Source: Micromonospora pattaloongensis (GTDB lineage: Bacteria; Actinomycetota; Actinomycetes; Mycobacteriales; Micromonosporaceae). Taken from it: a stretch of DNA of 64,000 nucleotides. Both the position numbers and the translations under genes were made by a program. Below, one piece after another: positions 1-64,000 of this stretch. Position 1 is the stretch's first letter, and each line of letters starts with the position of its first letter. The DNA lies in assembly GCF_900107255.1 (NCBI RefSeq), contig NZ_FNPH01000001.1:496001-560000 (forward strand). Reading direction: 5' to 3'. The notes under the pieces are model-generated. The model ran no database searches. It had not been told where the DNA came from and was given only the letters and a program-made list of their open reading frames with translations.

Positions 1-265
1 ACTCGACCTCGAGGTTGGCGATCGCCTTGCCGCTGACGTCGGGCACGGACATGCCGAGCAGCAGCGAGTAGATGTAGTTGCCAACCACCACGTTGCGCTT
101 GAAATGGGTCGCGGACTCGGCGTAGTGCGCGTCCATGTGCAGCGGGTGGTGGTTCATCGTGAGCAGACAGAACAGGTGGTCGTCGTACTCGGTGACGGTC
201 TTGCCCGGCCAGTGCCGGTAGACCGCGCCCACCTCGAACTCTTCGTAGTACCGGCCGAACTGCAT
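1..265 (-). CDS. MaoC-family enoyl-CoA hydratase, N-terminal part (probable mesaconyl-CoA hydratase)
   Basis: The first 88 codons of a hot-dog-fold dehydratase; the rest lies beyond the left edge. The N-terminus MQFGRYYEEF and the segment YDDHLFCLLTMNHHPLHMD are typical of the MaoC hydratase that actinomycetes carry beside crotonyl-CoA carboxylase/reductase, where it is thought to hydrate mesaconyl-CoA in the ethylmalonyl-CoA pathway. The ATG is preceded by a good GAGGAG ribosome site six bases upstream. A 7-bp hairpin (284-300) lies in its leader. The acyl-CoA dehydrogenase and CoA-ester lyase further right would serve the same pathway. The family is clear; the exact substrate is inferred. 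Confidence 0.85.
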   Translation of the reverse strand, partial: MQFGRYYEEFEVGAVYRHWPGKTVTEYDDHLFCLLTMNHHPLHMDAHYAESATHFKRNVVVGNYIYSLLLGMSVPDVSGKAIANLEVE

Positions 266-825
266 CGGAAACTCCTCGAAAGGCGGCGACGAAGTCGCCG
301 CACAGCATGCCTTACCGAGGGTTAAGGATGTGGATGGGGCCGCCGCCGGCCGGGATTCGCCACATCGGCCCGCCGAAACCGGGGCCGGACGCAATGAGCG
401 GCGGGGCCCTCCCCGGCACCCGCCGCCCACGCTTTGATGACAGAGATTCTGCCCGAGGGCACGGGCACTCCGGAAGGCCCCGACCAGAGATCGGCGTCAC
501 AGTTATGTTTTTGTTACATCACGTGGAGTGAACCGACGAGCGACGCCAGGCGATCATGAGGGCCAATATTTGCGCACGTCAGAATCGCACCCGTCGCTAC
601 GCTCCGCCAGGACCATCCCTCACATCTGGGAGCGTTCCCAGTACGGAGAGTGACGACACCTGCCGCAATCCGACATCCCCACGGCGGGCCGCGGGAACCA
701 TCTCGGTCGATGTATGCGGCAGCGACGCGGGCGAGGGCGCGTTTCAGCTGCCGGCGGTCGGGAATGCCCAGCACGAGTGCCGCGGTTCTTCCTGGAGTAA
801 GCCAATCTTGCGATCGGAGAGATCA
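266..825. other. 560-bp gap between divergent MaoC and thioredoxin genes
   Basis: No convincing gene is seen on either strand: the short open frames have poor starts and no ribosome sites. The stretch must hold divergent promoters. It contains a small hairpin (284-300) in the leader of the left gene and an unusually AT-rich patch around 501-520. No recognisable riboswitch, tRNA or operator was found. Confidence 0.5.
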
Positions 826-1188
826 ATGGCGACCGTTGAGCTGACCACGGCAAACTTCGACTCGATCACCAGCGGGGACGGCATCGTCCTGGTCGACTTC
901 TGGGCGAGCTGGTGTGGGCCGTGCCTGCGGTTCGCCCCGGTCTACGAGCGCTCCTCGGAGAAGCACCAGGACATCGTCTTCGGGAAGGTCGACACCGAGG
1001 CCCAGCAGGAGCTCGCCGCGAAGTTCGACATCCGGTCGATCCCCACGATCATGGCGGTCCGCGACGGCGTCATCGTCTTCGCACAGCCCGGGGCACTGCC
1101 GGAGTCCGCGCTCGAGTCGCTGATCGAGCAGGTGCGCGCGCTGGACATGGACGACGTCCGCAAGCAGCTCGCCGCGCACAACCACTGA
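826..1188 (+). CDS. trxA: Thioredoxin
   Basis: A 120-residue single-domain thioredoxin, a cytoplasmic protein-disulfide reductant recharged by thioredoxin reductase. The redox motif WCGPC gives Cys30 and Cys33, and the cis-proline is Pro73 in RSIPT. The length is a little above the usual 105-110 because of a short C-terminal tail ending in AHNH. An in-frame upstream extension exists, but this ATG follows a purine-rich site (GGAGAG) and begins the conserved beta strand, so it is the likely start. It is monocistronic, facing the sugar operon, and ends just before a long hairpin. It is not beside trxB, so it is probably an accessory thioredoxin. Confidence 0.93.
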   Translation: MATVELTTANFDSITSGDGIVLVDFWASWCGPCLRFAPVYERSSEKHQDIVFGKVDTEAQQELAAKFDIRSIPTIMAVRDGVIVFAQPGALPESALESLIEQVRALDMDDVRKQLAAHNH

Positions 1189-1209
1189 TCGCCGCCTCGA
1201 AAACGGGAT

Positions 1210-1257
1210 ACGGCCGCGGCCGGACACCTCACGCGTGAGGTGCCCGGACGCGGCCGT
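1210..1257. terminator. Long bidirectional hairpin terminator
   Basis: A near-perfect inverted repeat lies between the convergent thioredoxin and isomerase genes. Two 23-base arms (1210-1232 and 1235-1257) pair at 21 positions around a 2-base centre (the innermost part reads CCTCACGCGTGAGG). There is no T-run, as is common in GC-rich actinomycetes. It probably serves both transcripts. Confidence 0.75.
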
Positions 1258-1265
1258 CCATGCCG

Positions 1266-2084
1266 TCAGGCCACGTGCGCGCGGTAGCCGGCGAGAGCGG
1301 CGTCGAGGACCTCGCGGCCGGGCCGCGCCCACACCTCCGCGTGGAAGACCTCCACCTCGACCGGGCCGTCGAACCCGGTCGCGTCGACGGCCTCGCGGAA
1401 CCGGCGCAGCTCCACCACGCCGTCACCGGGTAGACCCCGCCCGAGCAGGACGCCCTCCGGCAGCGGCGTGATCCAGTCGGCGACCTGGAAACAGGCGATC
1501 CGACCCTCGCGTCCGGCCCGCCCGATCTGCGCCCACACCTGGTCGTCCCACCACACGTGGTAGGTGTCGACCACCACGCCGACCGCCTCCGCCGGGTACG
1601 GCGCGGCGAGGTCGAGCGCCTGCCCGAGGCTCGACACCACGCAGCGATCGGAACAGAACATCGGATGCAGCGGCTCGATCGCCAACCGCACCCCGGCGCT
1701 CAGCGCGTACGGCACCAGCTCCCCGATCGCCGCGCCGACCCGGGCCCGCGCCCCGTCGACGTCCCGGCCGCCCTCCGGCAGCCCGCCGGAGACCAGCACG
1801 AGCACCGGGGCGCCCAGCGTCGCCGCCTCGTCGATCGCCCGTCGGTTCTCGTCGTACCACCCCGGTGCGTTGAAGAAGCCGCCGCGGCACAGCGAGGTGA
1901 CCGTCAGACCCGCGTCGCGCATCAGCGCCGCGGTCTTGTCCAGGCCGTACGCGGCGGTCTCCTCCCGCCACAGCCCCACCCCGGTCACCCCGGCGTCGAG
2001 ACAACCGGCGACCAGCTCCGGCATCGGCCAGTACTTCGTCGTCGCCTGGTTCAGCGAGAACCGCCGCATCGGGTCCACCGTCAC
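1266..2084 (-). CDS. Sugar phosphate isomerase/epimerase family TIM-barrel protein
   Basis: A 272-residue xylose-isomerase-like TIM barrel of the IolE/AP-endonuclease-2 type. Strand and loop features visible include GVGLWREE near residue 37, LAIEPLHPMFCSD near 133 (metal-ligand Glu region), VVVDTYHVWWDD near 170 and VEVEVFHAEVW near 240; the Glu/Asp/His residues in these motifs fit a divalent-metal site. It is the last gene of a three-gene operon and starts with a GTG overlapping the TGA of the DUF993 gene (GTGA), so the two are translationally coupled. It probably isomerises or eliminates an oxidised sugar made by the dehydrogenase of the operon; the true substrate is unknown. Confidence 0.85.
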   Translation of the reverse strand: MTVDPMRRFSLNQATTKYWPMPELVAGCLDAGVTGVGLWREETAAYGLDKTAALMRDAGLTVTSLCRGGFFNAPGWYDENRRAIDEAATLGAPVLVLVSGGLPEGGRDVDGARARVGAAIGELVPYALSAGVRLAIEPLHPMFCSDRCVVSSLGQALDLAAPYPAEAVGVVVDTYHVWWDDQVWAQIGRAGREGRIACFQVADWITPLPEGVLLGRGLPGDGVVELRRFREAVDATGFDGPVEVEVFHAEVWARPGREVLDAALAGYRAHVA

Positions 2085-3229
2085 TGCGCCACCCCCACGG
2101 TCGTCAGCCAGGCGCGCGCCCGGTGTGCGGCCAACTCCGCGTCCGGCAGCAGCCCGGCGGCGTCGGCGAGCCGGAAGAGCGTGATCAGATGCCGCGGCGA
2201 CCGGCCGCCGTGCAGGCCGCCGACCATCGTGAAGTGGTCCTGGTGGCCGGCGAGCCAGGCGAGGAAGACGATGCCGGTCTTGTAGTAGTAGGTGGGCGTG
2301 CCGAAGATGTGGCGGGACAGCGGAACGGTCGGGGCGAGGATCCGGTCGTACGACGCCGCGTCCCCGGCGTCCAGCGCGCGCAGCGCCGCGGCGGCCGCCG
2401 GCGCGATCGCCGCGAAGATGCCGAGCAGCGCCTCCGAGTGCCCCACCTCGTCGCCCCGGATCAACGTCGGGTAGTTGAAGTCGTCACCGGTGTAGAGCCG
2501 CACCCCCGCCGGCAGGCGCCGCCGCAGCGCCACCTCGAACGCCTCATCCAGCAGCGACACCTTGATGCCGTCGACCTTGTCGGCGTGCTCGCCGATCAGG
2601 GCGAGCACCGTGTCGGTCGCGACGTCGAGGTCGGAGCTGCCCCAGTAGCCGACGAGCGCCGGATCGAACATCGGTCCGAGCCAGTGCAGCACCACCGGCC
2701 CGTCCGCCCGGCGCAGCAGCTCGCCGTAGACCGCCAGGTAGTCGTCGGCCGACCGGGCCGCGGCGGCCAGGTGCCGGCTGCACATCAGTACGGGCCGCGC
2801 GCCCGCCTCCTGCACGTCGCCGAGCTGCTCGGCGTACGCGTGGCGCACCTCCTCCAGCGACGCCGGTCCCGCCGGGAGCTGGTCGGTGGCGACCCCGGCG
2901 ACGATCTCACCGCCGACGGCCCGGGCCTCCCGCGCGCTGCGCCGGATCAGCTCACGGGTGGTCGGGTAGTCCAGCCCCATCCCCCGCTGCGCGGTGTCCA
3001 TCGCCTCCGCCACGCCGAAGCCGTGCCGCCACAGGTGGTGCCGGAAGGCCAGCGTGGTGTCCCAGTCGAGCGCGGCCGGCGCGCCGGGGGCGTTCTCGGC
3101 GGTCGGATCGGCGACCACGTGCGCCGCCGCGTACGCGGTGCGGCACCGGAACGCGGCGCCCGGCACGGTGAACTCCCGGCCGGCGCCGCTGAAGCGGAAC
3201 CGCCCGTCCGGCAGGTTGACCGCGCTCAC
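2081..3229 (-). CDS. Dihydrodipicolinate synthase-like protein (DUF993 family)
   Basis: A 382-residue protein resembling the DUF993 group, which has the fold of dihydrodipicolinate synthase (class I aldolase TIM barrel). A lysine in DKVDGIKVSLLDEA sits where the Schiff-base lysine of such aldolases is expected, and RLYTGDDFNYPTLI and GIFAAIAPAA further on resemble the end of the barrel. It lies between a Gfo/Idh/MocA dehydrogenase and a sugar isomerase. The start is the GTG that overlaps the TGA of the dehydrogenase (GTGA), chosen because it begins just before the first conserved segment. A retro-aldol or elimination step on a keto sugar is a reasonable inference, but no activity is established from the sequence. 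Confidence 0.82.
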   Translation of the reverse strand: MSAVNLPDGRFRFSGAGREFTVPGAAFRCRTAYAAAHVVADPTAENAPGAPAALDWDTTLAFRHHLWRHGFGVAEAMDTAQRGMGLDYPTTRELIRRSAREARAVGGEIVAGVATDQLPAGPASLEEVRHAYAEQLGDVQEAGARPVLMCSRHLAAAARSADDYLAVYGELLRRADGPVVLHWLGPMFDPALVGYWGSSDLDVATDTVLALIGEHADKVDGIKVSLLDEAFEVALRRRLPAGVRLYTGDDFNYPTLIRGDEVGHSEALLGIFAAIAPAAAAALRALDAGDAASYDRILAPTVPLSRHIFGTPTYYYKTGIVFLAWLAGHQDHFTMVGGLHGGRSPRHLITLFRLADAAGLLPDAELAAHRARAWLTTVGVAQ

Positions 3230-4377
3230 GCGTCCAGCTCCGGGATCTCGATGCGCCGGCCCTCGCGCGCCGACCGCAGGCCGAGCTCGGCCAGCTGCAC
3301 GCCGCGGGCGCCGGCCCAGAGGTCCCAGGTGTACGGCTCGTCCTCGACCACGTGCCGCAGGAACAGCTCCCACTGCGCCTTGAAACCGTTGTCGAACTCG
3401 TCGTTGTCCGGCACCACCTGCCACTGCGACCGGAAGTCCTCGGTCGCCGGCAGGTCCGGGTTCCAGACCGGCTTCGGCGTGGTCGACCGGTGCTGGACGC
3501 GGCAGTTGCGCAGGCCGGCCACCGCGCTGCCCTCGGTGCCGTCCACCTGGAACTCGACCAGCTCGTCGCGGTAGACGCGGACGGTCCAGGACGAGTTGAT
3601 CTGGGCGATGACGCCGCCGGAGAGCTCGAAGATGCCGTACGCGGCGTCGTCGGCCGTCGCCTCGTAGGGCTCGCCGTTCTCGTCCCACCGCTGCGGAATG
3701 TGCGTCGATACGTGCGCGGTCACGGCGGTCACCCTGCCGAAGATCTGCTCCAGCACGTAGTGCCAGTGCGGGAACATGTCCACGACGATCCCGCCGCCGT
3801 CGGCGCTGCGGTAGTTCCAGGAGGGACGCTGCGCCGGCTGCCAGTCGCCCTCGAAGACCCAGTAGCCGAACTCGCCGCGGATCGACAGGATCCGTCCGAA
3901 GAAGCCGCCCTTGACCAGGCGGTCCAGTTTGCGCAGCCCGGGCAGGAAGAGCTTGTCCTGGACGACGCCGTGCTTGATGCCCGCGGCGTCGGCGAGCCGG
4001 GCGAGCTCGACCGCGCCGGCGAGATCCTCGGCGGTGGGCTTCTCGGTGTAGATGTGCTTGCCGGCCTCGATGGCCAGCCGGATCGCCTTCTCGCGCTGCG
4101 CCGTGACCTGGGCGTCGAAGTAGATTTGCACGTCCGGCCGAGCGAGCGCGGCGGCGAGGTCCGTGGTCCACTCGGTCAGGCCGTGCCGCTCGGCGATCTC
4201 CCGCAGCTTCGCCTCGTTGCGTCCGACCAGGATCAGCTCTGGCCAGAGTCGGGTGCCGTCGCGCAGCGGCAGCCCGCCCTGGTCCCGGATCGCGAGCAGG
4301 GACCGGACCAGGTGCTGCCGGTAGCCCATCCGCCCGGTCACCCCGTTGAGCACGATCCCGATGGTCGTTCGGGCCAT
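3226..4377 (-). CDS. Gfo/Idh/MocA-family NAD(P)-dependent oxidoreductase
   Basis: A 383-residue sugar dehydrogenase with an N-terminal Rossmann domain (NGVTGRMG, residues 11-18) and the catalytic EKP motif at 112-114, followed by the mixed alpha/beta substrate domain. Members oxidise a hydroxyl of a sugar or cyclitol. Length and motif spacing are normal. The ATG has a strong GAGGAGG ribosome site. It is the first gene of the operon with the DUF993 and isomerase genes and is transcribed away from a LacI-type regulator; two matching operators lie in the shared promoter region, so induction by a sugar is likely. The substrate cannot be read from the sequence. Confidence 0.9.
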   Translation of the reverse strand: MARTTIGIVLNGVTGRMGYRQHLVRSLLAIRDQGGLPLRDGTRLWPELILVGRNEAKLREIAERHGLTEWTTDLAAALARPDVQIYFDAQVTAQREKAIRLAIEAGKHIYTEKPTAEDLAGAVELARLADAAGIKHGVVQDKLFLPGLRKLDRLVKGGFFGRILSIRGEFGYWVFEGDWQPAQRPSWNYRSADGGGIVVDMFPHWHYVLEQIFGRVTAVTAHVSTHIPQRWDENGEPYEATADDAAYGIFELSGGVIAQINSSWTVRVYRDELVEFQVDGTEGSAVAGLRNCRVQHRSTTPKPVWNPDLPATEDFRSQWQVVPDNDEFDNGFKAQWELFLRHVVEDEPYTWDLWAGARGVQLAELGLRSAREGRRIEIPELDA

Positions 4378-4402
4378 ACCGCAGCCTCCTCAGGCCTCGT
4401 CA

Positions 4403-4416
4403 GGCAAGCGCTTTCC
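4403..4416. promoter_or_regulatory. LacI-family operator, site 1
   Basis: GGCAAGCGCTTTCC, with the symmetric core AAGCGCTT, matches the CG-centred palindrome bound by LacI/GalR-type repressors. It lies 26 bp before the dehydrogenase start in the divergent intergenic region. Confidence 0.75.
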
Positions 4417-4446
4417 ACGGGACGCTACTGGCCGGAGGGCATCTTC

Positions 4447-4460
4447 GGCAAGGGCTTTCC
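4447..4460. promoter_or_regulatory. LacI-family operator, site 2
   Basis: GGCAAGGGCTTTCC, identical to site 1 at 13 of 14 positions and 44 bp away (about four helical turns), so dimers would bind the same face of the helix. It lies nearer the regulator gene, which suggests autorepression. Confidence 0.65.
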
Positions 4461-4526
4461 TCATCAACAATGGACGCCGCGCTATCCTCACGAGCGTCCG
4501 GTTCGTGCCGGGGAAGGGCGGATCGC

Positions 4527-5549
4527 ATGGCCACCTTGGCTGACGTCGCGCGGCGGGCAGGGGTGTCGCCCGCGACCGCCTCACGCATCATCAACGGCAG
4601 CAGCAAGCCGGTGACCGAGGCGCTTCGACAGCGCGTGCTCGCCGCCGTCGAGGAGCTGCAGTACGTGCCGAACGCGCACGCCCAGCTCCTGGCCCGCTCG
4701 CACCGCAGCACGGTGGGAGTCGTCGTCCACGACGTCTCCGACCCGTACTTCGCGGAGATCACCCGGGGGCTCCAGCGCGTCGCGACCGAGCACGGGCGCC
4801 TGGTGATGATCTGCAACAGCTACCGCGACCCGGACAAGGAGCTGCAGTACGTCGAGCTGCTCCGGGCCCACCAGGTCGCCGCGATCGTGCTGGCCGGTTC
4901 GGGCTACCACGACGACGCGTTCACCGAGACGATGAACAGCAAGCTACGGGTGTACGAGAGCACCGGCGGGCGGGCGGTCGTGATCGGGCGCCACGAGCAC
5001 GCCGGCGACGCCGTGGTGCCCGACAACGAGATGGGCGGTTACCTGCTCGGCGCCGAGCTGTACGCGCTGGGGCACACGGAGATCGGCGTGGTGGCCGGGC
5101 CCAAGCTGCTCACCACCACCACCGACCGGATCGCCGGGCTGCGCCGCGCGGCGCGCGAGCACGGACACCGGCTCCCGGCCCGCCGCATCGTCTACGGCGA
5201 CTTCGACCGGGACGGCGGCGCGTCGGCGGCGGCCGCGCTGCTCGACGCCGAGCCCGACATCACCGCTATCGCCGCGCTCAACGATCCGATGGCGATCGGC
5301 GTGCTGGCACTGCTGCGGGCCCGCGGCATCAGCGTGCCGGGCCGGATCAGCGTCACCGGCTTCGACGACATGCCGGTCGCCCGCGACGTCACCCCCGCCC
5401 TCACCACCGTCCGACTACCCCTGGCCGACATGGGGGCCCGCGCGATGACGCTCGCGCTGCAACCGCCGGCCGACGGGCGGCCGCCGCGGATCGAGGAGGT
5501 GGGCGCAGAGCTCGTCCGCCGGGAGAGCACCGGTCCCGCCCGCGACTGA
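4527..5549 (+). CDS. LacI-family transcriptional regulator
   Basis: A 340-residue repressor. Residues 2-25 (TLADVARRAGVSPATASRI) form the LacI helix-turn-helix, followed by the hinge helix near NAHAQLLARS and a periplasmic-binding-protein-like sensor domain (VGVVVHDVSDPYFAEITRG; ITAIAALNDPMAIGVL; RISVTGFDDMPVARD). An open frame extends further upstream, but this ATG, behind GGGGAAGGG, begins exactly at the conserved N-terminus. It is divergent from the three-gene sugar operon and has two operators between, so it most likely represses both that operon and itself until a sugar or intermediate binds. Confidence 0.93.
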   Translation: MATLADVARRAGVSPATASRIINGSSKPVTEALRQRVLAAVEELQYVPNAHAQLLARSHRSTVGVVVHDVSDPYFAEITRGLQRVATEHGRLVMICNSYRDPDKELQYVELLRAHQVAAIVLAGSGYHDDAFTETMNSKLRVYESTGGRAVVIGRHEHAGDAVVPDNEMGGYLLGAELYALGHTEIGVVAGPKLLTTTTDRIAGLRRAAREHGHRLPARRIVYGDFDRDGGASAAAALLDAEPDITAIAALNDPMAIGVLALLRARGISVPGRISVTGFDDMPVARDVTPALTTVRLPLADMGARAMTLALQPPADGRPPRIEEVGAELVRRESTGPARD

Positions 5550-5573
5550 CCGGCCAGGTTGGTTGCAATCTGC

Positions 5574-5589
5574 TCGTACGCGTGTTCGA
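5574..5589. promoter_or_regulatory. LexA (SOS) box
   Basis: TCGTACGCGTGTTCGA differs at one position from the actinobacterial SOS consensus TCGAAC-N4-GTTCGA. It lies 9 bp before the start of an SplB-like gene whose mycobacterial relative (Rv2578c) has been reported in LexA regulons. LexA bound here would block transcription. Confidence 0.7.
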
Positions 5590-5598
5590 ATAGTGGCC

Positions 5599-6702
5599 AT
5601 GCGCTGGGACAACCTGTCGGCCCGACCCGATCCGTCGGCTCGGCCCGGCACGGACCTCCCCCCGAGGGCGGCGCCAGCGGCTCCACCCCTGCCGCTGGCG
5701 CTGCCCGGCGCGACCGTCCGCACCTTCGACACCCCCGGCTTCGCGGGCATGACGTTCTACGAGGTGCAGGCAAAGTCCATCATCAACCGCGTTCCCGGCG
5801 CGTCCCGCGTCCCTTTCGAGTGGACTATCAACCCTTATCGCGGGTGTTCTCATTCGTGCAGTTACTGCTTTGCGCGCAATACGCACACCTACCTCGATCT
5901 CGATGCCGGGCTCGACTTTGACAGCAAGATCGTCGTCAAGGTCAACGCGGGTGAGCTGGTGCGGCGGGAGTTGGCCGCGCCGAAATGGCGGGGCGCGCAC
6001 ATCGCGATGGGCACCAACGTCGACTGTTACCAGCGCGCCGAGGGGCGTTACCGGCTGATGCCGCAGATCATCTCCGCGCTGCGCGACTTCGCCAACCCGT
6101 TCTCGATCCTGACCAAGGGCACCCTGATCCTGCGCGATCTGGAGCTGCTCCGGCAGGCCGCCGAGGTGACCCGGGTCGGCATCTCGTTCTCGATCGGCTT
6201 CCTCGACGAGCGGATGTGGCGATCGGTGGAGGCGGGCACCCCGAGCCCGCGTCGGCGGCTCGATGCCGTGCGCGCGCTCACCGACGCCGGCTTCCGGGTC
6301 GGCGTGCTGATGGCGCCGATCCTGCCCGGGCTCACCGACACCGACGAGTCCATCGAGGAGACGGTCGCGTCGATCGCCGCCGCCGGGGCGGTCAGCATCA
6401 CCCCACTGCCGCTGCACCTGCGCCCCGGCGCCCGCGAGTGGTACGCGGCCTGGCTCGGCCGGGAGTTCCCGCACCTCGTGCCGCACTACCGGGAGCTCTA
6501 CCGGAGCGGGTCCTACCTGCCGCAGACCTACCAGCGCGAGCTCGTCGCGCGGGTCCGGATGGCCAGCCGGCGGCACGGGGTGCACCGCGCGGAGCCCGGC
6601 GAGGCGCGCCAGGTGCCGACCTCGCCGGAGGAGTCGCGGACCCTGCGCACCCGCCCGCACCGGCCCGTCGAGCCCGCCGGCGAGCAACTGACGCTGCTGT
6701 AG
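5599..6702 (+). CDS. Rv2578c-family radical SAM protein (SplB-like)
   Basis: A 367-residue radical S-adenosylmethionine protein. The 4Fe-4S motif CSHSCSYC gives Cys83, Cys87 and Cys90, in the CX3CX2C spacing, within NPYRGCSHSCSYC. Further family signatures are AMGTNVDCYQ and ILTKGTLILRD. The family is related to spore photoproduct lyase and is DNA-damage-inducible in mycobacteria; its reaction is not established. The start is the ATG giving MRWDNL, the conserved family N-terminus. Many relatives carry an intein at the Cys motif; this one has none, but codons around the motif are strikingly AT-rich compared with the rest of the gene. An SOS box overlaps the promoter region. The CoA-binding gene follows 27 bp on. 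Confidence 0.9.
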   Translation: MRWDNLSARPDPSARPGTDLPPRAAPAAPPLPLALPGATVRTFDTPGFAGMTFYEVQAKSIINRVPGASRVPFEWTINPYRGCSHSCSYCFARNTHTYLDLDAGLDFDSKIVVKVNAGELVRRELAAPKWRGAHIAMGTNVDCYQRAEGRYRLMPQIISALRDFANPFSILTKGTLILRDLELLRQAAEVTRVGISFSIGFLDERMWRSVEAGTPSPRRRLDAVRALTDAGFRVGVLMAPILPGLTDTDESIEETVASIAAAGAVSITPLPLHLRPGAREWYAAWLGREFPHLVPHYRELYRSGSYLPQTYQRELVARVRMASRRHGVHRAEPGEARQVPTSPEESRTLRTRPHRPVEPAGEQLTLL

Positions 6703-6729
6703 CCGCGGCTGCGGGGTTACAGTCGCGAC

Positions 6730-7137
6730 GTGCGGACTCCACAGCAGATCCTGGCCGACTCGGCCGTCATCGCGGTCGTCGGTGCCTCCCGTGACCCGGG
6801 CAAGGCGGCACACAGCGTGCCGCTGCAGATGCAGCGGCACGGCTGGCGGGTGATCCCGATCAACCCGTACGCGGACGAGATCTTCGGCGAGCAGGTCTAC
6901 CGGTCGCTGGCCGAGATCCCGCACCCCGTCGACCTGGTCAACGTGTTCCGCCCCGCGCAGGACGCCCTGCCCGTCGTCCGAGAGGCGGTGGCGATCGGCG
7001 CTCCGGCGATCTGGCTGCAGCTCGGCATCGTCTCCGCCGAGGCGCGTCGGATCGCGATGGAGGCCGGCATCGACTACGTGGAAGACCTGTGCCTGGCGGT
7101 CGAACGCGCCGTCGGCGGGCTGACCCGCCAGGCATAG
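6730..7137 (+). CDS. CoA-binding domain protein (YccU-like)
   Basis: A 135-residue single-domain Rossmann protein of the CoA-binding family. AVVGASRDPGKAAHSVPLQM near residues 15-35 is the nucleotide-binding loop, followed by RVIPINPY and the LVNVFRP strand. IWLQLGIVSAEARRIA and VEDLCLAVE near the end are also characteristic. Length is normal for the stand-alone family, which resembles the N-terminal part of succinyl-CoA synthetase alpha; its role is unknown. It starts with GTG and follows the radical SAM gene closely, so it may be co-transcribed and damage-induced with it. Confidence 0.88.
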   Translation: MRTPQQILADSAVIAVVGASRDPGKAAHSVPLQMQRHGWRVIPINPYADEIFGEQVYRSLAEIPHPVDLVNVFRPAQDALPVVREAVAIGAPAIWLQLGIVSAEARRIAMEAGIDYVEDLCLAVERAVGGLTRQA

Positions 7138-7153
7138 GCCTCACCGTCCCCGC

Positions 7154-8338
7154 TCACCACCCCCGGTCGAGCAGGGGGATCCGCACCGCCGCCGTCGCCG
7201 ATCGGGTGGTCGGCGCCGTCCCGCTGAAGGCGGTCAGCACCAGCTGCTCCAGCGCCGGCGACGGGTCTCCGCCCCACGGGTTGAGCGAGATCGCGAGCTG
7301 CGCTCCACCGTCCTCGGTGGTCAGCGCATAGGTCACATAGCCGGGAATGCCCCCGGTGTGGCCCCATAACATCGTGCCGGAGGGCAGCGGGACCCGGAAG
7401 ATGCCGAGGCCGTACTCGAGCGGGCCGGCCAACTGCGTCGTCATCGCCCGCAGTTGGGCCGGGCGCAGCAGTCGTCCGGTCAACAGCGCGCGGTAGAACC
7501 GGTTGAGATCCGCGGCAGTAGAGATCATCTCGCCGGCGGCGCCGGCCACCGACGGGTTCATCGCCGTGATGTCCACCGGCTGGATCCCGCCGTCCCGCTC
7601 CACCGGCAGATAGCCGTGGGCGTGCGGGCCCGCGATGAACGGATCGGTGCCCGGAAGTTCGGTGCGCCACGCGCGCAGCGGACGCAGGATCCGCCGGGCG
7701 ATCTCGTCGCCGTAGGCGCGCCGGGTGACTCGTTCGATCACGAGGCCGAGCAGGATGTAGTTGGTGTTGCAGTAGGACCAGGACGTGCCCGGCTCGAAGA
7801 GCAGCGGCTTGTCCGCGGCGAGCGCCACCAGGTCACGCGGGCGGTAGGTGCGGTAGCGGTCGCGGATGAAGTCCTCGATCCTCGACAACACCTCGTCGGT
7901 GTAGTTGTAGAGGCCGCTTCGGTGCTGCAGGAGGTGCCGAACGGTGATCCGGTCGCCGGCCGGGAGCGTCTTCGGCAGCCACCGCTCGACCGGATCGTCG
8001 AGACCGAGGCGGCCCTCCCCCACCAGCTGGAGCACCACCGTGGCGACGAAGGTCTTGGTGACGCTGCCGACCCGGAAGCGCCCGTCGGTCGGCACCGGTC
8101 GGGAGTGACCGAGCTCGGCGACTCCGCTGCCGCCCCGCCACACGCCGTCGCCGTCCCTCAACTCGGCCAACGCGCCCGACGCGCCGAGCGCCACCACGTC
8201 GTCGAGCGCCTGTTGCAGGGCATCACGACGGGGATGCGCCGCCGGCGCGGCGGCCGCGGACGTGCCGGTCACCGCGCCCGCGGTCAGCGCCACCGTCGCC
8301 GTGACGCCGGTCCGGAGCAGTAGTCGACGAGTAGTCAT
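7154..8338 (-). CDS. Exported serine hydrolase, class C beta-lactamase / D-alanyl-D-alanine carboxypeptidase type
   Basis: A 394-residue penicillin-binding-type hydrolase. It has the SxxK motif at 92-95 (SVTK), the YxN motif at 189-191 (YCN) and HTG at 327-329, all in proper order and spacing. The N-terminus TTRRLLLRTGVTATVALTAG carries twin arginines and a hydrophobic stretch, suggesting Tat or Sec export, with cleavage near the Ala-rich segment around residue 30. The chosen ATG has a strong GGGAGGT site; a longer frame begins 13 codons earlier without one. It may act as a DD-peptidase or an esterase; true beta-lactamase activity cannot be judged. It converges on the CoA-binding gene with only 16 bp between. 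Confidence 0.9.
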   Translation of the reverse strand: MTTRRLLLRTGVTATVALTAGAVTGTSAAAAPAAHPRRDALQQALDDVVALGASGALAELRDGDGVWRGGSGVAELGHSRPVPTDGRFRVGSVTKTFVATVVLQLVGEGRLGLDDPVERWLPKTLPAGDRITVRHLLQHRSGLYNYTDEVLSRIEDFIRDRYRTYRPRDLVALAADKPLLFEPGTSWSYCNTNYILLGLVIERVTRRAYGDEIARRILRPLRAWRTELPGTDPFIAGPHAHGYLPVERDGGIQPVDITAMNPSVAGAAGEMISTAADLNRFYRALLTGRLLRPAQLRAMTTQLAGPLEYGLGIFRVPLPSGTMLWGHTGGIPGYVTYALTTEDGGAQLAISLNPWGGDPSPALEQLVLTAFSGTAPTTRSATAAVRIPLLDRGW

Positions 8339-8433
8339 CAGACCTCCCGGGATCGAAGAATTGACATGCGCCAGCATGCCTGCTTCGCCCGGGCGGCGAC
8401 TCCTGCCGAGGCAGGAGATCTACCCCTAGTTGG

Positions 8434-9633
8434 TCAGAGCTTGTACTGCTTGAGCAGACCCCGCGAAATGATCGTCTTCTGGATCTCCGAGGTGCCCTCG
8501 CCGATGAGCAGGAACGGCGCCTCCCGCATCAGGCGCTCGATCTCGTACTCCTTGGAGTAGCCGTATCCGCCGTGGATCCGGAACGCCTCCTGCACCACCT
8601 CGGCGCAGTACTCCGAGGCGAGCAGCTTCGCCATCCCGGCCTCGACGTCGTTGCGCTGGCCGGAGTCCTTCAGCCGCGCCGCGTTGACCATCAGGGCGTG
8701 CGCCGCTTCGATCTTCGTACCCATCTCGGCGAGCTTGAACGCGATGGCCTGGTGCCGGGCGAGCGGCGCCCCGAAGGTCTGGCGCTGCTGGGCGTACGCG
8801 ACGGCGAGCTCGAAGGCGCGGATCGAGATCCCGCAGGCGCGGGCGGCGACGTTGACGCGGCCGACCTCGATGCCGTCCATCATCTGGTAGAAGCCGCGGC
8901 CCAGTCCCGCGTCCACCCCGCCGAGCACCGCGCTCTCCGGCACGGTCACCCCGTCGAGGACCATCTCGGTGGTCTCGACGCCCTTGTAGCCCATCTTGTC
9001 GATCTTGCCGGGGATGGTCAGCCCGGGCGCGGTCTCCCCGAAGCCCGGCTCCTTCTCCAGCAGGAACGTGGTCATGTTGCCGTAGACGGAGTCAGCCCCG
9101 AGATCGGTCTTCACGAGAGTCGCCACCACGGACGAGTACGCCCCGTTCGTCAGCCACATCTTCTGTCCGTTGAGGACGAAGTTGTCGCCGGAGCGGACCG
9201 CCTTGGTCCGGATCGCCGAGACGTCGGAGCCGCAGCCCGGCTCGGACATCGAGAACGCGCCCCGGACCTCCCCGGTGGCCATCCGCGGCAGCAGCGACTG
9301 CTTTTGCTCGGGCGAGCCATGCTGGGAGATGAGGTACGCGACGATGAAGTGGGTGTTGACGATGCCGGAGATCGACATCCAGCCCCGCGAGAGCTCCTCG
9401 ACCACCAGGGCGTACGTCAGCAGCGACTCGCCCAGCCCGCCGTACTCCTCGGCGATGGTCAGCCCGAACAGGCCCATCTCCCGCATTCCGTCGATGATGT
9501 CCGCGGGATATTCGTCGGCGTGTTCGAGCCGCTGTGCGTGCGGAATGATCTCCTTGTCGGCAAACTCCCGTACGGTGTCGAGGATCGAGCGCTGGACCTC
9601 GGTCAATCCGGGTGTCTGGGCTAGGCGGGCCAT
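8434..9633 (-). CDS. Acyl-CoA dehydrogenase (probable methylsuccinyl-CoA dehydrogenase)
   Basis: A 399-residue FAD enzyme with the complete acyl-CoA dehydrogenase fold. FSMSEPGCGSDVSAI and MWLTNGAYSSV are the flavin/substrate signatures, RVNVAARACGI and YAQQRQTFG belong to the C-terminal helical domain, and the catalytic base is Glu379 in LIGEGTSEIQK. The N-terminus MARLAQTPGLTEVQRSIL matches the dehydrogenase that streptomycetes keep with crotonyl-CoA reductase and MaoC, so oxidation of methylsuccinyl-CoA to mesaconyl-CoA is the best guess. The ATG has a clear GGAGG site; a much longer frame upstream is an antisense artefact of the neighbouring proline-rich gene. Other short-chain acyl-CoAs remain possible substrates. 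Confidence 0.92.
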   Translation of the reverse strand: MARLAQTPGLTEVQRSILDTVREFADKEIIPHAQRLEHADEYPADIIDGMREMGLFGLTIAEEYGGLGESLLTYALVVEELSRGWMSISGIVNTHFIVAYLISQHGSPEQKQSLLPRMATGEVRGAFSMSEPGCGSDVSAIRTKAVRSGDNFVLNGQKMWLTNGAYSSVVATLVKTDLGADSVYGNMTTFLLEKEPGFGETAPGLTIPGKIDKMGYKGVETTEMVLDGVTVPESAVLGGVDAGLGRGFYQMMDGIEVGRVNVAARACGISIRAFELAVAYAQQRQTFGAPLARHQAIAFKLAEMGTKIEAAHALMVNAARLKDSGQRNDVEAGMAKLLASEYCAEVVQEAFRIHGGYGYSKEYEIERLMREAPFLLIGEGTSEIQKTIISRGLLKQYKL

Positions 9634-9792
9634 GTTCAGCCTCCGGAGATCGGCGACGTACTGACGAGTAACTGAACGCTCGGTCAGTATCGACCCGCCG
9701 GCCGAGCGACGCCAAGGGAGCCGGTCGATACATCCGGTGTGAAAAGGTTCACCGAGGGCCGCTCGCGGTCCGCAACGTAGGAGGAAAGAAAG

Positions 9793-10263
9793 ATGACCTA
9801 CCCCTCGCCGGGCGGCAGCCCCGACCCGTACCAGCCGGGCGGCAGCCCCGACCCGTACCAGCCGGGCGGCAGCCCCGACCCGTACCAGCCGGGCGGCAGC
9901 CCCGACCCGTACCAGCCGGGCAACGACCCCTACCAGGCCCAGTCCCCGTACGGGCAGCCCGGGCCGCAGCAGGGCTACCCGCAAAACCCCTACGGCGCCC
10001 CCGGCTACCCGGTGCCCGGCGCGCAGCCGACCGGCACCAACACGATGGCGATCCTGTCGCTGGTCTTCGCGTTCGTCTTCTCGCCGGCCGGCATCGTCCT
10101 CGGCCACCTGGCCAAGAAGCAGATCCGGCAGACCGGTGAGCAGGGCGACCAGCTGGCCACCTGGGGCCTCGTGCTGAGCTACATCTTCACCGGATTCTCC
10201 GTGCTGGCCTGCTGCGGCTTCTTCGGGCTGGCCATGATCGGCGCTGCCGACCAGAACGTCTGA
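9793..10263 (+). CDS. DUF4190 membrane protein with proline-rich repeat N-terminus
   Basis: A 156-residue small membrane protein. Residues 7-42 are four exact copies of GGSPDPYQP, followed by further Pro/Gly/Tyr/Gln-rich sequence to about residue 80. Two hydrophobic helices follow (MAILSLVFAFVFSPAGIVLG and GLVLSYIFTGFSVLACCGFF) joined by HLAKKQIRQTGEQG, the typical DUF4190 hairpin. The disordered N-terminus should be cytoplasmic. The start has an AGGAGG-like site. The function is unknown; such proteins are common in actinomycetes. A second DUF4190 gene lies 1 kb downstream on the same strand, beyond an opposed dehydrogenase gene. Confidence 0.88.
   Translation: MTYPSPGGSPDPYQPGGSPDPYQPGGSPDPYQPGGSPDPYQPGNDPYQAQSPYGQPGPQQGYPQNPYGAPGYPVPGAQPTGTNTMAILSLVFAFVFSPAGIVLGHLAKKQIRQTGEQGDQLATWGLVLSYIFTGFSVLACCGFFGLAMIGAADQNV
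9811..9918 (+). repeat. Four perfect 27-bp tandem repeats within a coding region
   Basis: Four identical 27-bp units encode GGSPDPYQP. Because even third codon positions are identical, the array expanded recently and its copy number may vary between strains by slippage or recombination. Confidence 0.92.
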
Positions 10264-10275
10264 ACCCCGCCGCGC

Positions 10276-11142
10276 TCAACGGAACTGGGCCTCGCGCACG
10301 CTGTTGCCACCGTCCACCACCAGCATCTGTCCGGTGATGTACGAGGCGGCGGGTGAGCAGAGGAAGGCGATGGCCGCCGCCACCTCGTCCGGGGTGCCGG
10401 GGCGGCCGATGGGCGTGCCGAGGCCCTGCTTGAGTTCCGCGACCGTGGACGCGGCGGTGTAGATGGTCCCGGGCGCGACGGCGTTGACGGTGACGCCGTC
10501 GGCCACCATCTCCATGGCGAGCGCCCGCGTCAGGCCGACCACCCCTGCCTTCGCCGCGGCGTAGGCCGCCTCGGTCGGCAGGGCGTTGACCGGACCGGCC
10601 GTGGCCGCCAGGTTCACGATCCGACCCCAGCCCCGCTCGGCCATCCCGCCGATGAACGCCCGGCTACACAGGAACGCGGTGGTCAGGTTCCGGTTGATCT
10701 CCGCCTGCCACTCGTCGAAGGTCAGCTGCGCGACCGGGCGCAGCACCTCGGGACTGGCCCGGCTCGCCAGCCCCGCGTTGTTGACCAGCACCTCCACGTC
10801 GCCCAGCTGCTCGACGATCGCGTCGGCGAGCGCGCCGACCTCCGCCTCATCGGTCAGATCCGCGACGAACCCCACCGCGCCCAACTCCGCGGCCCGCTCG
10901 TGGATCCGCCGGGTGGTGGACACGATCGCGACCCGCGCGCCCAGGGCACGCAGGCGCCGGGCGGTCGCGTAGCCGATGCCGTCGGGGCTGCCCGCCCCGG
11001 TCACGAGCGCGACCCGGCCGTCGAGGCGGAGCGTCACCGGGTCGTCCGCGGCGATGTCGTCGCGATCGCCGTTCGGGGCCGGGCGGGCGTCACCGCGAAG
11101 TGGACTGCCGGAGACCGCATCGGCGGGGGCGTCGAATTCCAT
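10276..11142 (-). CDS. Short-chain dehydrogenase/reductase
   Basis: A 288-residue classical SDR with about 40 extra N-terminal residues before the Rossmann fold. The cofactor loop [10 protein letters not shown] is at 48-57, NNAG follows, and YAAAK supplies the catalytic Tyr and Lys. The residue 13 before the Tyr, normally the catalytic Ser, reads Thr (NLAATAG). The C-terminus [13 protein letters not shown] is typical of FabG-like reductases. The start is the ATG giving MEFDAPAD; a longer in-frame start lacks support, and a GTG nearer the fold is possible. The substrate is unknown. It converges on the first DUF4190 gene with 12 bp between. Confidence 0.85.
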
Positions 11143-11267
11143 GACCGAAATCCTGCCCCGCCGGGGCGTTCCGGGCAACGACGTGCGGCAGCGGGTCCGG
11201 CGTGGACCGGTGCGGGCCAGCGACCACTACCCTGTCGTGGCATCGCCGCCAACCCGAAAGAGACCTC

Positions 11268-11801
11268 ATGACGCAGCCCGAGCAGCCCGGCCCCTGGAGC
11301 GCGCCCTCCGGGCCGGCCCAGCAGCCGACGGGTTCCCAGGATCCGACCTACCAGATGGCCGCGCAGCCGACCACGGAGCAGCCGCTGCCGGGACCGCCGC
11401 CGGTCGGACAGCCGGGACACGGCCAGTTCCCGCCGGCGGGCTACGCCCCGCCCGCGCCCGGATACCCGCCCTACGGCTACCCGGTCATGGCCGCGCCACC
11501 GAGCAACGGCCTTTCGATCGCGTCGCTGGTGGTGTCGATCGTCGGCATCGTCGGGCTCTGCGGGTACGGCCTCGGCGGATATCTGGGGATCGCGGGCGCG
11601 GTCCTGGGGCATGTCTCGCGCCGGCAGATCCGCACCCGCGCACAGCTCGGGCAGCCCGAGAGCGGCGACGGCATGGCGCTCGCCGGCATCATCATGGGCT
11701 GGATCGCCACCGTCGTGGCCGTACTGGCCACCGCAGCCCTCGTGATCTTCTTCGTCTGGTTGGCCAACCAGGAGCCGTCCGGGTTCAGCGAGGAGTACTG
11801 A
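11268..11801 (+). CDS. DUF4190 membrane protein
   Basis: A 177-residue relative of the DUF4190 protein at 9793. The first 85 residues are Pro/Gln/Gly-rich and probably disordered; two transmembrane helices follow (GLSIASLVVSIVGIVGLCGY and GWIATVVAVLATAALVIFF), joined by the polar loop HVSRRQIRTRAQLG. The GDGMALAGIIMGW segment is a family mark. The chosen ATG (MTQPEQ) follows a weak GAAAGAGA site. The function is unknown. It ends before a hairpin shared with the convergent lyase gene. Confidence 0.85.
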   Translation: MTQPEQPGPWSAPSGPAQQPTGSQDPTYQMAAQPTTEQPLPGPPPVGQPGHGQFPPAGYAPPAPGYPPYGYPVMAAPPSNGLSIASLVVSIVGIVGLCGYGLGGYLGIAGAVLGHVSRRQIRTRAQLGQPESGDGMALAGIIMGWIATVVAVLATAALVIFFVWLANQEPSGFSEEY

Positions 11802-11828
11802 TCGCGCCCGGCCGAGCGCGCCGACGTG

Positions 11829-11859
11829 AACCGGCCCCGGCATGCCGCCAGGGCCGGTT
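11829..11859. terminator. Hairpin terminator between convergent genes
   Basis: AACCGGCCC and GGGCCGGTT form a perfect 9-bp stem around a 13-base loop that has its own small CGG/CCG pairing. It lies between the stops of the DUF4190 gene and the CoA-ester lyase gene and could end both transcripts. Confidence 0.65.
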
Positions 11860-11873
11860 GCGCGTACCGCCGA

Positions 11874-12830
11874 TCAGCCCTGCGGCGGGGTGAAGCGGGA
11901 GGTCCGGCTCATGCCGGCGGCGCGGCCCTTGGCCGCGATCACCAACGCCATCTTGCGGGACGCCTCGTCGATCATCTCGTCGCCGAGCATGACGGCGCCG
12001 AGCCGGCCCCCCGCCTCCGAGGTGTAGTGCTCGTACGCGTCCAGGATCAGCTCCGCGTGGTCGTAGTCCTCCTGCGCCGGGGAGTAGACCTCGTTCGCCG
12101 CGTCGATCTGGCCCGGGTGCAGCACCCACTTGCCGTCGAAGCCGAGCGCGGCGGAAAGCTTCGCCACCTCGCGGAAACCGTCGACGTCGCGGATCTGCAG
12201 GAACGGCCCGTCGATGGCCTGCTTGTCGTGCATCCGCGCGGCCATCAGGATCCGCATCAGGATGTAGTGGTAGGGGTCGCCGGGGTAGTCGGGGTGCAGC
12301 GCGCCGACCGCGAGCGACTTCATGTTGATCGAGGCCATGAAGTCGGCCGGCCCGAAGATGATGGTCTCGACCCGGGGCGAGGCCGCCGCGATCGCGTCCA
12401 CGTTGACCAGTCCGGCCGCGTTCTCGATCTGCGCCTCGATGCCGATCCGCCCCACCGGCAGGCCGAGCGTCTTCTCGATCTGGGTGAGCGTGAGATCCAG
12501 CCACTCGACGTGCCCGGCGGTCTGCACCTTCGGCAGCATGATGCAGTCCAGGTTCTCGCCGGCACCCTCGACCACCTCGACCACGTCCCGGTACGTCCAG
12601 GCGGTGGTCATGTCGTTGACCCGGACGACCCGCGTCTTGCCGCCCCAGTCGCCCTCGTTCAGCGCGGCCACGATGTTCTTGCGCGCCTCCGGCTTGGCCA
12701 ACGGCGCGACGGCGTCCTCAAGGTCGAGGAAGACCTGGTCCGCGGGGAGTCCCTGGGCCTTGTCGAGCATCTTGACGCTTGAGCCGGGCACCGCGAGGCA
12801 CGACCGGCGGGGGCGACCAACTGCGGCCAT
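11874..12830 (-). CDS. HpcH/HpaI-family CoA-ester lyase (malyl/beta-methylmalyl-CoA lyase type)
   Basis: A 318-residue CitE-like TIM-barrel lyase. The N-terminus RPRRSCLAVPGSSVKMLDKA, the metal-site strands VFLDLEDAVAP and GIEAQIENAAGLVN, and GKWVLHPGQIDAAN are the family hallmarks; the Glu and Asp residues bind Mg. It should cleave a C4-C5 3-hydroxyacyl-CoA to glyoxylate and acetyl- or propionyl-CoA, the last part of the ethylmalonyl-CoA pathway. The MaoC hydratase and acyl-CoA dehydrogenase that would precede it are 12 kb and 3 kb away. The ATG has a GGGAG site. A citrate-lyase-like role is less likely because the alpha and gamma subunits are absent. Confidence 0.9.
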   Translation of the reverse strand: MAAVGRPRRSCLAVPGSSVKMLDKAQGLPADQVFLDLEDAVAPLAKPEARKNIVAALNEGDWGGKTRVVRVNDMTTAWTYRDVVEVVEGAGENLDCIMLPKVQTAGHVEWLDLTLTQIEKTLGLPVGRIGIEAQIENAAGLVNVDAIAAASPRVETIIFGPADFMASINMKSLAVGALHPDYPGDPYHYILMRILMAARMHDKQAIDGPFLQIRDVDGFREVAKLSAALGFDGKWVLHPGQIDAANEVYSPAQEDYDHAELILDAYEHYTSEAGGRLGAVMLGDEMIDEASRKMALVIAAKGRAAGMSRTSRFTPPQG

Positions 12831-12920
12831 CGGGGGCTCCCATCTGAGGTGTCGCCGGGCTGGACGTCAGCCCGGCTTAGGGATCGATAAGGCGTTGTTA
12901 CGCCACGGTAGCCTCGGCGC

Positions 12921-13796
12921 ATGACCGGCGAGAACCAACCTGTGGAAGATCTCACTGAGCGTGGCGTCGGGGGACCTTCGGAGCGCCGGCGGGTGACCGT
13001 GGTGACCGGCGCCAGCTCGGGGATCGGGCTCGCGGCCGCGATCGAGCTGGCGCGCCGGGGCGACGAGGTGGTGCTGGTCGGGCGCGACCCGGCCCGCCTG
13101 GGCGCGGCCGCCGACGAGGTACGCGACGCCAGCGGCGCGCGACCGGCGACGTACCGGGCGGACTTCGCGGTGCTGGACACGGTGCGGACGCTCGCCGACG
13201 AGCTGCGCACGGCCTACGACCGGATCGACGTGCTCGCCAACAACGCGGGGGCAATCGTGCTCCGGCCGACCACGACGGTCGACGGTTTCGAGTTGTCGAT
13301 GCAGGCCAACCATCTCGCGCCGTTCCTGCTCAGCTGCCTGCTCCACGACCGGGTGGGCCGGATCGTGGTGACCGCCTCCGCGGCGCACCGCAGCGGCGCG
13401 CTCGACCCGGCCGACCTGTCCCGACAGCTCGGGGGTTACCGCGCGATGCGGGCGTACGGCACGAGCAAGCAGGCGAACATCCTCTTCGCCGCCGAGGCGG
13501 CGCGGCGCTGGCCGCGGCTGTTCACCGCGTCGTTCCATCCCGGCGTGGTGCGCACCCGGTTCGCCGCCGACAGCCGGCTGGTCGCCCTGGGCATGCGGCT
13601 GGCCCCCTTCCTGCGGACCCCCGCGAAGGGGGCGGAGACCCTGGTGTGGCTCGCGCACACCGACACCGCACGGCTGACCAGCGGGGGCTACTACGTCGAC
13701 CGCCGGCAGCGGGCGCCGCTGCGGCACGCCGCCGACCCGGCGCTGGCCGCCCGCCTCTGGGAGGCCAGCGAGCGCGCGGTCGGGCTGGCGTCGTAA
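12921..13796 (+). CDS. Short-chain dehydrogenase (retinol-dehydrogenase-like SDR)
   Basis: A 291-residue SDR. TGASSGIG (29-36) binds NADP, NNAG follows, and YGTSK provides the catalytic Tyr and Lys, with Ser in VTASAAHRSG. The long loop before the Tyr and the late HPGVVRTRF motif resemble the retinol dehydrogenase/protochlorophyllide reductase-like branch common in actinomycetes. It starts at ATG about 90 bp from the divergent CoA-ester lyase. The substrate is unknown. There is no obvious partner gene; the exporter gene downstream is on the other strand. Confidence 0.88.
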   Translation: MTGENQPVEDLTERGVGGPSERRRVTVVTGASSGIGLAAAIELARRGDEVVLVGRDPARLGAAADEVRDASGARPATYRADFAVLDTVRTLADELRTAYDRIDVLANNAGAIVLRPTTTVDGFELSMQANHLAPFLLSCLLHDRVGRIVVTASAAHRSGALDPADLSRQLGGYRAMRAYGTSKQANILFAAEAARRWPRLFTASFHPGVVRTRFAADSRLVALGMRLAPFLRTPAKGAETLVWLAHTDTARLTSGGYYVDRRQRAPLRHAADPALAARLWEASERAVGLAS

Positions 13797-13814
13797 CGGC
13801 TCCTGCCCGACGCC

Positions 13815-14813
13815 TCAGGCCGCGACCCGCTCCGGCTGCGGGGGCAGCGGCGGCGGCACCGTGCGCCGGCCGATCCGGGCGCCGCCGATCACGACGATCG
13901 CGACGCCGACGAGCAGCAGCGCCAACCCCGGCAGCGCCGCCGGCCGGGGCGTCTGCCCGAGCCAGAGCCAGCCGAGCACGGCCGCGCCGGGCACCTCGAG
14001 CAGGATCAGCACGCTGACGGTGGTGGCCGAGACCCGGTGCAGCGCGTAGTTGAACATCGAGTGCCCGAGCAGCTGCGCGCCGACCACCAGACCGAGGATC
14101 GCCAGCCAGGTCGCGTCGTCGAAGCCGACCAGCCGCACCCCGCCGATCAGGCAGCCGACCAGCAGGACCGCGGCGCAGACGCCGTAGCAGATCGTGGTGT
14201 ACGTCGTCGTGCTGACCGCGGTCCGGGCGCGCTCGCCGAACGCGGTGTAGATCGCCGCCGTCACCGCTCCGGCCAGCGCGAGGAGGTCACCCGTGAAGGC
14301 CTGTCCGGAGACGGCGAAGTCCGCCCCGGTGGCGACCACCGCGCCGACGACCGCCACCCCGATGCCGACCCAGGTCACCGGGCGCAGCCGCTTGCCCTGC
14401 CAGAGTGCGATGAAGCCCTGCCACACGGGCTGGGTCGCGACCAGCGCGGTCGCGGTCGCCACCGAGGTGAGCTTGGCACTCGGCGTCCAGGTGGCGAAGT
14501 GCGCGGCGAGCGCGAGGCCGGCGAGCACGCAGTAGCGGCCCTGCCGCCGGTGGGCGCCCGTGAACAGCGCCCGGAGTTCGGCGCGGCGACGCAGCAGCGT
14601 GACCGGGGCGAGCCCGCCCGCCGCGACGGCGTTGCGCCAGAACGCGATCGCCAGCGCCGGCGCGGCGGCGTACGCGATCAGGGGGCCGGAGGACGAGACC
14701 GCCGCGACGGCGAGCGCGAGCGCGCCGGTTGTCAGCGGATCGAGTGACACCCGGTGGGGTGACGGTGGGTGGGCCTTCGGCACGTAATCATCCTGCCTGG
14801 TCGCTTGTTGCAT
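13815..14813 (-). CDS. EamA/DMT-family transporter
   Basis: About 332 residues with ten predicted membrane helices in two five-helix repeats, the fold of the drug/metabolite transporter superfamily. Visible segments include LALAVAAVSSSGPLIAYAA, FWRNAVAAGGLAPV (first repeat motif), TALVATQPVWQGFIAL and VSVLILLEVPGAAVLGWLWLG (second repeat). The C-terminus is a basic, Pro-rich tail. Such proteins usually export amino acids, nucleosides or other metabolites; the cargo is unknown. The start is uncertain: an ATG is used here, but a GTG ten codons further in has a better AGGA site. Confidence 0.88.
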   Translation of the reverse strand: MQQATRQDDYVPKAHPPSPHRVSLDPLTTGALALAVAAVSSSGPLIAYAAAPALAIAFWRNAVAAGGLAPVTLLRRRAELRALFTGAHRRQGRYCVLAGLALAAHFATWTPSAKLTSVATATALVATQPVWQGFIALWQGKRLRPVTWVGIGVAVVGAVVATGADFAVSGQAFTGDLLALAGAVTAAIYTAFGERARTAVSTTTYTTICYGVCAAVLLVGCLIGGVRLVGFDDATWLAILGLVVGAQLLGHSMFNYALHRVSATTVSVLILLEVPGAAVLGWLWLGQTPRPAALPGLALLLVGVAIVVIGGARIGRRTVPPPLPPQPERVAA

Positions 14814-14909
14814 ACATCTCACGCACGATCATCCACCGGGTGATGTACGCACCGTGATCAGCTCGATACGCTCGCCCGATCCTCGCCCATCCCCGGAGGC
14901 TGATCCGCC

Positions 14910-15608
14910 TTGCCCTCATACCGAGCGGTGCTCTTCGACTTCTTCGGCACTCTGACCCGCGCGGTGACCCGGGGGCCCACCCACGTCGAGATCGCCCGGA
15001 TGCTGGGATGCGATCCCGGCGCGGTCGTCGAGGTGCTGGACCGGTCCTTCCACGCCCGCGCGCGCGGCCGGTACGGGTCGGCGGAGCAGACGCTCGGCTG
15101 GATCGCGCGGCAGGCGGGGGCGAGCCCGTCCGCGGAGGCGTTGGCGGCGGCGGCCGCGGCGCGGGTCGAGGCGCTGCGCGCGGACACGGCGTTGCGCCCG
15201 GACGCCGTAGCGACGCTGCGCGGGCTGCGCCGGCGCGGTCTGCGCACCGCCGTGGTCAGCGACTGCACCCACGAACTGCCGGTGCTGCTGCCCGCGCTGC
15301 CGGTCGCGCCGCTGCTCGACGCGCAGGTCTATTCGATCGAGGTCGGACACTGCAAGCCGGATCCGGCGATCTATCTGGAGGCGTGCGCGCGACTCGGCGT
15401 GCCCCCGGAGCGCTGCCTGTACGTCGGCGACGGCGGCAGCCGCGAGTTGACCGGCGCGGCCGCGGTCGGCATGACCCCCGTACGCCTGACCGCGCCGGAC
15501 CTCGCCGACCACCTGGTGTTCGACCCGGACGCCGAGTGGCGCGGCGCGGCCGTCGCCACGCTCAGCGAGACCGTGGAGCTGGTCGACCGCTTCCCCGCGC
15601 TGGTCTGA
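14910..15608 (+). CDS. HAD-family hydrolase
   Basis: A 232-residue haloacid-dehalogenase-like protein. Motif I is FDFFGTLT (nucleophile Asp near residue 10, the second Asp replaced by Phe), motif II VVSDCTHE, motif III CKPDP and motif IV VGDGGSRE. The helical cap follows motif I. Loss of the second Asp of motif I is typical of the dehalogenase-like branch rather than of standard phosphatases. It starts with TTG behind a CGGAGG site. The substrate cannot be deduced. It is followed after 49 bp by a hypothetical gene on the same strand. Confidence 0.85.
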   Translation: MPSYRAVLFDFFGTLTRAVTRGPTHVEIARMLGCDPGAVVEVLDRSFHARARGRYGSAEQTLGWIARQAGASPSAEALAAAAAARVEALRADTALRPDAVATLRGLRRRGLRTAVVSDCTHELPVLLPALPVAPLLDAQVYSIEVGHCKPDPAIYLEACARLGVPPERCLYVGDGGSRELTGAAAVGMTPVRLTAPDLADHLVFDPDAEWRGAAVATLSETVELVDRFPALV

Positions 15609-15657
15609 CGCACGCCGCACGCCGGGCGCCCGGCGGCGCGCGCCACGGTGCGGCAGG

Positions 15658-16173
15658 ATGCAGGACGTGACTGACGAGGCTGCCTCGGCGCTGACCGACG
15701 AGGCGATCAAGAAGGCCGCCGTCGCGTGGATCGCGGTCGGTGACGCTCCGGCGCTCGGGCTCTGGTGCCTCCCCCTGGAGGGTGCGCTGCACGTGGTGAG
15801 CGGGCCGGGCGAGCAGTCGGCGCCGGGGCTGGCCGGGGCCGCCGCGGCGACCGTGACGCTGCGCGGCGATCACGGCGGGCGGATCGTGACCTGGCCGGCG
15901 ACCGTCACCCGGATCCTGCCCGGCACCGAGGAGTGGTCGACGCTCGCCCCGCAGCTCGCGACGAAGCGGCTCAACGCGCCGGGGTCCGCGGCCGAGCTGG
16001 TCGAGCGCTGGGTGTCCACCGGCTGCGCGCTGAACCGGCTCGCCCCCGCCGGCGCGCCGCTGGCCGCGCCCGGCTCCCTGCCGGACGACCCGCTCGCCGC
16101 GCCGCCCCGCGACACCCCCGCGGTACGCCGTCCGAAGAAGCCGTTCCGGCTGCACCGGGTCCGCCGCCGCTGA
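15658..16173 (+). CDS. Hypothetical protein
   Basis: A 171-residue protein that I do not recognise. The first 125 residues (VAWIAVGDAPALGLWCLPLEG, LHVVSGPGEQ, AAATVTLRGDHGG, WPATVTRILPGTEEW) look like a compact beta-rich fold, possibly related to the FMN-binding split barrel of pyridoxamine-phosphate-oxidase-like proteins, but no flavin motif is convincing. The last 40 residues are Pro/Ala-rich and end in a very basic tail (FRLHRVRRR) that may bind nucleic acid or membrane. A GTG three codons inside the chosen ATG is equally possible. Codon use is that of a real gene. Confidence 0.65.
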   Translation: MQDVTDEAASALTDEAIKKAAVAWIAVGDAPALGLWCLPLEGALHVVSGPGEQSAPGLAGAAAATVTLRGDHGGRIVTWPATVTRILPGTEEWSTLAPQLATKRLNAPGSAAELVERWVSTGCALNRLAPAGAPLAAPGSLPDDPLAAPPRDTPAVRRPKKPFRLHRVRRR

Positions 16174-16187
16174 CCGGCCGGGAAGGA

Positions 16188-16218
16188 CCCCTGCCGGCGC
16201 GGAATCCGCTGACAGGGG
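16188..16218. terminator. Weak hairpin between convergent genes
   Basis: CCCCTG and CAGGGG form a 6-bp stem around a 19-base loop, placed between the stops of the hypothetical gene and phzF. The position suits a shared terminator; the stem is short. Confidence 0.35.
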
Positions 16219-16221
16219 CAC

Positions 16222-17094
16222 CTAGCCGACAAAGGGCGGCACGACGATCTCGCCCCGGGCGATCGGCACCACGTGGCCGGCCACGGTGGCGCCGACCGCC
16301 ACCCCGCCCGCCGCGGTCACGGTGCAGCTCAGCACGGACGGACGGTGGATCTCGGTGCCCTGGTGCACCACGTACGACGAGCGGCCCTCGGCCGGGAGCA
16401 GTCCGCTGGCCACCGCCCACACCCCCAGGCCGAGCGCGGCCGACCCGGTCGCCGGGTCCTCGGGCACGCCGACCCCCGGACAGAAGACCCGGGCGTGGAC
16501 CGTGTGATCCGCCGCGTTCCAGGCGAAGACGCTGACCTTGGGCACGCCGGCCCGCGCGGCCGCCGCCGGATCCACCACGGCCCGGGCGACTGCGTCGGGA
16601 CGCACGGACAGGTACGGACACTCCAGGCCGCAGCCGGCCTGCCGCGGCGGCGGGCCCGCGTAGTCCTCCGCGCTGAGCCCGACGATCCCCAGCAGCACCG
16701 CCGGGTCCAGCTCCGGCCCGACGGTCGGGGTGCCACCCGTCAGCGCGGCCCTGCCGTCGGCCGTCACCTCGATCGGCAGCAGGCCCGCCCCGCACTCCTG
16801 CACGACCTCGCCCGGCGCGCACTGGCCGCGGCGCACCACCGTCGCCGCGGCGCCGACGCTGGGGTGCCCCGCGAACGGCAGTTCACGCCCCGGAGTGAAA
16901 ATCCGCGCCCGGTAGCTCGCCGCACCCTGCGTCGCGGGCAGCACGAACACCGTCTCGGAGAGGTTGAACTCGCGGGCGATCGCCTGCAGCTGCTCCGCGG
17001 CCAGCGCCTCGGCGCCGAAGACGACGGCGAGGGGATTGCCCGCGAACGGCCGGTCGGTGAACACGTCCACGATCTCGTAGGCCAAGGTCGACAT
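16222..17094 (-). CDS. PhzF-family isomerase
   Basis: A 290-residue PhzF-like protein with the diaminopimelate-epimerase-like double fold. The catalytic Glu47 is in NLSETVF; other signatures are DRPFAGNPLAVV, RIFTPGRELPFAGHPSVGAA and GVGVPEDPATGSAALGLG. PhzF itself isomerises a phenazine precursor, but no phenazine genes are nearby, and most family members have unknown substrates. Length is normal. It is transcribed alone, divergent from the MgtE_N/CBS gene with only 32 bp between the starts, so their promoters must overlap. Confidence 0.92.
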   Translation of the reverse strand: MSTLAYEIVDVFTDRPFAGNPLAVVFGAEALAAEQLQAIAREFNLSETVFVLPATQGAASYRARIFTPGRELPFAGHPSVGAAATVVRRGQCAPGEVVQECGAGLLPIEVTADGRAALTGGTPTVGPELDPAVLLGIVGLSAEDYAGPPPRQAGCGLECPYLSVRPDAVARAVVDPAAAARAGVPKVSVFAWNAADHTVHARVFCPGVGVPEDPATGSAALGLGVWAVASGLLPAEGRSSYVVHQGTEIHRPSVLSCTVTAAGGVAVGATVAGHVVPIARGEIVVPPFVG

Positions 17095-17126
17095 GGTCCC
17101 TAACCCTAGGCCCTTACGCTTGACCG

Positions 17127-18404
17127 GTGACCACGGCGAACAGGGTGTACATCGCGAGACTAGCGGGAGTCGCCGTTTTCGACCCCAATGGCGACCACAT
17201 CGGACGGGTCCGGGACGCCGTCGCGCGCCTGCGCGCCACCAACCGACCGCCCCAGGTCGTCGGCCTGGTCGCCGAGATGCCGATGCGTCGACGGATCTTC
17301 CTGCCCATCACCCGGGTCACCTCGATCGACTCCGGCGCGGTCGTCCTCGGCACCGGAACGCTCAACCTGCGGCGCTTCGAGAAGCGCACCAGCGAGCTGC
17401 TGGTCCTGGAGGACCTGCTGGACCGGCGGGTCACGATCGACCAGCTCGACCGGCCCGGCACCGTGGTGGACGTGGCGATGGAGCGCAGCCGCCGCGGCGA
17501 GTGGTCGCTGATCCGCCTCGCGGTCCGCGAGCAGACCGGGCGGCTGAGCCGGCGCGGCCACCTGCACCAGCTGGACTGGGACCGGGTACGCGGGCTGCTC
17601 GGGCCGTCCGAGACGCAGGGGACGGCGAACCTGCTGGCGGTGCTGGACACGATGCGCCCGGCCGACCTCGCGAACGCGCTGCAGGACCTGCCCGACCGGC
17701 GCCGCGACGAGGTGGCCGCGGCGCTCGACGACGAGCGCCTCGCCGACGTGCTGCAGGAGCTCCCCGAGCATGACCAGGTGGAGATCCTGGCCGCGGTGGG
17801 ACGGGAGCGCGCCGCCGACGTGCTGGAGCAGATGGACCCCGACGACGCCGCCGACCTGCTCGCCGAGCTGCCCCACCCCGAGCAGCAGGTGCTGCTGGAC
17901 CTGATGGAGCCCGACGAGGCGGACCCGGTGCGGCAGCTGCTGAAGTACAGCCCCGGCACGGCCGGCAGCGTCATGACGTCGGAGCCGGTCATCCTCACCC
18001 CGGACACCACGGTCGCCGAGGCGCTCGCCCGGATCCGCGAGCCGCAGCTCTCCCCCGCGGTCGCCGCGCAGGTCTTCGTCGCCCGCCCGCCGATGGCGAC
18101 ACCCACCGGCACGTACCTCGGCATGGTGCACTTCCAGCGGCTCCTGCGCGAGCCCCCGGCCGAGATCCTCGGCGGCGTGGTCGACAACGACATCGATCCG
18201 CTCCAGCCCACCACGCCACTGCCCGAGATCACCCGGAGGATGGCGACGTACGACATGGTCGCGATGCCCGTCGTCGACGCCACCAACCGGCTGGTCGGGG
18301 CGGTCACCGTCGACGACGTCCTCGACCACTCGCTGCCGCGCGACTGGCGGGACCGGGATGCGCCCCTGCGGGCCGTCCCCGGCACGACGGCCGGGAGAGC
18401 GTAA
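17127..18404 (+). CDS. MgtE N-domain and CBS-domain regulatory protein
   Basis: A 425-residue soluble protein. Residues 1-155 are a beta-rich part that includes PRC-barrel-like segments (GVAVFDPNGDHIGRVRDAV). Residues about 169-283 are helical MgtE_N repeats (LADVLQELPEHDQVEIL, DPDDAADLLAELP), and 283-410 are a CBS pair (VMTSEPVILTPDTTVAEAL; MVAMPVVDATNRLVGAVTVDDVLDH). The membrane domain of the MgtE magnesium channel is missing, so this is not a transporter by itself. It probably senses Mg or a nucleotide. Its stop overlaps the ATG of the DUF1003 gene by one base (TAATG), so the two are coupled and probably act together. It starts at GTG. Confidence 0.9.
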   Translation: MTTANRVYIARLAGVAVFDPNGDHIGRVRDAVARLRATNRPPQVVGLVAEMPMRRRIFLPITRVTSIDSGAVVLGTGTLNLRRFEKRTSELLVLEDLLDRRVTIDQLDRPGTVVDVAMERSRRGEWSLIRLAVREQTGRLSRRGHLHQLDWDRVRGLLGPSETQGTANLLAVLDTMRPADLANALQDLPDRRRDEVAAALDDERLADVLQELPEHDQVEILAAVGRERAADVLEQMDPDDAADLLAELPHPEQQVLLDLMEPDEADPVRQLLKYSPGTAGSVMTSEPVILTPDTTVAEALARIREPQLSPAVAAQVFVARPPMATPTGTYLGMVHFQRLLREPPAEILGGVVDNDIDPLQPTTPLPEITRRMATYDMVAMPVVDATNRLVGAVTVDDVLDHSLPRDWRDRDAPLRAVPGTTAGRA

Positions 18405-18988
18405 TGGCCGACCAGGCCCGCGAAGCCCGGCTCGACCAGCCCAGGGAACCCCGCGGGGTACGGCTGCCCCGGATCAGCGGGGAGTCGTTCGGGCACTTCG
18501 CCGAGGCGTTCGCCCGGTTCATGGGGACGCCGCAGTTCATCGCGTACATGACGATCTTCGTGATCGTCTGGATCGTGCTGAACCTCGCCGGCATCTTCGG
18601 GCTGCATTGGGACCCGTACCCGTTCATCCTGCTCAACCTGTTCTTCAGCACCCAGGCGTCCTACGCCGCGCCGCTGATCCTGCTCGCGCAGAACCGCCAG
18701 GCCGACCGCGACCGGTTCGCCGTGGAGGAGGACCGGCGGCGGGCCACCGCGCAGAAGGCGGACACCGAGTATCTCGCGCGGGAGATCGCGGCGCTGCGGA
18801 TCGCGCTGGGCGAGGTCGCCACCCGCGACTTCCTCCGGTCCGAGCTGAGCCGGCTGGCGGAGGAGCTGGACGAGGTGGCCCAGCGGCGGCAGCGACTGGA
18901 GGCGCGGCAGCGGGAGCGGCGGCACGCCGGCCAGCGGGCGGAGAGCAGCCGGTTCGACGAGCCGTACGAGGGCCCGGAGACCGACTAG
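18404..18988 (+). CDS. DUF1003 membrane protein
   Basis: A 194-residue protein. After about 45 cytoplasmic residues, FMGTPQFIAYMTIFVIVWIV starts the two-helix DUF1003 region, with WDPYPFILLNLFFSTQASYA as the second helix and LLAQNRQADRDRFA as the family end mark. The last 90 residues are highly charged and probably coiled-coil. It is translationally coupled to the MgtE_N/CBS protein, an arrangement also seen in mycobacteria and streptomycetes. The function is unknown; the coupling suggests a membrane partner of the CBS sensor, perhaps in cation homeostasis. Confidence 0.9.
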   Translation: MADQAREARLDQPREPRGVRLPRISGESFGHFAEAFARFMGTPQFIAYMTIFVIVWIVLNLAGIFGLHWDPYPFILLNLFFSTQASYAAPLILLAQNRQADRDRFAVEEDRRRATAQKADTEYLAREIAALRIALGEVATRDFLRSELSRLAEELDEVAQRRQRLEARQRERRHAGQRAESSRFDEPYEGPETD

Positions 18989-19000
18989 CGGAAAAATTAT

Positions 19001-19033
19001 CGCCGCGCGCCTCAAGGGGCTAGGCGCGCGGCG
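19001..19033 (+). terminator. Strong hairpin terminator
   Basis: CGCCGCGCGCCT and AGGCGCGCGGCG form a perfect 12-bp stem around a 9-base loop, 13 bp after the DUF1003 stop, followed by TTCTAC. It should end the two-gene transcript. Confidence 0.8.
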
Positions 19034-19200
19034 TTCTACAACGATCGTTGCACCCGGGGCGGTACGGCGTCCAGCCCCAAATAAACTTTCCTGAACACAC
19101 CGCGTGACCGGAGCGCGTCCCTCATAATCCCGCATCGATTGGCTCACACGGGTCCTGGTGAGCGGCGGTCGCCCCCGGCGGGCGACGTAGCATAGCGGTC

Positions 19201-20349
19201 ATGTCAGCACCCGTGAGCACCATGGAGGACGCGCTCCAGGCCGCCCTCGCCACCGTCGACGACCCGGAGATCCGCCGCCCCATCACCGAGCTGGGCATGG
19301 TGCGCTCCGCCGAGATCGGCGCCGACGGCGTCGTACGCGTCGAGCTGTTGCTCACCGTTGCCGGCTGTCCGCTGAAGGACAAGCTGCGCGCCGACATCAC
19401 CCGTGCGGTGGGCGGCGTGGCCGGGGTCACGGGCGTCGAGATCGAGTTCGGCGTGATGAGCCCCGAGCAGCGCCAGTCGCTCCAGAGCAAGCTGCGCGGC
19501 GGCGGCGCCACCGAGGAGCCGGTGATCCCGTTCGCGCAGCCCGGCTCGCGGACCCGCGTCTACGCGGTGGCGAGCGGCAAGGGGGGCGTCGGCAAGTCGA
19601 GCGTCACGGTGAACCTCGCGGCCGCGCTGGCCGCGCGCGGTCTGGCCGTCGGCGTGATCGACGCCGACATCTACGGCCACTCGGTGCCCCGGATGCTCGG
19701 CGCGGAGGGCCGCCCGACCCGGGTGGAAGACATGATCATGCCGCCGCAGGCGCACGGCGTGAAGGTGATCTCCATCGGCATGTTCACCGCCGACAACGCC
19801 GCGGTCGTGTGGCGTGGCCCGATGCTGCACCGCGCTCTGCAGCAGTTCCTCGCCGACGTCTACTGGGGCGACCTCGACGTCCTGCTGCTCGACCTGCCGC
19901 CGGGCACCGGCGATGTCGCCATCTCGCTGGCGCAGCTGCTGCCCAACGCCGAGATCCTCGTGGTCACCACCCCGCAGACCGCGGCCGCCGAGGTCGCGGA
20001 GCGGGCCGGCGCGATCGCGTTGCAGACCCACCAGCGCCTCGTCGGCGTGGTCGAGAACATGTCCTGGCTGGAGCTGCCGAACGGCGAGCGGATGGAGATC
20101 TTCGGCGCCGGCGGCGGGGCCGCGGTCTCCGAGTCGCTGACCCGGCTCATCGGCGCCCAGGTGCCGCTGCTCGGGCAGATCCCGCTCGACACCCGGGTCC
20201 GCGAGGCGGGCGACAGCGGGACCCCGATCGTGCTGGCCGAACCGACCGCGCCGGCGGCGGTGGCGCTCAACGGTGTCGCCGAGCGGCTGGCGGTCCGCCG
20301 CGAGTCGCTGCTCGGCAAGTCGCTCGGCCTGCGTCCCGCCGGCCGCTGA
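19201..20349 (+). CDS. mrp: Mrp/ApbC-family iron-sulfur carrier ATPase
   Basis: A 382-residue P-loop protein that carries or inserts Fe-S clusters. Residues 1-95 are a MIP18/DUF59 domain (GCPLKDKLRADI), then the deviant Walker A motif GKGGVGKS at 126-133, the switch I region VIDADIYGHSVPRML and Walker B VLLLDLPPGTGD. The C-terminal CxxC that many Mrp proteins use for cluster binding is not present after VVENMSWLELP. Length is normal for the fused actinobacterial form. It sits close to tatB and htrA, as in mycobacteria. It ends before a hairpin shared with convergent tatB. Confidence 0.93.
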   Translation: MSAPVSTMEDALQAALATVDDPEIRRPITELGMVRSAEIGADGVVRVELLLTVAGCPLKDKLRADITRAVGGVAGVTGVEIEFGVMSPEQRQSLQSKLRGGGATEEPVIPFAQPGSRTRVYAVASGKGGVGKSSVTVNLAAALAARGLAVGVIDADIYGHSVPRMLGAEGRPTRVEDMIMPPQAHGVKVISIGMFTADNAAVVWRGPMLHRALQQFLADVYWGDLDVLLLDLPPGTGDVAISLAQLLPNAEILVVTTPQTAAAEVAERAGAIALQTHQRLVGVVENMSWLELPNGERMEIFGAGGGAAVSESLTRLIGAQVPLLGQIPLDTRVREAGDSGTPIVLAEPTAPAAVALNGVAERLAVRRESLLGKSLGLRPAGR

Positions 20350-20372
20350 CGACCGACACCCCGACACGTCGG

Positions 20373-20406
20373 CGATCCGCCACCGGCCCCGGCCGGTGGC
20401 GGATCG
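20373..20406. terminator. Bidirectional hairpin terminator
   Basis: A perfect 16-bp inverted repeat (20373-20388 with 20391-20406, 2-base centre) between the convergent mrp and tatB genes. Its mrp-side arm is followed by TCGCTTTCGCC, giving a short pyrimidine tail. Confidence 0.8.
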
Positions 20407-20456
20407 TCGCTTTCGCCGACGCGTTGTTCAGCGACTACGGCGCTGCGGGCCGGACG

Positions 20457-20897
20457 TCAGGTGGCGTCGTGGTCGAAGGTCTGCGGGCGGGTGGTGATCG
20501 CGGAGCCACCGTCGTGGGCGCCGCCCACCGGCGCGCCGCCGGAGCGGGGGGCGGAGCGGAGGTCCGCCGCCGAGGCGACGTCCTTCAGCTCGTCGTGCAC
20601 CCCGGTCAGATCCGACCGGACGTTGTCGTACAGCCCCTGCAGCGGCTTGCGGAGCGCCTCTTCGTCTTCCTCGCTGATCAGGTGCTTGCGGATGAACGCC
20701 TTCGGGTGCAGGTCCTCAATCCGGATGTCCGTCCCGAGCTCCCGGCTCAGGTCCGTCGTCGCGTTGTTCGCCATGTTGCGCAGGTTGCGCACCATGCGCA
20801 GGCCGTCGGAGATCACCGCGGGGAGCCGGTCCCCGAAGATCAGCAACGCGACGAGCAGGAGACCTCCGATCTCCCACCAGTTGAGGTTCTCGAACAT
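20457..20897 (-). CDS. tatB: Sec-independent protein translocase subunit TatB
   Basis: A 146-residue twin-arginine translocase subunit. The N-terminal helix (residues 7-21, WEIGGLLLVALLIFG) ends in the FGDRLP hinge, followed by an amphipathic helix (VISDGLRMVRNLRNMAN) and a long charged tail. TatB binds twin-arginine signal peptides with TatC before TatA is recruited; tatA and tatC are not in this window. It lies immediately downstream of the htrA protease gene on the same strand, an order conserved in actinobacteria. Its start has a GGGAGG site. Confidence 0.93.
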   Translation of the reverse strand: MFENLNWWEIGGLLLVALLIFGDRLPAVISDGLRMVRNLRNMANNATTDLSRELGTDIRIEDLHPKAFIRKHLISEEDEEALRKPLQGLYDNVRSDLTGVHDELKDVASAADLRSAPRSGGAPVGGAHDGGSAITTRPQTFDHDAT

Positions 20898-20971
20898 GGC
20901 CCGCCTCCCTGTGCCGTCCGCGCAAGAGTACGCACGTCACGGGCCTTGTCGGCAAGGGGCCGTCCGGGTGG

Positions 20972-22288
20972 TTACTTGGCGTCCGCCGCCAGGGTCACCG
21001 AGCTCCGCTGCACCGCGCTCCCCCGCCGGTACTCCACCGTCACCACCGCACCGGGCGGATATTTCCGAACCAGCGCGATGAGATCGGTCGCCTCGGCCAG
21101 CGGACGTCCGTCGATCTTGAGCACCACGTCCCCGGCCCGCAGACCCCCGCCGGCCGCAGGACCGCCCGCCGTGACGGCGGAGAGCCGTACGCCGGATCCG
21201 GAGGCGCGACCGGCGTCGGTCACCTGGGCCCCGATCACCGTGCGCCGGGCCTTGCCGGTGTCGATGATGTCCCGGGTGACGCGCTTGGCCTGGTTGATCG
21301 GGATCGCGAACGCCAGCCCGATGTTGCCGGCCTGCTGCTCGTCGACGGCGAGCGACTTGATCACCGAGTTGACCCCGACGACCCGTCCGGCCGCGTCCAC
21401 CAGCGGCCCGCCGGAGTTGCCCTGGTTGACCGCGGCATCGGTCTGGATCGCGGCGTAGTAGCGGACCTGACCGCCGGGCTCGCCGGCCTGGATGGTCCGG
21501 TCGAGGGCGCTGACGATCCCGGCCGTGACCGTGTTGGCCAGCGCCAGCGGCGAACCGAAGGCCAGCACCGGATCACCGACGGCGATCGCGTCCGAATCGC
21601 CGAACTCGACCGGGACGAGCCCACCACGGCTGACCTTGATCACCGCGAGGTCGGACTCCGGATCCTTGCCGACCACCTTCGCCGACGCCGTCGAGCCGTC
21701 ACTGAAGACCACGGTCGCGGCACCCGAGCTGCCGGCCGCCTCGACAACGTGGTCGTTCGTGATGACGTAACCGTCGGCGGTGGCCACGAACCCGGAGCCG
21801 ACGCTGGCGCCGACGCCGCCGTTGACTCGGACGGTGACGACGCTGGGCCGTACCCGCTCGGCGACCCCGGCCAATGAGTCGGCCGGGCGCTTGGCCAGCG
21901 CCGGAGGCTCGGCGGCGACCGCGCCGAGCGCGCCGCCGGGCCCGAGCCCGCCGCGCAGCGCGAGCGCGTACCCGAGACCGCCGCCGAGGGCGCCGGCGAG
22001 CAGCGCGGTCACGAGCGCGACGACGAAGACCGGGCCGAGGCGGCGCGGCGACGGCGCGTCCGGGTCGACGACCGGCTCCGGAACGGCGCCCGCGTCGGGC
22101 GGCGGGGTCGACACCACGATCGCGGCCGGCGTGCGCGGGTCGCGCCACGGATCGTTGCGGGCGTCGGACCACCAGGGCGAGGAGCCGGCGCTCGCGCCAC
22201 CACCCGCCGGGGCCGGCGGGCCGCCCGACGGCGGCGGGTACGCCGGCACGGTCCCGTCGGGCTGGCGCCAATTCCAGCCGTCGGTCAC
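20972..22288 (-). CDS. htrA: HtrA/DegP-like membrane-anchored S1C serine protease with PDZ domain
   Basis: A 438-residue protease. A Pro/Gly-rich cytoplasmic N-terminus (1-84) leads to one transmembrane helix (about 86-110). The trypsin-like domain has His180 (NDHVVE), Asp213 (ESDLAVI) and Ser292 (GNSGGPL), and a PDZ domain fills about 345-430 (AAGGGLRAGDVVLKIDGRP). The active site is outside the membrane and should degrade or refold misfolded envelope proteins. The start is GTG behind GGGAGG. In mycobacteria the same gene sits directly behind sigE and rseA; here neither is present and the O-methyltransferase is divergent. Confidence 0.93.
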   Translation of the reverse strand: MTDGWNWRQPDGTVPAYPPPSGGPPAPAGGGASAGSSPWWSDARNDPWRDPRTPAAIVVSTPPPDAGAVPEPVVDPDAPSPRRLGPVFVVALVTALLAGALGGGLGYALALRGGLGPGGALGAVAAEPPALAKRPADSLAGVAERVRPSVVTVRVNGGVGASVGSGFVATADGYVITNDHVVEAAGSSGAATVVFSDGSTASAKVVGKDPESDLAVIKVSRGGLVPVEFGDSDAIAVGDPVLAFGSPLALANTVTAGIVSALDRTIQAGEPGGQVRYYAAIQTDAAVNQGNSGGPLVDAAGRVVGVNSVIKSLAVDEQQAGNIGLAFAIPINQAKRVTRDIIDTGKARRTVIGAQVTDAGRASGSGVRLSAVTAGGPAAGGGLRAGDVVLKIDGRPLAEATDLIALVRKYPPGAVVTVEYRRGSAVQRSSVTLAADAK

Positions 22289-22589
22289 GTCTGCTGCCTC
22301 CCAGTCCGTCCCCTGCAGCGCCGTGCGGAGCGGGTCCGACGACGGCGCTGGCGCTTCCAGGATCGCACGGATAATCGAAGAGCATTCAGCGGTTGTCCAA
22401 GGCGTGGTCGCGGGTGACGTTTCGTGGATCCGCCGCCGGGAGAAGGCGAGGCGGGACCGGTTCGGATGACCGGCTCCGGAAATCGATCAACAATGGGCGT
22501 TTGCGGCCGATGTCACGGCTGCCGGTACGCCCGCCTCACCTCTACGCTCATACCGGAAACCGCCGCCCCGACCCCGCTGGAGGTGCACC
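22289..22589. other. Divergent promoter region without a gene
   Basis: About 300 bp between htrA and the O-methyltransferase gene. It holds a plausible housekeeping promoter for htrA and, right of centre, an open but start-less frame continuous with the methyltransferase. This is the place where sigE and rseA stand in mycobacteria; no remnant of either is visible. Confidence 0.5.
22371..22400 (-). promoter_or_regulatory. Candidate housekeeping promoter of htrA
   Basis: On the minus strand TTGGAC (22400-22395) and GATTAT (22376-22371), separated by 18 bp, resemble -35 and -10 boxes. They lie about 83 bp before the htrA start. The call rests on sequence similarity only. Confidence 0.4.
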
Positions 22590-23246
22590 ATCGGCACCGT
22601 CGCCAGATCCGCCGTCAGCCCGACGACCGCGCAGACACTCCACTTCGCGGAGACGTACGTCGCCGAGGACATCGTCCTGCAGACCGCGCGCGGGCTCGCC
22701 CGGGAGTTCGGCCTGGAGGCCGTCACGCCGGGCGCGGGTTCGACGCTGCGGCTGCTCGCCGCCGCCGGCAGCGCACGGGCGGTCGTGGAGATCGGCACGG
22801 GCACCGGCGTGAGCGGGGTGTGGCTGCTGCGCGGCATGCGCGAGGACGGGGTTCTGACGACGATCGACGTGGAGAACGAGCACCAACGTATCGCCCGGCG
22901 CATCTTCGTCGAGGCCGGATTCGCGCCGTCGCGCACCCGGATCATCACCGGCCGCGCCCTCGACGTGCTGCCCCGGCTCGCCGACGGCGCGTACGACATG
23001 GTCTTCGTCGACGCCGACAACGCCGAATACGGCGCCTGCGTGGACGCCGCGCGGCGGCTGCTGCGTCCCGGCGGGGTGCTCGCGCTCAGCGGCGCGCTGG
23101 CCGGCGGGCGGATCGCGGATCCGGCCGCGCGCGACGTCGACACGGTGACCGTCCGCGAGGTGATCAAGGCGGTGCGGGAGTCGGACGAGTGGGTGCCGGC
23201 GCTGCTGCCCTCCGGCGACGGGCTGCTCGTCGCGGTCAGGAAGTAG
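22590..23246 (+). CDS. SAM-dependent O-methyltransferase with an apparent ATC start codon
   Basis: A 218-residue class I methyltransferase like mycobacterial Rv1220c, which neighbours sigE/htrA. The glycine-rich SAM motif is VVEIGTGTGVSGVWLL (from residue 66), then LTTIDVENEHQ, IITGRALDVLPRLADGAYD and MVFVDADNAEYG. No ATG, GTG or TTG exists in this frame between the stop at 22467 and codon 66 (a GTG inside the SAM motif strand), yet residues 1-65 (HFAETYVAEDIVLQTARGL, EAVTPGAGSTLRLLAA) clearly align with the conserved N-terminus of the family. A perfect GGAGGTG site sits six bases before ATC at 22590, so ATC is the likely start. The substrate is unknown. Its end overlaps pepA by 11 bp. Confidence 0.82.
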   Translation: MGTVARSAVSPTTAQTLHFAETYVAEDIVLQTARGLAREFGLEAVTPGAGSTLRLLAAAGSARAVVEIGTGTGVSGVWLLRGMREDGVLTTIDVENEHQRIARRIFVEAGFAPSRTRIITGRALDVLPRLADGAYDMVFVDADNAEYGACVDAARRLLRPGGVLALSGALAGGRIADPAARDVDTVTVREVIKAVRESDEWVPALLPSGDGLLVAVRK

Positions 23247-24720
23247 CCGGCGGCACGAGCGTCGGCAGCCAGCGCAGCAGCGTGCGCACGCCCCAGCCGG
23301 TGGCGCCGCGGGTGAGTTCCCCGTCGTTGCCGTCCGCCCAGGACGGCGCGGACATGTCCACGTGCACCCACCGGTCGCGCAGCTCGCCCGTGAACTCCCG
23401 CAGGTACAGCGCCGCGGTCACCGAGCCCGCGCCCCGGTCCGGCGCGCTGTACAGGTCGGCGAGTTCGCTGCCGAGGTACTCCACGTAGTCGGCGGGCAGC
23501 GGCATCCGCCAGGCCGACTCGCCCGCCGCCGCGCCGGCCGCGAGCACCGCCCGCGCCAACTCGTCGTTGTCGCTGTACAGCGCCGCGGTGCGCTTGCCGA
23601 GCGCGACCGCGTTCGCGCCGGTGAGCGTCGCGAGGTCGATCAGGAGGTCGGGCGCGAGCCGCTGCACCGCGTAGCCGAGCGCGTCGGCGAGCACGAGTCG
23701 CCCCTCGGCGTCGGAGTTGGTGGTTTCGCTGGTGACCCCGGTGTAGTGCCGGATCACGTCGCCGGGACGGAACGCGGAGCCGCTCACCATGTTCTCGGCG
23801 AGCGGCGCGAGCGCGGTCACCCGTACGGGCAGCCGCAGCGCGGCGGCGCCGATGGTGGCCGCGACGACGGCGGCGGCGCCGCCCATGTCCTTGCGCATCA
23901 GCTTCATCGCGTCGCGCGGCTTGATCGAGATGCCGCCGGTGTCGAAGGTGATGCCCTTGCCGACCAGCACCACGTGCGGGGTGGCGTCGGTGGCGCCCTC
24001 CGGCCGCCAGGCCAGCTCGACCAACCGGGGCCCGTGTGCCGATCCGCCGCCGACGGCGAGGATCCCCCCGAAGCCCTCCGCGGCGAGTTGGGCCGGCTCG
24101 CGGACGCCGACGGTGAGCCCGGGATGCTCGGCGGCGGCCGCGGAGACCCGGTCGGCGAACCACGCGGGGCTCTTCAGCGAGGAGGGGGTGTTGGTGAGGT
24201 CGCGGGCGAGCCGGGTGGCCCGGGCGGTGGCCCGCGCGTCCGCCAGCGCCACCTCGTACGGGGCGGTGTCGGAGACCGCCACCAGCACCTCGCCCCCGTC
24301 GATCGGGTCCGGCTCGACGCCCGGCATCCGGTACCGGTACGACGCCAGCCACAGCCCCTCGGCGAGCCCGCGCACGGCCTCGGCGGGGGCATCGGCGGGC
24401 ATCGCTATCGTGATCGAAGTCTCACCACCGCGACACCCCGCGAGGGCGGCGCCGGCGGCCCGCCACCCGGCCTCGTCGCCCGCGCCGATCCCGACCAGCA
24501 GCAGCCGGGACGGGGTGCGCAGAGGGCGGGGCAGCGCCTGCACGGCGCCGGGCGCGCCGGGGCGCTCGGTCGCGCGGGCCAGCGCGCCCGCCTCGGCGAA
24601 CGCGTCGTCGGGCGCCCGCAGCGCGGTGACCGCCGGGACCGGCGGGTCGGCGTCGGTGCCGACCGGCAGCACCAGGGTGCCGGGCATGGCCGGATCCACC
24701 ACGAGACGGATGGCGAGCAC
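23236..24720 (-). CDS. pepA: Leucyl aminopeptidase (M17 family)
   Basis: A 494-residue cytosolic metallo-aminopeptidase. The N-terminal domain is variable; the catalytic domain has VLVGKGITFDTGGISIKP (metal and catalytic Lys), KDMGGAAAVVA, and NSDAEGRLVLADAL, the M17 signature with Ser for the usual Thr. It removes N-terminal Leu and other residues using two metal ions. Length is normal. The start is GTG behind GGGAGGT; a longer frame exists but begins in the intergenic region. It converges on the O-methyltransferase gene with an 11-bp overlap of coding ends. It is transcribed alone or behind the DUF3117 gene. Confidence 0.93.
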   Translation of the reverse strand: MLAIRLVVDPAMPGTLVLPVGTDADPPVPAVTALRAPDDAFAEAGALARATERPGAPGAVQALPRPLRTPSRLLLVGIGAGDEAGWRAAGAALAGCRGGETSITIAMPADAPAEAVRGLAEGLWLASYRYRMPGVEPDPIDGGEVLVAVSDTAPYEVALADARATARATRLARDLTNTPSSLKSPAWFADRVSAAAAEHPGLTVGVREPAQLAAEGFGGILAVGGGSAHGPRLVELAWRPEGATDATPHVVLVGKGITFDTGGISIKPRDAMKLMRKDMGGAAAVVAATIGAAALRLPVRVTALAPLAENMVSGSAFRPGDVIRHYTGVTSETTNSDAEGRLVLADALGYAVQRLAPDLLIDLATLTGANAVALGKRTAALYSDNDELARAVLAAGAAAGESAWRMPLPADYVEYLGSELADLYSAPDRGAGSVTAALYLREFTGELRDRWVHVDMSAPSWADGNDGELTRGATGWGVRTLLRWLPTLVPPATS

Positions 24721-24856
24721 CGACGCACCTCCCGGAGATCTTCGGCGTTTCCGGCACCATAGCCGGCCCGCCGGCACGGCATCTGCCGTACCGGCGGGCC
24801 GGTCACACCCTCGTACGGCCCCGCCCGCGCAGCGCAGCGACGGACCGCACCAGCTC

Positions 24857-25024
24857 TCAGCCGGCGGCGGCCTTCAGCGCGTCACCGAGCGCGTTGGCCT
24901 CGTCGGGAGTCATTTCGACGACGAGCCGGCCACCACCCTCCAGCGGAACCCGCATGACGATGCCCCGGCCCTCCTTGGTGACCTCCAGCGGACCGTCGCC
25001 CGTCCGCGGCTTCATCGCCGCCAT
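24857..25024 (-). CDS. DUF3117 small protein
   Basis: A 55-residue protein, MAAMKPRTGDGPLEVTKEGR at its start, which is the almost invariant DUF3117 sequence of actinobacteria (Rv1211-like). It consists of a short beta-rich core (GIVMRVPLEGGGRLVVEM) and a C-terminal helix (TPDEANALGDALKAAAG). The function is unknown; strong conservation suggests an essential partner of a conserved complex. It has a clear GGGGAGA ribosome site. The neighbours tag, DivIVA-domain gene and folP2 are the same genes found near it in mycobacteria. Confidence 0.93.
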   Translation of the reverse strand: MAAMKPRTGDGPLEVTKEGRGIVMRVPLEGGGRLVVEMTPDEANALGDALKAAAG

Positions 25025-25169
25025 GTTGTCTCCCCTCAGACTTACATCAGGGCCGCGGGCAGCCCCGCAGCCGCTTCGTCAGCCTCACCGCGCTCACGGC
25101 CCGCGGTGCCGAGCAACGATTTTCCCTGATGAACACCGCTTGACCCAAACCGAGCCTGGATTGATGTGA

Positions 25170-25188
25170 CAAGATCTAGCTTATCTTG
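25170..25188. promoter_or_regulatory. Candidate operator upstream of the PaaX gene
   Basis: CAAGAT and ATCTTG form an exact 6-bp inverted repeat with a 7-base spacer, in an AT-rich patch 25 bp before the start of the PaaX-family gene. The position suits autoregulation. The match is to symmetry only, not to a known PaaX consensus. Confidence 0.45.
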
Positions 25189-25213
25189 CGGCGGGCTGTC
25201 ACAATGACCCGTC

Positions 25214-26038
25214 ATGCAGGCACGGTCGGCGCTCTTCGACCTGTACGGCGACCACCTCCGGCCCCGCGGTGGTCGCGCACCCGTTGCCGCCCTGGTCAGA
25301 CTGCTCGCGCCGCTCGGCATCGCGCCCCCGGCGGTCCGCACCGCAGTATCGCGCATGGTCCGCCAGGGCTGGCTGCACCCACTCCGACTCGCCGCCGGAC
25401 CGGGCTACCTGCTCACCCCGAAAGCCGCCCGTCGGCTCGACGAGGCGGCCGCCCGGATCTACCGCACCGGCAAGATCGGCTGGGACAACCGGTTCGATCT
25501 ACTCGTCCTCGACGCGCCCCCGTCCCGGCGGGAACGGCAGCGTCTCGGCGCCAACCTGGCGTACCTCGGATACGGCATGCTCGACGAGCGCACCTGGGTG
25601 GCGACCCGACCGGGCGAGGACGTCGACGGGCTGCTCACCGAGGCCGGGGTGCGCTACGAACGGTTCACCGCCACGCACGCCGCCGGCACGCCGGGCGCGA
25701 TGGGGGTGGTGCGGCGGGCCTGGGACCTCGCCGAGATCGCCGCGGCGTACGAACGCTTCGTGGAGTCGCAACGCCCGCTGCTGTCGCAGATCACCACCCG
25801 CAGCAGCGACGAGGACGCGTACGCGGCGCGGTTCCGCCTCGTGCACGATTGGCGCAGCTTCCTCTTCCGCGACCCCCAGCTTCCGCCGGCGCTGCTCCCG
25901 GAGCGCTGGCCCGGCACCAGCGCCGCGGCGTTCTTCGACCGGCACGCCGCGCGGCTCCGGCCGGCCGCCGACCGTTTCGTCGACCAGTGCCTCGACGCCT
26001 GCAGTCGAGCCGTCAAACAGAGAGGGTCCCACCAGTGA
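25214..26038 (+). CDS. PaaX-family transcriptional regulator
   Basis: A 274-residue regulator. Residues 1-75 are the N-terminal winged helix of PaaX (LFDLYGDHLRPRGGRAPVAAL, PAVRTAVSRMVRQGWL), and the middle (GWDNRFDLLVLDAPPSRRERQRL, LGYGMLDERTWVATRP) and C-terminal (DWRSFLFRDPQLPPALLPERWPG) parts are characteristic of the full-length family. PaaX represses phenylacetate degradation and is released by phenylacetyl-CoA. It is coupled by a GTGA overlap to an enoyl-CoA hydratase gene, so it probably controls a small CoA-thioester operon. An inverted repeat lies before it. No other phenylacetate genes are in the window. Confidence 0.92.
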   Translation: MQARSALFDLYGDHLRPRGGRAPVAALVRLLAPLGIAPPAVRTAVSRMVRQGWLHPLRLAAGPGYLLTPKAARRLDEAAARIYRTGKIGWDNRFDLLVLDAPPSRRERQRLGANLAYLGYGMLDERTWVATRPGEDVDGLLTEAGVRYERFTATHAAGTPGAMGVVRRAWDLAEIAAAYERFVESQRPLLSQITTRSSDEDAYAARFRLVHDWRSFLFRDPQLPPALLPERWPGTSAAAFFDRHAARLRPAADRFVDQCLDACSRAVKQRGSHQ

Positions 26039-26826
26039 CCGAACCGCTGCTCATCGACCGCACCGACGCGGTCGTCACCCTCACCCTCAACCGGCCGGAG
26101 TCGATGAACTCGCTGGACGTGGCGTTGAAGGAGGCGCTGCGCGACACGATCGCGGCGCTGGCGACGGATCGGTCCTGCCGCGCCGTGGTGCTCGCCGGCG
26201 CCGGTCGCGGATTCTGCGTCGGACAGGACCTGCGGGAGCACGTGGCCACGCTGGAGGCACCGAGCGTCGATCCGCTCGGCACCGTGCAGCGGCACTACAA
26301 CCCGATCGCGGCGGGCCTGGCGGACCTGCCGAAGCCGGTCGTCGCCGCCGTCCGCGGCATGGCGGCCGGGGCGGGCGCCTCGCTGGCGTTCCTCTCCGAC
26401 TTCCGGATCGGCGGACCGGGCACGAAGTTCCTGATGGCGTTCGCGAACGTCGGCCTCGCCGCCGACACCGGGGCGTCCTGGTCGCTGCCCCGGCTGGTCG
26501 GCCACGCCAAGGCCATCGAGCTGCTGATGCTCGCCGAGCCGGTCGGCGCCGACGAGGCGTACCGGTTGGGCCTGCTGACCCGGCTGGTCGACGACGACGC
26601 GCTGGTGCTGCCGGCCGCGCAGGAGCTGGCGGCACGGCTCGCCGCCGGGCCCACGGTGGCGTACGGCGCGATCAAGCGACAGCTCTCGATCGGCGACGCC
26701 GGAACGCTGTCGGAGGCGCTGGCCGCGGAGGCGCAGGCGCAGGCGATCTGCGGCGTCACCGCCGACCACCGCAACGCCACCGCGGCCTTCGTCAACAAGG
26801 AGAAGCCGGTCTACCAGGGGCGGTGA
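26035..26826 (+). CDS. Enoyl-CoA hydratase/isomerase family protein
   Basis: A 263-residue crotonase-fold enzyme. Signatures are TLTLNRPESMNSLD, the oxyanion-hole strands RGFCVGQDLREHV and VRGMAAGAGASLAF, and LPRLVGHAKAIELLML. An Asp-rather-than-Glu pattern (NVGLAADTGASWSL) resembles the PaaB/PaaG phenylacetate isomerases, matching the PaaX-type regulator it is coupled to. It begins with GTG overlapping the regulator stop. It likely isomerises or hydrates an unsaturated CoA ester; substrate unproven. The downstream genes are on the other strand. Confidence 0.9.
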   Translation: MTEPLLIDRTDAVVTLTLNRPESMNSLDVALKEALRDTIAALATDRSCRAVVLAGAGRGFCVGQDLREHVATLEAPSVDPLGTVQRHYNPIAAGLADLPKPVVAAVRGMAAGAGASLAFLSDFRIGGPGTKFLMAFANVGLAADTGASWSLPRLVGHAKAIELLMLAEPVGADEAYRLGLLTRLVDDDALVLPAAQELAARLAAGPTVAYGAIKRQLSIGDAGTLSEALAAEAQAQAICGVTADHRNATAAFVNKEKPVYQGR

Positions 26827-26855
26827 CGGGCGCCCTCGCCCCGACGCGCCAGCGG

Positions 26856-27497
26856 TCAGTCCTCGTCCTCCTCGGGGTCGAGGTTGGCCTCGTCGCCGAG
26901 CACGAACGCCTGCATCGCGAGCTCGTCGCCCGACGGCGAGACGAACGCGGGCAGCTCGCGGGGGCCCAGCTCCATCACGTACGACCAGAACAGCCGGACG
27001 GCCTCGGCCGGCGACGGCGCCTCGATCGGCAGGTCGATGCTGACCAGCCAGGTCGTCTTCTCGGGCAGCGGCGCGAGCCGGCCGGCGAAGTCCCGGAAGG
27101 TGACCGGGTCGAGGCGGGTCAGCAGCCCGTCGACGGTGAGGCCGTCGGCCGGCAGCGGCTCGTCGAACGCGCGCCGGGTGTACGTGAGCACGAGCGTGCC
27201 GTCGTCGGGGCGCGGCTCGCCGCCGTCGGGCCCCTCGCGCCCGTCGTAGTCCACCGCCACCCGCGCCAACGCGACCACGACCGGGGCCTCGCCGTCGGTC
27301 ACCACCAGCACCTCGTCGCCGGGGGCGGGCCGCGGCCCGTCCGCCAGGCCGGTCAGCTCCAGGGTGTCGTGGTGGAAGAGACGTTCGGCCTCGTAACGGC
27401 GCCCCGGGATGACGACCGCCCAGGCGCCCACGGCCGCTCGCTGTTGCTGGTCGCCGGTGCGGGGCGCCGGCGCACCGAGCTGGCTGATGTCGCTCAT
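26856..27497 (-). CDS. Conserved hypothetical protein
   Basis: A 213-residue protein of unknown function. The first 90 residues (WAVVIPGRRYEAERLFHH, PGDEVLVVTDGEAPVVVALARV) form a beta-rich unit faintly like a PUA/EVE domain. The second half (LTRLDPVTFRDFAGRLAPLP, LVSIDLPIEAPSPAEAVRLF) looks like a separate alpha/beta domain, and the C-terminus is very acidic (NLDPEEDED). It ends the strand of the tag gene with four bases between, so it is probably in an operon with tag. Codon use is normal. I cannot assign an activity. Confidence 0.75.
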   Translation of the reverse strand: MSDISQLGAPAPRTGDQQQRAAVGAWAVVIPGRRYEAERLFHHDTLELTGLADGPRPAPGDEVLVVTDGEAPVVVALARVAVDYDGREGPDGGEPRPDDGTLVLTYTRRAFDEPLPADGLTVDGLLTRLDPVTFRDFAGRLAPLPEKTTWLVSIDLPIEAPSPAEAVRLFWSYVMELGPRELPAFVSPSGDELAMQAFVLGDEANLDPEEDED

Positions 27498-27501
27498 GGT
27501 G

Positions 27502-28092
27502 TCATCCCATCACGGCCTCCGCCGGCCGCTGCACGTGGCAGCCGGCCAGATGGTCGTCGACCATGCCGGTCGCCTGCATCAGCGCGTACGCCGTGGTGGG
27601 GCCCACGAACCGGAAGCCGCGCTTCTTCAGCTCCTTGGCCAGCGCGGTCGACTCGGGGGTGAGCGCCGGGACCTCCGCGAACGAGGCCGGGCGCCGCGCG
27701 CGGGGCGCCGGTGCGTACGACCACAGCAGTGTGGCCAGGCCGTCGGGCAGCTCCAGCGCCGCCCGGGCGTTGGCGACCGCCGCCTCGATCTTGGCCCGGT
27801 TGCGGACGATGCCGGCGTCGGCGAGCAGCCGCGCGACGTCGGCCTCCCCGTAGCCGGCCACCGCCCCGATGCGGAACCCGTCGAAGGCCGCCCGGAACGC
27901 CTCCCGCTTGCGCAGGATGGTCAGCCAGGAGAGCCCGGACTGGAACGCCTCCAGCGTCAGCCGCTCGTAGAGCGCGTCGTCGCCGCGCAGCGGCCGCCCC
28001 CACTCCTCGTCGTGGTAGATCGCATAGTCCGGCGTGCTCGCGCCCCACCCGCAGCGCGCCAGGCCGTCGGCCCCGATGAGCAGATCAGTCAC
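27502..28092 (-). CDS. tag: DNA-3-methyladenine glycosylase I
   Basis: A 196-residue base-excision repair enzyme that removes 3-methyladenine. RCGWGASTPDYAIYHDEEWG at the N-terminus, LTLEAFQSGLSWLTILRKRE (helix-hairpin-helix region) and RFVGPTTAYALMQATGMVDDH are typical. Cys and His in the first motif and His and Cys in DDHLAGCH form the zinc snap. The GTG giving MTDLLIG was preferred to a start six codons earlier because it matches the family; neither has a strong ribosome site. tag beside a DivIVA-domain gene and folP2 also occurs in mycobacteria. Confidence 0.93.
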   Translation of the reverse strand: MTDLLIGADGLARCGWGASTPDYAIYHDEEWGRPLRGDDALYERLTLEAFQSGLSWLTILRKREAFRAAFDGFRIGAVAGYGEADVARLLADAGIVRNRAKIEAAVANARAALELPDGLATLLWSYAPAPRARRPASFAEVPALTPESTALAKELKKRGFRFVGPTTAYALMQATGMVDDHLAGCHVQRPAEAVMG

Positions 28093-28128
28093 GCGGCAAC
28101 GGTAGGCCACCGGTCGGACGGTTCCGGG

Positions 28129-28647
28129 CTACGGAAGCTGGCCCACCTCGACGAGCCGGGCGAACTTCTGCAGCGCACGGGTGAGACCGACCTTCGAGCC
28201 GGGCCAGAGCACCGGCCACGCGACCCGCCCGGCGACGCCGCCCGGCAGTTGGAACCACTCGTGCCACACCACCTGGGTGCGCTCCGGCCCCATCGGGGTG
28301 CACCGCATCACCCCCGGCCCACGCAGCAGCCGGCCGTCGTGCACGACCCGCACCTCGTACGGCGCGTCCACGTGCACCACCCGCATCTCGTCGCGGATCA
28401 CGGCCGGGCCGACCGCGGTGACCGCCTCGATCCGGCTCCCCTCGCCGCCGTCGCCGACCAGGACCCGCACCGTGGTGAACGGGATCCAGTCGGACTGCCG
28501 CTCCCAGGCGGTGAGCGCCGCGAAGACCCGGGGCGCGGGGGCGTTCACGATCACCGTCGCCGTCACCTCGCCCGCCCCCGGCTGGGCGGCCTCGCGCAGC
28601 CCCTCGGCGTCGCCCTGCCCGTTCATGCCGGCGTCCGCTCCGTTCAC
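28129..28647 (-). CDS. SRPBCC-family polyketide-cyclase-like protein
   Basis: A 172-residue START-like helix-grip protein. VTATVIVNAPAPRVFAALTA is the opening strand-helix of the SRPBCC fold; later strands include RIEAVTAVGPAVIRDEMRV, YEVRVVHDGRLLRGPGVM and TQVVWHEWFQLPGG, with a final helix (SKVGLTRALQKFARLV). Such proteins hold a hydrophobic ligand in a deep pocket. The start is the GTG overlapping the stop of the DivIVA-domain gene (GTGA), an alternative ATG lies seven codons on. The ligand is unknown; it may be coupled to the upstream gene in function. Confidence 0.85.
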   Translation of the reverse strand: MNGADAGMNGQGDAEGLREAAQPGAGEVTATVIVNAPAPRVFAALTAWERQSDWIPFTTVRVLVGDGGEGSRIEAVTAVGPAVIRDEMRVVHVDAPYEVRVVHDGRLLRGPGVMRCTPMGPERTQVVWHEWFQLPGGVAGRVAWPVLWPGSKVGLTRALQKFARLVEVGQLP

Positions 28648-29486
28648 CGCCGCTCCGCGGGGGCATCGCCGGAGGGCGTCACGGCCGGAGCGGCCGCGTC
28701 GCCCTCCGTCCGGTCCGGTCCGGGACGGCCCACCCGCCCGTCCTCCGGCGTCTCCGCGCGGGTCACCGAGTCGATGCCGCCCTCGTCGACCGCCGGCTCC
28801 GCCGGAAGATCCCCCCGCAGCGACGGCACCGTCGAGCCGTTGGCCGCGGCAGCGCTCCGGTCGCCGCCGACCGGGGCATCCGCGGGCACGGTCACGGCGG
28901 GCGCGGGCCCACCCGCTTCTGCGGCGGTCGGCGGCGCGTCGGTGGAAGCCGTCTCCGTTGCGGCCGGTGTCGGGTCGCCGGTCGGGTCGGGCACGTCGGC
29001 GTTCGCCCGCTCCGTCGCCGCTTCCGCGGGGCCGATCGGCGCGGCGGCGGCCTCCGTCGCGGACGCCTGCTCCTCCTCGGCGCCCGCGGCCCCGTCGGTC
29101 GCCGGGTCCGGCTTCTGTGCCACCGGGGCGAGCGCCGCCTCGCGGGCGCGCCGGAGCACGTCCGCCTCCGCGACGCGTCCCTCGCGCAGCGCCGCGACCT
29201 CCGCCTCCAACACCCCGATCAGTTCGTCCTTGTAGCCGATGTCGTAGGCCGCCCGCCGCATCGCCTGGTCGACCTGGGCCATCCGGTAACCCCGCACCGC
29301 CGTGTCGAACCGCACCCGGGCGACGTCGTTCTCGACCAGCGGCCGGGTGGCGGGCAGCGGAACGGCCTTCCCGTCCGGCTCGGCCGGGACCAGACCGGGA
29401 TCGCCGCCGGTGACCAGCACGGTGACCCCGAAGACCACCGCGGCGACGGTCAACGCGACGACCAAGAGGAGCAGAAGCTGACCCAT
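28644..29486 (-). CDS. DivIVA-domain membrane protein
   Basis: A 280-residue protein with an N-terminal transmembrane helix (about 2-24, GQLLLLLVVALTVAAVVFGV). A short DivIVA-like domain follows (VRFDTAVRGYRMAQVDQAM, DELIGVLEAEVAAL), forming a coiled coil, and a long Ala/Glu/Pro/Thr-rich, presumably disordered tail of about 150 residues ends it. DivIVA-type domains mark cell poles or septa. The position between folP2 and tag equals that of mycobacterial Rv1209. The ATG was preferred to an upstream in-frame start because the membrane helix follows immediately. It is coupled to the SRPBCC gene. Confidence 0.85.
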   Translation of the reverse strand: MGQLLLLLVVALTVAAVVFGVTVLVTGGDPGLVPAEPDGKAVPLPATRPLVENDVARVRFDTAVRGYRMAQVDQAMRRAAYDIGYKDELIGVLEAEVAALREGRVAEADVLRRAREAALAPVAQKPDPATDGAAGAEEEQASATEAAAAPIGPAEAATERANADVPDPTGDPTPAATETASTDAPPTAAEAGGPAPAVTVPADAPVGGDRSAAAANGSTVPSLRGDLPAEPAVDEGGIDSVTRAETPEDGRVGRPGPDRTEGDAAAPAVTPSGDAPAERR

Positions 29487-29651
29487 GGACCGATCGTGGC
29501 ACGGGGGACGGGACACAGCGACCCCGCCACCCCGACCGGGTCGGCGCGACCACGCCGCCCGCGCCGGGTGGCACGCTCCGGCCGCCCCCGACGCGCGATC
29601 ATGTTCGCAGGAGACCGCGGCCCCGCGGCGCCCGGCGAGGAGGCTTCGAGG

Positions 29652-30518
29652 ATGGGACCACTACGACTGGGCCCGCGCACGTTCGCCGATGGCGAGCTCG
29701 CGGTGATGGCGATCGTGAACCGTACGCCCGACTCGTTCTTCGACCGGGGCGCGACCTTCGCCGCCGACGCCGCGCTGCGCGCGGTCGAACGGGCGGTGAC
29801 CGAGGGCGCGGAGATCATCGACATCGGGGGCGTGAAGGCCGGCCCCGGCGCCGAGGTCGACGTCGCGGAGGAGATCCGGCGCACGGTCGCGACGATCGCC
29901 GCGGTGCGGGAGGCGTTCCCGGACGTGGTGATCTCCATCGACACCTGGCGGGCCGAGGTCGCGACGGAGGCCGTCGCCGCGGGGGCCGACCTGCTCAACG
30001 ACACCTGGGCGGGCGCGGACCCGGAACTGGCCCGGGTCGCCGCGCACACCGGCGCCGGGCTCGTCTGCTCGCACGCCGGCGGCCTGACGCCGCGGACCCG
30101 TCCGCACCGGGCCGCCTTCGACGACGTCGTGGCCGACGTGGTGGGGACGGTCACCCGGCTCGCGGAGCGCGCGGTCGCGCTGGGGGTACGCCCGGACGGC
30201 ATCCTGATCGACCCGGCCCACGACTTCGGCAAGAACACCCGGCACTCGCTGGAGATCACGCGGCGGCTGGGCGAGCTGACCGGCACCGGATGGCCGGTAC
30301 TGGTGGCCCTGTCGAACAAGGACTTCATCGGCGAGACGCTCGACCTGCCGGTCGACCAGCGGCTGGAGGGGACGCTCGCGGCGACCGCGGTGTCGGCGTG
30401 GCTGGGGGCGCGGGTGTTCCGGGCGCACCAGGTGCGCGAGACACGACGGGTGCTGGACGTGGTCGCCTCGATCCGGGGGGACCGGCCGCCGGCGGTCTCC
30501 CGCCGGGCGCTCGCCTGA
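29652..30518 (+). CDS. folP2: Dihydropteroate synthase homologue (FolP2 type)
   Basis: A 288-residue TIM-barrel protein of the pterin-binding family. VMAIVNRTPDSFFDRG replaces the NxTPDSFSDGG loop of true dihydropteroate synthase, and IIDIGGVKAGPGAEVD, VISIDTWRAEVA and LIDPAHDFGKNTRH are the following strands. These differences are those of FolP2, which in mycobacteria has been found to lack dihydropteroate synthase activity. No other folate genes are here, and the neighbours match those of mycobacterial folP2, so this paralogue is preferred. The start follows GAGGAGG. It is divergent from the DivIVA-domain gene. Confidence 0.88.
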   Translation: MGPLRLGPRTFADGELAVMAIVNRTPDSFFDRGATFAADAALRAVERAVTEGAEIIDIGGVKAGPGAEVDVAEEIRRTVATIAAVREAFPDVVISIDTWRAEVATEAVAAGADLLNDTWAGADPELARVAAHTGAGLVCSHAGGLTPRTRPHRAAFDDVVADVVGTVTRLAERAVALGVRPDGILIDPAHDFGKNTRHSLEITRRLGELTGTGWPVLVALSNKDFIGETLDLPVDQRLEGTLAATAVSAWLGARVFRAHQVRETRRVLDVVASIRGDRPPAVSRRALA

Positions 30519-30566
30519 TCGGCCGGGACGGGCCGGAATGCGCGCCCGGACGACGGCAGCGGGGGG

Positions 30567-30944
30567 CTAACTCCAGCGCAGGACGTTCTTGCGCCAGGCG
30601 TACAGGATGCCGAGCGCGAGGACCGCGACGAAGATACCCATCTCGGCGACGGTGATCAGGCCGAAGCCGGGCCGGTCGAAGACGACCGCCCAGGGGAAGA
30701 GAAACACCGCCTCGACCGCGAAGAGCACGTAGAGGAAGGCGTAGACGTAGTACCGGATCTGGGCCTGCGCCCAGTCGGCGCCGACCGGGTCGAGGCCGCA
30801 CTCGTACGTCTCGCGCTTGCCGGGCGGGTCGGCGGGGCGGGCCGGGCGGAGCAGGCGGTTGGCGCCGAACGCGACGACGAAGAAGATCACGCCGACGAGC
30901 AGCAGCAGCCCGAGCGTGGCGTAGGAGCCCAGGTAACCGCTCAT
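30567..30944 (-). CDS. nuoA: NADH-quinone oxidoreductase subunit A (stand-alone copy)
   Basis: A 125-residue membrane subunit of complex I with three helices: YATLGLLLLVGVIFFVVAFG, YYVYAFLYVLFAVEAVFLFPW and ITVAEMGIFVAVLALGILYAW. The conserved loop KRETYECGLDPVG, containing the near-invariant Cys, is intact. No other complex I gene adjoins it, whereas nuoA normally leads a 14-gene operon. Streptomycetes keep a second partial nuo set near korAB, which also lies just to the right here, so this may be the remnant of such a set, or work with ferredoxin-reduced complex. Confidence 0.92.
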   Translation of the reverse strand: MSGYLGSYATLGLLLLVGVIFFVVAFGANRLLRPARPADPPGKRETYECGLDPVGADWAQAQIRYYVYAFLYVLFAVEAVFLFPWAVVFDRPGFGLITVAEMGIFVAVLALGILYAWRKNVLRWS

Positions 30945-31084
30945 GCGCCGGAGCCTACCGCGTGCCCCGCCGCGCCACGGTCGGCGCGATCCCGCTCGTG
31001 TTACCCATTTGTTTCACTCGCGGACTAGTGCCGGATGACAACGGTCGTTAAGGATGGGGGCCCGTAGCTCAGCCCGGAGGGTCA

Positions 31085-31756
31085 ATGGCGTCCACGCAGT
31101 CCCGGCAGCGGCGACCCGCGTACGCGATCGCCCGCGTCTGCGCGGTCACCGCGCTCGCCGCGCTCGGCCTGGCCGCCCTGCCGGCGCTGTGGGTCCCGCC
31201 GGCGCCCACGCTGAGCGCCGCGTCCGCGACCGAGCCCGCCGCCGGAACGGACGGGCAGTCGGACCCCACCGAGCCGGCGACCGACCCGGAGCCCACGCCG
31301 ACCGCGACCACGCCGCCCGCGCCGGAGCCGACGCCTCCGGTCGCGACCGCACCACCGCCGACCCGGCCGCGGCCGGCCCGGACCTCGCCGCCGGCCCCAC
31401 CCGCGCCCCCCACGCCCGCCCGCCCCGGGCCGGCGGGCACGGCCGGGGAGACGCACACCGGCGACCTCGTGGCCACCGGCGGGCACCGGCGCAGCCCGGA
31501 TCCGGCGGGCGCCGCCACGGACGCCCCGCAGCCCGCCGCCCCCGAGCCGATCACGACCGCCTCGCAGGGGCTGCTCCCCACGTACGCGCCGGTGGCCGCG
31601 CAGGGCGCCGCGCCGGCGAACCCGTGGGTGAGCCGGGTAGTGATCATCGTGTCGGTCCTGACGGTGGTCGCCGCCCTGACGATCGCCACCGTCTCGCTGC
31701 GGCGGCGGATGACCGACGACCCGCGGCCCGAGGATCGGGCGCCGTTCCCCGCTTGA
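31085..31756 (+). CDS. Proline-rich membrane-anchored protein of unknown function
   Basis: A 223-residue protein. A hydrophobic segment near the N-terminus (ARVCAVTALAALGLAALPAL) acts as a signal or anchor, a central Pro/Thr/Ala-rich part (about residues 45-160) is disordered, and a second membrane helix (VSRVVIIVSVLTVVAALTIAT) is followed by a basic end (SLRRRM). It starts at ATG after CGGAGGG. The layout resembles a cell-wall-spanning protein with both ends in the membrane or a sortase-like anchor, but there is no LPxTG motif. The function is unknown. Confidence 0.75.
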   Translation: MASTQSRQRRPAYAIARVCAVTALAALGLAALPALWVPPAPTLSAASATEPAAGTDGQSDPTEPATDPEPTPTATTPPAPEPTPPVATAPPPTRPRPARTSPPAPPAPPTPARPGPAGTAGETHTGDLVATGGHRRSPDPAGAATDAPQPAAPEPITTASQGLLPTYAPVAAQGAAPANPWVSRVVIIVSVLTVVAALTIATVSLRRRMTDDPRPEDRAPFPA

Positions 31757-31998
31757 CCCCCGCGGACGCGGGAATCTGACACGTGGGTCCGGGCGTGATG
31801 TGGGTAACGTCGATGTAGGCCGGGGCCGCGTGGGTGGGCGCGAAACACCGCCAACCCTGCCAGTTCGTCCTCCCACACCGCGGACCCGGGCCATGGCAGA
31901 CCGCTCAGCCCGACGTAGGCTCTGGGGTGAAGAACGGAGCGGGCCGGCCCATCGACGTGCGAACCCGCCGCCGCCGGCTCGCAAGGAGGTCAGCTCAC

Positions 31999-33846
31999 GT
32001 GACCAAGCAGGTCCGTCAACTGGATCGGGTGGTCATCCGTTTCGCTGGCGACTCCGGCGACGGCATGCAGCTCACCGGTGACCGGTTCACCTCGGAAACC
32101 GCTCAGCTCGGCAACGACATCTCCACGCTGCCGAACTTCCCGGCCGAGATCCGGGCCCCTGCCGGCACCCTGCCCGGGGTTTCGAGCTTCCAGGTGCACT
32201 TCGCCGACTACGACATCCTGACCCCGGGCGACGCGCCCAACGTGCTCGTCGCGATGAACCCGGCGGCACTGAAGGCCAACCTCGGCGACCTGCCGCGCGG
32301 CGCCGACATCATCGTCAACACCGACGAGTTCACGAAGCGCAGCCTGGCGAAGGTGGGCTACACGGTGAGCCCGCTCGACGACGGCACGCTCGACGGTTAC
32401 GCGCTGCACCCGGTCGCGCTGACCTCGATGACGGTCGGGGCGCTCGCCGAGCACGACATCTCGAAGAAGGACGCGGAGCGGGCGAAGAACATGTTCGCCC
32501 TCGGCCTGCTCTCCTGGATGTACTCGCGCCCCTACGAGTCGACCATCCGCTTCCTGGAGCGCAAGTTCGCCGCCCGGCCGGAGCTGGTCGCGGCGAACAT
32601 CGCGGCGTTCAGGGCCGGCTGGAACTTCGGCGAGACCACCGAGAACTTCTCGGTGCGCTACGAGGTGAAGCCGGCGAAGATGCGGCCGGGCACCTACCGC
32701 AACATCACCGGCAACCAGGCCCTCTCGCTCGGGCTCGTCGCCGCCGGCGTGCGGTCGAAGCTGCCGGTCTTCCTCGGCGCGTACCCGATCACCCCGGCCT
32801 CGGACATCCTGCACGAGCTGAGCAAGCACAAGCGGTTCGGCGTGACGACGATGCAGGCCGAGGACGAGATCGCGGCGATCGGCGCGGCGCTCGGCGCCTC
32901 GTACGGCGGCGCGCTCGGCGTGACCACCACCTCCGGCCCCGGCGTGGCGCTCAAGGGCGAGACCATCTCGCTGGCCGTGGCGCTGGAGCTGCCGCTGGTC
33001 ATCGTCGACGTGCAGCGGGCCGGGCCCTCGACCGGCATGCCGACCAAGACCGAGCAGGCCGACCTGAACATGGCGCTCTTCGGCCGGCACGGCGAGGCGC
33101 CGGTCGCGGTGATCGCGCCGCGCTCCCCCTCCGACTGCTTCCACGCCGCCATCGAGGCGGCGCGGATCGCGCTGACGTACCGCACGCCGGTGATCCTGCT
33201 GTCGGACAACTACGTCGCCAACGGCTCCGAGCCGTGGCTGCTGCCCGAGGTCGACTCGCTGCCCGACCTGCAGGTCGAGTTCGCCACGGCGCCGAACAGC
33301 GAGGACGGCAAGAGCTTCCTGCCGTACCTGCGCGACCCGGAGACGCTGGCCCGGCCGTGGGCCATCCCGGGCACGCCGGGGCTGGAGCACCGCATCGGCG
33401 GCCTGGAGAAGGCCGACAAGACCGGCGACATCTCGTACGACCCGGCGAACCACGACTTCATGGTCCGTACCCGGCAGGCGCGCATCGACGCGATCCCGGT
33501 GCCGGACGTCGAGGTCGAGGACCCGGACGGCGACGCCCGGGTGCTGGTGCTCGGCTGGGGCTCCACGTACGGGCCGATCGGCGCGGCCTGCCGCGGGCTG
33601 CGGCAGCGCGGCCTCCCGGTGGCGCAGGCGCACCTGCGGCACCTGTCGCCGATGCCGGCCAACCTCGGCGAGGTGCTCCGCTCCTACGACCGCGTCGTCA
33701 TCCCCGAGATGAACCTCGGCCAGCTCGCCCACGTGATCCGGGCCCGCTACCTGGTCGACGCGATCCCCTACAACCAGGTCCGCGGCCTGCCGTTCACCGC
33801 CGCCGAGCTGGAGACCATGCTGGAAGAGGTCGTGAAGAATGCCTGA
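31999..33846 (+). CDS. korA: 2-oxoacid:ferredoxin oxidoreductase subunit alpha (KorA)
   Basis: A 615-residue fused gamma-alpha subunit. The gamma part begins VVIRFAGDSGDGMQLTGDRF and ends near residue 200; the alpha part has GAYPITPASDILHELSKHKR, EDEIAAIGAALGASYGGA and TTTSGPGVALKGE. With KorB it oxidises 2-oxoglutarate (or another 2-oxoacid) to the CoA ester with reduction of ferredoxin, using thiamine diphosphate. The GTG has an ideal AAGGAGGT site eight bases before, which overrides longer in-frame starts. korB overlaps its end by eight bases. It is an oxygen-tolerant type typical of actinomycetes. Confidence 0.95.
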   Translation: MTKQVRQLDRVVIRFAGDSGDGMQLTGDRFTSETAQLGNDISTLPNFPAEIRAPAGTLPGVSSFQVHFADYDILTPGDAPNVLVAMNPAALKANLGDLPRGADIIVNTDEFTKRSLAKVGYTVSPLDDGTLDGYALHPVALTSMTVGALAEHDISKKDAERAKNMFALGLLSWMYSRPYESTIRFLERKFAARPELVAANIAAFRAGWNFGETTENFSVRYEVKPAKMRPGTYRNITGNQALSLGLVAAGVRSKLPVFLGAYPITPASDILHELSKHKRFGVTTMQAEDEIAAIGAALGASYGGALGVTTTSGPGVALKGETISLAVALELPLVIVDVQRAGPSTGMPTKTEQADLNMALFGRHGEAPVAVIAPRSPSDCFHAAIEAARIALTYRTPVILLSDNYVANGSEPWLLPEVDSLPDLQVEFATAPNSEDGKSFLPYLRDPETLARPWAIPGTPGLEHRIGGLEKADKTGDISYDPANHDFMVRTRQARIDAIPVPDVEVEDPDGDARVLVLGWGSTYGPIGAACRGLRQRGLPVAQAHLRHLSPMPANLGEVLRSYDRVVIPEMNLGQLAHVIRARYLVDAIPYNQVRGLPFTAAELETMLEEVVKNA

Positions 33847-34903
33847 GTCCGTGCCCAACGGGCGCGCCGGCGGCACCCCGGTCGCCCTCAAGCTCACCGC
33901 CAAGGACTTCAAGTCCGACCAGGAGGTGCGCTGGTGCCCCGGCTGCGGCGACTACGCGATTCTCGCCGCGGTGCAGTCGTTCATGCCGGAGCTCAACATC
34001 GCGCGTGAGAACACGGTCTTCGTCTCGGGGATCGGCTGCTCGTCGCGCTTCCCGTACTACATGAACACCTACGGGATGCACTCGATCCACGGCCGCGCCC
34101 CGGCGATCGCGACCGGGCTGTCGGTGTCCCGTCCCGACCTGTCGGTCTGGGTGGTGACCGGCGACGGCGACGCGCTGTCGATCGGCGGCAACCACCTGAT
34201 CCACGCGCTGCGCCGCAACGTCAACCTGAAGATCCTGCTCTTCAACAACCGGATCTACGGCCTGACCAAGGGGCAGTACTCCCCGACCTCCGAGATCGGC
34301 AAGGTCACCAAGTCGACCCCGGTCGGCTCGGCGGACTCGCCGTTCAACCCGCTCTCGCTCGCGCTGGGCGCCGAGGCCACCTTCGTGGCGCGGACGATCG
34401 ACTCGGACCGCAAGCACCTGCAGTCGGTGTTGCGGGCCGCGGCCGAGCACGAGGGCTCGGCGTTCGTGGAGATCTACCAGAACTGCAACATCTTCAACGA
34501 CGGCGCGTTCGACCAGCTCAAGGACCCGGAGACCCGGGACGACTTCCTGATCCGGCTGGAGCACGGTCAGCCGATCACGTTCGGCGCCGACGGCCAGTTC
34601 TGCGTGGTGCACCCGCCGGGCGGCTTCGGGCTGGAGGTCCGGCCGACGTCCTCGGTGCGCCCGGAGGAGATCGTGGTGCACGACGCGACGGTGCAGGAGC
34701 CGGCGTACGCGTTCGCCCTCTCCCGGCTGCCCGGCTTCGACCTGCGGAACACCCCGATCGGCGTGTTCCGCGACGTCTCCCGCCCGTCCTACGACAGCCT
34801 CGTGCAGTCGCAGGTGGAGGTCGCGAAGGCGAAGACGACGGGGACCCCGGAAGAGGAGTTCGCGTCTCTGCTCTCCTCCGGCGACACCTGGACGATCCTC
34901 TAA
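33839..34903 (+). CDS. korB: 2-oxoacid:ferredoxin oxidoreductase subunit beta (KorB)
   Basis: A 354-residue thiamine-diphosphate subunit. RWCPGCGDYAIL (Cys33, Cys36) and GIGCSSR (Cys67) supply iron-sulfur ligands, and GDGDALSIGGN (108-118) is the thiamine-diphosphate/Mg motif. Length and motifs are normal. It forms an (alpha-gamma)beta enzyme with KorA, which it overlaps by eight bases, and is likely coupled to it. It ends before a classical terminator. The enzyme may supply reduced ferredoxin or run the tricarboxylic cycle variant used by actinobacteria. Confidence 0.95.
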   Translation: MPESVPNGRAGGTPVALKLTAKDFKSDQEVRWCPGCGDYAILAAVQSFMPELNIARENTVFVSGIGCSSRFPYYMNTYGMHSIHGRAPAIATGLSVSRPDLSVWVVTGDGDALSIGGNHLIHALRRNVNLKILLFNNRIYGLTKGQYSPTSEIGKVTKSTPVGSADSPFNPLSLALGAEATFVARTIDSDRKHLQSVLRAAAEHEGSAFVEIYQNCNIFNDGAFDQLKDPETRDDFLIRLEHGQPITFGADGQFCVVHPPGGFGLEVRPTSSVRPEEIVVHDATVQEPAYAFALSRLPGFDLRNTPIGVFRDVSRPSYDSLVQSQVEVAKAKTTGTPEEEFASLLSSGDTWTIL

Positions 34904-34926
34904 CACCCCGCCGACCACGCCGAAGG

Positions 34927-34989
34927 CCCCGTCGGTCAAGGATTTCGATCTCCGATCGTGTGAACAAGTCCTTGACCGGCGGGGTTTTT
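34927..34989 (+). terminator. Rho-independent terminator of korAB
   Basis: Arms 34927-34942 and 34969-34984 pair at 15 of 16 positions (one G-T wobble), the loop is 26 bases, and a TTTTT run follows at 34985-34989. This is a textbook intrinsic terminator, unusual in having a long loop. Confidence 0.85.
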
Positions 34990-35030
34990 CCGTGATCGGG
35001 GTCGGGGGTTTTTCCGGATCGGGTCGGGGA

Positions 35031-36047
35031 TCAGACCGTGACGCCGTTGTTCGACGGACGGTCGTTGCGGACGTAGACCAGCATGTCGCCGGTCTCCACG
35101 GCGATTCCCGCCGGTTCGGCCAGCGACACCACCCGGCCGCGCCGGATCAGCGCGATCACGAGCGCCTCCAGATCCCGCGGGGCGAGCCCGACCTCGTGTC
35201 GCTCGGCGGAGCGCATCGCCAGCGCCATCCCCTGGCCGGGGGTGAGCAGGTCCTCCACCACATCGATGAGGGGCGGCGCCGAGGTCGAGAGCCCGAGCAG
35301 CCGGCCGGCCGTGGACGACGACACGATCACCTGGTGGGCGCCGCTCTGCTTGAGCAGCGGGGCGTTCTCGGCCTCCCGTACCGCCGCGATGATCCGGACC
35401 TTGCCGCCGGTGAGCTGCCGTACGGTCAGCGTCACCAGGACGGCGGCGTCGTCGCTGTCCGTCGCGATGATCACCGCCTGGGCGCTCTTGACGCTCGCCT
35501 CGTTGAGGACGTTGGACCGGGTGGCCGAGCCCTCGACCGTGACGAATCCCTCCGCCGTCGCCTGCCGGAGCGCCACGGCGTTGCGCTCGACCACCACGAC
35601 CCGTTGCTTGTCGAAGCCGGTCTCCAGCAGCGCGGAGATCGCACTGCGGCCCTTGGTGCCGTAGCCGCAGATGATCACGTGGTCCTTCACGTCTCTCCTC
35701 CACCGCACCACCCGGCGCGTCGTGCGGAACTGCTCGGTCAGGACTTCCAGCGTGGTGCCGACCAGGATGATCAGGAAGAGCACCCGCGCCGGGGTGATGA
35801 CCAGGACGTTGACCAGTCGCGCCGAGTTGGTGACCGGGGTGATGTCGCCGTATCCGGTCGTCGAGAGGCTCACGACCGCGTAGTAGAAGCTGTCGAGGAG
35901 GCTGACGCCGTCCTCGTTGAGGTCGCGGTAGCCGTCACGGTCCAGGTAGACCACGCTGACGACGCACAACACGAGCCCGAGGGCCGCCAGCAGCCGCACG
36001 CTCAGGGCACGGAGCGGACCCTGACGTACGGCGGGAAAGTGGATCAC
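35031..36047 (-). CDS. Potassium channel with RCK/TrkA-N domain
   Basis: A 338-residue two-helix potassium channel fused to a regulator domain. Helices lie at about 15-35 and 80-100, and the selectivity filter TTGYGD is at 63-68. The RCK Rossmann fold has GYGTKG (128-133) followed by VVVVERNAVALRQAT, and the C-terminal TrkA-C-like part ends with DMLVYVRN. It forms a tetramer that opens to let potassium through and is gated by NAD or a cation at the RCK ring. The start is GTG. It is transcribed alone, opposed to korAB. Confidence 0.93.
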   Translation of the reverse strand: MIHFPAVRQGPLRALSVRLLAALGLVLCVVSVVYLDRDGYRDLNEDGVSLLDSFYYAVVSLSTTGYGDITPVTNSARLVNVLVITPARVLFLIILVGTTLEVLTEQFRTTRRVVRWRRDVKDHVIICGYGTKGRSAISALLETGFDKQRVVVVERNAVALRQATAEGFVTVEGSATRSNVLNEASVKSAQAVIIATDSDDAAVLVTLTVRQLTGGKVRIIAAVREAENAPLLKQSGAHQVIVSSSTAGRLLGLSTSAPPLIDVVEDLLTPGQGMALAMRSAERHEVGLAPRDLEALVIALIRRGRVVSLAEPAGIAVETGDMLVYVRNDRPSNNGVTV

Positions 36048-36358
36048 AGCGCGCCCCGCGCCGCCGCTTCGTCCGCATGCACGACCACAAGATAGCCGGA
36101 GTGATCCAATCAGCCCCGGACGCCTCCCCGGTGTGCCATTCTCGCGCCGAGCGGCCCGAATCAGTCATGAACCATCTCAAGCCGGACGAAACGCGAGCAA
36201 TAATCGCGGCAACCACGCAGCCAAGGGGTGCGGCAGACCCGGAGGAGTCTTGCGCGCGGCACCCGGATTATGAAAATTTCCTTCCAGCGGAACCGGGCCG
36301 ACGATGGATCTTGCCGGCAATGGTCCGCGACGTCGCTCCCCTCCCGAAGGGACCCAGC

Positions 36359-38017
36359 ATGACCGCACGACCAGCCCGGCTCCGGGCCGCACTGATCACG
36401 GCGGCGCTGCTCGGCGGCCTCGCCACCACAACCACGACGACGCCGGCGGCGGGCGCCAGCGCCTCCCCGACCCCCACCTCCGCCGCCTGCGCGCCCGACC
36501 CCGCCACCCCGAAGCGACAGTTCCGGGCAATGTGGATCGCGTCGGTCGTCAACATCGACTGGCCGACGAAGGCGTCCTACACCGCCCCCGACCGGGTCGC
36601 CACCCAGAAGGCCGAATACCAACGCTGGCTCGACCTGGCACAGCGGCTCAACCACAACGCCGTCGTCGTCCAGGTGCGGCCGACGGCCGACGCGTTCTGG
36701 TCGTCGCCGCACGAGCCGTGGTCCGAGTTCCTGACCGGGGTGCGCGGCCAGGACCCCGGCTGGGACCCGCTCGGCTACCTCGTCGAGGAGTCGCACAAGC
36801 GGAACCTGGAATTCCACGCCTGGTTCAACCCGTACCGCGTCTCCATGCCGGACGGCGCGGGACCCGACCTCGACAAGCTCGCGCCCGGCCACCCGGCGCG
36901 CCGGCATCCCGACTGGACCGTCGCCTACCCGGTGAACGCCGCCGGCTCCCGGCTCTACTACAACCCCGGCATCCCCGAGGTACGGCGGTTCGTGCAGACC
37001 GCGATGATGGACGCCGTCACCCGGTACGACGTCGACGGAGTGCACTTCGACGACTACTTCTACCCGTACCCCGCGGCCGGGCAGGACTTCCCGGACGCCG
37101 AGACCTTCGCGCGCCACGGCGCCGGCTTCGCGAGCCGGGCGGACTGGCGGCGACACAACATCGACCTGCTGATCCAGGAGATGGGCCAGCAGATCAAGGC
37201 GGCCAAGCCGTGGGTGAAGTTCGGGGTCAGCCCGTTCGGGATCTGGCGCAACAGGGCCGCGGACCCGCTGGGCTCCGACACCAACGGCACCCAGTCGTAC
37301 GACGCCAACTACGCCGACACCCGCAAGTGGGTGAAGCAGCAGTGGATCGACTACATCGTGCCGCAGGTCTACTGGCATCTCGGGTTCGCCGTCGCGGACT
37401 ACGCCAAGCTGGTGCCGTGGTGGGCGCAGGTGGTCGAGGGCACGCACGTGCAGCTCTACGTCGGACAGGCGGACTACAAGATCGGCGAACCCGGCCAGCC
37501 CGCCGCCTGGCACGACCCGGCGGAGATGTCCCGCCACCTCACCTTCAACCGCGACCACCCCCAGGTCACGGGCAACATCCACTTCAGCGCCGTGCAGGTG
37601 CGGGCGAACAAGCTCGGCGCCACCGACATCTACGCCCGCGAGCACTACGCGAAACCGGCCCTGGTGCCGACCATGCCGCACCTGCCGAGCCGGCCGCTGA
37701 TGACGCCGGTCGTCATCAGCGCCGAGCGGCAGGCCGGCGGGGTGCGGCTGACCTGGCGACACCCGGCCAACGGCGTGGGCCCGTTCGACCGCGCCACCTC
37801 CTACGTGGTGTACCGGTTCGACGGCAGAACCGTGCCCGGCCGGTGCGAGCTCGCCGACGCCGGCGCCATCCTGGCGACCGTCCGCGGCACGGAACGCCGC
37901 TCGCAGACCTTCCTGGACCCCACCGCTCAGGCGGGTCGGCAGTACACGTACGTGGTGAGCGCGGTCGACCGGATCGGGAACGAGAGCGCCGCGAGCGCGC
38001 CCCGCTTCGTACGCTGA
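36359..38017 (+). CDS. Secreted glycoside-hydrolase-like protein (GHL10/DUF187) with fibronectin-like C-terminus
   Basis: A 552-residue exported protein. The N-terminal signal (RPARLRAALITAALLGGLA, then Ala/Thr-rich) is followed by the GHL10 TIM barrel: KRQFRAMWIASVVNIDWPTK, NAVVVQVRPTADAFW, LEFHAWFNPYRV, DGVHFDDYFYPY and YIVPQVYWH. The acidic residues in DGVHFDD suit a glycosidase active site. The last 110 residues (VRLTWRHPANGV, SYVVYRFDG, YTYVVSAVDRIGNE) are a fibronectin type III-like module. It probably degrades cell-wall or extracellular glycans. The ATG, with a GAAGGG site, was preferred to longer frames because the signal peptide begins there. Confidence 0.9.
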   Translation: MTARPARLRAALITAALLGGLATTTTTTPAAGASASPTPTSAACAPDPATPKRQFRAMWIASVVNIDWPTKASYTAPDRVATQKAEYQRWLDLAQRLNHNAVVVQVRPTADAFWSSPHEPWSEFLTGVRGQDPGWDPLGYLVEESHKRNLEFHAWFNPYRVSMPDGAGPDLDKLAPGHPARRHPDWTVAYPVNAAGSRLYYNPGIPEVRRFVQTAMMDAVTRYDVDGVHFDDYFYPYPAAGQDFPDAETFARHGAGFASRADWRRHNIDLLIQEMGQQIKAAKPWVKFGVSPFGIWRNRAADPLGSDTNGTQSYDANYADTRKWVKQQWIDYIVPQVYWHLGFAVADYAKLVPWWAQVVEGTHVQLYVGQADYKIGEPGQPAAWHDPAEMSRHLTFNRDHPQVTGNIHFSAVQVRANKLGATDIYAREHYAKPALVPTMPHLPSRPLMTPVVISAERQAGGVRLTWRHPANGVGPFDRATSYVVYRFDGRTVPGRCELADAGAILATVRGTERRSQTFLDPTAQAGRQYTYVVSAVDRIGNESAASAPRFVR

Positions 38018-38110
38018 CCGCCGCACCGGCGACGGCCGCCCCGGATCGCCCCGGGGCGGCCGTCGCCGCCCGCGTCGCGGCGGATCGCCCGCGGGCGGCC
38101 GCGACCCGGG

Positions 38111-41100
38111 TCAGGGGCGCGGACGGGCGGAGCGCGGCGCGGTGGTGGCCGCGGAGTCGCGTCGGGACGGGTCGCGACGGGGGGCCACGTCGCGCACCGC
38201 CGACGCCTCCCGCTTGCCCGCCGGGTGCCGCGGCGTCGCCTCCCGCGCCCCCATCTCCCCGCCCGCGAAGCGGCGCGAGCCGATCGTCAGGTCCGGGTGC
38301 TCCACCGCGAGCGCCACGACCGCCGCCTCCTCGAGGCTCAGCTCGGCCCCCTCGGCGTACGCCGCGTCGAACGCCGGGTCACCGATGGCGGACCGCACCG
38401 CCGCCTGCTCGTCCGCCCAGTACGCCCCGAACATTCCGGGCGTGCCGCGCAGCACCGTCCGGGTCGCCTGGGCCGCCCCGAACAGCCGCGCCGCGGTGAC
38501 GGGGTCGCCGCCCAGCGCGCACCGCACCGCCATGGCGTTCAGCGTCTCGCAGGCGCGACGGTGGAAGCCGTACGTCATCCGGGAGCGCAGCGCCACGACC
38601 AGGTGGTCGTGCGCCGCCACCAGGTCGCGACGGGCCAGCGCGACCATGCCCAGCAGCATGTCCACGGTGCGTCGACCGCGCTCCACCGGCCGGGTGGCCT
38701 CGACCGGCCGGGCGGCGCCGAGCAGCTCGGCGGCCTCGTCCAGCGCGCCGCGCCGCCACAGCAGCTCGGCGAGGCTGTAGACGGCGAACAACCCGTCGCC
38801 GGCCACGCCGTCGGCGTTCGCGCCGTCGATCACCTCACGGCAGACCCGCTCCGCCTCGACCAGCTGTCCCATGTCGATCAACGTCGCGCCGCGGCCGCCG
38901 AGCACCCGGGCGAGCAGCGCGGCGTCGCCGGCCTGCCGCGCCGCCGCCTCGGCGCGCTGCGAGAAGCGAAGCTCCTCGGCGAACTCCCCGTCCGCACCGG
39001 CGTGCAGCGAATGCATGTGGTACGCCGCGGCCAGCTCCGCCTCGGGGATCGGCTCCCCGGTCTCCGCGATCCGCCCGTAGAGCCGGAAGAGCCACAGCCG
39101 CCCCTCGCGGCCGATACCGCGTTCCCGCCACCACTGGTCCAGGCCGCTGGAGAGCTGCAGTCCCCGCCGCGCGCTGCCGCCGGTCGCGCTCCAGCGCAGG
39201 CCCGCGCGCACCTCGTCGGCGAGCGGATCGAGCGCGTAGAGCGACAGCGTCACCGGCTGCCCGTCGCGCCCGAGATGCGCCTGGCGCAGCGCGTGCAGCG
39301 CCCACGCCACGTGCCGGTCGCGCGCGGCCCGCTCCTCGCCCGCCTCGACCAGTCGCCGCGCGGCATAGCCACGGATCGGGTCGAGCATCCGGTACGTGCT
39401 GCCCGAGGCGTGCGGCTCCGCCTGGATCATCGACTTGTCGACCAGCACCGCCAGCGGGTCCAGCGCGTCCTCTTCGAGCAGCCACTCCACGGTCGGCAGG
39501 TCGACCGGACCGGAGAAGACGGAGAGCCAGCGCAGCAGCCGCGCCGCTCGGGGGCCGAGCGTGCGGTAGGACCAGGAGACGGTGGCCTGCATGGTGATGT
39601 GCCGCTGGGTCACCGAGCGCGGCGTGCGCTGCTGCGGCACGAGCACCCCGGCGGCGAGTGCGCGCCGGCGCGCGTCGGCCGAGGTCTCCCGCATCGCCGT
39701 ACGGCCGTCGCCGCCCCGCGCGGCCGAAACCCACCCCGGGGGACGAACGCGGGCGCGGTCGTCGCGGGCAGGACCCGGCCGGCCGGCGTCGTCCCCCCTG
39801 GCGGCATCGTCCCCCCGGCCCGCGTCTTCGCTCCGGCCCGCGTCTTCGGTCCGGCCCGCGTCTTCGCTCCGGCCCGCGTCGAGCGTGCCGAGCACGTCGT
39901 CCAGGCGCTCGGCCAACTGGCCGGCGGAGAGCACCCGCAGCCGCGCCGCCGCCAGTTCGATCGCCAGCGGCAGGCCGTCGAGGCGCGCGACCACCCGTTG
40001 CAGGTCGACGGACTCGGCCGGCGAGGGAAACCGGCCACCGCGCGCCGCCGAGGTCCGCTCCAGCAGCAGCGCCACCGCGTCGCTGGGGCCACCGCCGGGC
40101 GGCGGCTCGACCGAGAGCGGCGGGATGCGCCACACGACCTCGCCGGGCAGCCCGAACGGCTCGCGGCTGGTCGCGAGGACGTGGACCCCGCTGCCGCCGG
40201 TGAGCAGCCGCGCGGTCACGTCGGCGACGGCCGGCAGGTGCGCGTCGCAGGTGTCCAGCAGCAGCAGCATCCGGCGCGACGTGGCGTGTTCGACCAACGT
40301 GTCGACGATGGGACGGCCCGGCTCGGGACGCAACCCGAGCACGGCGGCGATCGCGAACGCGACCAGGCCGGGGTCGGTGACGGTCGCGATGTCGACGAAC
40401 CAGACGCCGTCCGGGTACACCCCGACCGTGCGGGCCGCGAGCTCGACCGCGAGGCGGGTCTTCCCGGCGCCGCCGGCGCCGACCACCGTGACGAGGCGGT
40501 GCCCGCGGACCAGCGCGTCCAGCTCGGCGCGTTCGGCCTCCCGGCCGACGAACGCGGTCGCCTGGTTGGGCAGGTTGTGGGTCGCGGCGTCGACGGTGCG
40601 CGGACGCGGGAACTGCCGCTCCAGGCCGGGCGCCACGAGCTGGAACAGCCGCTCGCGGTCGTCGAAGCCACGGAGCCGGTGCAGCCCGAGATCCAGCAGC
40701 GACGCGTCGGCGGGCAGCGGCGCGGCGTGCCGCGCGGTGGCGGCCGAGCAGAGCACCTGTCCACCGTGGGCCGCGGCGGCGATCCGGGCCGCGCGGTGCA
40801 CCTCGGGGCTGGCGTACTCACCGCCGACCGGCTCGGCGTGCCCGGTGTGCAGCCCCATCCGGACCCGCGGCGTCGAGTCGGGCGTCGGCCACTCGTGCTC
40901 GGTCAGCGCCCGTTGCGCCGATGCGCAGGCCGCCATGGCCGCGCCCGCGTCGGCGAAAGCGACGAAGAACGAGTCACCTTCGGTGAAGAGCTCGGCGCCG
41001 TCGCTCGTGGCCAGGGTGCGACGCAACAGTCGGCGATGCTCGCTCAGGACCGGCAGGTATCCGGCACCGAGCATCCGGGCCAACCGCGTCGAGCCCTCGA

Positions 41101-41155
41101 TGTCGGTGAACAGAAAGGTCACCAGACCACTCGGCAGATGCGTGCGTGCCGACAC
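38111..41155 (-). CDS. Adenylate cyclase-domain, NB-ARC-like ATPase regulator
   Basis: A 1014-residue fusion. Residues 11-175 are a class III nucleotide cyclase domain (TFLFTDIEGST, metal Asp18 and Asp61 in EGDSFFVAF, RMGLHTGHAEP). A STAND/NB-ARC NTPase follows, with Walker A GAGGAGKT at 226-233, Walker B LLLLD at 297-301 and GLPLAIEL at 393-400. An acidic repetitive linker occupies 425-460, then a winged-helix-like part and TPR-type helices to the end (RRGALDEAAELL, CETLNAMAVRCALGG). The GTG with a GGAGGTTC site replaces an upstream TTG frame. It is a large signal-transducing regulator without a DNA-binding domain; its ligand is unknown. Confidence 0.92.
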   Translation of the reverse strand: MSARTHLPSGLVTFLFTDIEGSTRLARMLGAGYLPVLSEHRRLLRRTLATSDGAELFTEGDSFFVAFADAGAAMAACASAQRALTEHEWPTPDSTPRVRMGLHTGHAEPVGGEYASPEVHRAARIAAAAHGGQVLCSAATARHAAPLPADASLLDLGLHRLRGFDDRERLFQLVAPGLERQFPRPRTVDAATHNLPNQATAFVGREAERAELDALVRGHRLVTVVGAGGAGKTRLAVELAARTVGVYPDGVWFVDIATVTDPGLVAFAIAAVLGLRPEPGRPIVDTLVEHATSRRMLLLLDTCDAHLPAVADVTARLLTGGSGVHVLATSREPFGLPGEVVWRIPPLSVEPPPGGGPSDAVALLLERTSAARGGRFPSPAESVDLQRVVARLDGLPLAIELAAARLRVLSAGQLAERLDDVLGTLDAGRSEDAGRTEDAGRSEDAGRGDDAARGDDAGRPGPARDDRARVRPPGWVSAARGGDGRTAMRETSADARRRALAAGVLVPQQRTPRSVTQRHITMQATVSWSYRTLGPRAARLLRWLSVFSGPVDLPTVEWLLEEDALDPLAVLVDKSMIQAEPHASGSTYRMLDPIRGYAARRLVEAGEERAARDRHVAWALHALRQAHLGRDGQPVTLSLYALDPLADEVRAGLRWSATGGSARRGLQLSSGLDQWWRERGIGREGRLWLFRLYGRIAETGEPIPEAELAAAYHMHSLHAGADGEFAEELRFSQRAEAAARQAGDAALLARVLGGRGATLIDMGQLVEAERVCREVIDGANADGVAGDGLFAVYSLAELLWRRGALDEAAELLGAARPVEATRPVERGRRTVDMLLGMVALARRDLVAAHDHLVVALRSRMTYGFHRRACETLNAMAVRCALGGDPVTAARLFGAAQATRTVLRGTPGMFGAYWADEQAAVRSAIGDPAFDAAYAEGAELSLEEAAVVALAVEHPDLTIGSRRFAGGEMGAREATPRHPAGKREASAVRDVAPRRDPSRRDSAATTAPRSARPRP
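39821..39874 (-). repeat. Three 18-bp tandem repeats in the cyclase/ATPase gene
   Basis: Three 18-bp units, differing at one position in the middle copy, encode repeats of the form EDAGRS/T in the linker after the NB-ARC domain; degenerate DDAARG/DDAGRP copies flank them. The linker length probably varies between strains. Confidence 0.85.
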
Positions 41156-41450
41156 CCGTTGAACCTCCGCCCCCCTGGAAGTCGAGATCCATGCTCCCGT
41201 ACGCCCGGCCAGGGGCGCATCGTAGAAACGGTTCACAAAGACCCGACTCAAGGTCTCAACCAGGGACTATGTCAGTAGCCTCCATCGACCTGCGCATGAC
41301 CAACAGGGTTGCTACGGCTGACGCAACGACGACGGGCGGGTGCGGTTGTGGCACGAGAGGACAGACTTGGGCGCCTTCCGGATGATCTTGGAAGGAAACA
41401 TCCCTCGTAACTCTCCATAATCTACACGAACGCGACAGACCGTCCGTGCC

Positions 41451-41669
41451 TCAGCAGCCACATCCGCCGCCGCAGCACCCGCCGCCGCCGGTGGGCACCG
41501 ACTCCCGGCCGCCGGCCGCCCCGCGTCCCGTCACCGCGACGGTGGACAGGAGCTTGACCGTGTCGCCGTGCCCCTGCGGGCAGGGCGCCGGCGCGGACGC
41601 CTCGGCCATCGGACGGTTTACCTCGAAAGTGTCGCCGCAGGCGCGGCAGCGGAACTCGTAGCGCGGCAT
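41451..41669 (-). CDS. FmdB-family zinc-ribbon protein
   Basis: A 72-residue small protein. MPRYEFRCRACGDTFEVNRP is the family N-terminus and CxxC supplies one half of the zinc knuckle; the second half reads CPQGH, with His in place of the last Cys. The tail GGGGCCGGGCGC is a Gly/Cys cluster that might bind another metal. FmdB proteins are named from a putative regulator of formamide-inducible genes but their role is uncertain. An extended frame upstream lacks support. It diverges from a membrane lytic enzyme only 38 bp away. Confidence 0.9.
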   Translation of the reverse strand: MPRYEFRCRACGDTFEVNRPMAEASAPAPCPQGHGDTVKLLSTVAVTGRGAAGGRESVPTGGGGCCGGGCGC

Positions 41670-41707
41670 GGCATCAGGGTACGGCGGCCCCTGACGTCGG
41701 CGCATTC

Positions 41708-43105
41708 ATGGGTAATACTCGACGGGTGGTGAATGGGGAGGAGACCGCGCGCGTCCGGCGACTACGGCCCGCGACGCCTCCGGCAGTCGCGCCTCCGGCA
41801 GTCGCGCCCCCGGCCCCGGCCCCGGCCACGGTCCCGGCGCCCCGACCCGAATCCGAGCCGCTGCCGCCCGCCCGGTCCGCGACCCCCACCGAGACGCGGC
41901 CCGTTCCGGCGACCGCCACGGCGCGCACCGGCGAGAGCACCACGGCGCCGGCCGCGGGCGGACCGACCGCGGTCACCGCCGCGCGGTCGAACGCCGCGCC
42001 GTCGACGACAGGCGACGCCGGCGCGACCGGCGCGGCCGACACGACGGCCACCGACACGACGGCTACCGACACCCCACCCGCGCCCGCACAGACCGCGCCC
42101 GCACAGACCGCGCCCGCCGGCGCGAGCGCGACGCCGGCCAGCGCCGACGTCGCTCCCCCACCGGCCGGCGCTGCCGCCGTGCCGGGCCGGACCCGGCGGC
42201 TGCGGGCGGCGTTCACCCACGCCGTCGGCGGGTTGGCGCCCGTCGGGCGGGCGGGTAACGCCACCCGCCGGACGGTGGCCGCGTGGTCGCGCCGGCCGAG
42301 CGGCCGACTGACCCTGCCCGCGCTGCTCCTGCTCGCCCTCGTCGTCACCGCCGGCGCCGCCGGCGCGTTCGTCGTGCCGGCGACCGCCCCCGCGCCGCGC
42401 CCAGCGGCGGCCGAGGCGGAGGCCGGGCCGACGCAGGACGTTCCCGACCTGCCGGTGCTGCCGGTCGACCCCACCGCCGCGCCGCCGCTCGGCACGCCCA
42501 CCGGCACCCCGGCCCCCGGCGGCGTCACCGTCGGCCGCCCCGCCGAGGCGCTGGCGGGGTGGGCGCAGCCGCTCTCCGCCCGGCTGGGGATCTCCGCGGT
42601 GGCGCTGCAGGCGTACGGCTATGCGGAGCTCGTCCTGGCGCGGACCACGCCCGGATGCCGGCTCACCTGGACCACGCTCGCCGCCATCGGCAAGGTCGAG
42701 TCGCAACACGGCACGTACAACGCCACCCTGCAGCCCGACGGCCTCGCGAGCCCGCAGATCGTGGGTCCGCCGCTGACCGGCCAGGGCGGGACGCAACTGA
42801 TCCGCGACACCGACCGCGGCGAGATCGACGGCGACCTGATGTACGACCGGGCGATCGGCCCGATGCAGTTCATTCCGAGCACGTGGCGGGAGATCGGCGC
42901 CGATGGCGACAACGACGGCGTGAAGAATCCCAACAACATCTATGACGCCGCCCTCGCCGCCGGTAACTATCTGTGCAAGAACGGCCGCGACCTCACGGCC
43001 GCGCCGGACTGGTGGAACGCCATTCTTTCCTACAATGACGTGCGACCATACGCCCAAGACGTCTTCGACACCGCGAACGAATACGGGCGCCGCAGTCGCA
43101 CGTAG
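41708..43105 (+). CDS. Membrane-anchored lytic murein transglycosylase
   Basis: A 465-residue protein. A long Pro/Ala/Thr-rich cytoplasmic or intrinsically disordered N-terminus (1-195) leads to a transmembrane helix (about 201-223, LTLPALLLLALVVTAGAAGA) and an outer SLT/MltB-type domain. The catalytic Glu is Glu331 in AAIGKVESQHG, followed by GPMQFIPSTWREIG, DGDNDGVKNPNNIYDAALAAGNYLC and NAILSYNDVRPYA. It should cleave peptidoglycan glycan strands to anhydro-muropeptides. No ribosome site precedes the ATG; a TAATACT box seven bases before tandem GTG codons at 41726 and 41729 suggests a leaderless start there instead. The N-terminus has small internal repeats (TTATDTTATDT). Confidence 0.9.
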   Translation: MGNTRRVVNGEETARVRRLRPATPPAVAPPAVAPPAPAPATVPAPRPESEPLPPARSATPTETRPVPATATARTGESTTAPAAGGPTAVTAARSNAAPSTTGDAGATGAADTTATDTTATDTPPAPAQTAPAQTAPAGASATPASADVAPPPAGAAAVPGRTRRLRAAFTHAVGGLAPVGRAGNATRRTVAAWSRRPSGRLTLPALLLLALVVTAGAAGAFVVPATAPAPRPAAAEAEAGPTQDVPDLPVLPVDPTAAPPLGTPTGTPAPGGVTVGRPAEALAGWAQPLSARLGISAVALQAYGYAELVLARTTPGCRLTWTTLAAIGKVESQHGTYNATLQPDGLASPQIVGPPLTGQGGTQLIRDTDRGEIDGDLMYDRAIGPMQFIPSTWREIGADGDNDGVKNPNNIYDAALAAGNYLCKNGRDLTAAPDWWNAILSYNDVRPYAQDVFDTANEYGRRSRT

Positions 43106-43176
43106 CGTCATTACCCGATACTTTTCCGCGACGGGCACTTCCCCCACGCTTGCGATCGCGGCAAGCTAGACGCGTG

Positions 43177-44202
43177 ATGGTGCGCGAGTGGGATCCCAGG
43201 ACGGCGTCGTCCGGCGAGCTCCAGTCGTTGCTGGACACGCTCAATGCGGCGGTCGCGGCCGACCTGCCGGATGATCCACTGTGGCAGGACAGTTCCCTTC
43301 GGGAGTACCTGAGCGAAACGATGCCGGGCGAGCGGCGCATCTCGTGGATCGCCGAGGAGAAGCCCGACGCCGACGGTTCGCCGACGCGCATCGTCGGCTA
43401 CGTCAACGTCCTGCTGCTCGGTGAGATCGGCGTCGTGGAGTTGCTGGTCCATCCCGCCGTGCGCCGCCGGGGGCTGGGGCGGCGCCTGCTGGGGATCGCC
43501 GCGCGCCGGGTCTATCACGAAGGGTTCACGGCGCTCGGCGTCGAGGTGATCGGCGGGACGCCGGCCGTCGCGTTCTACGACGCCAACGGGTTCAACCGGG
43601 AGTACGTGGAGATCCGCAGCGTGCTGCGGTTGTCCGCAGTGGACTGGTTGGCGCTCGGCGAGATGGCCCGCGGGGTCGCGGCCGGCTACCGGATCGAGTT
43701 TCACCCCGGCGGCCCGACCGACCCCCAGATGATCGAGGCGTACGCGCGGGCCAAGGCGGAGCTGCGGGACGTCGAGGACGGCGACCTCGACCTGCGCCCG
43801 AGCTCGTACGATCCGGAGCGGCTCCGGGAGAGTCTCGCCTGCCTGCACCGGCGCGGCATGAAGCCGTACATCGTGCTCGCCATTCACGAGCAGACCGGCG
43901 AGGTGGCCGGGTTGACCGAGGTCGTCGTGCCGGCGCAGCACCCCACCCGGGCGGACCAGTACGACACGATCGTCGCGCAGGGGCACCGGAGCTACGGCAT
44001 CGACCGGGCGATCAAGGCGCGCATGCTCTTCGAACTGCGCGCCGCCGAGCCGAAGCTCGCCGAGGTGCAGACCTGGAACGCGCAGGCCAACGAGTCGATG
44101 CTCAAGGTGAACGCCGAGCTCGGCTTCGAGCCGGACCGCGACTGGTGGGAGTTCGGGGCCGACGTGGCCGACATCGCGCACCGCCTGGAAGCCGAGCACT
44201 GA
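43177..44202 (+). CDS. GNAT-family N-acetyltransferase, two-domain
   Basis: A 341-residue protein built from two GNAT domains. The acetyl-CoA loop of the first is [20 protein letters not shown] (RRGLG near 97-101), followed by VEVIGGTPAVAFYDANGFNR. The second has YDTIVAQGHRSYGID and WNAQANESMLKVNAELGFEP, where the N-Q/A-N-x-x-M motif marks the end of a GNAT core. This double architecture resembles mycothiol synthase and aminoglycoside-like acetyltransferases; the substrate cannot be inferred. The chosen ATG has no strong site; a GTG one codon before or after is possible. Confidence 0.88.
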   Translation: MVREWDPRTASSGELQSLLDTLNAAVAADLPDDPLWQDSSLREYLSETMPGERRISWIAEEKPDADGSPTRIVGYVNVLLLGEIGVVELLVHPAVRRRGLGRRLLGIAARRVYHEGFTALGVEVIGGTPAVAFYDANGFNREYVEIRSVLRLSAVDWLALGEMARGVAAGYRIEFHPGGPTDPQMIEAYARAKAELRDVEDGDLDLRPSSYDPERLRESLACLHRRGMKPYIVLAIHEQTGEVAGLTEVVVPAQHPTRADQYDTIVAQGHRSYGIDRAIKARMLFELRAAEPKLAEVQTWNAQANESMLKVNAELGFEPDRDWWEFGADVADIAHRLEAEH

Positions 44203-44328
44203 CCCGTCGGCTGATCGGTCGTCGGGCTCAAATCGGAAGGTTCATCACAGAGACCACCGGGGGATAGACGCAGGCCAGAAACGCCCCTTAACGTGCGTTG
44301 AACCCTGGCCCGCCCCTGTGGAGGCTTC

Positions 44329-47300
44329 ATGCGCCGTCTGCGCGCCCACTGTCCCCCGCCCGCCGACCGGATCCGGTCGCGGCGTTCGCTCCGATCGCTT
44401 CTGGCGGTCACGACCGGCGCGGCGGCGACCGTCGCCGCCGTCGGTTTCGCGCCGGCCGCGGCCACCGCCGCGCCGACCGAGCTGTTGATTTCCGAGTACG
44501 TCGAGGGCTCGTCGAACAACAAGGCGGTCGAGCTCTACAACGGCACCGGCGCCCCGGTCGACCTCGGCGCCGGCCAATATCTGCTCCAGCTCTACTTCAA
44601 CGGATCGCCCACCCCGACGAACATCGCGCTCGCCGGCACCGTCGCGGCCGCGGACACCTTCGTCTTCGCGCACTCGTCGGCCGCGGCCGCGATTCTGGCC
44701 GAGGCCGACCAGACCACCGGCGCGGCCCTGTTCAACGGCGACGACGCGATCGTGCTGCGCAAGGGTGGCGCCACGGGCGCCGTCATCGACTCGATCGGGC
44801 AGGTCGGCGTCGATCCGGGCACCGAGTGGGGCGCCGGGCTGACCAGCACCGCCGACAACACCCTGCGCCGGCTCCCCTCGGTCACCGCCGGCGACACGGA
44901 CCCGACGGACGCCTTCGACCCGGCGACGCAGTGGGCCGGGTTCCCGGTCGACACGTTCGACGGGCTCGGCACCCACGCCGTCGACGGCGGCGGCCCCATC
45001 GATCAGCCGGCCGTGCTGACCTGCGGCACCGCGCTGGTCACCCCCATGGGAACGACCGCGAGCCGGGAGGTCACCGCGACCGACGCGGACGACACCGTCG
45101 TCGACCTGGCCGTCACCGCCGTCACGCCGACGCCGACCCGCGGCTTGATCTCGCGTACGGCATTCTCCCCCGCGGCGGGCGTCGGCGGCACCGCGCGGGC
45201 CACCGTGACGGCGACGGCCGACGTCCCCGCCGGCTCGTACGCGGTGACGCTGACCGCGACCGACGCCGATGGCGCGGCCACGTCGTGCGCCCTGACGATC
45301 CAGGTGACCACCGTCCTCACCGTCGGTGAGGTGCAGGGGCCGACCACCGACGCGGAGTCCGGGCGGACGGACCGCTCGCCGCTCGCACCGGCGTCGGGGA
45401 ACGGCAGCAGCAGCGTGCTGCACGACGTCCGCGGTGTGATCACGCAGCGGACCCTCTCCCGCACGTCGGCCGGGGCCGCACAGCACGGCTTCTTCCTGCA
45501 GAGCCGGGCCGGCGTCGAGGACGACGACGCCACCAGCTCCGACGGGATCTTCGTGTTCATGGGCAGCAACACGTCCCTGATCGGCGGCTACGAGCCGACG
45601 GTCGGTGACGAGGTGGTGCTGCGGGCCCGGGTCGCGGAGTTCAGCTTCATGACGCAGCTCACCGGCGCGTCGCTGGTCCAGAAGCTGGCCTCCGGTCTCG
45701 ACGTCGACACCGCCGTCGCGACCGTCGACGCCACACCGCCCGCCGACCTCGTCGCCGCCGACCGGTTCTGGGAGCGGCACGAGGGGATGCGGATGCGGGT
45801 GCGCGCCGGCAGCGGCTCGGTCGGCCCGCGCAGCACCTTCGCCTCCACCGCCGACTCGGAAATCTGGCTGGTGGACCGCGAGGATCCGCTGATGGAGCGC
45901 GCCGACCCGTACGCCCGGCGGACCTTCCGGGACGCCCATCCGCTGGACAACAACCCGGACCGGCTCTTCGACGACGGCAACGGCCAACGGATCCTGATCG
46001 GCACCTCGGGCGTCAAGTGGACGGCGCAGGACAGCGCCGCGCTGCTGCCGCCGGTGCACACCTTCGACACCCTGACCGCGGACGCGGTCGGCGGTCTCTC
46101 GTACTCCTTCAGCAAGTACGGGATCCAGGTCGAGCAGGCCGCCTTCGCCGCCGGCACCGACCCGTCGGCGAACCACCCGCCGCAGCCGGCGAAGCGTTCC
46201 GAGGAGTTCGCGGTCGCCACGTACAACGTGCACAACCTGTACGACTTCCGCGACGACCCCTTCGACGGCTGCGACTTCGTCGGCAACTCCGGCTGCCCCG
46301 GCGTCAGCCCGCCGTTCGACTACGTTCCGGCCAGCGCCGAGGAGTACGAGGCGTCGCTCGCGGCGCTCGCCGACCAGATCAGGAAAGACCTGCACTCCCC
46401 CGACCTGATCCTCGTGCAGGAGGCGGAGGACCAGGACATCTGCGCCGTCTCCGACCGGGCGCTGGTCTGCGGCGACACCAACAACGCCGACGGCGCGCCG
46501 GACACGCTGCAGGAGCTGGCGCTGGCCGTGGCGGCCGCGGGCGGCCCGGCGTACGCCGCCGCCTACGACCGGACCGGTGCGGACGCCCGGGGCATCACCT
46601 CGGCGTTCCTGTACCGGACCGACCGGCTGTCGCTCGCCGAGGCGACCGCCACCGACCCGGTCCTCGGATCGGCGCCGACCGTGCAGTACCGGGCCGCCGG
46701 CGTGCCGACCAACGCCGACGTGCAGAACCCCAAGACCCTCAACGCCGAGCTCCCGGCCGACCTGGACCGCTCGACCGGCGTGGACGGGACGAAGGTCTTC
46801 ACGCGGGCACCGCAGGTGGCGAAGTTCGAGGTGCTCGCGGCCCCGGGCGTGACCGAGCACCTCACGCTGTGGGCGTTGAGCAACCACTTCTCGTCGACCC
46901 CGGACGCCCGCGTCGGGCAACGGCGGGAACAGGCCGGGTACGGCGCGGCGATCGTCACGGCGATCGAGGCGGCGGACCCGCACGCGCGGGTCGTGTTCGG
47001 CGGGGACCTGAACGTCTTCCCCCGGCCGGACGACCCGATCGCGACGGGCGCCTCGCCCACGCCGTCGGACCAGCTGGCGCCGCTGTACGAGGCGGGGCTG
47101 CGCAACCTCTGGGACGACCTGGCCGCGGACGCGCCGTCGGCGGCGTACTCGTACGTCTTCGGCGGGCAGGTGCAGACGCTGGACCATCTCTTCGTCAACG
47201 GGCCACTCCACGGCGACCTGGTGCAGATGCGCGCGGCGCACATCAACGCGGACTGGACGCCGGGGTACGACGGCGACGGCTCGCGCGGGTCGAGTGACCA

Positions 47301-47664
47301 CGACCCGCAGGTGGCGCGCTTCCGGTCGCGGGCCTCGCTCACCGTCGACGACGTGTCGGTGGTCGAGGGGGCGCGGGGCACGACCCCGATCGCGTTCACC
47401 GTCCGGGTGTCGCGGCCGCTCTCCCAGCCGGCGCTGATCTGCGCCACCACGCTGGGGATCACGGCCTCGTCCGGTTCGGACTACGACCCGTACGCCGGGT
47501 GCCGCACGCTGGCCGCCGGAGAGACGTCGCTGACCTTCACGGTCGCGGCGCGTGGGGACCGCAAGCGGGAGGCCGACGAGAAGCTCGCGTTCGTCGTCGC
47601 CGGCGTCCCCGGGCTGCGCCTGGCGGACCCGATCGCGATCGGCACGATCCTCAACGACGACTAG
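44329..47664 (+). CDS. Secreted multi-domain nuclease (ExeM/NucH type)
   Basis: An 1111-residue exported DNase. After a signal peptide (RSLLAVTTGAAATVAAVG, with cleavage near 45) comes a lamin-tail domain (LLISEYVEGSSNNKAVELYN), then an uncertain segment and an OB-like domain (VRGVITQRTLS, GFFLQS). The endonuclease/exonuclease/phosphatase domain is about 625-1000: VATYNVHN at 629, Glu698 (LVQEAED), Asp893 and Asn895 (GGDLNVF) and the SSDHDPQ motif with His991. A Calx-beta domain ends the protein (IGTILNDD). It probably digests extracellular DNA for phosphate and nitrogen. ATG follows GTGGAGG. A very long antisense frame across it is an artefact. Confidence 0.92.
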   Translation: MRRLRAHCPPPADRIRSRRSLRSLLAVTTGAAATVAAVGFAPAAATAAPTELLISEYVEGSSNNKAVELYNGTGAPVDLGAGQYLLQLYFNGSPTPTNIALAGTVAAADTFVFAHSSAAAAILAEADQTTGAALFNGDDAIVLRKGGATGAVIDSIGQVGVDPGTEWGAGLTSTADNTLRRLPSVTAGDTDPTDAFDPATQWAGFPVDTFDGLGTHAVDGGGPIDQPAVLTCGTALVTPMGTTASREVTATDADDTVVDLAVTAVTPTPTRGLISRTAFSPAAGVGGTARATVTATADVPAGSYAVTLTATDADGAATSCALTIQVTTVLTVGEVQGPTTDAESGRTDRSPLAPASGNGSSSVLHDVRGVITQRTLSRTSAGAAQHGFFLQSRAGVEDDDATSSDGIFVFMGSNTSLIGGYEPTVGDEVVLRARVAEFSFMTQLTGASLVQKLASGLDVDTAVATVDATPPADLVAADRFWERHEGMRMRVRAGSGSVGPRSTFASTADSEIWLVDREDPLMERADPYARRTFRDAHPLDNNPDRLFDDGNGQRILIGTSGVKWTAQDSAALLPPVHTFDTLTADAVGGLSYSFSKYGIQVEQAAFAAGTDPSANHPPQPAKRSEEFAVATYNVHNLYDFRDDPFDGCDFVGNSGCPGVSPPFDYVPASAEEYEASLAALADQIRKDLHSPDLILVQEAEDQDICAVSDRALVCGDTNNADGAPDTLQELALAVAAAGGPAYAAAYDRTGADARGITSAFLYRTDRLSLAEATATDPVLGSAPTVQYRAAGVPTNADVQNPKTLNAELPADLDRSTGVDGTKVFTRAPQVAKFEVLAAPGVTEHLTLWALSNHFSSTPDARVGQRREQAGYGAAIVTAIEAADPHARVVFGGDLNVFPRPDDPIATGASPTPSDQLAPLYEAGLRNLWDDLAADAPSAAYSYVFGGQVQTLDHLFVNGPLHGDLVQMRAAHINADWTPGYDGDGSRGSSDHDPQVARFRSRASLTVDDVSVVEGARGTTPIAFTVRVSRPLSQPALICATTLGITASSGSDYDPYAGCRTLAAGETSLTFTVAARGDRKREADEKLAFVVAGVPGLRLADPIAIGTILNDD

Positions 47665-47685
47665 TCCGCATCCGCTCGACACGAA

Positions 47686-47717
47686 CCGGCCCGCCGCCCC
47701 CATGGGTGGCGGGCCGG
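47686..47717 (+). terminator. Hairpin terminator of the nuclease gene
   Basis: CCGGCCCGCC and GGCGGGCCGG form a perfect 10-bp stem, with a nested CCC/GGG pair in the 12-base loop; CCGTTTCAG follows. It sits just after the nuclease stop and before the convergent XRE gene. Confidence 0.75.
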
Positions 47718-47752
47718 CCGTTTCAGCAGGCGTACGCGTCACGCCGACTCGT

Positions 47753-48259
47753 TCAGTAGCCGTAAAAGGCCGGGTCGGGGGGCGGCGGCGGGACGCCCCG
47801 GTTCTGTGCGACCCGGACCTCCCACTGGCTGCGCCGCCGCTGCGCGTCGCGGTACCCACGGTCGCGGTGGTATGTCTCCGGCGGCCGGGCCAACCCGTAG
47901 ACGTCCCCCCACCACTCGCCCGGCTCCGGGTCGCAGATCGTGTCCAGGTGCGACGGGTAGCGCCGCTCGGCACCGTCGCGCAGGTCGTCGCGGTCCTGCA
48001 TCGGCAGCACGACACGCCCGTTCTGGTCCACCACCGCCAGGTAGAGCCCCGCGGCGCCGAGCAACCGTTCCAGCACCGCCAGGCTCGGCGTCATCGACCC
48101 GGCCTCGATCCTGCCGACCGTCGCCGGCGACACCTTCGCGAACCGGGCCAGCTGCCGCTGGCTGAGGTCGGCGATCCGGCGCGCACGCCGGACCAGCCCC
48201 GCGACGGGGTACTCCCCCACTCGCGCTGTTCCGTCCGGCGGCTCGACGGCGTCGCTCAT
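47753..48259 (-). CDS. XRE-family helix-turn-helix regulator
   Basis: A 168-residue DNA-binding protein. Residues 20-75 are a lambda-repressor-like HTH (LVRRARRIADLSQRQLARFAKVSPATVGRIEAG), followed by PSLAVLERLLGAAGLYLAVVD. The C-terminal 90 residues (WGDVYGLARPPETYHRDRG, RRRSQWEVRVAQNRG, then Pro-rich to FYGY) are conserved among actinobacterial XRE proteins of unknown ligand. The ATG giving MSDAVEPP was chosen over a longer frame. No toxin partner is adjacent. Two large non-coding repeats lie upstream and may contain its operator. Confidence 0.88.
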   Translation of the reverse strand: MSDAVEPPDGTARVGEYPVAGLVRRARRIADLSQRQLARFAKVSPATVGRIEAGSMTPSLAVLERLLGAAGLYLAVVDQNGRVVLPMQDRDDLRDGAERRYPSHLDTICDPEPGEWWGDVYGLARPPETYHRDRGYRDAQRRRSQWEVRVAQNRGVPPPPPDPAFYGY

Positions 48260-48370
48260 GCCCGCACCCTGGCAGCCGCACGGCGGGGCGGCAACCAGGC
48301 CGAGATTCCTGTGGACGGGGCTGTGGATAACACCACTGAACAGCGGCGGCGACCATCTCGCAACGGCCAC

Positions 48371-48451
48371 CTTTGCTCTGCTTACCCGGAGGCAACAGGT
48401 CGTGTCCGGTATCCGGACGCTGTCCGTTCCCTATGGGTAAGCAGAGCAAAG
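48371..48451. repeat. 17-bp perfect inverted repeat with nested palindrome
   Basis: CTTTGCTCTGCTTACCC (48371-48387) and its exact complement (48435-48451) flank 47 bp that hold another inverted repeat, GTCCGG-TAT-CCGGAC (48404-48418). The structure lies between the XRE gene and hemB. It could be an operator, a terminator or a small mobile-like element; it has no target-site duplication that I can see. Confidence 0.85.
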
Positions 48452-48482
48452 GAGAGAGCCAGCGCACTACCGCGCCTCCCGG

Positions 48483-48550
48483 CCGCGACAGCTCGCGGGC
48501 TACGACAGTTCGCGGGCCACGACAGCTCGCGGGCCGCGACAGCTCGCGGG
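48483..48550. repeat. Four tandem 17-bp hairpin units at the end of hemB
   Basis: Four units of the type CCGCGACAGCTCGCGGG (units 1 and 4 identical, 2 and 3 with two and one changes) lie directly after the hemB stop. Each unit is itself an inverted repeat (CCGCGA-CAGC-TCGCGG), so the RNA would form four short hairpins in a row. A role in terminating or stabilising the hem transcript is likely. Confidence 0.85.
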
Positions 48551-48551
48551 A

Positions 48552-49535
48552 TCAGTAGCGATCGCGCAGTAGCTGTGCGGCCTCCGCGGCCCAGTAGGTG
48601 AGGATGATCTGCGCGCCGGCGCGCCGGATCGACGTGAGCGACTCCATCATGGCCTGCTCCCGGTCGATCCAGCCGTTCGCCGCCGCGGCCTCGACCATCG
48701 CGTACTCGCCGGAGACCTGGTAGGCCGCCACCGGCACGTCCACCGCCGCCCGCACCGCGGCCAGCACGTCCAGGTACGGCAGCGCCGGCTTCACCATCAC
48801 CATGTCGGCGCCCTCGGCGATGTCCAGCTCCACCTCGCGCAGCGACTCGCGCAGGTTCGCCGGGTCCTGCTGGTACGTGCGCCGGTCGCCCTGCAGCGTG
48901 GACTCCACCGCGTCGCGGAACGGGCCGAAGAAGGCGGAGGCGTACTTCACCGCGTACGCCAGGATCGCCGTGTCCCGGTAGCCGGCGGCGTCCAGCGCGC
49001 GCCGGATCACCCCGACCTGTCCGTCCATCATCCCTGAGGGTCCCACCACGCCGGCGCCGGCGGCGGCCTGCGCGACCGCCATCTCGCCGTACGCGGTCAG
49101 CGTCGCGTCGTTGTCCACGGTGCCGTCCGGCGCCAGCAGCCCGCAGTGCCCGTGCGAGGTGAACTCGTCCAGGCAGAGGTCGCTCATCACCACCGTCGCG
49201 TCGCCGACCTCGGCGACGACGTCGCGGATCGCGACGTTGAGGATGCCGTCGGGATCGAGGCCGGCCGAGCCGGTCTCGTCGCGGGCGGTCGGCACCCCGA
49301 AGAGCATCAGCCCGCCGACGCCGGCCTGCACCGCGTCGACCGCGGCCTTGCGCAGCGAGTCACGCGAGTGCTGCAGCACGCCGGGGAGCGACGGGATCGG
49401 CCGCGCCTCGGTCAGCCCCTCCTTCACGAAGAGCGGCAGGACCAGCTCGGCCGGGGCGACCCGCGTCTCCTCGACGAGCCGGCGCAACGGCGCGGTCCGT
49501 CGCAGGCGGCGCGGGCGTACCTCCGGGAAACCCAT
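48552..49535 (-). CDS. hemB: Porphobilinogen synthase (delta-aminolevulinic acid dehydratase)
   Basis: A 327-residue enzyme that joins two aminolevulinate molecules to porphobilinogen in tetrapyrrole synthesis. The active-site lysines are in [12 protein letters not shown] and [13 protein letters not shown], and YQVSGEYAM follows. The metal loop is [14 protein letters not shown], a mixture of Cys (zinc-type) and Asp (magnesium-type), as in other actinobacteria. It is last in the rex-hemACDB operon, 13 bp after hemD with an AGGAG site. Four hairpin repeats follow its stop. Confidence 0.95.
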
Positions 49536-49548
49536 GACGACTCCTAGT

Positions 49549-51129
49549 TCACCTGAATCTCAGGGCGGTCGGGCCCTGCACCTTGGAACCACGGCGCTGC
49601 TTCGCCGGCATGGCCGCCAGTTTCTCCCGCAGCTCCACGGCGTAGGACGCGAGCGCCTCCACCAGGTCCGGCACCGATGCGTGCGCCGGTTGCACGTCGA
49701 CCCGGAGGCCGAACTCCGTCGCCGTCTCCGCCGTCTTCGGGCCGATCACCGCGACCACGGTGCGGGCGTGCGGCTTGCCGGCGATGCCGACCAGGTTGCG
49801 CACGGTCGAGGACGAGGTGAAGAGCACGGCGTCGAAGCCACCGGACTTGATCGCGTCCCGGATCTCGGCGGGCGGCGGCGCCGCCCGGACCGTCCGGTAC
49901 GCGGTCACGTCGTCGACCTCCCAGCCCAGCTCGATCAGACCGGCGGCGAGCGTTTCGGTCGCGATGTCCGCGCGGGGCAGCAGCACCCGGCCGACCGGGT
50001 CCAGGATCTCGTCGTGCGGCGAGAACTCGGCCAGCAGGCCCTCGGACGACTGCTCGTCGGCCGGCACCAGCTCGGGCTGGATGCCGAAGGCGCGGACCGC
50101 GTCCGCGGTCGCCTCGCCGATACAGGCGATCTTTACGCCACCGAAGTGCCGGGCGTCCAGGCCGTGCTCGGCGAACTTCTCCCAGACCGCCCGCACCGCG
50201 TTCACCGAGGTGAAGATGACCCAGGCGTAGCGCCCGTCGACCAGGCCCTTGACCGCCCGCTCCATCTGGGCCGGGGTGCGCGGCGGCTCGACGGCGATCG
50301 TCGGCACCTCGCAGGGGATCGCCCCGTACGCGCGCAGCCGGGCGCTCATCGCGCCGGCCTGCTCCTTCGTCCGCGGGACGAGCACCTTCCAGCCGTAGAG
50401 CGGCCGGTTCTCCCACCAGCTCAGCTTGTCCCGCTGCGGGACACCGCCGCCGACAGTGAGCACGACACGGCCGGTGAAGCCGAGCGCCGCCGCCACGAAG
50501 CTGTCCACCGTGGAGGTCGTCGTGTACTGCGTCTCGCCGGTGCCGTCTCCGGTCACCCCGACGGCGGTCGTGCCGTCGACGCCCGCCGCCAGCAGGCCGT
50601 CGCGGATCGCCGCGAGGTCACCGGCATCCACCGCCAACGCGAGCGAGCCGCGCCCGATCGCCGCGGCGAGCGCGTCGAAGTCCAGCGTGGCGACGTCGTC
50701 GACGTCGGCGGCGGTGCGTACGCCGGGCAGCGGCACGCCCGCGTAGGTCGCGACCCCCTCGGCCTGGCCGACGCCCGGGACCACCTCGAAGTGCACGGCG
50801 GTACGCGCCACCGCCTGCACCTCCTTGACGACCGCGTCGTGCCCGAACGGATCACCGGCGACCAGGTGCACGGCGGAGAGCCCGGAACGGGCCGCCGAGA
50901 TCAGCATCTTGGCGACGTCGCCCGGGACCCCTTCGGCGGGGCTGAACTGCGCGTCGGCCTTCGCCTCGGCGCGGATCGCGTCCAGCAGCGGCTCCGGTAC
51001 GCCACGGTCGTAGATCACCTGGTCGGCCTCGACCAGGGCGTCGTGCGCCCGGCGAGTCAGCAGGCCCGGGTCGCCGGGGCCGGCCCCGACGAACGCGATA
51101 CGGCCTACGGGCTTACGGGTGCGGGTCAT
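49549..51129 (-). CDS. hemD: Fused uroporphyrinogen-III methyltransferase / uroporphyrinogen-III synthase
   Basis: A 526-residue bifunctional enzyme. Residues 8-255 are a SUMT/CobA methyltransferase (GAGPGDPGL at 15-23; [32 protein letters not shown], which links to the synthase). Residues about 260-510 are uroporphyrinogen-III synthase ([51 protein letters not shown]). The fusion is typical of actinobacteria and lets the product flow to heme and to siroheme/B12. It overlaps hemC by four bases (ATGA). The ending is normal and no residue looks broken. Confidence 0.93.
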
Positions 51130-52091
51130 TCTGTGCTCCCCAGTTGCTGGGCTTGTGCGCCGGACGGCATGGGCGCGACAAGGATCGTGTCGGCGCCGGC
51201 GTCGAGGAGATCGGCGGCGAGCGCTTTACCAATCTCCGCGGCGTCGGCGGGCGTTCCGGTGCGGGACAGCCGGATGTCGCGAGCTCCATCCGGGCTGATC
51301 ACCGCCCCGCGCAGGTAGATCTCGTCACCGTGGTCGCCCTCGGCGAGTTCCGCGAACGCCGCGACCGGCGCGCTGCAACCTGCCTCCAGCGTCGCCAGCA
51401 ACGCCCGCTCCGCGGTGACCGCGGCGCGGGTCGGTGCATGGTCGAGTGCGGCGAGCAGCTCGACCAGGTCCGTGTCGTCCGCCCGGCACTCCACCGCCAG
51501 CGCCCCCTGAGCGGGGGCGGGCAGCATGAGCATCGGGTCGAGAGTCTCGGTGATCTCGTCGGAGCGCCCGAGCCGGGCCAACCCCGCGCGGGCGAGCACG
51601 ACCGCGTCGAGATCGGCGTCCGGACCGGTGACCCGACGGATCCGGGTGTCAACGTTGCCTCGAATTGGCGTGACCTGCAACTGCAGGCCGAGCGCGTGCA
51701 GCTGGGCGATCCGCCGCAGCGCCCCCGTGCCGACCGTGGCGCCGGGCGGCAGCTCGGTCAGCATTCGGCCATCGCGCGTGATCAGCGCGTCCCGCGGGTC
51801 CTCCCGCTGCGGCACGGCGGCGATGTGCAGGCCGTCGTGACCGGCGGTGGGCAGGTCCTTGTACGAGTGGACGGCGAAGTCGATCTCCTTCGCGCCGAGC
51901 GCGTCGCGCAACGCCGAGACGAACACCCCGACGCCCAGCGAGGCGACGGGGGCGGTGGAGCGGTCGCCGGCGGTGACGATCTCCACCAGCTCGACCTCGC
52001 GCCCGGTCGCGGCACGCAGCGCGTCGGCCACGCGTCCGGACTGGGCCACGGCCAGGGCGCTACCCCGGGTGCCGAGACGTAGCGCGGTCAT
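51126..52091 (-). CDS. hemC: Hydroxymethylbilane synthase (porphobilinogen deaminase)
   Basis: A 321-residue enzyme that links four porphobilinogens into hydroxymethylbilane. LRLGTRGSALAVAQ at the N-terminus, DFAVHSYKDLP, PIRGNVDTRIRR and the dipyrromethane-binding Cys239 in LEAGCSAPVAAFA are all present. The ATG was preferred to a GTG one codon earlier because the GGGAGG site is at a proper distance only for the ATG; this ATG overlaps the hemA stop (TGATG). It is the third gene of rex-hemACDB and overlaps hemD (ATGA). Confidence 0.95.
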   Translation of the reverse strand: MTALRLGTRGSALAVAQSGRVADALRAATGREVELVEIVTAGDRSTAPVASLGVGVFVSALRDALGAKEIDFAVHSYKDLPTAGHDGLHIAAVPQREDPRDALITRDGRMLTELPPGATVGTGALRRIAQLHALGLQLQVTPIRGNVDTRIRRVTGPDADLDAVVLARAGLARLGRSDEITETLDPMLMLPAPAQGALAVECRADDTDLVELLAALDHAPTRAAVTAERALLATLEAGCSAPVAAFAELAEGDHGDEIYLRGAVISPDGARDIRLSRTGTPADAAEIGKALAADLLDAGADTILVAPMPSGAQAQQLGSTE

Positions 52092-53413
52092 CACTCACCT
52101 CCCAGATCGGGCACGGCGTCGGCGCCCGAACTCTGCGGCACCTCCAGGTCGAACAGCTCCCGCAGCAGCGCCGCGTACTGGTCGCCGCCGGGCTCCGCCG
52201 CGAGCTGGCGGACCCGTACGGTCGGCGAGTGGAGCAGCCGCTGCACCACCCGGTGGACGGTGTGCGCGACCTCCGCCCGCTGCTCGTCGGTGAAGTCCGG
52301 GCGGCGCTGCGCGAGCCGGCGCAGCTCGGCGCTGACCACGTCGTCGGCGCGGCCGCGCAGCGCGGCGACGGTCGGCGCGACGTCGGCCCCGCGCAGCCAG
52401 GTGAGGAACGCCTCAACCTCGCCGGTGACGATCCGGGTCACGGCCGCCGTGTCGGCCGCGGCCGGCGCCTCGGTCACCGAGGTGGCGAGCCGGTCGATGT
52501 CGACGACCACGACGCCGGGCAGCTCGGCCACGGCGGCCTCGACGTCGCGCGGCACGGCGAGGTCGAGCAGGACCAGCGGCGTGGCCGACCGCCCGGCGGC
52601 CCGGCGCCGCTCGAGCGCGCCGACGACCACCTCACGGGTGAGCACGGGCTCGGTCGAGGCGGTCGCGGCGACCACCACGTCCACCTCCGACAGCGCCGCG
52701 GGCAACTCCTCGAACGGCAGCGCGCTGGCCCCGTACGCCTCGGCGAGCCGGACGGCGCGGGCGGCGCCCCGGTTGGTGACGGCCAGCGACCCGACGCCGA
52801 GCCGGGAGAGCGTCGCCACCGACAGCGCCCCCATCGCGCCCGCGCCGACGACCAGCGTCGGCCGGCCGGCGAGGCCCCCGTCGAACTGGCCGGCGGCCAC
52901 GTCGAGCGCCGCGGTCACCACACTCTGCCCCGCGCGGTCGATGCCGGTCTCCGCGTGCGCCCGCTTGCCGACCCGCAGCGCCTGCTGCATCAGCTCGTGC
53001 AGCAGCCGGCCGGCGGTGTCGGCCTCGGTCGCGGCGTGGTACGCGTCACGGAGCTGGCCGAGGATCTGCGCCTCGCCGACCACCATCGAGTCGAGCCCGG
53101 CGGCGACCCGGAAGGCGTGCTCCACGGCGGCGGCCTCGTAGTGGACGTACAGGTTGTTGGCGAGCTCGGCCGGCGCGCAGCCGGCCTGGGCGGCGAGCAC
53201 GGCGCAGACGTCGCCGAGGCCGCCGTGGAAGCCGGTGACCGCGGCGTAGACCTCGACCCGGTTGCAGGTGGAGAGGACGACGGCCTCGCGGACGTAGGGC
53301 TGGGCGGCCAGGCGGCGGAGGATGTCGGTGAGCTGCCCGGGTGCCACGGCGAGTTGTTCCAGCGTGGCGACCGGGGCGGTGCGGTAGGACGCGCCGACGA
53401 CGAGCAGGTTCAC
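52091..53413 (-). CDS. hemA: Glutamyl-tRNA reductase
   Basis: A 440-residue NADPH enzyme that reduces glutamyl-tRNA to glutamate semialdehyde, the committed step of tetrapyrrole synthesis by the C5 route. The N-terminal catalytic Cys50 is in LSTCNRVEVYA, and LVVGAGAMGALS is the NADPH fold. The C-terminal helical dimerisation domain ends with the Leu/Arg-rich LLRELFDLEV. It starts with GTG overlapping the rex stop (GTGA), so its translation is tied to Rex. Regulation by Rex through the operator upstream links heme supply to redox state. Confidence 0.95.
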   Translation of the reverse strand: MNLLVVGASYRTAPVATLEQLAVAPGQLTDILRRLAAQPYVREAVVLSTCNRVEVYAAVTGFHGGLGDVCAVLAAQAGCAPAELANNLYVHYEAAAVEHAFRVAAGLDSMVVGEAQILGQLRDAYHAATEADTAGRLLHELMQQALRVGKRAHAETGIDRAGQSVVTAALDVAAGQFDGGLAGRPTLVVGAGAMGALSVATLSRLGVGSLAVTNRGAARAVRLAEAYGASALPFEELPAALSEVDVVVAATASTEPVLTREVVVGALERRRAAGRSATPLVLLDLAVPRDVEAAVAELPGVVVVDIDRLATSVTEAPAAADTAAVTRIVTGEVEAFLTWLRGADVAPTVAALRGRADDVVSAELRRLAQRRPDFTDEQRAEVAHTVHRVVQRLLHSPTVRVRQLAAEPGGDQYAALLRELFDLEVPQSSGADAVPDLGGE

Positions 53414-54174
53414 GAGCCGACCGCCTCCACTCCGGCCCGCCCCGCCCGCCCGTCCGTCTCCTCGGCCCCGCCGACGAGCCCGCCCGGCAGCGCGGTCAGC
53501 GCCGCCTTGCGGTGCTCGTGGAAGGACAGGATCTGCAGTTCGATCGCGAGATCGACCTTGCGCATGTCCACCCCCTCGGGAACGGTGAGCACGCAGGGCG
53601 CGAAGTTGAGGATGCTGGTGACGCCGACGGCGACCAACTGATCGGCGACGGTCTGCGCGGCGGCCGCCGGGGTCGCGATCACTCCGATCGCGATGGACTC
53701 CTCGGCGGCGATCGTCGGCAGCTCGTCGATGTGCCGCACGGTCAGGCCGCTGATCTCTTCGCCGACGCGCGCGGGGTCGGCGTCGAAGAGCGCGGCGATC
53801 CGGAAGCCGCGGCTGGCGAAGCCGGCGTACCCGGCCAGAGCGTGACCGAGATTACCGATTCCCACCAGGGCGACCGCCCGGCATTGAGTGAGCCCGAGCA
53901 CGTATTCGATCTGTTCGATGAGGAGAGCCACGTCATAACCGACGCCACGCGTGCCGTACGAGCCGAGATGCGAGAGATCCTTGCGCAATTTCGCTGAATT
54001 GACGCCCGCGGCTGCGGCGAGCCCTTCACTGGAGACCGTGTCGTCGCCGGAGTCGGCGAGATTGTGCAGAGCGCGGAGGTATTCGGGCAGCCGCGCCACG
54101 GTCGCCTCAGGGAGATCCGGAAGCGCCGGAACGGCACCGGCTCGGCCGGGCGCGCCTGGGCGGTTCTGACTCAT
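53410..54174 (-). CDS. rex: Redox-sensing transcriptional repressor Rex
   Basis: A 254-residue NADH-sensing repressor. The winged helix is about 22-85 (LPEATVARLPEYLRALHNLA, VNSAKLRKDLSHLGSYGTRG), the Rossmann motif VGIGNLGHAL at 104-113 binds NAD(H), and the C-terminal domain-swapping helix is LAIELQILSFHEH. High NADH releases it from DNA. An in-frame upstream part without signature sequence was left out; the chosen ATG begins just before the helix-turn-helix. It heads the rex-hemACDB operon, and a near-consensus Rex operator lies 120 bp upstream. Confidence 0.94.
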   Translation of the reverse strand: MSQNRPGAPGRAGAVPALPDLPEATVARLPEYLRALHNLADSGDDTVSSEGLAAAAGVNSAKLRKDLSHLGSYGTRGVGYDVALLIEQIEYVLGLTQCRAVALVGIGNLGHALAGYAGFASRGFRIAALFDADPARVGEEISGLTVRHIDELPTIAAEESIAIGVIATPAAAAQTVADQLVAVGVTSILNFAPCVLTVPEGVDMRKVDLAIELQILSFHEHRKAALTALPGGLVGGAEETDGRAGRAGVEAVGS

Positions 54175-54628
54175 GTGACTCCGTGCGGTGCGATCCTCGA
54201 CCTGCCGAACCGGCCGGCCACTGCGGGTGCCCCTGTCGCGATCGCCGTGATCGGCTGTGCTAGCGGGGTTCTTCGGGGTATCAGAGTATTCGCTTGTGAA
54301 GGCGTGCACAAATCGCGATCTTGATCGATCGCGGCAATCGTTCACCGGACCCTCCGTTCGCATGATCCCCGCACGCGGCGGAACGGGCACGGTTTCGCGA
54401 TTATCGCCCCATTCCGACTTCTCCGACCGCCCGCGTCGGACACCCGACGGCGCGGCGACGACGTGGTCGACGGCACGTGGCAGGGAGAGCCCTACCGTGA
54501 AGAGGCCGGTCGGCAGGATGGGGGTGAGCGGTGCGCATGAATAGCGTCGACGACATGACCACCGCAACCGCGACGGGCACGCCGACCGCGGACGACGAGC
54601 AGCACCGCCGGGTGCCGGCTGTGCTGGC
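54175..54628. other. Leader of the rex operon and intergenic region
   Basis: This 454-bp stretch holds the Rex operator and presumably the rex promoter. Right of it an open frame for 35 residues (54537-54644) ends inside the next gene on the other strand; it lacks a ribosome site and resembles no known protein. No RNA gene is seen. Confidence 0.5.
54294..54311. promoter_or_regulatory. Rex operator (ROP)
   Basis: TTGTGAAGGCGTGCACAA matches the Rex consensus TTGTGAA-N4-TTCACAA with one change (G for T in the right half). Located 120 bp before the rex start, it suggests autoregulation and redox control of hemACDB, as shown in Streptomyces. Confidence 0.88.
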
Positions 54629-55282
54629 CTACCTGCGCAGCTGACCCGCCAGTGCGACCGCCTCGGTCAGGGTGTCGGCCACCGGGCGGCCGGAGGCGCG
54701 CAGGCGCTCGGCGTCGGTGAAGCCGCCGGTGTAGAGCACGCAGGTCGCCCCGACGGACTCGGCCGCGTCCGCGTCATCGATGGAGTCGCCGATCAGCACC
54801 GCGGACCGGCCGTCGATGCCGAGTTCGGCGAGGTGCCGCGCGAGGTGGTCCGCTTTCGGGCCGCCGCCGACCGCGGCGCGCAGCCCGTCGACGCGCCGGA
54901 ACGACGTGGTCAGCCCGTACGTCTCGACGGCCGGCAGCAGCTCCTCGTGGAACCACATCGACAGCAGCGACTGGGTGCCCTGCCACGACTCGATCGCGCT
55001 CTTCGCGTCGTCGGCCAGCTCGCACGTGGTGAGCCCGCTGCGGTACGCGTCGTGGAAGATCGTGTCCAGCCGGCCGAACTCCTCGGCGTCGACCGCCCGC
55101 CCCAGCACCTCGGCGTAGTAGGCGGAGATCGGGCGGCGGAACTGGACCCGATGCTCCTCGGCGGTCACGGTCGGGCCGGCGACGCTGGCGAACGCCGCGT
55201 TCGTCGCGGAGACGACCAGGTGCAGGTCGTTGAGGAGCGTGCCGTTCCAGTCCCAGACGAGGTGCGTAGGTGCCGATGCCAC
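54629..55282 (-). CDS. HAD-family hydrolase
   Basis: A 217-residue HAD-superfamily phosphatase-like enzyme. Motif I is VWDWNGTLLND (with Asn in place of the second Asp), motif III the Lys in GPKADHLARHL, and motif IV LIGDSIDDADAAESVG. The alpha-helical cap with FRRPISAYYAEVLG is of the phosphoglycolate-phosphatase type. It starts with GTG and lies 20 bp after the glutaredoxin gene, so it is probably in an operon with glutaredoxin and the acyl-CoA ligase. The substrate is unknown. Confidence 0.85.
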   Translation of the reverse strand: MASAPTHLVWDWNGTLLNDLHLVVSATNAAFASVAGPTVTAEEHRVQFRRPISAYYAEVLGRAVDAEEFGRLDTIFHDAYRSGLTTCELADDAKSAIESWQGTQSLLSMWFHEELLPAVETYGLTTSFRRVDGLRAAVGGGPKADHLARHLAELGIDGRSAVLIGDSIDDADAAESVGATCVLYTGGFTDAERLRASGRPVADTLTEAVALAGQLRR

Positions 55283-55302
55283 CGGAGCACCATACGACCC
55301 CG

Positions 55303-55560
55303 TCAGCGCGGCCCGCGCCGCAGGTCGCGCAGGAGCCGCTCCTCCTCGACCCGCCAGTAGCCGTGTTCCCTGCCGTCGAGGATCACCACCGGCAGCCGGT
55401 CGCCGTACTCGCGCTCCAGCTCCAGGTCACCCGTCACGTCCCGCTCGACCCAGCGCTCGCCGGTGGCGGCCGTCACCCGGTCCATCGCCTCCTTGGCGTC
55501 GTCGCACAGGTGGCATCCCGGCCGCGTGATCAGGGTCAGCCGCGCCTCACTCACCGGCAC
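55303..55560 (-). CDS. Glutaredoxin-like protein
   Basis: An 85-residue thioredoxin-fold protein of the DUF836 type. LTLITRPGCHLCDDAKEAMD has the redox pair Cys16 and Cys19 (CHLC), followed by ERDVTGDLELEREYG and LPVVILDG with the cis-Pro. The mycobacterial counterpart (Rv0508) also lies just upstream of hemA. It may reduce disulfides or carry iron-sulfur clusters. It begins with GTG (a second GTG two codons inside is possible) and overlaps the end of the acyl-CoA ligase gene, indicating coupled translation. Confidence 0.88.
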   Translation of the reverse strand: MPVSEARLTLITRPGCHLCDDAKEAMDRVTAATGERWVERDVTGDLELEREYGDRLPVVILDGREHGYWRVEEERLLRDLRRGPR

Positions 55561-57190
55561 CGCCCTCCTCCGCTCGTGCCGCGCCGGTTCCCGCGGAGGG
55601 CGCCGACCCCAACAGTTTCTTCCGTACCTTGCCGATCGCCGAGTGGGGCAGCGTGTCGACGAACTCGACGGAAGACGGGCACTTGAAGCGTGCCAGATTG
55701 TGCGCGCAGTGCCGGGACAGTTCGGCGGCGTCGACCTCGCTGCCCGGAGTCCGCACCACGTAGACCTTGACCGCCTGACCGGTCCGCGGGTCGGGCACCC
55801 CGATCGCCGCGGCCTCCGCGACGCCGGGGTGTGACCGGAGCACCTGCTCGATCTCGCGTGGGTAGACGTTGAACCCGTTGACGAGGATCAGCTCCCCCAG
55901 CCGGTCGACGAGGAACAGGTCCCCGTCCGCGTCGGCGTATCCGACGTCCCCGGTGGCCCACCAGCCCTCGGCGTCGGGCCCGCCCCGACCGTCCGGCCAG
56001 TAGCCGGAGAACAGGTTCGGCCCCCGGACCACGATCTCGCCGGGGTCCGTGCCGTCGGAGGCCACGTCGAGGTCCCAGCCCTCCTCCTCCGGCTGGGCGC
56101 CCGCCGCTCCGTCGCGCCACAGCAGCTCGCCGTCGGCCGCGACGAGCCGGAGCTCGACCCCGGGGATCGGCCGGCCGATGGAGCCGGGCTTGACCCGGGG
56201 AGCGGCCAGCGTGGAGGTGAGCACCGGCGCCGTCTCGGTCAGGCCGTACCCGACGTGGACCGGCGCCCCGGTGAGCTCGGCGAAGCGCAGCGCGCTGGCG
56301 GGCTCGAGCGGGGCGGCGCCGGAGACCGCGAACCGCAGCGGGCCCGGCGGGGACGACGGCAGCGTCGACCACGCGGTGAACATCGACGGCACTCCGATCA
56401 CGACGGTGACCTGGTGCCGAACGACGGCGGCCATGGTCTCAACCGGGTCGAACCGGTCGATCAGCACCCCGCAGGCGCCGTGGTACGCGACCGCGCCGAG
56501 CCCGGTGTTGAGGCCGTACGCGTGGAAGAGCGGGAGCGCGAGCAGCAGCCGGTCGTCGCGCCCGACCACGGGCGGCCGGAGGCCGGCCAGCTGCGCGTGG
56601 TTGGCCAGCAGGGCGCGGTGCGACAGCATCGCGCCCTTCGGCCAGCCCTCGGTGCCCGAGGTGTAGAGCAGGACGGCGAGATCCGCGACGTCGGTCACGG
56701 CCGCGGGCCGCGGCGGGCCGCCGGGCAGCGTGGGCAGCTCGGTGTGTACGGCGTGCAGCCCGGGCAGCTCGGCCCGGAGCCCGGCGACGGCATCACGGAC
56801 CTGTTCGGTGCAGATCAGCTGCGCCGCGCCGGAGTCGGCCAGCACATGGCGCAGCTCCCGCGCGGTGAGTTCGGGGTTGACCGGCACCGCCACGAGGCCG
56901 GCCCGCAGCGTGGCGAAGAACGCGACCGCGAGGTCGGGCGAGTTGGGCAGCGCGATCGCGATCCGCGGCGCGGGGGCGGCGCCGGGCGGGGCCAGCTGGC
57001 CGAGCGCGTGCGCGACCTCGTCGACCCGGGCGTCGAGCTCCCCCCAGGTGACGGTCCGGTCGCGCCAGATCAGGGCCGGCCGATGGGCGCCGGTCGCGGC
57101 GGCACGGCGTACCCGCTCGGCGAGGTTGCCGGCGAAGGCGTCGAAATCGGCAGCGGTGGGGGGTTCCTGCACGATCGATGAGTCTGGCAC
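55547..57190 (-). CDS. AMP-binding long-chain acyl-CoA ligase-like enzyme
   Basis: A 547-residue member of the adenylate-forming superfamily. The P-loop-like motif TSGTEGWPKG is at 177-186, followed by LPLFHAYGLNTGL, VHVGYGLTETAPVLTS, GWWATGDVGYADADGDLFLVD and the C-terminal Lys in SAIGKVRKKL. It activates a carboxylic acid as the adenylate and transfers it to CoA. The chain length is unknown. It starts with GTG and probably heads an operon with the glutaredoxin and HAD genes; the next gene to the right (bldN) is divergent. Confidence 0.92.
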   Translation of the reverse strand: MPDSSIVQEPPTAADFDAFAGNLAERVRRAAATGAHRPALIWRDRTVTWGELDARVDEVAHALGQLAPPGAAPAPRIAIALPNSPDLAVAFFATLRAGLVAVPVNPELTARELRHVLADSGAAQLICTEQVRDAVAGLRAELPGLHAVHTELPTLPGGPPRPAAVTDVADLAVLLYTSGTEGWPKGAMLSHRALLANHAQLAGLRPPVVGRDDRLLLALPLFHAYGLNTGLGAVAYHGACGVLIDRFDPVETMAAVVRHQVTVVIGVPSMFTAWSTLPSSPPGPLRFAVSGAAPLEPASALRFAELTGAPVHVGYGLTETAPVLTSTLAAPRVKPGSIGRPIPGVELRLVAADGELLWRDGAAGAQPEEEGWDLDVASDGTDPGEIVVRGPNLFSGYWPDGRGGPDAEGWWATGDVGYADADGDLFLVDRLGELILVNGFNVYPREIEQVLRSHPGVAEAAAIGVPDPRTGQAVKVYVVRTPGSEVDAAELSRHCAHNLARFKCPSSVEFVDTLPHSAIGKVRKKLLGSAPSAGTGAARAEEGGAGE

Positions 57191-57675
57191 AGTCGGCGCC
57201 CCGACTCAGCCCTCGCGGCGGGCCACGACGGCCTCCCGGCGCTCGGGAGGCGGTCATCGCGCGGCCCCGACGCGCCGAACGGTTGAGCACCACGCCCGTT
57301 CCGCCGCCGCGAGCTGCCGGGATGCGTCGATCGCGCCGTTTAGTAGCCGACGCCGGACAGGGTGTGCGACATCAAAGGTTGCTTTAAGGAAATGATTCAG
57401 CTCTGTGTAACGGACTCCACACGCGTGGGTGACGTTGGCCCTATCATCACGAGGGTCGGCGCGCCCGTTTTGCTGTGAGTCGACACCCCTCAGCCCGAGG
57501 AGGCCGCTGTGCCCGTCCAGACACTGCACCAGCACCTCAAGGGTGGGTGTCGCCTTGTGGCGCTCCCCGCCGCGGTGGCGGTGGGGCGCGACCGGGCGAG
57601 GGCCCACTCCCACAGCGACGGTGCCGGGTCGCGGGGCCCGGCCGCGCTCGCCGGCGGGCGAGCGGAGGAGGGTCA
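57191..57675. other. 485-bp region upstream of bldN
   Basis: This region must carry divergent promoters for the ligase and bldN genes. An in-frame extension of bldN reaches 57475 but lacks a ribosome site. At 57429-57450 GTGA and TCAC half-sites flank 14 bp and overlap a TATCAT -10-like box; they resemble a BldD-type operator, but weakly. The stretch is long enough for complex developmental control. Confidence 0.5.
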
Positions 57676-58647
57676 GTGACCGCGTACGCATACGGCGGCG
57701 AACTCGCCAGCCGCGAGGTGCAGTCAGCACGCACCGCGCTCAACGACGGCCTGCAGGTCCTGCGCGGGTCGATGAACGAGATGCTGAGCCTGGCCGTCCG
57801 GGGCGACGGGAGCAGCAAGCGCATCCGGAACCGGCCGCACCTGAACGAGGCGCCCACCCGGCACGTGCCGCCGGGGAGCAATGCGAAGTCGGGACGCGTC
57901 GCGGCGCCGACCCGGCCGACGATGCCGGTCCAGCCCGGACCGAAGCAGGCCCCGAACGGCGGCAGCGGGCACGCACCCGCGGAGACGGACACGGCGGTGC
58001 TGCCGGCCGTCCCCGCGACCGAGGAGTCGAGCGGCTCCGGCGGCTCCCCCGGCGGCTACCCGAGCCGTCCACACCCGTCGGACCCGGCGACCGAGGTCTG
58101 GACGCTGGTGGAACGCGCGCAGGCCGGCGAGGCCGAGGCGTTCGGCCTGATCTACGACCGCTATGTGGACACCGTCTTCCGGTTCGTCTACTTCCGGGTC
58201 GGGAACCGGCAACTGGCCGAGGACCTCACGTCCGACACCTTCCTGCGCGCACTGAAGCGGATCGGCAGCTTCACGTGGCAGGGACGCGACCTCGGCGCCT
58301 GGCTGGTGACGATCGCGCGGAACCTGGTGGCGGACCACTTCAAGTCGGGTCGGTACCGACTGGAGGTTACTACGGGTGATGTTCTAGATGCGGACCGCGA
58401 GGACCGGGGGCCCGAGGGCAGCCCGGAGGCGGCGGTGCTCGACCACATCACCAACGTGGCCCTGCTCTCCGCGGTGAAGCAGCTCAACCCGGAGCAGCAG
58501 GAGTGCATCGTGCTCCGCTTCCTGCAAGGGTTCTCGGTCGCCGAGACCGCGCAGGCGATGGGGAAGAACGAGGGGGCGATCAAGGCCCTGCAGTACCGGG
58601 CGGTGCGCGCGCTGGCGCGCCTTCTACCCGATGGGTTTCAATCGTGA
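57676..58647 (+). CDS. bldN: Extracytoplasmic-function RNA polymerase sigma factor, BldN family
   Basis: A 323-residue ECF sigma factor. Region 2 (about 155-225) reads AFGLIYDRYVDTVFRFVYFR, LAEDLTSDTFLRALKRI, AWLVTIARNLVADHFKS; region 4 (about 268-318) reads LNPEQQECIVLRFLQGFSVA, KNEGAIKALQYRAVRALARL. It has an unusually long N-terminus (about 150 residues) like the pro-BldN of Streptomyces, which is removed by proteolysis. Streptomyces bldN likewise lies near rex-hemACD. GTG follows a GGAGGAGGG site. BldN directs genes for aerial growth and hydrophobic sheath. The anti-sigma gene follows. Confidence 0.92.
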   Translation: MTAYAYGGELASREVQSARTALNDGLQVLRGSMNEMLSLAVRGDGSSKRIRNRPHLNEAPTRHVPPGSNAKSGRVAAPTRPTMPVQPGPKQAPNGGSGHAPAETDTAVLPAVPATEESSGSGGSPGGYPSRPHPSDPATEVWTLVERAQAGEAEAFGLIYDRYVDTVFRFVYFRVGNRQLAEDLTSDTFLRALKRIGSFTWQGRDLGAWLVTIARNLVADHFKSGRYRLEVTTGDVLDADREDRGPEGSPEAAVLDHITNVALLSAVKQLNPEQQECIVLRFLQGFSVAETAQAMGKNEGAIKALQYRAVRALARLLPDGFQS

Positions 58648-58893
58648 GTGGACCGGGTATCGCCGGGGCGCCGCTCACTCTTCGTAGTTATTTTGCCGAT
58701 CCACCCGTAACCGGTCCCGCGCATCACCCGTTTGTTGGGATGCGACCGCCGGCGGCCCCGGGATTTCCGCAGCCCAGGGCGGACCGGGCAGCTGCCTCGG
58801 GTCCGACCACGCCGGGTCGGACCGGGTCACGGTCGCATCGGCCGGCGAGCACGCCGGCCGCATAGTCGTGACCAGCGAAGGGAGGTGTCCGCA

Positions 58894-59982
58894 GTGAACA
58901 CGCTCATCTTCTACCGCCGACGCGCCGAGCGCCTCGCGCAGCTTCTCGACGAAGCCGACGGGGGCCGACGGCACCACGTGCGCGACCGCGTCGACGAGGA
59001 TCTTGCCGAGCTTGTGGCCGTCGGGCACCGCATCACCGCACTCCAGCCGTCGATCGACGCCCGACCCGAGCCCGACTTCCGCGCCGGGTTGCGGGCGATG
59101 CTGATCGCCACGGCCGAACGCGACGGCATCGGGGTCACCGCGGGTCCCGACGCCGCGGCGGACGGCGACGCCGGCCGTGAGCCGCGACGGATCCGTCCCG
59201 CGCTCGCCGCGCAGCGGGCGCGTGCCCGGGGTGCGATCGTCGTCGGCGTCGTGGCGGGCGCCGTCGCGGTCTCCGGCATGTCCGCCGCCAGCGAGAACGC
59301 CGTGCCCGGCGACGCGCTGTACGGCGTGAAGCGCTCAACCGAACGGGCCCAGCTGGCGCTCGCCGGCTCGGATCTGTCCCGCGGGCAGCTCTCGCTGGAC
59401 TTCGCCCGCACCCGGCTCGGCGAGGCCGGCACGGTGCGTGGCGGCAGCGGCTTCAGCACCGTACTCGACGACATGGACGCCGACACCCGGCAGGGTGTGA
59501 AGCTGATGACCACCTCCGCGGCGCAGCGCAAGGACGCGGCCGCCCTGGACGCGATCCGCGCGTTCGTCGTCGAGCAGCGCCCGGCCGTCGCGACCCTGGT
59601 CGCCACGACGACCGGCGGCAACCGGCACCGCGCACAGCAATCGCTCGCGCTGCTCGACGCGGTCGACCAGCGCGCCGACTCGCTGCGCCGCGCGCTCCCG
59701 TGCGGTCCGGACGGCTCGCCCGGCGCCGACGCCCTCGGACCGCTGCCGCACAGTTGCGTCACCGCGTCCGCGCCGTCGTACGCGGAGCCGCCGCACTGGC
59801 AGACCCCGGCATCGCCGCCGTCCGTGGAACGGACGACGGCGCCGGCGACTCCGGGCAGCCCGACGCCGGACAGCGACGCCGGCACGCCGAGCCCCACCCC
59901 CAGCGCGACCCCGGCGCCGGCCGGCACCGATGAGGGCCTCTTCGGCGGACTCGGCCGGCTGCTGGAGGGGATCCTCGACTGA
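58894..59982 (+). CDS. rsbN: Membrane protein with DUF5667, likely RsbN-type anti-sigma factor
   Basis: A 362-residue protein. The first 110 residues are cytoplasmic and helical (RRRAERLAQLLDEADGGRRH, HRITALQPSIDARPEPDFRA). A transmembrane helix follows at about 113-133 (GAIVVGVVAGAVAVSGMSAA), then a DUF5667 domain (138-240, NAVPGDALYGVKRSTERAQLA) outside the membrane and a Pro/Thr/Ser-rich end. It lies directly after bldN in the same direction, like RsbN, which holds BldN inactive in Streptomyces. The GTG has a GGGAGGT site. The cytoplasmic part should bind the sigma factor; that is inferred. Confidence 0.88.
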   Translation: MNTLIFYRRRAERLAQLLDEADGGRRHHVRDRVDEDLAELVAVGHRITALQPSIDARPEPDFRAGLRAMLIATAERDGIGVTAGPDAAADGDAGREPRRIRPALAAQRARARGAIVVGVVAGAVAVSGMSAASENAVPGDALYGVKRSTERAQLALAGSDLSRGQLSLDFARTRLGEAGTVRGGSGFSTVLDDMDADTRQGVKLMTTSAAQRKDAAALDAIRAFVVEQRPAVATLVATTTGGNRHRAQQSLALLDAVDQRADSLRRALPCGPDGSPGADALGPLPHSCVTASAPSYAEPPHWQTPASPPSVERTTAPATPGSPTPDSDAGTPSPTPSATPAPAGTDEGLFGGLGRLLEGILD

Positions 59983-59995
59983 GCAACGCGCCGCC

Positions 59996-60028
59996 CGGGG
60001 GCTTCCGACATCGCGTCGGAGGCCCCCG
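59996..60028 (+). terminator. Hairpin terminator after rsbN
   Basis: A 14-bp stem (59996-60009 with 60015-60028, one G-T wobble) with a 5-base loop (ATCGC), 14 bp after the rsbN stop. There is no T-run. Confidence 0.75.
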
Positions 60029-60126
60029 ACACGCATCCGCGTGGCACAACACGGGTGATCGGGGGGTGCGCCGGATACCCTCGCGGGAGGCGGAATGGCG
60101 CTGTTCGAGCGGAGGGAGGTCGGGGC

Positions 60127-61005
60127 GTGGCCCGTACCCGTAAGGTGACCGTCAGCACGGACGCGCACGGTCACACCGCCGGCTGGGCCGCGACCGAGCT
60201 GGAGGAGGCGCTGGCCGTCCCGCCGGATCTCGGGGCCGCCGCGTTCTTCGACGTGGACAACACGATGATGCAGGGCGCCTCCATCTACTGGTTCGCCCGC
60301 GGCCTCGCCGCCCGCAAGTACTTCACCACCGGCGACCTGGCGCGCTTTGCCTGGCAGCAGATGCGGTTCCGGTTGCTCGCCACCGAGCACGCCGGCGACA
60401 TGTCGCAGGCAAAGGAGGCCGCGCTGGCCTTTGTGGAGGGCTGGCGGGTCGACGACGTCGAGCGCCTCAGCGAAGAGATCTTCGATGAGCTGATGGCGCC
60501 CCGGATCTGGTCCGGCACGCGGGCGCTCGCACAGCTGCATCTCGATGCCGGGCAGCGCGTCTGGCTGGTCAGCGCCGCGCCGGTCGAGATCGGCCGGGTC
60601 ATCGCGCAACGGCTCGGGCTGACCGGGGCGATCGGCACGGTCGCGGAGGTCGCCGACGGCGCCTACACCGGTCGGCTCGTCGGCGAACTCATGCACGGGC
60701 CCGCCAAGGCCGATGCGATCACCCAGCTCGCCGACGTCGAAGGGCTGGAGCTGAGCCGCTGCACCGCGTACAGCGACTCCTCCAACGACATCCCGATGCT
60801 CTCGGCGGTCGGGCACGCGGTCGCGGTGAACCCGGACAGCGCCCTGCGCCGCGAGGCACGCGAGCGCGGCTGGGGCGTCCGCGACTTCCGCACCGGGCGC
60901 AAGGCGGCGAGGATCGCGGTGCCGTCGACGGCCGCCGCCGGCCTCGTGGTCGGCGCGGTCACCGCCGGGCTGGCGCTGCGTCGCAGACGGCGGCTGGTTC
61001 GGTGA
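60127..61005 (+). CDS. HAD-IB-family phosphatase (SerB-like)
   Basis: A 292-residue phosphatase of the HAD-IB subfamily. Motif I DVDNT is at 42-46 (AAFFDVDNTMMQGASIYWFA), motif II SAAP in RVWLVSAAPVEIG, motif III with Lys in GPAKADAITQLADV and motif IV TAYSDSSNDIPMLSAVG. A helix near the C-terminus (AAAGLVVGAVTAGLAL) with a very basic end may anchor it to the membrane. Mycobacterial serB1 occupies a similar place near hemA. Phosphoserine or a phospholipid precursor are possible substrates. GTG has a GGGAGG site. It overlaps the next gene (GTGA). Confidence 0.9.
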   Translation: MARTRKVTVSTDAHGHTAGWAATELEEALAVPPDLGAAAFFDVDNTMMQGASIYWFARGLAARKYFTTGDLARFAWQQMRFRLLATEHAGDMSQAKEAALAFVEGWRVDDVERLSEEIFDELMAPRIWSGTRALAQLHLDAGQRVWLVSAAPVEIGRVIAQRLGLTGAIGTVAEVADGAYTGRLVGELMHGPAKADAITQLADVEGLELSRCTAYSDSSNDIPMLSAVGHAVAVNPDSALRREARERGWGVRDFRTGRKAARIAVPSTAAAGLVVGAVTAGLALRRRRRLVR

Positions 61006-62159
61006 CGGCGCCGGCGGGCGGCCCGGGTCCGGGCGGAACCCGCGCGGAGGCCGGCCCGCGCCGTGGCCGAGGGTGGACGACCGTCGGCCTCGTCGCCGCG
61101 CTGGCCGCCGCCGCCGCGCTGCTCGGCCTCCCGACGGAGACCCCGCAGCGGCCCGCCGCGCCGGGGCTGGTCACCCTCGCCGGCACCTGGCCGGACGCGA
61201 AGCCGACCGAGATTCCCGGTGTGCTGCCGGACGGTCCCGGCTACGCCCCGCTGTTCTTCCTCGACGCGCACGCCTCGCTGGGCACCGCACCCAGCGCGGA
61301 CGGGCGACAGCTCCGGCTCGTGCTGCGGGCCGCCGACGGTCAGGTGCGCGAGCTGCGCCGGCTGCCCGCCGCCGCCTCCCCACAGTACGTGGGCTTCGTG
61401 CTGGCGGGCGATGACGTGGCGTGGGCGGAATCCGTCGCGGACGGGGCCGGGCTGGGCCGGACCGAGATCTGGGCGGCCGACCTCCGGACCGGGGCCCCGC
61501 CGCGCCGCGTCACCGCCGACACCGGTGACGTCGTCTTCTTCAACTCCCAGTACGACATCGTCGCTGCCGACGGCCGCCTGCACTGGATGTCCGTGCCGCG
61601 CGACACGCAGGGCGAGACGGAGATCCGGTCCGTGGCGCTGAGCGGGGGTCCGGTGACGGCCCGCACGGAGCCCGGCCAGTGGGCGCTGTCGGCGTGGCCG
61701 TGGCTGGTCAGCGCGGGCAGCGGCCAGACCGGGCCGGTGCAGTTGCGCGACGTCGACGGCGAGCAGGTGGTCAGGGTGAAGGCGGCGCCGACCGAGCTGC
61801 TGACCTGCAGCCCGGTCTGGTGCCGCGTGCTCGTCCTCTCCGGTGAGGACGGGCCCGCACGGCTCGACCTGATGCGTCCGGACGGGTCCGAGCGGCAACG
61901 CGTGGCGGGCGGCACCGCGACCGCGTCGGTGATGGACGTCGCGCTGCTCGACCGTTTCGAGGTGCTGTCGTTGGTCAACTCGCAGACGGCGGTGACGTCC
62001 AAGCAGCAGCTGGTGCTCTACGACATCCAGCGGAAGCGGACGGTGGTGGTGGCCGACGGCGTGGGCAGCGTGCTCACCCGGGCCGGGCTGCTGTGGTGGT
62101 CGACGGGCGACAACGAGACGACCAGCTGGCACGCGCTGGACCTGCGCACGCTCGACTGA
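61002..62159 (+). CDS. Predicted membrane-anchored beta-propeller-like protein
   Basis: A 385-residue protein of unknown function. One membrane helix near the N-terminus (TTVGLVAALAAAAALLGL) precedes an outer domain of repeated strands, such as LRLVLRAADGQVRELRRLP, DVAWAESVADGAGLGRTEIWAAD, RLHWMSVPRDTQGETEIRSV and VQLRDVDGEQVV, which suggests a beta-propeller of about six or seven blades. The segment LLTCSPVWCRVLVLSG contains a possible disulfide. It begins at GTG overlapping the HAD-IB stop and is therefore coupled to it. Confidence 0.8.
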   Translation: MTAPAGGPGPGGTRAEAGPRRGRGWTTVGLVAALAAAAALLGLPTETPQRPAAPGLVTLAGTWPDAKPTEIPGVLPDGPGYAPLFFLDAHASLGTAPSADGRQLRLVLRAADGQVRELRRLPAAASPQYVGFVLAGDDVAWAESVADGAGLGRTEIWAADLRTGAPPRRVTADTGDVVFFNSQYDIVAADGRLHWMSVPRDTQGETEIRSVALSGGPVTARTEPGQWALSAWPWLVSAGSGQTGPVQLRDVDGEQVVRVKAAPTELLTCSPVWCRVLVLSGEDGPARLDLMRPDGSERQRVAGGTATASVMDVALLDRFEVLSLVNSQTAVTSKQQLVLYDIQRKRTVVVADGVGSVLTRAGLLWWSTGDNETTSWHALDLRTLD

Positions 62160-62175
62160 GCGCCCGGGCCGCGCC

Positions 62176-63204
62176 TCAGGGGGCGAACGGGTCGGGGCGA
62201 CGCTCCAGGAGCCGGTGGAGCGCCTGCTGGATCGTTTCCCGGACCTGGTCGGAGAGGTTGAACACGACCATCGGGTCGTCCGCGTGCTCCATCATGTCGG
62301 CGGTCGGGATGGGCGGGCAGAACTCGATCATCCACTTGCTCGGCAGCGGCACCATCCCCAGCGGCCCGAGCCACGGGAATGTGGGCGTGACCGGGAAGTA
62401 CGGCAGCCCGAGCAGCCGCGCCAGCGGCTTGATGTCCGCGAGCATCGGATAGATCTCCTCGGCGCCGACGATCGCCGCCGGGATGATCGGGGTGCCCGTG
62501 CGCAGCGCCGCCGAGACGAAACCGCCGCGGCCGAAGCGCTGCAGCTTGTAGCGCTGCGAGTAGTGCTTGCCGACGCCCTTGAAGCCCTCGGGGAAGACGC
62601 CGACCAGATCGCCGCCGCGCAGCAGCCGCTCCGCGTCCGGGTTGCAGGCGACCGTGCCCCCGGACTTGCGCGCCAGCTCGGAGACGAACGGCATCCGGAA
62701 CACCAGGTCCGCGCCGAGCAGCCGCAGGTGACGGCCCTCGGGGTGCCGGTCGTGCAGCGCCGCGGAGAGCATGAGCGCGTCCAGCGCGACGGTGCCGGAG
62801 TGGTTGCCGACGACCAGGCCCGCCCCGGTGGTCGGCACGTTGTCGATCCCGAAGACCTCGGTGCGGAACCACTCGCGGTAGAGCAGCCGGAGCACCGGAT
62901 GGAACACGTGGTCGTTCAGGTCGGGGTCGAAGCCGAACTCGTCGACCTCGTAGTCGCCGCTGAGGCGACGGCGCAGGAACGCCAGACCCGAGGCGACCCG
63001 ACGGTCCCAGACGTCAGCGGGCTGATCGGCCACGGCGGGTGGCGGCGACCCGGTGGGCCGCTGCCCGTTGCGCGGCGCGGCGTCGGCGTCCGGGGCACCG
63101 GGCACGGGTGGGGGCAGCACGACCCGCTTGCCGTTGATGCCGGCCGGGCCGCCGGGCGAGACCCTACTGTCGCGGCCACGCCGCGGTGCGCGCCGATCGC
63201 TCAT
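62176..63204 (-). CDS. Lysophospholipid acyltransferase (PlsC/DGAT-like)
   Basis: A 342-residue acyltransferase. The catalytic motif is GNHSGTVALDALML (His135, Asp142), the glycerol-phosphate-binding region follows (LRLLGADLVFRMPFVSEL), and VFPEGFKGVGK supplies the third motif. The first 70 residues are basic and Pro-rich. It should transfer an acyl group to a lysophospholipid or glycolipid at the inner membrane. The mycobacterial counterpart Rv0502 is likewise next to a galE2-type gene. It overlaps the epimerase gene by four bases (ATGA). Confidence 0.9.
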   Translation of the reverse strand: MSDRRAPRRGRDSRVSPGGPAGINGKRVVLPPPVPGAPDADAAPRNGQRPTGSPPPAVADQPADVWDRRVASGLAFLRRRLSGDYEVDEFGFDPDLNDHVFHPVLRLLYREWFRTEVFGIDNVPTTGAGLVVGNHSGTVALDALMLSAALHDRHPEGRHLRLLGADLVFRMPFVSELARKSGGTVACNPDAERLLRGGDLVGVFPEGFKGVGKHYSQRYKLQRFGRGGFVSAALRTGTPIIPAAIVGAEEIYPMLADIKPLARLLGLPYFPVTPTFPWLGPLGMVPLPSKWMIEFCPPIPTADMMEHADDPMVVFNLSDQVRETIQQALHRLLERRPDPFAP

Positions 63205-64000
63205 GATCGCTCCTCGACAGCGGCCCGCACCCGACGAATGCCGTCCAGGATCGCCGCCTCGGCGGCCGCGAGCTGCTCGGCGCGCACGACCCGGCCGCCG
63301 GCGTGTCCGCGGATGAAGTCGTCGAAGGCGGCGGCGGTGGAGCGCGGGGTGAAGTCGTACTCCTCGATCAGCCGGGTGGTGTCGACCACCCGGCCGTGCA
63401 CGAACAGGTCGACCTGATCGAGGCCGTAGCGTCCGAAGCCGAGGCTCCGGGCGAACCCGGCCGCGGCCGACAGCCCGGGCTCGACGACCGGCACACCGAC
63501 CCGGCCGGCCCGCCGGATGGCCTGGGACAGCGTGAGCACGCCGGCGCCGGCGACGTTGAAGGTGCCGGGGTGCTCCCCGGTCACCGAGCGGTGCAGCACC
63601 TCCAACGCGTCGTCCACGTGTACGAACTGCAACCGCGGGTCGCGCCCGAGCACGGTCGGGACGGCGGGTTGCGCGAAGTACCGGGTCAACGTGGTGTCGA
63701 TCGTCGAGCCGATGAACGGCGCGAAGCGCAGCACGGTCGCGGTCACGTCGGGGCGACGGCGACGGAACCCGCGGACGTAGCCCTCGATGTCGAGGATGTC
63801 CCGGGCGAAACCGCCCCGCGGCACCTCGCGCGGCTCGGTCTCCTCGGTGAAGACCGCGGGATCGCGGAAGGAGGCGCCGTACGCGGCGGTCGAGGAGCGG
63901 ACCACCAGCTTGCGCACCCGCGGCGCCTGCTGACAGGCCGCGAGCAGCTGCATCGTGCCGATGACGTTCTGCTCCTTCATCGCCGCCCGGCCGCCGTGCT
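63201..64000 (-). CDS. NAD-dependent epimerase/dehydratase family protein, C-terminal part
   Basis: The last 266 residues of an extended SDR whose N-terminal Rossmann part lies beyond the right edge. VRKLVVRSSTAAYGAS, VTATVLRFAPFIGSTID, LQFVHVDDALEVLHRSV and GTFNVAGAGVLTLSQAI are characteristic. The canonical YxxxK is not obvious; the corresponding helix reads IEGYVRGFRRR, so it may be an atypical SDR. In mycobacteria the related galE2 gene is likewise followed by the acyltransferase. Its stop overlaps the acyltransferase start, suggesting a common transcript for envelope lipid or sugar modification. Confidence 0.85.
   Translation of the reverse strand, partial: HGGRAAMKEQNVIGTMQLLAACQQAPRVRKLVVRSSTAAYGASFRDPAVFTEETEPREVPRGGFARDILDIEGYVRGFRRRRPDVTATVLRFAPFIGSTIDTTLTRYFAQPAVPTVLGRDPRLQFVHVDDALEVLHRSVTGEHPGTFNVAGAGVLTLSQAIRRAGRVGVPVVEPGLSAAAGFARSLGFGRYGLDQVDLFVHGRVVDTTRLIEEYDFTPRSTAAAFDDFIRGHAGGRVVRAEQLAAAEAAILDGIRRVRAAVEERS

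Follow-up and report, generated by a model that had tools for sequence, protein, structure and literature searches.

The 64,000-nucleotide stretch of DNA that we analysed (hereafter the window) carries an intein-free allele of an Rv2578c-family radical SAM gene, which is single copy in the genome of the window organism, a member of Micromonosporaceae and the sole genome of its genus in our comparison set. Assignment to this family, already proposed in the original prediction, was borne out by the NCBIfam model NF038135, which matches residues 1-329 of the product at 522.2 bits against a cut-off of 430 and whose CxxxCxxC signature is present as CSHSCSYC; Pfam Radical_SAM (PF04055) matches the product at 57 bits. 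The protein falls below the threshold of the PA0069 family of radical SAM proteins (NF033668; 244.5 bits, cut-off 360). Inteins of 163-379 aa occupy the junction between Tyr89 and Cys90 of the CxxxCxYC motif in 32 distinct Micromonosporaceae alleles, and the profile of the intein-containing Rv2578c family (NF038136) aligns with the window protein from residue 90 onward. That family has the host protein and the insertion point in common with our gene, but its members carry the intein, whereas the window allele, which indeed has no insert between residues 89 and 90, scores 583.5 bits and fails the 700-bit cut-off. Residue 88, next to the junction, is Val or Ala in 31/32 intein-bearing and 55/119 intein-free Micromonosporaceae alleles. 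The Rv2578c-family gene is common to most of the family, and searches of the g16 genomes (G111-G128, Micromonosporaceae, 3-6 Mb) gave no match to it.

Table 1 Features of the Rv2578c-family gene and its vacant intein site, in window coordinates.
Feature	Position	Strand	Basis or content
Rv2578c-family radical SAM gene, intein-free allele	5599..6702	+	367 codons; NCBIfam NF038135 and Pfam Radical_SAM matches
Full patch extent in the window allele, codons 72-107	5812..5919	+	A/T-ending codons 13/36 vs 18/331 elsewhere
Patch core, synonymous hypervariable, codons 79-102	5833..5904	+	10/24 A/T-ending codons; raised synonymous turnover
Cluster-binding motif C-SHS-C-SY-C, codons 83-90	5845..5868	+	Translation; PF04055 match
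Codon 88 (Ser, AGT), permissive residue adjoining the insertion point	5860..5862	+	Val/Ala counts across alleles
Vacant intein insertion point, Tyr89/Cys90	5865..5866	+	Inteins of relatives at the same junction

The cysteine motif lies inside a patch of A/T-ending codons (CCT, ACT, CCT, TAT, TGT, TCT, CAT, AGT, TTT, AAT, GAT, GAT and TTT). The original prediction had counted 30 G or C among the 60 bases of 5821-5880; our recount gives exactly 30/60, and the codons that it listed are found at the positions given for them. The cluster is thus real and sits, as had been claimed, exactly on the intein site of relatives, its centre being the insertion point between 5865 and 5866; only its 3' end had been drawn too short, since it reaches past 5880 to about 5904-5919. 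Enrichment of A/T-ending codons in the core (codons 79-102) has a hypergeometric P of 3.7e-6, and only 1 of 20,000 permutations gave a 36-codon cluster as dense as the patch. As a genome background we used the window together with a further 400 kb from this genome (273 gene-like ORFs, 65,777 embedded 24-codon windows), in which 10/24 A/T-ending codons are reached at two places only, namely the patch and an ORF call that lies in intergenic DNA, and in which no second coding stretch embedded in G/C-ending sequence is equally A/T-rich. Together, the permutations and the background scan rule out chance or an annotation artefact. An Rfam search near the patch returned no known structured RNA, the best hit being a chance miRNA match far under threshold. 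The weakly conserved gene start (codons 7-30, window 5617-5688) is also richer in A/T-ending codons across Micromonosporaceae, at about 0.3, which is probably a separate effect of gene starts.

Comparison of 151 distinct Micromonosporaceae alleles, 119 intein-free and 32 intein-bearing, revealed that the patch belongs to the site and is not peculiar to the window allele. Among the intein-free alleles, 25.3% of codons 79-102 end in A or T, compared with 5.8% elsewhere in the gene, with a per-allele range of 0 to 14 of 24; the excess extends from about -12 to +14 codons, and its centroid lies 0.3 codon off the insertion point. The preferred rare codons are position-specific, with AGA at codon 93, ACT and not ACA at 95, and GGA at 82. 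The same codons in relatives that never carried an intein had been named as evidence that would count against an intein link. In 47 alleles from Streptomyces and Streptosporangiaceae, however, the share in codons 79-102 is 10.5% and the patch is absent save in occasional alleles, with a mild excess in Streptomyces at some of these positions (codons 80, 87, 98). Patches without an observed intein do occur where few genomes were sampled: in Nonomuraea antri (L073), an intein-free allele with 13/36 A/T-ending codons in the patch versus 12/307 elsewhere, unlike the other Nonomuraea sampled; in two of six genomes of family f50 (L303 and L304; 50% in the patch versus 9% elsewhere), no intein being seen in any of the six; and in some f2 genomes.

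The patch codons are hypervariable, the opposite of conserved. Parsimony steps counted on a tree built without the patch average 22.0 at 2-fold codons inside it and 5.3 elsewhere (p 3e-7), and 38.8 versus 20.9 at 4-fold codons. Synonymous divergence inside and outside the patch, a comparison that had been suggested as a check, points the same way: for Micromonosporaceae pairs with little divergence outside the patch, the difference inside it is higher by a factor of 2-3.4, whereas the same ratio is about 0.9 for Streptomyces/Streptosporangiaceae pairs in well-populated distance bins. In one such pair (L007 and L186), 3.6% of comparable codons differ elsewhere and 8/30 differ in the patch. Single codon states originated repeatedly, AGA at 93 needing 15 changes and TGT at 87 needing 41, with 17 for the intein state. 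This high synonymous turnover rules out conservation of the codons by an endonuclease target, one of the two origins offered in the original prediction, which was right to tie the patch to the intein but whose accounts of how it arose are not supported. Of the features by which we propose to define a class of vacant intein sites with a synonymous hypervariable patch, two, an A/T cluster centred on the insertion point of relatives and raised synonymous turnover within the clade, are found here; such alleles would in addition be refractory to the endonuclease.

The other origin offered was a co-conversion scar, in which repeated homing and loss would copy flanking codons of diverse donors and leave a mosaic tract round the insertion point. 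Some observations agree with it: patch distances barely track those of the rest of the gene (correlation 0.19, compared with about 0.35-0.68 for other windows), and C-extein codons are strikingly uniform among intein-bearing alleles, as expected if they are carried with the intein. Yet the window allele does not reproduce a donor flank as a block, differing from each of ten intact-endonuclease alleles at 7-10 of 30 bases, and the codons typical of free alleles (AGA AAT ACT) are rare in intein flanks, which have CGC AAC ACG instead. Distant species share identical patches no more often than they share other windows, an absence of excess that also rules out haplotype shuffling among species. Nor is an A/T-rich source evident, given that the ends of the 340-aa inteins are G/C-ending (A/T 10.6% in the first and 5.0% in the last 20 codons). 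A scar of this kind is therefore distinctly unlikely in our view. Next to these G/C-ending intein ends, 48% of the final five N-extein codons in the 340-aa class end in A/T; the patch is thus not part of an A/T-rich module, and import of a mobile module of that composition is ruled out.

We next relate the patch to the state of the intein. Inteins at this site fall into a class of about 340 aa with recognisable LAGLIDADG motifs, a class of 330-331 aa in which these are degenerate, a class of 273-296 aa in which this region is largely deleted, and mini-inteins of 163-171 aa; with one representative per class, Pfam LAGLIDADG_3 is above cut-off in the 340-aa intein, below it in the 331-aa intein and absent in the two shorter ones. 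Judged by split matches, very roughly a third of the Micromonospora genomes are apparently invaded. The A/T-ending share of codons 79-102 is 0.253 in free alleles and 0.283 in the 340-aa class (n = 10 only), compared with 0.094 in the degenerate, 0.083 in the deleted and 0.048 in the mini-intein class. In a pooled test that ignores shared ancestry, the free alleles and the 340-aa alleles are each distinct from those lacking the endonuclease (p about 1e-6). The class comparison may partly reflect such ancestry: nine phylogenetically independent contrasts on supported branches go in the same direction and are not significant. Since flanks of the intact-endonuclease alleles are as A/T-rich as free alleles, above all on the N-extein side, some of the A/T codons may belong to the target and not to escape from it. 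In the assembly of L120, most of the Rv2578c intein reads out of frame, through a frameshift or a sequencing error.

The same localisation and the same dependence on a live endonuclease would be expected from break-associated mutagenesis, in which the vacant site is cut repeatedly and error-prone repair raises the local mutation rate, so that A/T-biased changes survive wherever they are synonymous or tolerated. The A/T bias of the changes, the fast change between close pairs and the replacements at the permissive residue 88 all fit this process. Resection repair, however, should reach hundreds of bases and the excess stops within about 15 codons; end joining would leave indels and none are seen; and the choice of rare codons depends on position (AGA at 93, ACT over ACA at 95, GGA at 82). 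On balance we regard local mutagenesis as an unlikely source of the patch.

Further intein hosts in Micromonospora are DnaB, RecA, NrdJ and GyrB. In DnaB (loci L349-L378), the two intein sites, at the P-loop GK/S and at LRESG/S, form the two strongest interior A/T-ending peaks of 24 intein-free Micromonospora alleles, with shares of 0.347 and 0.347 versus 0.051 elsewhere and synonymous differences of 0.51 and 0.48 versus 0.25; A/T-ending values also climb toward the 3' end of the gene. Alleles that carry an intein at one of these sites (L373-L378) keep the patch at the other, vacant one. The window organism's own DnaB sites have no patch. DnaB of Streptomyces has none either (0.101 and 0.072 at the sites versus 0.055), which rules out a property of helicase motifs as such. 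RecA, invaded in 5/41 genomes, displays slightly raised synonymous differences at one site and no patch at the site VVKNK; this weak signal with few invaded genomes indicates that the patch is invasion-dependent. At the vacant IGVMFG site of RecA (loci L319-L348), the downstream Gly codons +6 and +7 are GGT in 30/30 and 18/30 alleles, in genomes that otherwise favour G/C-ending codons.

LipA, a radical SAM protein of Micromonospora with the same kind of cysteine motif and no intein, has no patch (0.011 A/T-ending at the motif), and a general property of radical SAM motifs is thereby ruled out. Similar patches at other conserved motifs, the second kind of counter-evidence named beforehand, are accordingly lacking at the LipA cysteine motif, and in DnaB they lie mainly at the two intein sites. 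Across 561 gene-like ORFs in the Micromonospora loci, a set deliberately weighted toward Rv2578c and DnaB, embedded patches with 9/24 or more A/T-ending codons number 53 on three intein sites and 7 elsewhere, the latter mostly in non-coding-looking frames. These controls bear on a reading independent of inteins, in which slow or rare codons at the cluster and helicase motifs would be favoured for their effect on folding, cluster insertion or mRNA structure. All three sites do encode key functional motifs, and the mild Streptomyces excess at some of the same codons would suit such selection; but LipA and RecA show next to nothing and little, respectively, Streptomyces has the same motifs without the patch, the identity of the rare codons turns over and is not kept, and alleles with endonuclease-less inteins are without it. 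Selection of this sort is, to our mind, very unlikely to account for the patch.

The place of the patch, its rate and composition, its dependence on intein state, its repetition at two further sites and its absence in controls are direct observations. The reading that we prefer, to which we give about an even chance, is that recurrent homing pressure on the vacant intein site has left the patch as its footprint, vacant alleles surviving by a diverged target. Mobile LAGLIDADG inteins would target the DNA of the cysteine motif, which tolerates hardly any amino-acid replacement. Because an invariant protein motif is read as DNA by the endonuclease, escape would be open only via silent changes and rare permissive residues, and the intein-free survivors would be alleles whose target has diverged by nearly all synonymous changes plus the tolerated replacements at residue 88. 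Default codons end in G/C, so escape would mostly mean rare A/T-ending codons, and divergence takes on the look of A/T enrichment. Successive endonucleases with differing specificity may sustain the codon turnover; after fixation of an intein and decay of its endonuclease, the pressure would cease and codon preference would return the flanks to G/C. From these sequence comparisons we infer cutting by the endonuclease to be the cause, with substitutions that lower cutting or homing and are driven by selection, not by local mutation.

With its width of about 75 bp, the patch is broader than the usual LAGLIDADG footprint. Either a number of endonucleases whose footprints are offset or selection against homology beside the break could account for this. 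The latter idea can be taken further, to a homology barrier in which divergence near the break mainly stops recombinational repair from an intein-bearing donor and not cutting itself. At about 36-40 bp per side, the patch indeed comes closer to the homology length needed for strand invasion than to the footprint of an endonuclease. A cut left unrepaired in a vacant allele would harm the cell, though, so escape from cutting should be favoured first, and we hold such a barrier to be highly improbable as the main cause.

Recurrent homing pressure on vacant sites has a theoretical counterpart. In the homing-cycle model (Barzel et al. 2011, PMC3229294), the resistant X' allele is vacant, mutated in its target and less susceptible to homing, and evasion is reasoned to cost protein function, the motif being conserved. 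Our alleles resemble the vacant, target-mutated alleles that it predicts, but almost every change in them is silent, and such changes recur and are documented in natural sequences at three sites. In haloarchaeal mcm (PMC10643990), where a proline after the MCM-d intein site prevents splicing while cutting still occurs, vacant and occupied alleles likewise differ beside the insertion point, although by one amino acid there and mainly by silent codons over about 75 bp here. Resistance alleles of synthetic gene drives are also reported to be function-preserving cut-site changes that block homing, with a man-made Cas9 in insects in place of a natural bacterial system. A literature search on Rv2578c inteins, intein-site codon usage and synonymous resistance, with most subscription journals outside its scope, returned no prior report of synonymous hypervariability at vacant sites.

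Homing-cycle theory holds that an intein in a conserved motif is hard to escape; our data suggest a cheap route via the genetic code, with a visible trace of silent escape at three sites in two genes. For Micromonosporaceae as a whole, we put at slightly below even the chance of a silent arms race at vacant intein sites, in which homing endonucleases drive synonymous escape again and again over about 75 bp. Rare-codon clusters would then flag sequences that selfish elements target now or targeted once, and could point to them even where a genome has no intein. If so, the coexistence of vacant and occupied alleles would become directly testable, bacteria would offer a natural parallel to gene-drive resistance, and intein or endonuclease targets would be findable from vacant alleles alone. 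It would also caution against treating synonymous sites close to such targets as neutral.

Outside the intein hosts, an acyl-CoA dehydrogenase gene of Micromonospora (L018, 4634-5852, reverse strand) contains an embedded patch of 10/24 A/T-ending codons at the motif TGEVRGAFSMSEPGCGSDV, which may be one more vacant site targeted by a selfish element.

Follow-up and report, generated by a model that had tools for sequence, protein, structure and literature searches.

A probable AUC start codon, conserved behind a strong Shine-Dalgarno site, in an actinobacterial O-methyltransferase gene

To our knowledge, few chromosomal genes start at AUU, AUC or AUA. One of these is infC, which begins at AUU in Escherichia coli and, according to the available part of one report, at AUA in Staphylococcus aureus (PMC13009471). 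The same partial text describes AUU and AUA starts with extended Shine-Dalgarno (SD) sites in S. aureus that give about 10% of the expression obtained with AUG and, for one gene, up to 30% in rich medium (PMC13009471). In E. coli, raised levels of IF3 are inhibitory to initiation at non-canonical codons, to leaderless mRNAs and to SD-less re-initiation, as stated in the accessible portion of a second source (PMC2268962). ATC starts are described as rare in the available sections of a third (PMC5622118).

The window analysed here is the whole 64,000-nucleotide stretch of Micromonospora pattaloongensis contig NZ_FNPH01000001.1. A forward-strand reading frame closed upstream by TGA (22467-22469) is open from 22470 to 23246, and zero ATG, GTG or TTG codons occur in frame between that stop and an ATC preceded by a GGAGGTG site (Table 1). 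The earliest such codon is a GTG at codon 66, counted from ATC, as the initial annotation had recognized. That annotation also placed GGAGGTG six bases before ATC; the distance holds for the GGAGG core (22579-22583), whereas only 4 nt separate the end of the full motif from the codon. Like infC, the gene has an AUN start behind a strong SD. We infer from comparison of sequences that it very probably does begin at AUC 22590.

Table 1. Features of the O-methyltransferase locus, in positions of the window
Feature	Position	Strand	Basis and remarks
ATC start codon	22590..22592	+	In frame; ATC/ATT at the SD-selected position in 148/260 orthologues; ATG there in Asanoa
Shine-Dalgarno GGAGGTG	22579..22585	+	Sequence; strong conservation in 147 aligned AUC/AUU loci
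Probable -10 box TACGCT	22543..22548	+	41 nt before ATC; sequence, Asanoa and TANNNT boxes of relatives; putative promoter activity
GTG, codon 66, earliest conventional in-frame start	22785..22787	+	Use would truncate the fold
O-methyltransferase gene, PF01596, Rv1220c-like	22590..23246	+	218 codons from ATC plus stop; profile, structure
HtrA-type trypsin/PDZ protease, divergent neighbour	20972..22288	-	PF13365, PF13180
M17 cytosol aminopeptidase, convergent neighbour	23236..24777	-	PF00883; negative control for the start-codon procedure

The predicted protein is a SAM-dependent, COMT-like O-methyltransferase. It scores 81.8 bits on the PF01596 (Methyltransf_3) profile, for which Pfam sets a cut-off of 22; matches to NCBIfam profiles above their cut-offs were zero. 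An AlphaFold2 model built with 59 orthologues has a mean pLDDT of 94.7, with only residues 1-6 below 50, and includes confident helices at 11-21, 28-39 and 47-59. The model shares its fold with a solved member of Methyltransf_3, Rv1220c (PDB 5X7F), which is the closest solved structure (TM 0.87/0.96, 50% identity) and aligns from residue 11. Codons 1-65 are conserved among relatives, and the profile match, the modelled helices and the structural alignment bear out the earlier reading of this segment as the conserved N-terminus of the family. The neighbourhood in Mycobacterium tuberculosis is presumably Rv1220c-sigE-htrA.

To survey the start codon, we gathered 268 loci: the window gene, a paralogue (L002), relatives, 80 named genomic loci and 394 genomes sampled across the class (381 with a match at E <= 1e-25), completed to roughly one per genus. 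The paralogue and 7 near-identical loci were dropped, leaving 260 non-redundant Actinomycetes orthologues, a sample in which Micromonosporaceae and Actinomadura are over-represented. We scored the codon that stands in frame 5-7 nt after the best-matching SD, with an SD run of at least 5 bases required. Such an SD was found in frame in 183 of the 260 orthologues, and the codon that it selects is ATC in 138, ATT in 10, ATG in 9, CTG in 6 and some other codon in 20. ATC makes up 3.2%, and ATT 0.7%, of all codons read in frame over the same stretches. As a control, the same procedure was applied to 65 loci of the neighbouring M17 aminopeptidase: 29 of the 65 have an SD of 5 or more bases, and ATC was returned in 1. 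Five of the six CTG calls (L145, L149, L152, L249, L256) have an ATG with a nearby SD instead. The sixth, L247, may have a true CTG start behind GGAGGTG.

At least one AUC/AUU case occurs in 90 of 183 genus labels and in 28 of 59 family labels (24 coded families; named and coded labels may overlap). Where the codon differs, ATG can occupy the same slot: this is the case in L015 and in Asanoa, whose SD and TACGCT box further upstream are unchanged. Conservation among relatives (148 of 260), with ATG at the same slot where the codon has changed, is also the pattern expected of an infC-type start. We inspected by eye 11 homologues belonging to other classes within the phylum; an AUC start was apparent in none, and several have GTG or ATG. 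Comparison of the codon in close relatives, which the initial annotation had proposed as a check, therefore favours the first of its two options, a natural ATC start. The second, a misread base, is excluded because 148 of the 260 orthologues, which come from independent assemblies, have ATC or ATT behind an SD. The conserved AUC start points to deliberately weak or regulated synthesis, not to a sequencing error.

The remaining orthologues indicate that AUC is nonetheless dispensable: judged from their sequences, 103 + 9 of the 260 are without SD plus AUC/AUU, and 26 have an SD followed by ATG, GTG or TTG (9 strong, 17 weaker). Besides these 26 and the 148 with SD plus AUC/AUU, 67 orthologues carry a leaderless signature, 2 have an SD with another codon, and 17 are unresolved. 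The 67 belong to the 103 orthologues that lack an SD of 5 or more bases with AUC/AUU or a conventional codon, and each has an in-frame ATG or GTG with TANNNT 4-9 nt upstream of it. In those 103, such boxes occur at a rate of 0.417 per ATG/GTG site vs 0.042 for other codons; their distance from the ATG/GTG peaks at 6-9 nt. Leaderless mRNAs are expected to show just such a TANNNT box close before ATG or GTG, and most of these loci look leaderless. In the 147 AUC/AUU loci, TANNNT boxes are mostly 30-59 nt upstream of the start. Two Micromonosporaceae loci (L021, L071) have a TAG that closes the frame shortly upstream of the conserved block; the start used there is a GTG accompanied by a leaderless-like box.

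We located infC in 35 of 37 genomes and read its start at 30 loci (L269-L298), which belong to Micromonosporaceae and to further families of the same order. The start is ATC in 28 and ATT in 2, in all cases behind a GGAGG-type SD. In the genome that contains the window, infC (L289; G000:C13:16718-17212, minus strand) has an SD-ATC layout that matches that of the methyltransferase. We scanned this genome with two patterns, AGGAGGN{5,6}ATC (73 matches; 74 distinct sites analysed, the extra one in flanks, and five inspected by eye) and GGAGGN{2,4}CCATC (44 matches, 44 sites analysed). Only the methyltransferase and infC turn from non-coding to coding at the ATC without a usual start nearby; among the sites of these two SD-ATC patterns, no other ATC-start genes were identified. 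Two further sites of similar appearance were rejected as ATC starts because of an ATG six codons upstream or at +1. The description of such a start as very rare thus holds genome-wide, for the two patterns scanned, and fails within the methyltransferase family.

Transcription from the TACGCT box would, as the motif suggests, yield a leadered mRNA with a leader of about 35 nt, on which the strong SD would set the weak AUC in the P site. Initiator tRNA would read AUC as (f)Met despite the third-position mismatch. By analogy with published work on other genes, IF3 would reject such pairings, and the rate of synthesis would for that reason be low and would fall as IF3 rises, as for infC. Sequence comparison establishes the start position, the SD, their conservation and the likeness to infC. 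It is likely that the AUC start limits expression of the methyltransferase, and we give control of its synthesis by IF3 an even chance. The family mostly uses one or the other of two modes of initiation that IF3 reportedly disfavours, which fits control by IF3 without proving it. A broader and rather doubtful proposal is that, over a large part of Actinomycetes history, one or the other of two interchangeable routes (SD plus AUC/AUU, or leaderless ATG/GTG) has kept the methyltransferase gene under initiation that IF3 disfavours, and that the methyltransferase and infC may form a small IF3-responsive translational regulon linking ribosome initiation capacity to this enzyme.

The strongest competing explanation accepts the AUC start as real and holds that it is kept by drift, or as a fixed low level of synthesis, without IF3-dependent regulation. 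We rate this only slightly below an even chance. A FastTree phylogeny of the 260 sequences shows at least 33 switches between AUC/AUU and any other state, and these, like the 26 orthologues with a conventional codon behind the SD, are in keeping with this explanation. Leaderless starts are, moreover, common in actinobacteria. Against pure drift stand the persistence of AUC/AUU in 24 coded families and the near absence at the slot of ATG, a single base away (9 of 183 SD-selected codons); a fixed low level of synthesis stays plausible.

Four other readings were rejected. The least improbable, to which we nevertheless attach very little weight, is that a conventional start lies further upstream and that ATC is an ordinary internal isoleucine codon. 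Of 154 sites with ATC, ATT or CTG behind an SD, 84 do have some in-frame ATG, GTG or TTG over the stretch examined, and in 16 of the 148 AUC/AUU relatives an in-frame ATG or GTG is accompanied by a leaderless-like box. Against this, the window offers no candidate between stop and ATC. Of the 154 sites, 70 lack one throughout the stretch examined, and at 49 the frame is free of them as far as the true upstream stop, which in many Actinomadura loci lies about 10 codons before ATC. Sequence 5' of the SD is also unconserved, and the SD stands directly before ATC. In the alignment of 147 AUC/AUU loci, no position from -45 to -11 carries more than 0.45 bit of information; the value rises to as much as 2.0 in the SD, and is 2.0, 2.0 and 1.62 at the A, T and C of the start codon. 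The ATG of Asanoa in the same slot also argues for initiation there. Finally, group g81 has ATT at the start in all 10 loci read (L240, L265, L266, L426-L430, L433, L434), although ATC is its usual isoleucine codon (ATC 23, ATA 4 and ATT 2 elsewhere in seven additional g81 ORFs). The base preceding the start (22589 in the window) is C with a weighted frequency of 0.91 in the methyltransferase AUC/AUU loci, and in 29 of 30 infC loci.

The other three are highly improbable. A misread base, the true codon being ATG or GTG, is suggested by the rarity of ATC starts noted above and by the single base that separates ATC from ATG, and fails on the 148 orthologues already described. Initiation at the GTG of codon 66, with the upstream similarity as a relic, would use the earliest conventional codon; it is not credible because the fold would lose its three predicted N-terminal helices together with a portion of the first strand, and codons 1-65 are kept in relatives. 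Initiation at the GTG within the SD (22583) followed by a frameshift is open to the window gene, but this GTG is missing in Actinomadura, Cellulomonas and most Actinoplanes-type loci, where ATC is retained.

We recognized no earlier description of an AUC start for this methyltransferase family in the open-licence literature. A start at AUC or AUU, kept over many genera in a family that otherwise tends to be leaderless, would permit a direct test of whether the level of IF3 controls supply of the enzyme. Annotation that disallows ATC is expected to make this near-universal actinobacterial protein too short, or to extend it wrongly.

Among known systems, Rv1220c of M. tuberculosis is the closest solved relative of the window protein in both sequence and fold; the Mycobacteriaceae-like loci (family code f8, a name assigned tentatively) differ in that they are without the SD plus AUC start, and several look leaderless. 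The E. coli gene pcnB (AUU), which enters through a reference list, and the S. aureus genes cvfC1 (AUU) and ccpN (AUA) resemble the methyltransferase gene as genes for products other than the factor that have conserved non-canonical starts, according to the part of the report available (PMC13009471); they differ from it in codon and in phylum. In that partial text, conservation of cvfC1 is described among Staphylococci, a narrower range than that of the methyltransferase, and the alternation of AUC/AUU with leaderless starts seen in the methyltransferase family is not mentioned for the S. aureus genes (PMC13009471). The likeness to infC lies in the strong SD and short spacing followed by AUN, conserved over many genera, with ATC or ATT as the infC start in the actinobacteria read here. 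Two differences set the genes apart: some methyltransferase lineages use ATG or leaderless starts, and infC encodes the autoregulated factor IF3 itself, whereas the window gene encodes a methyltransferase.
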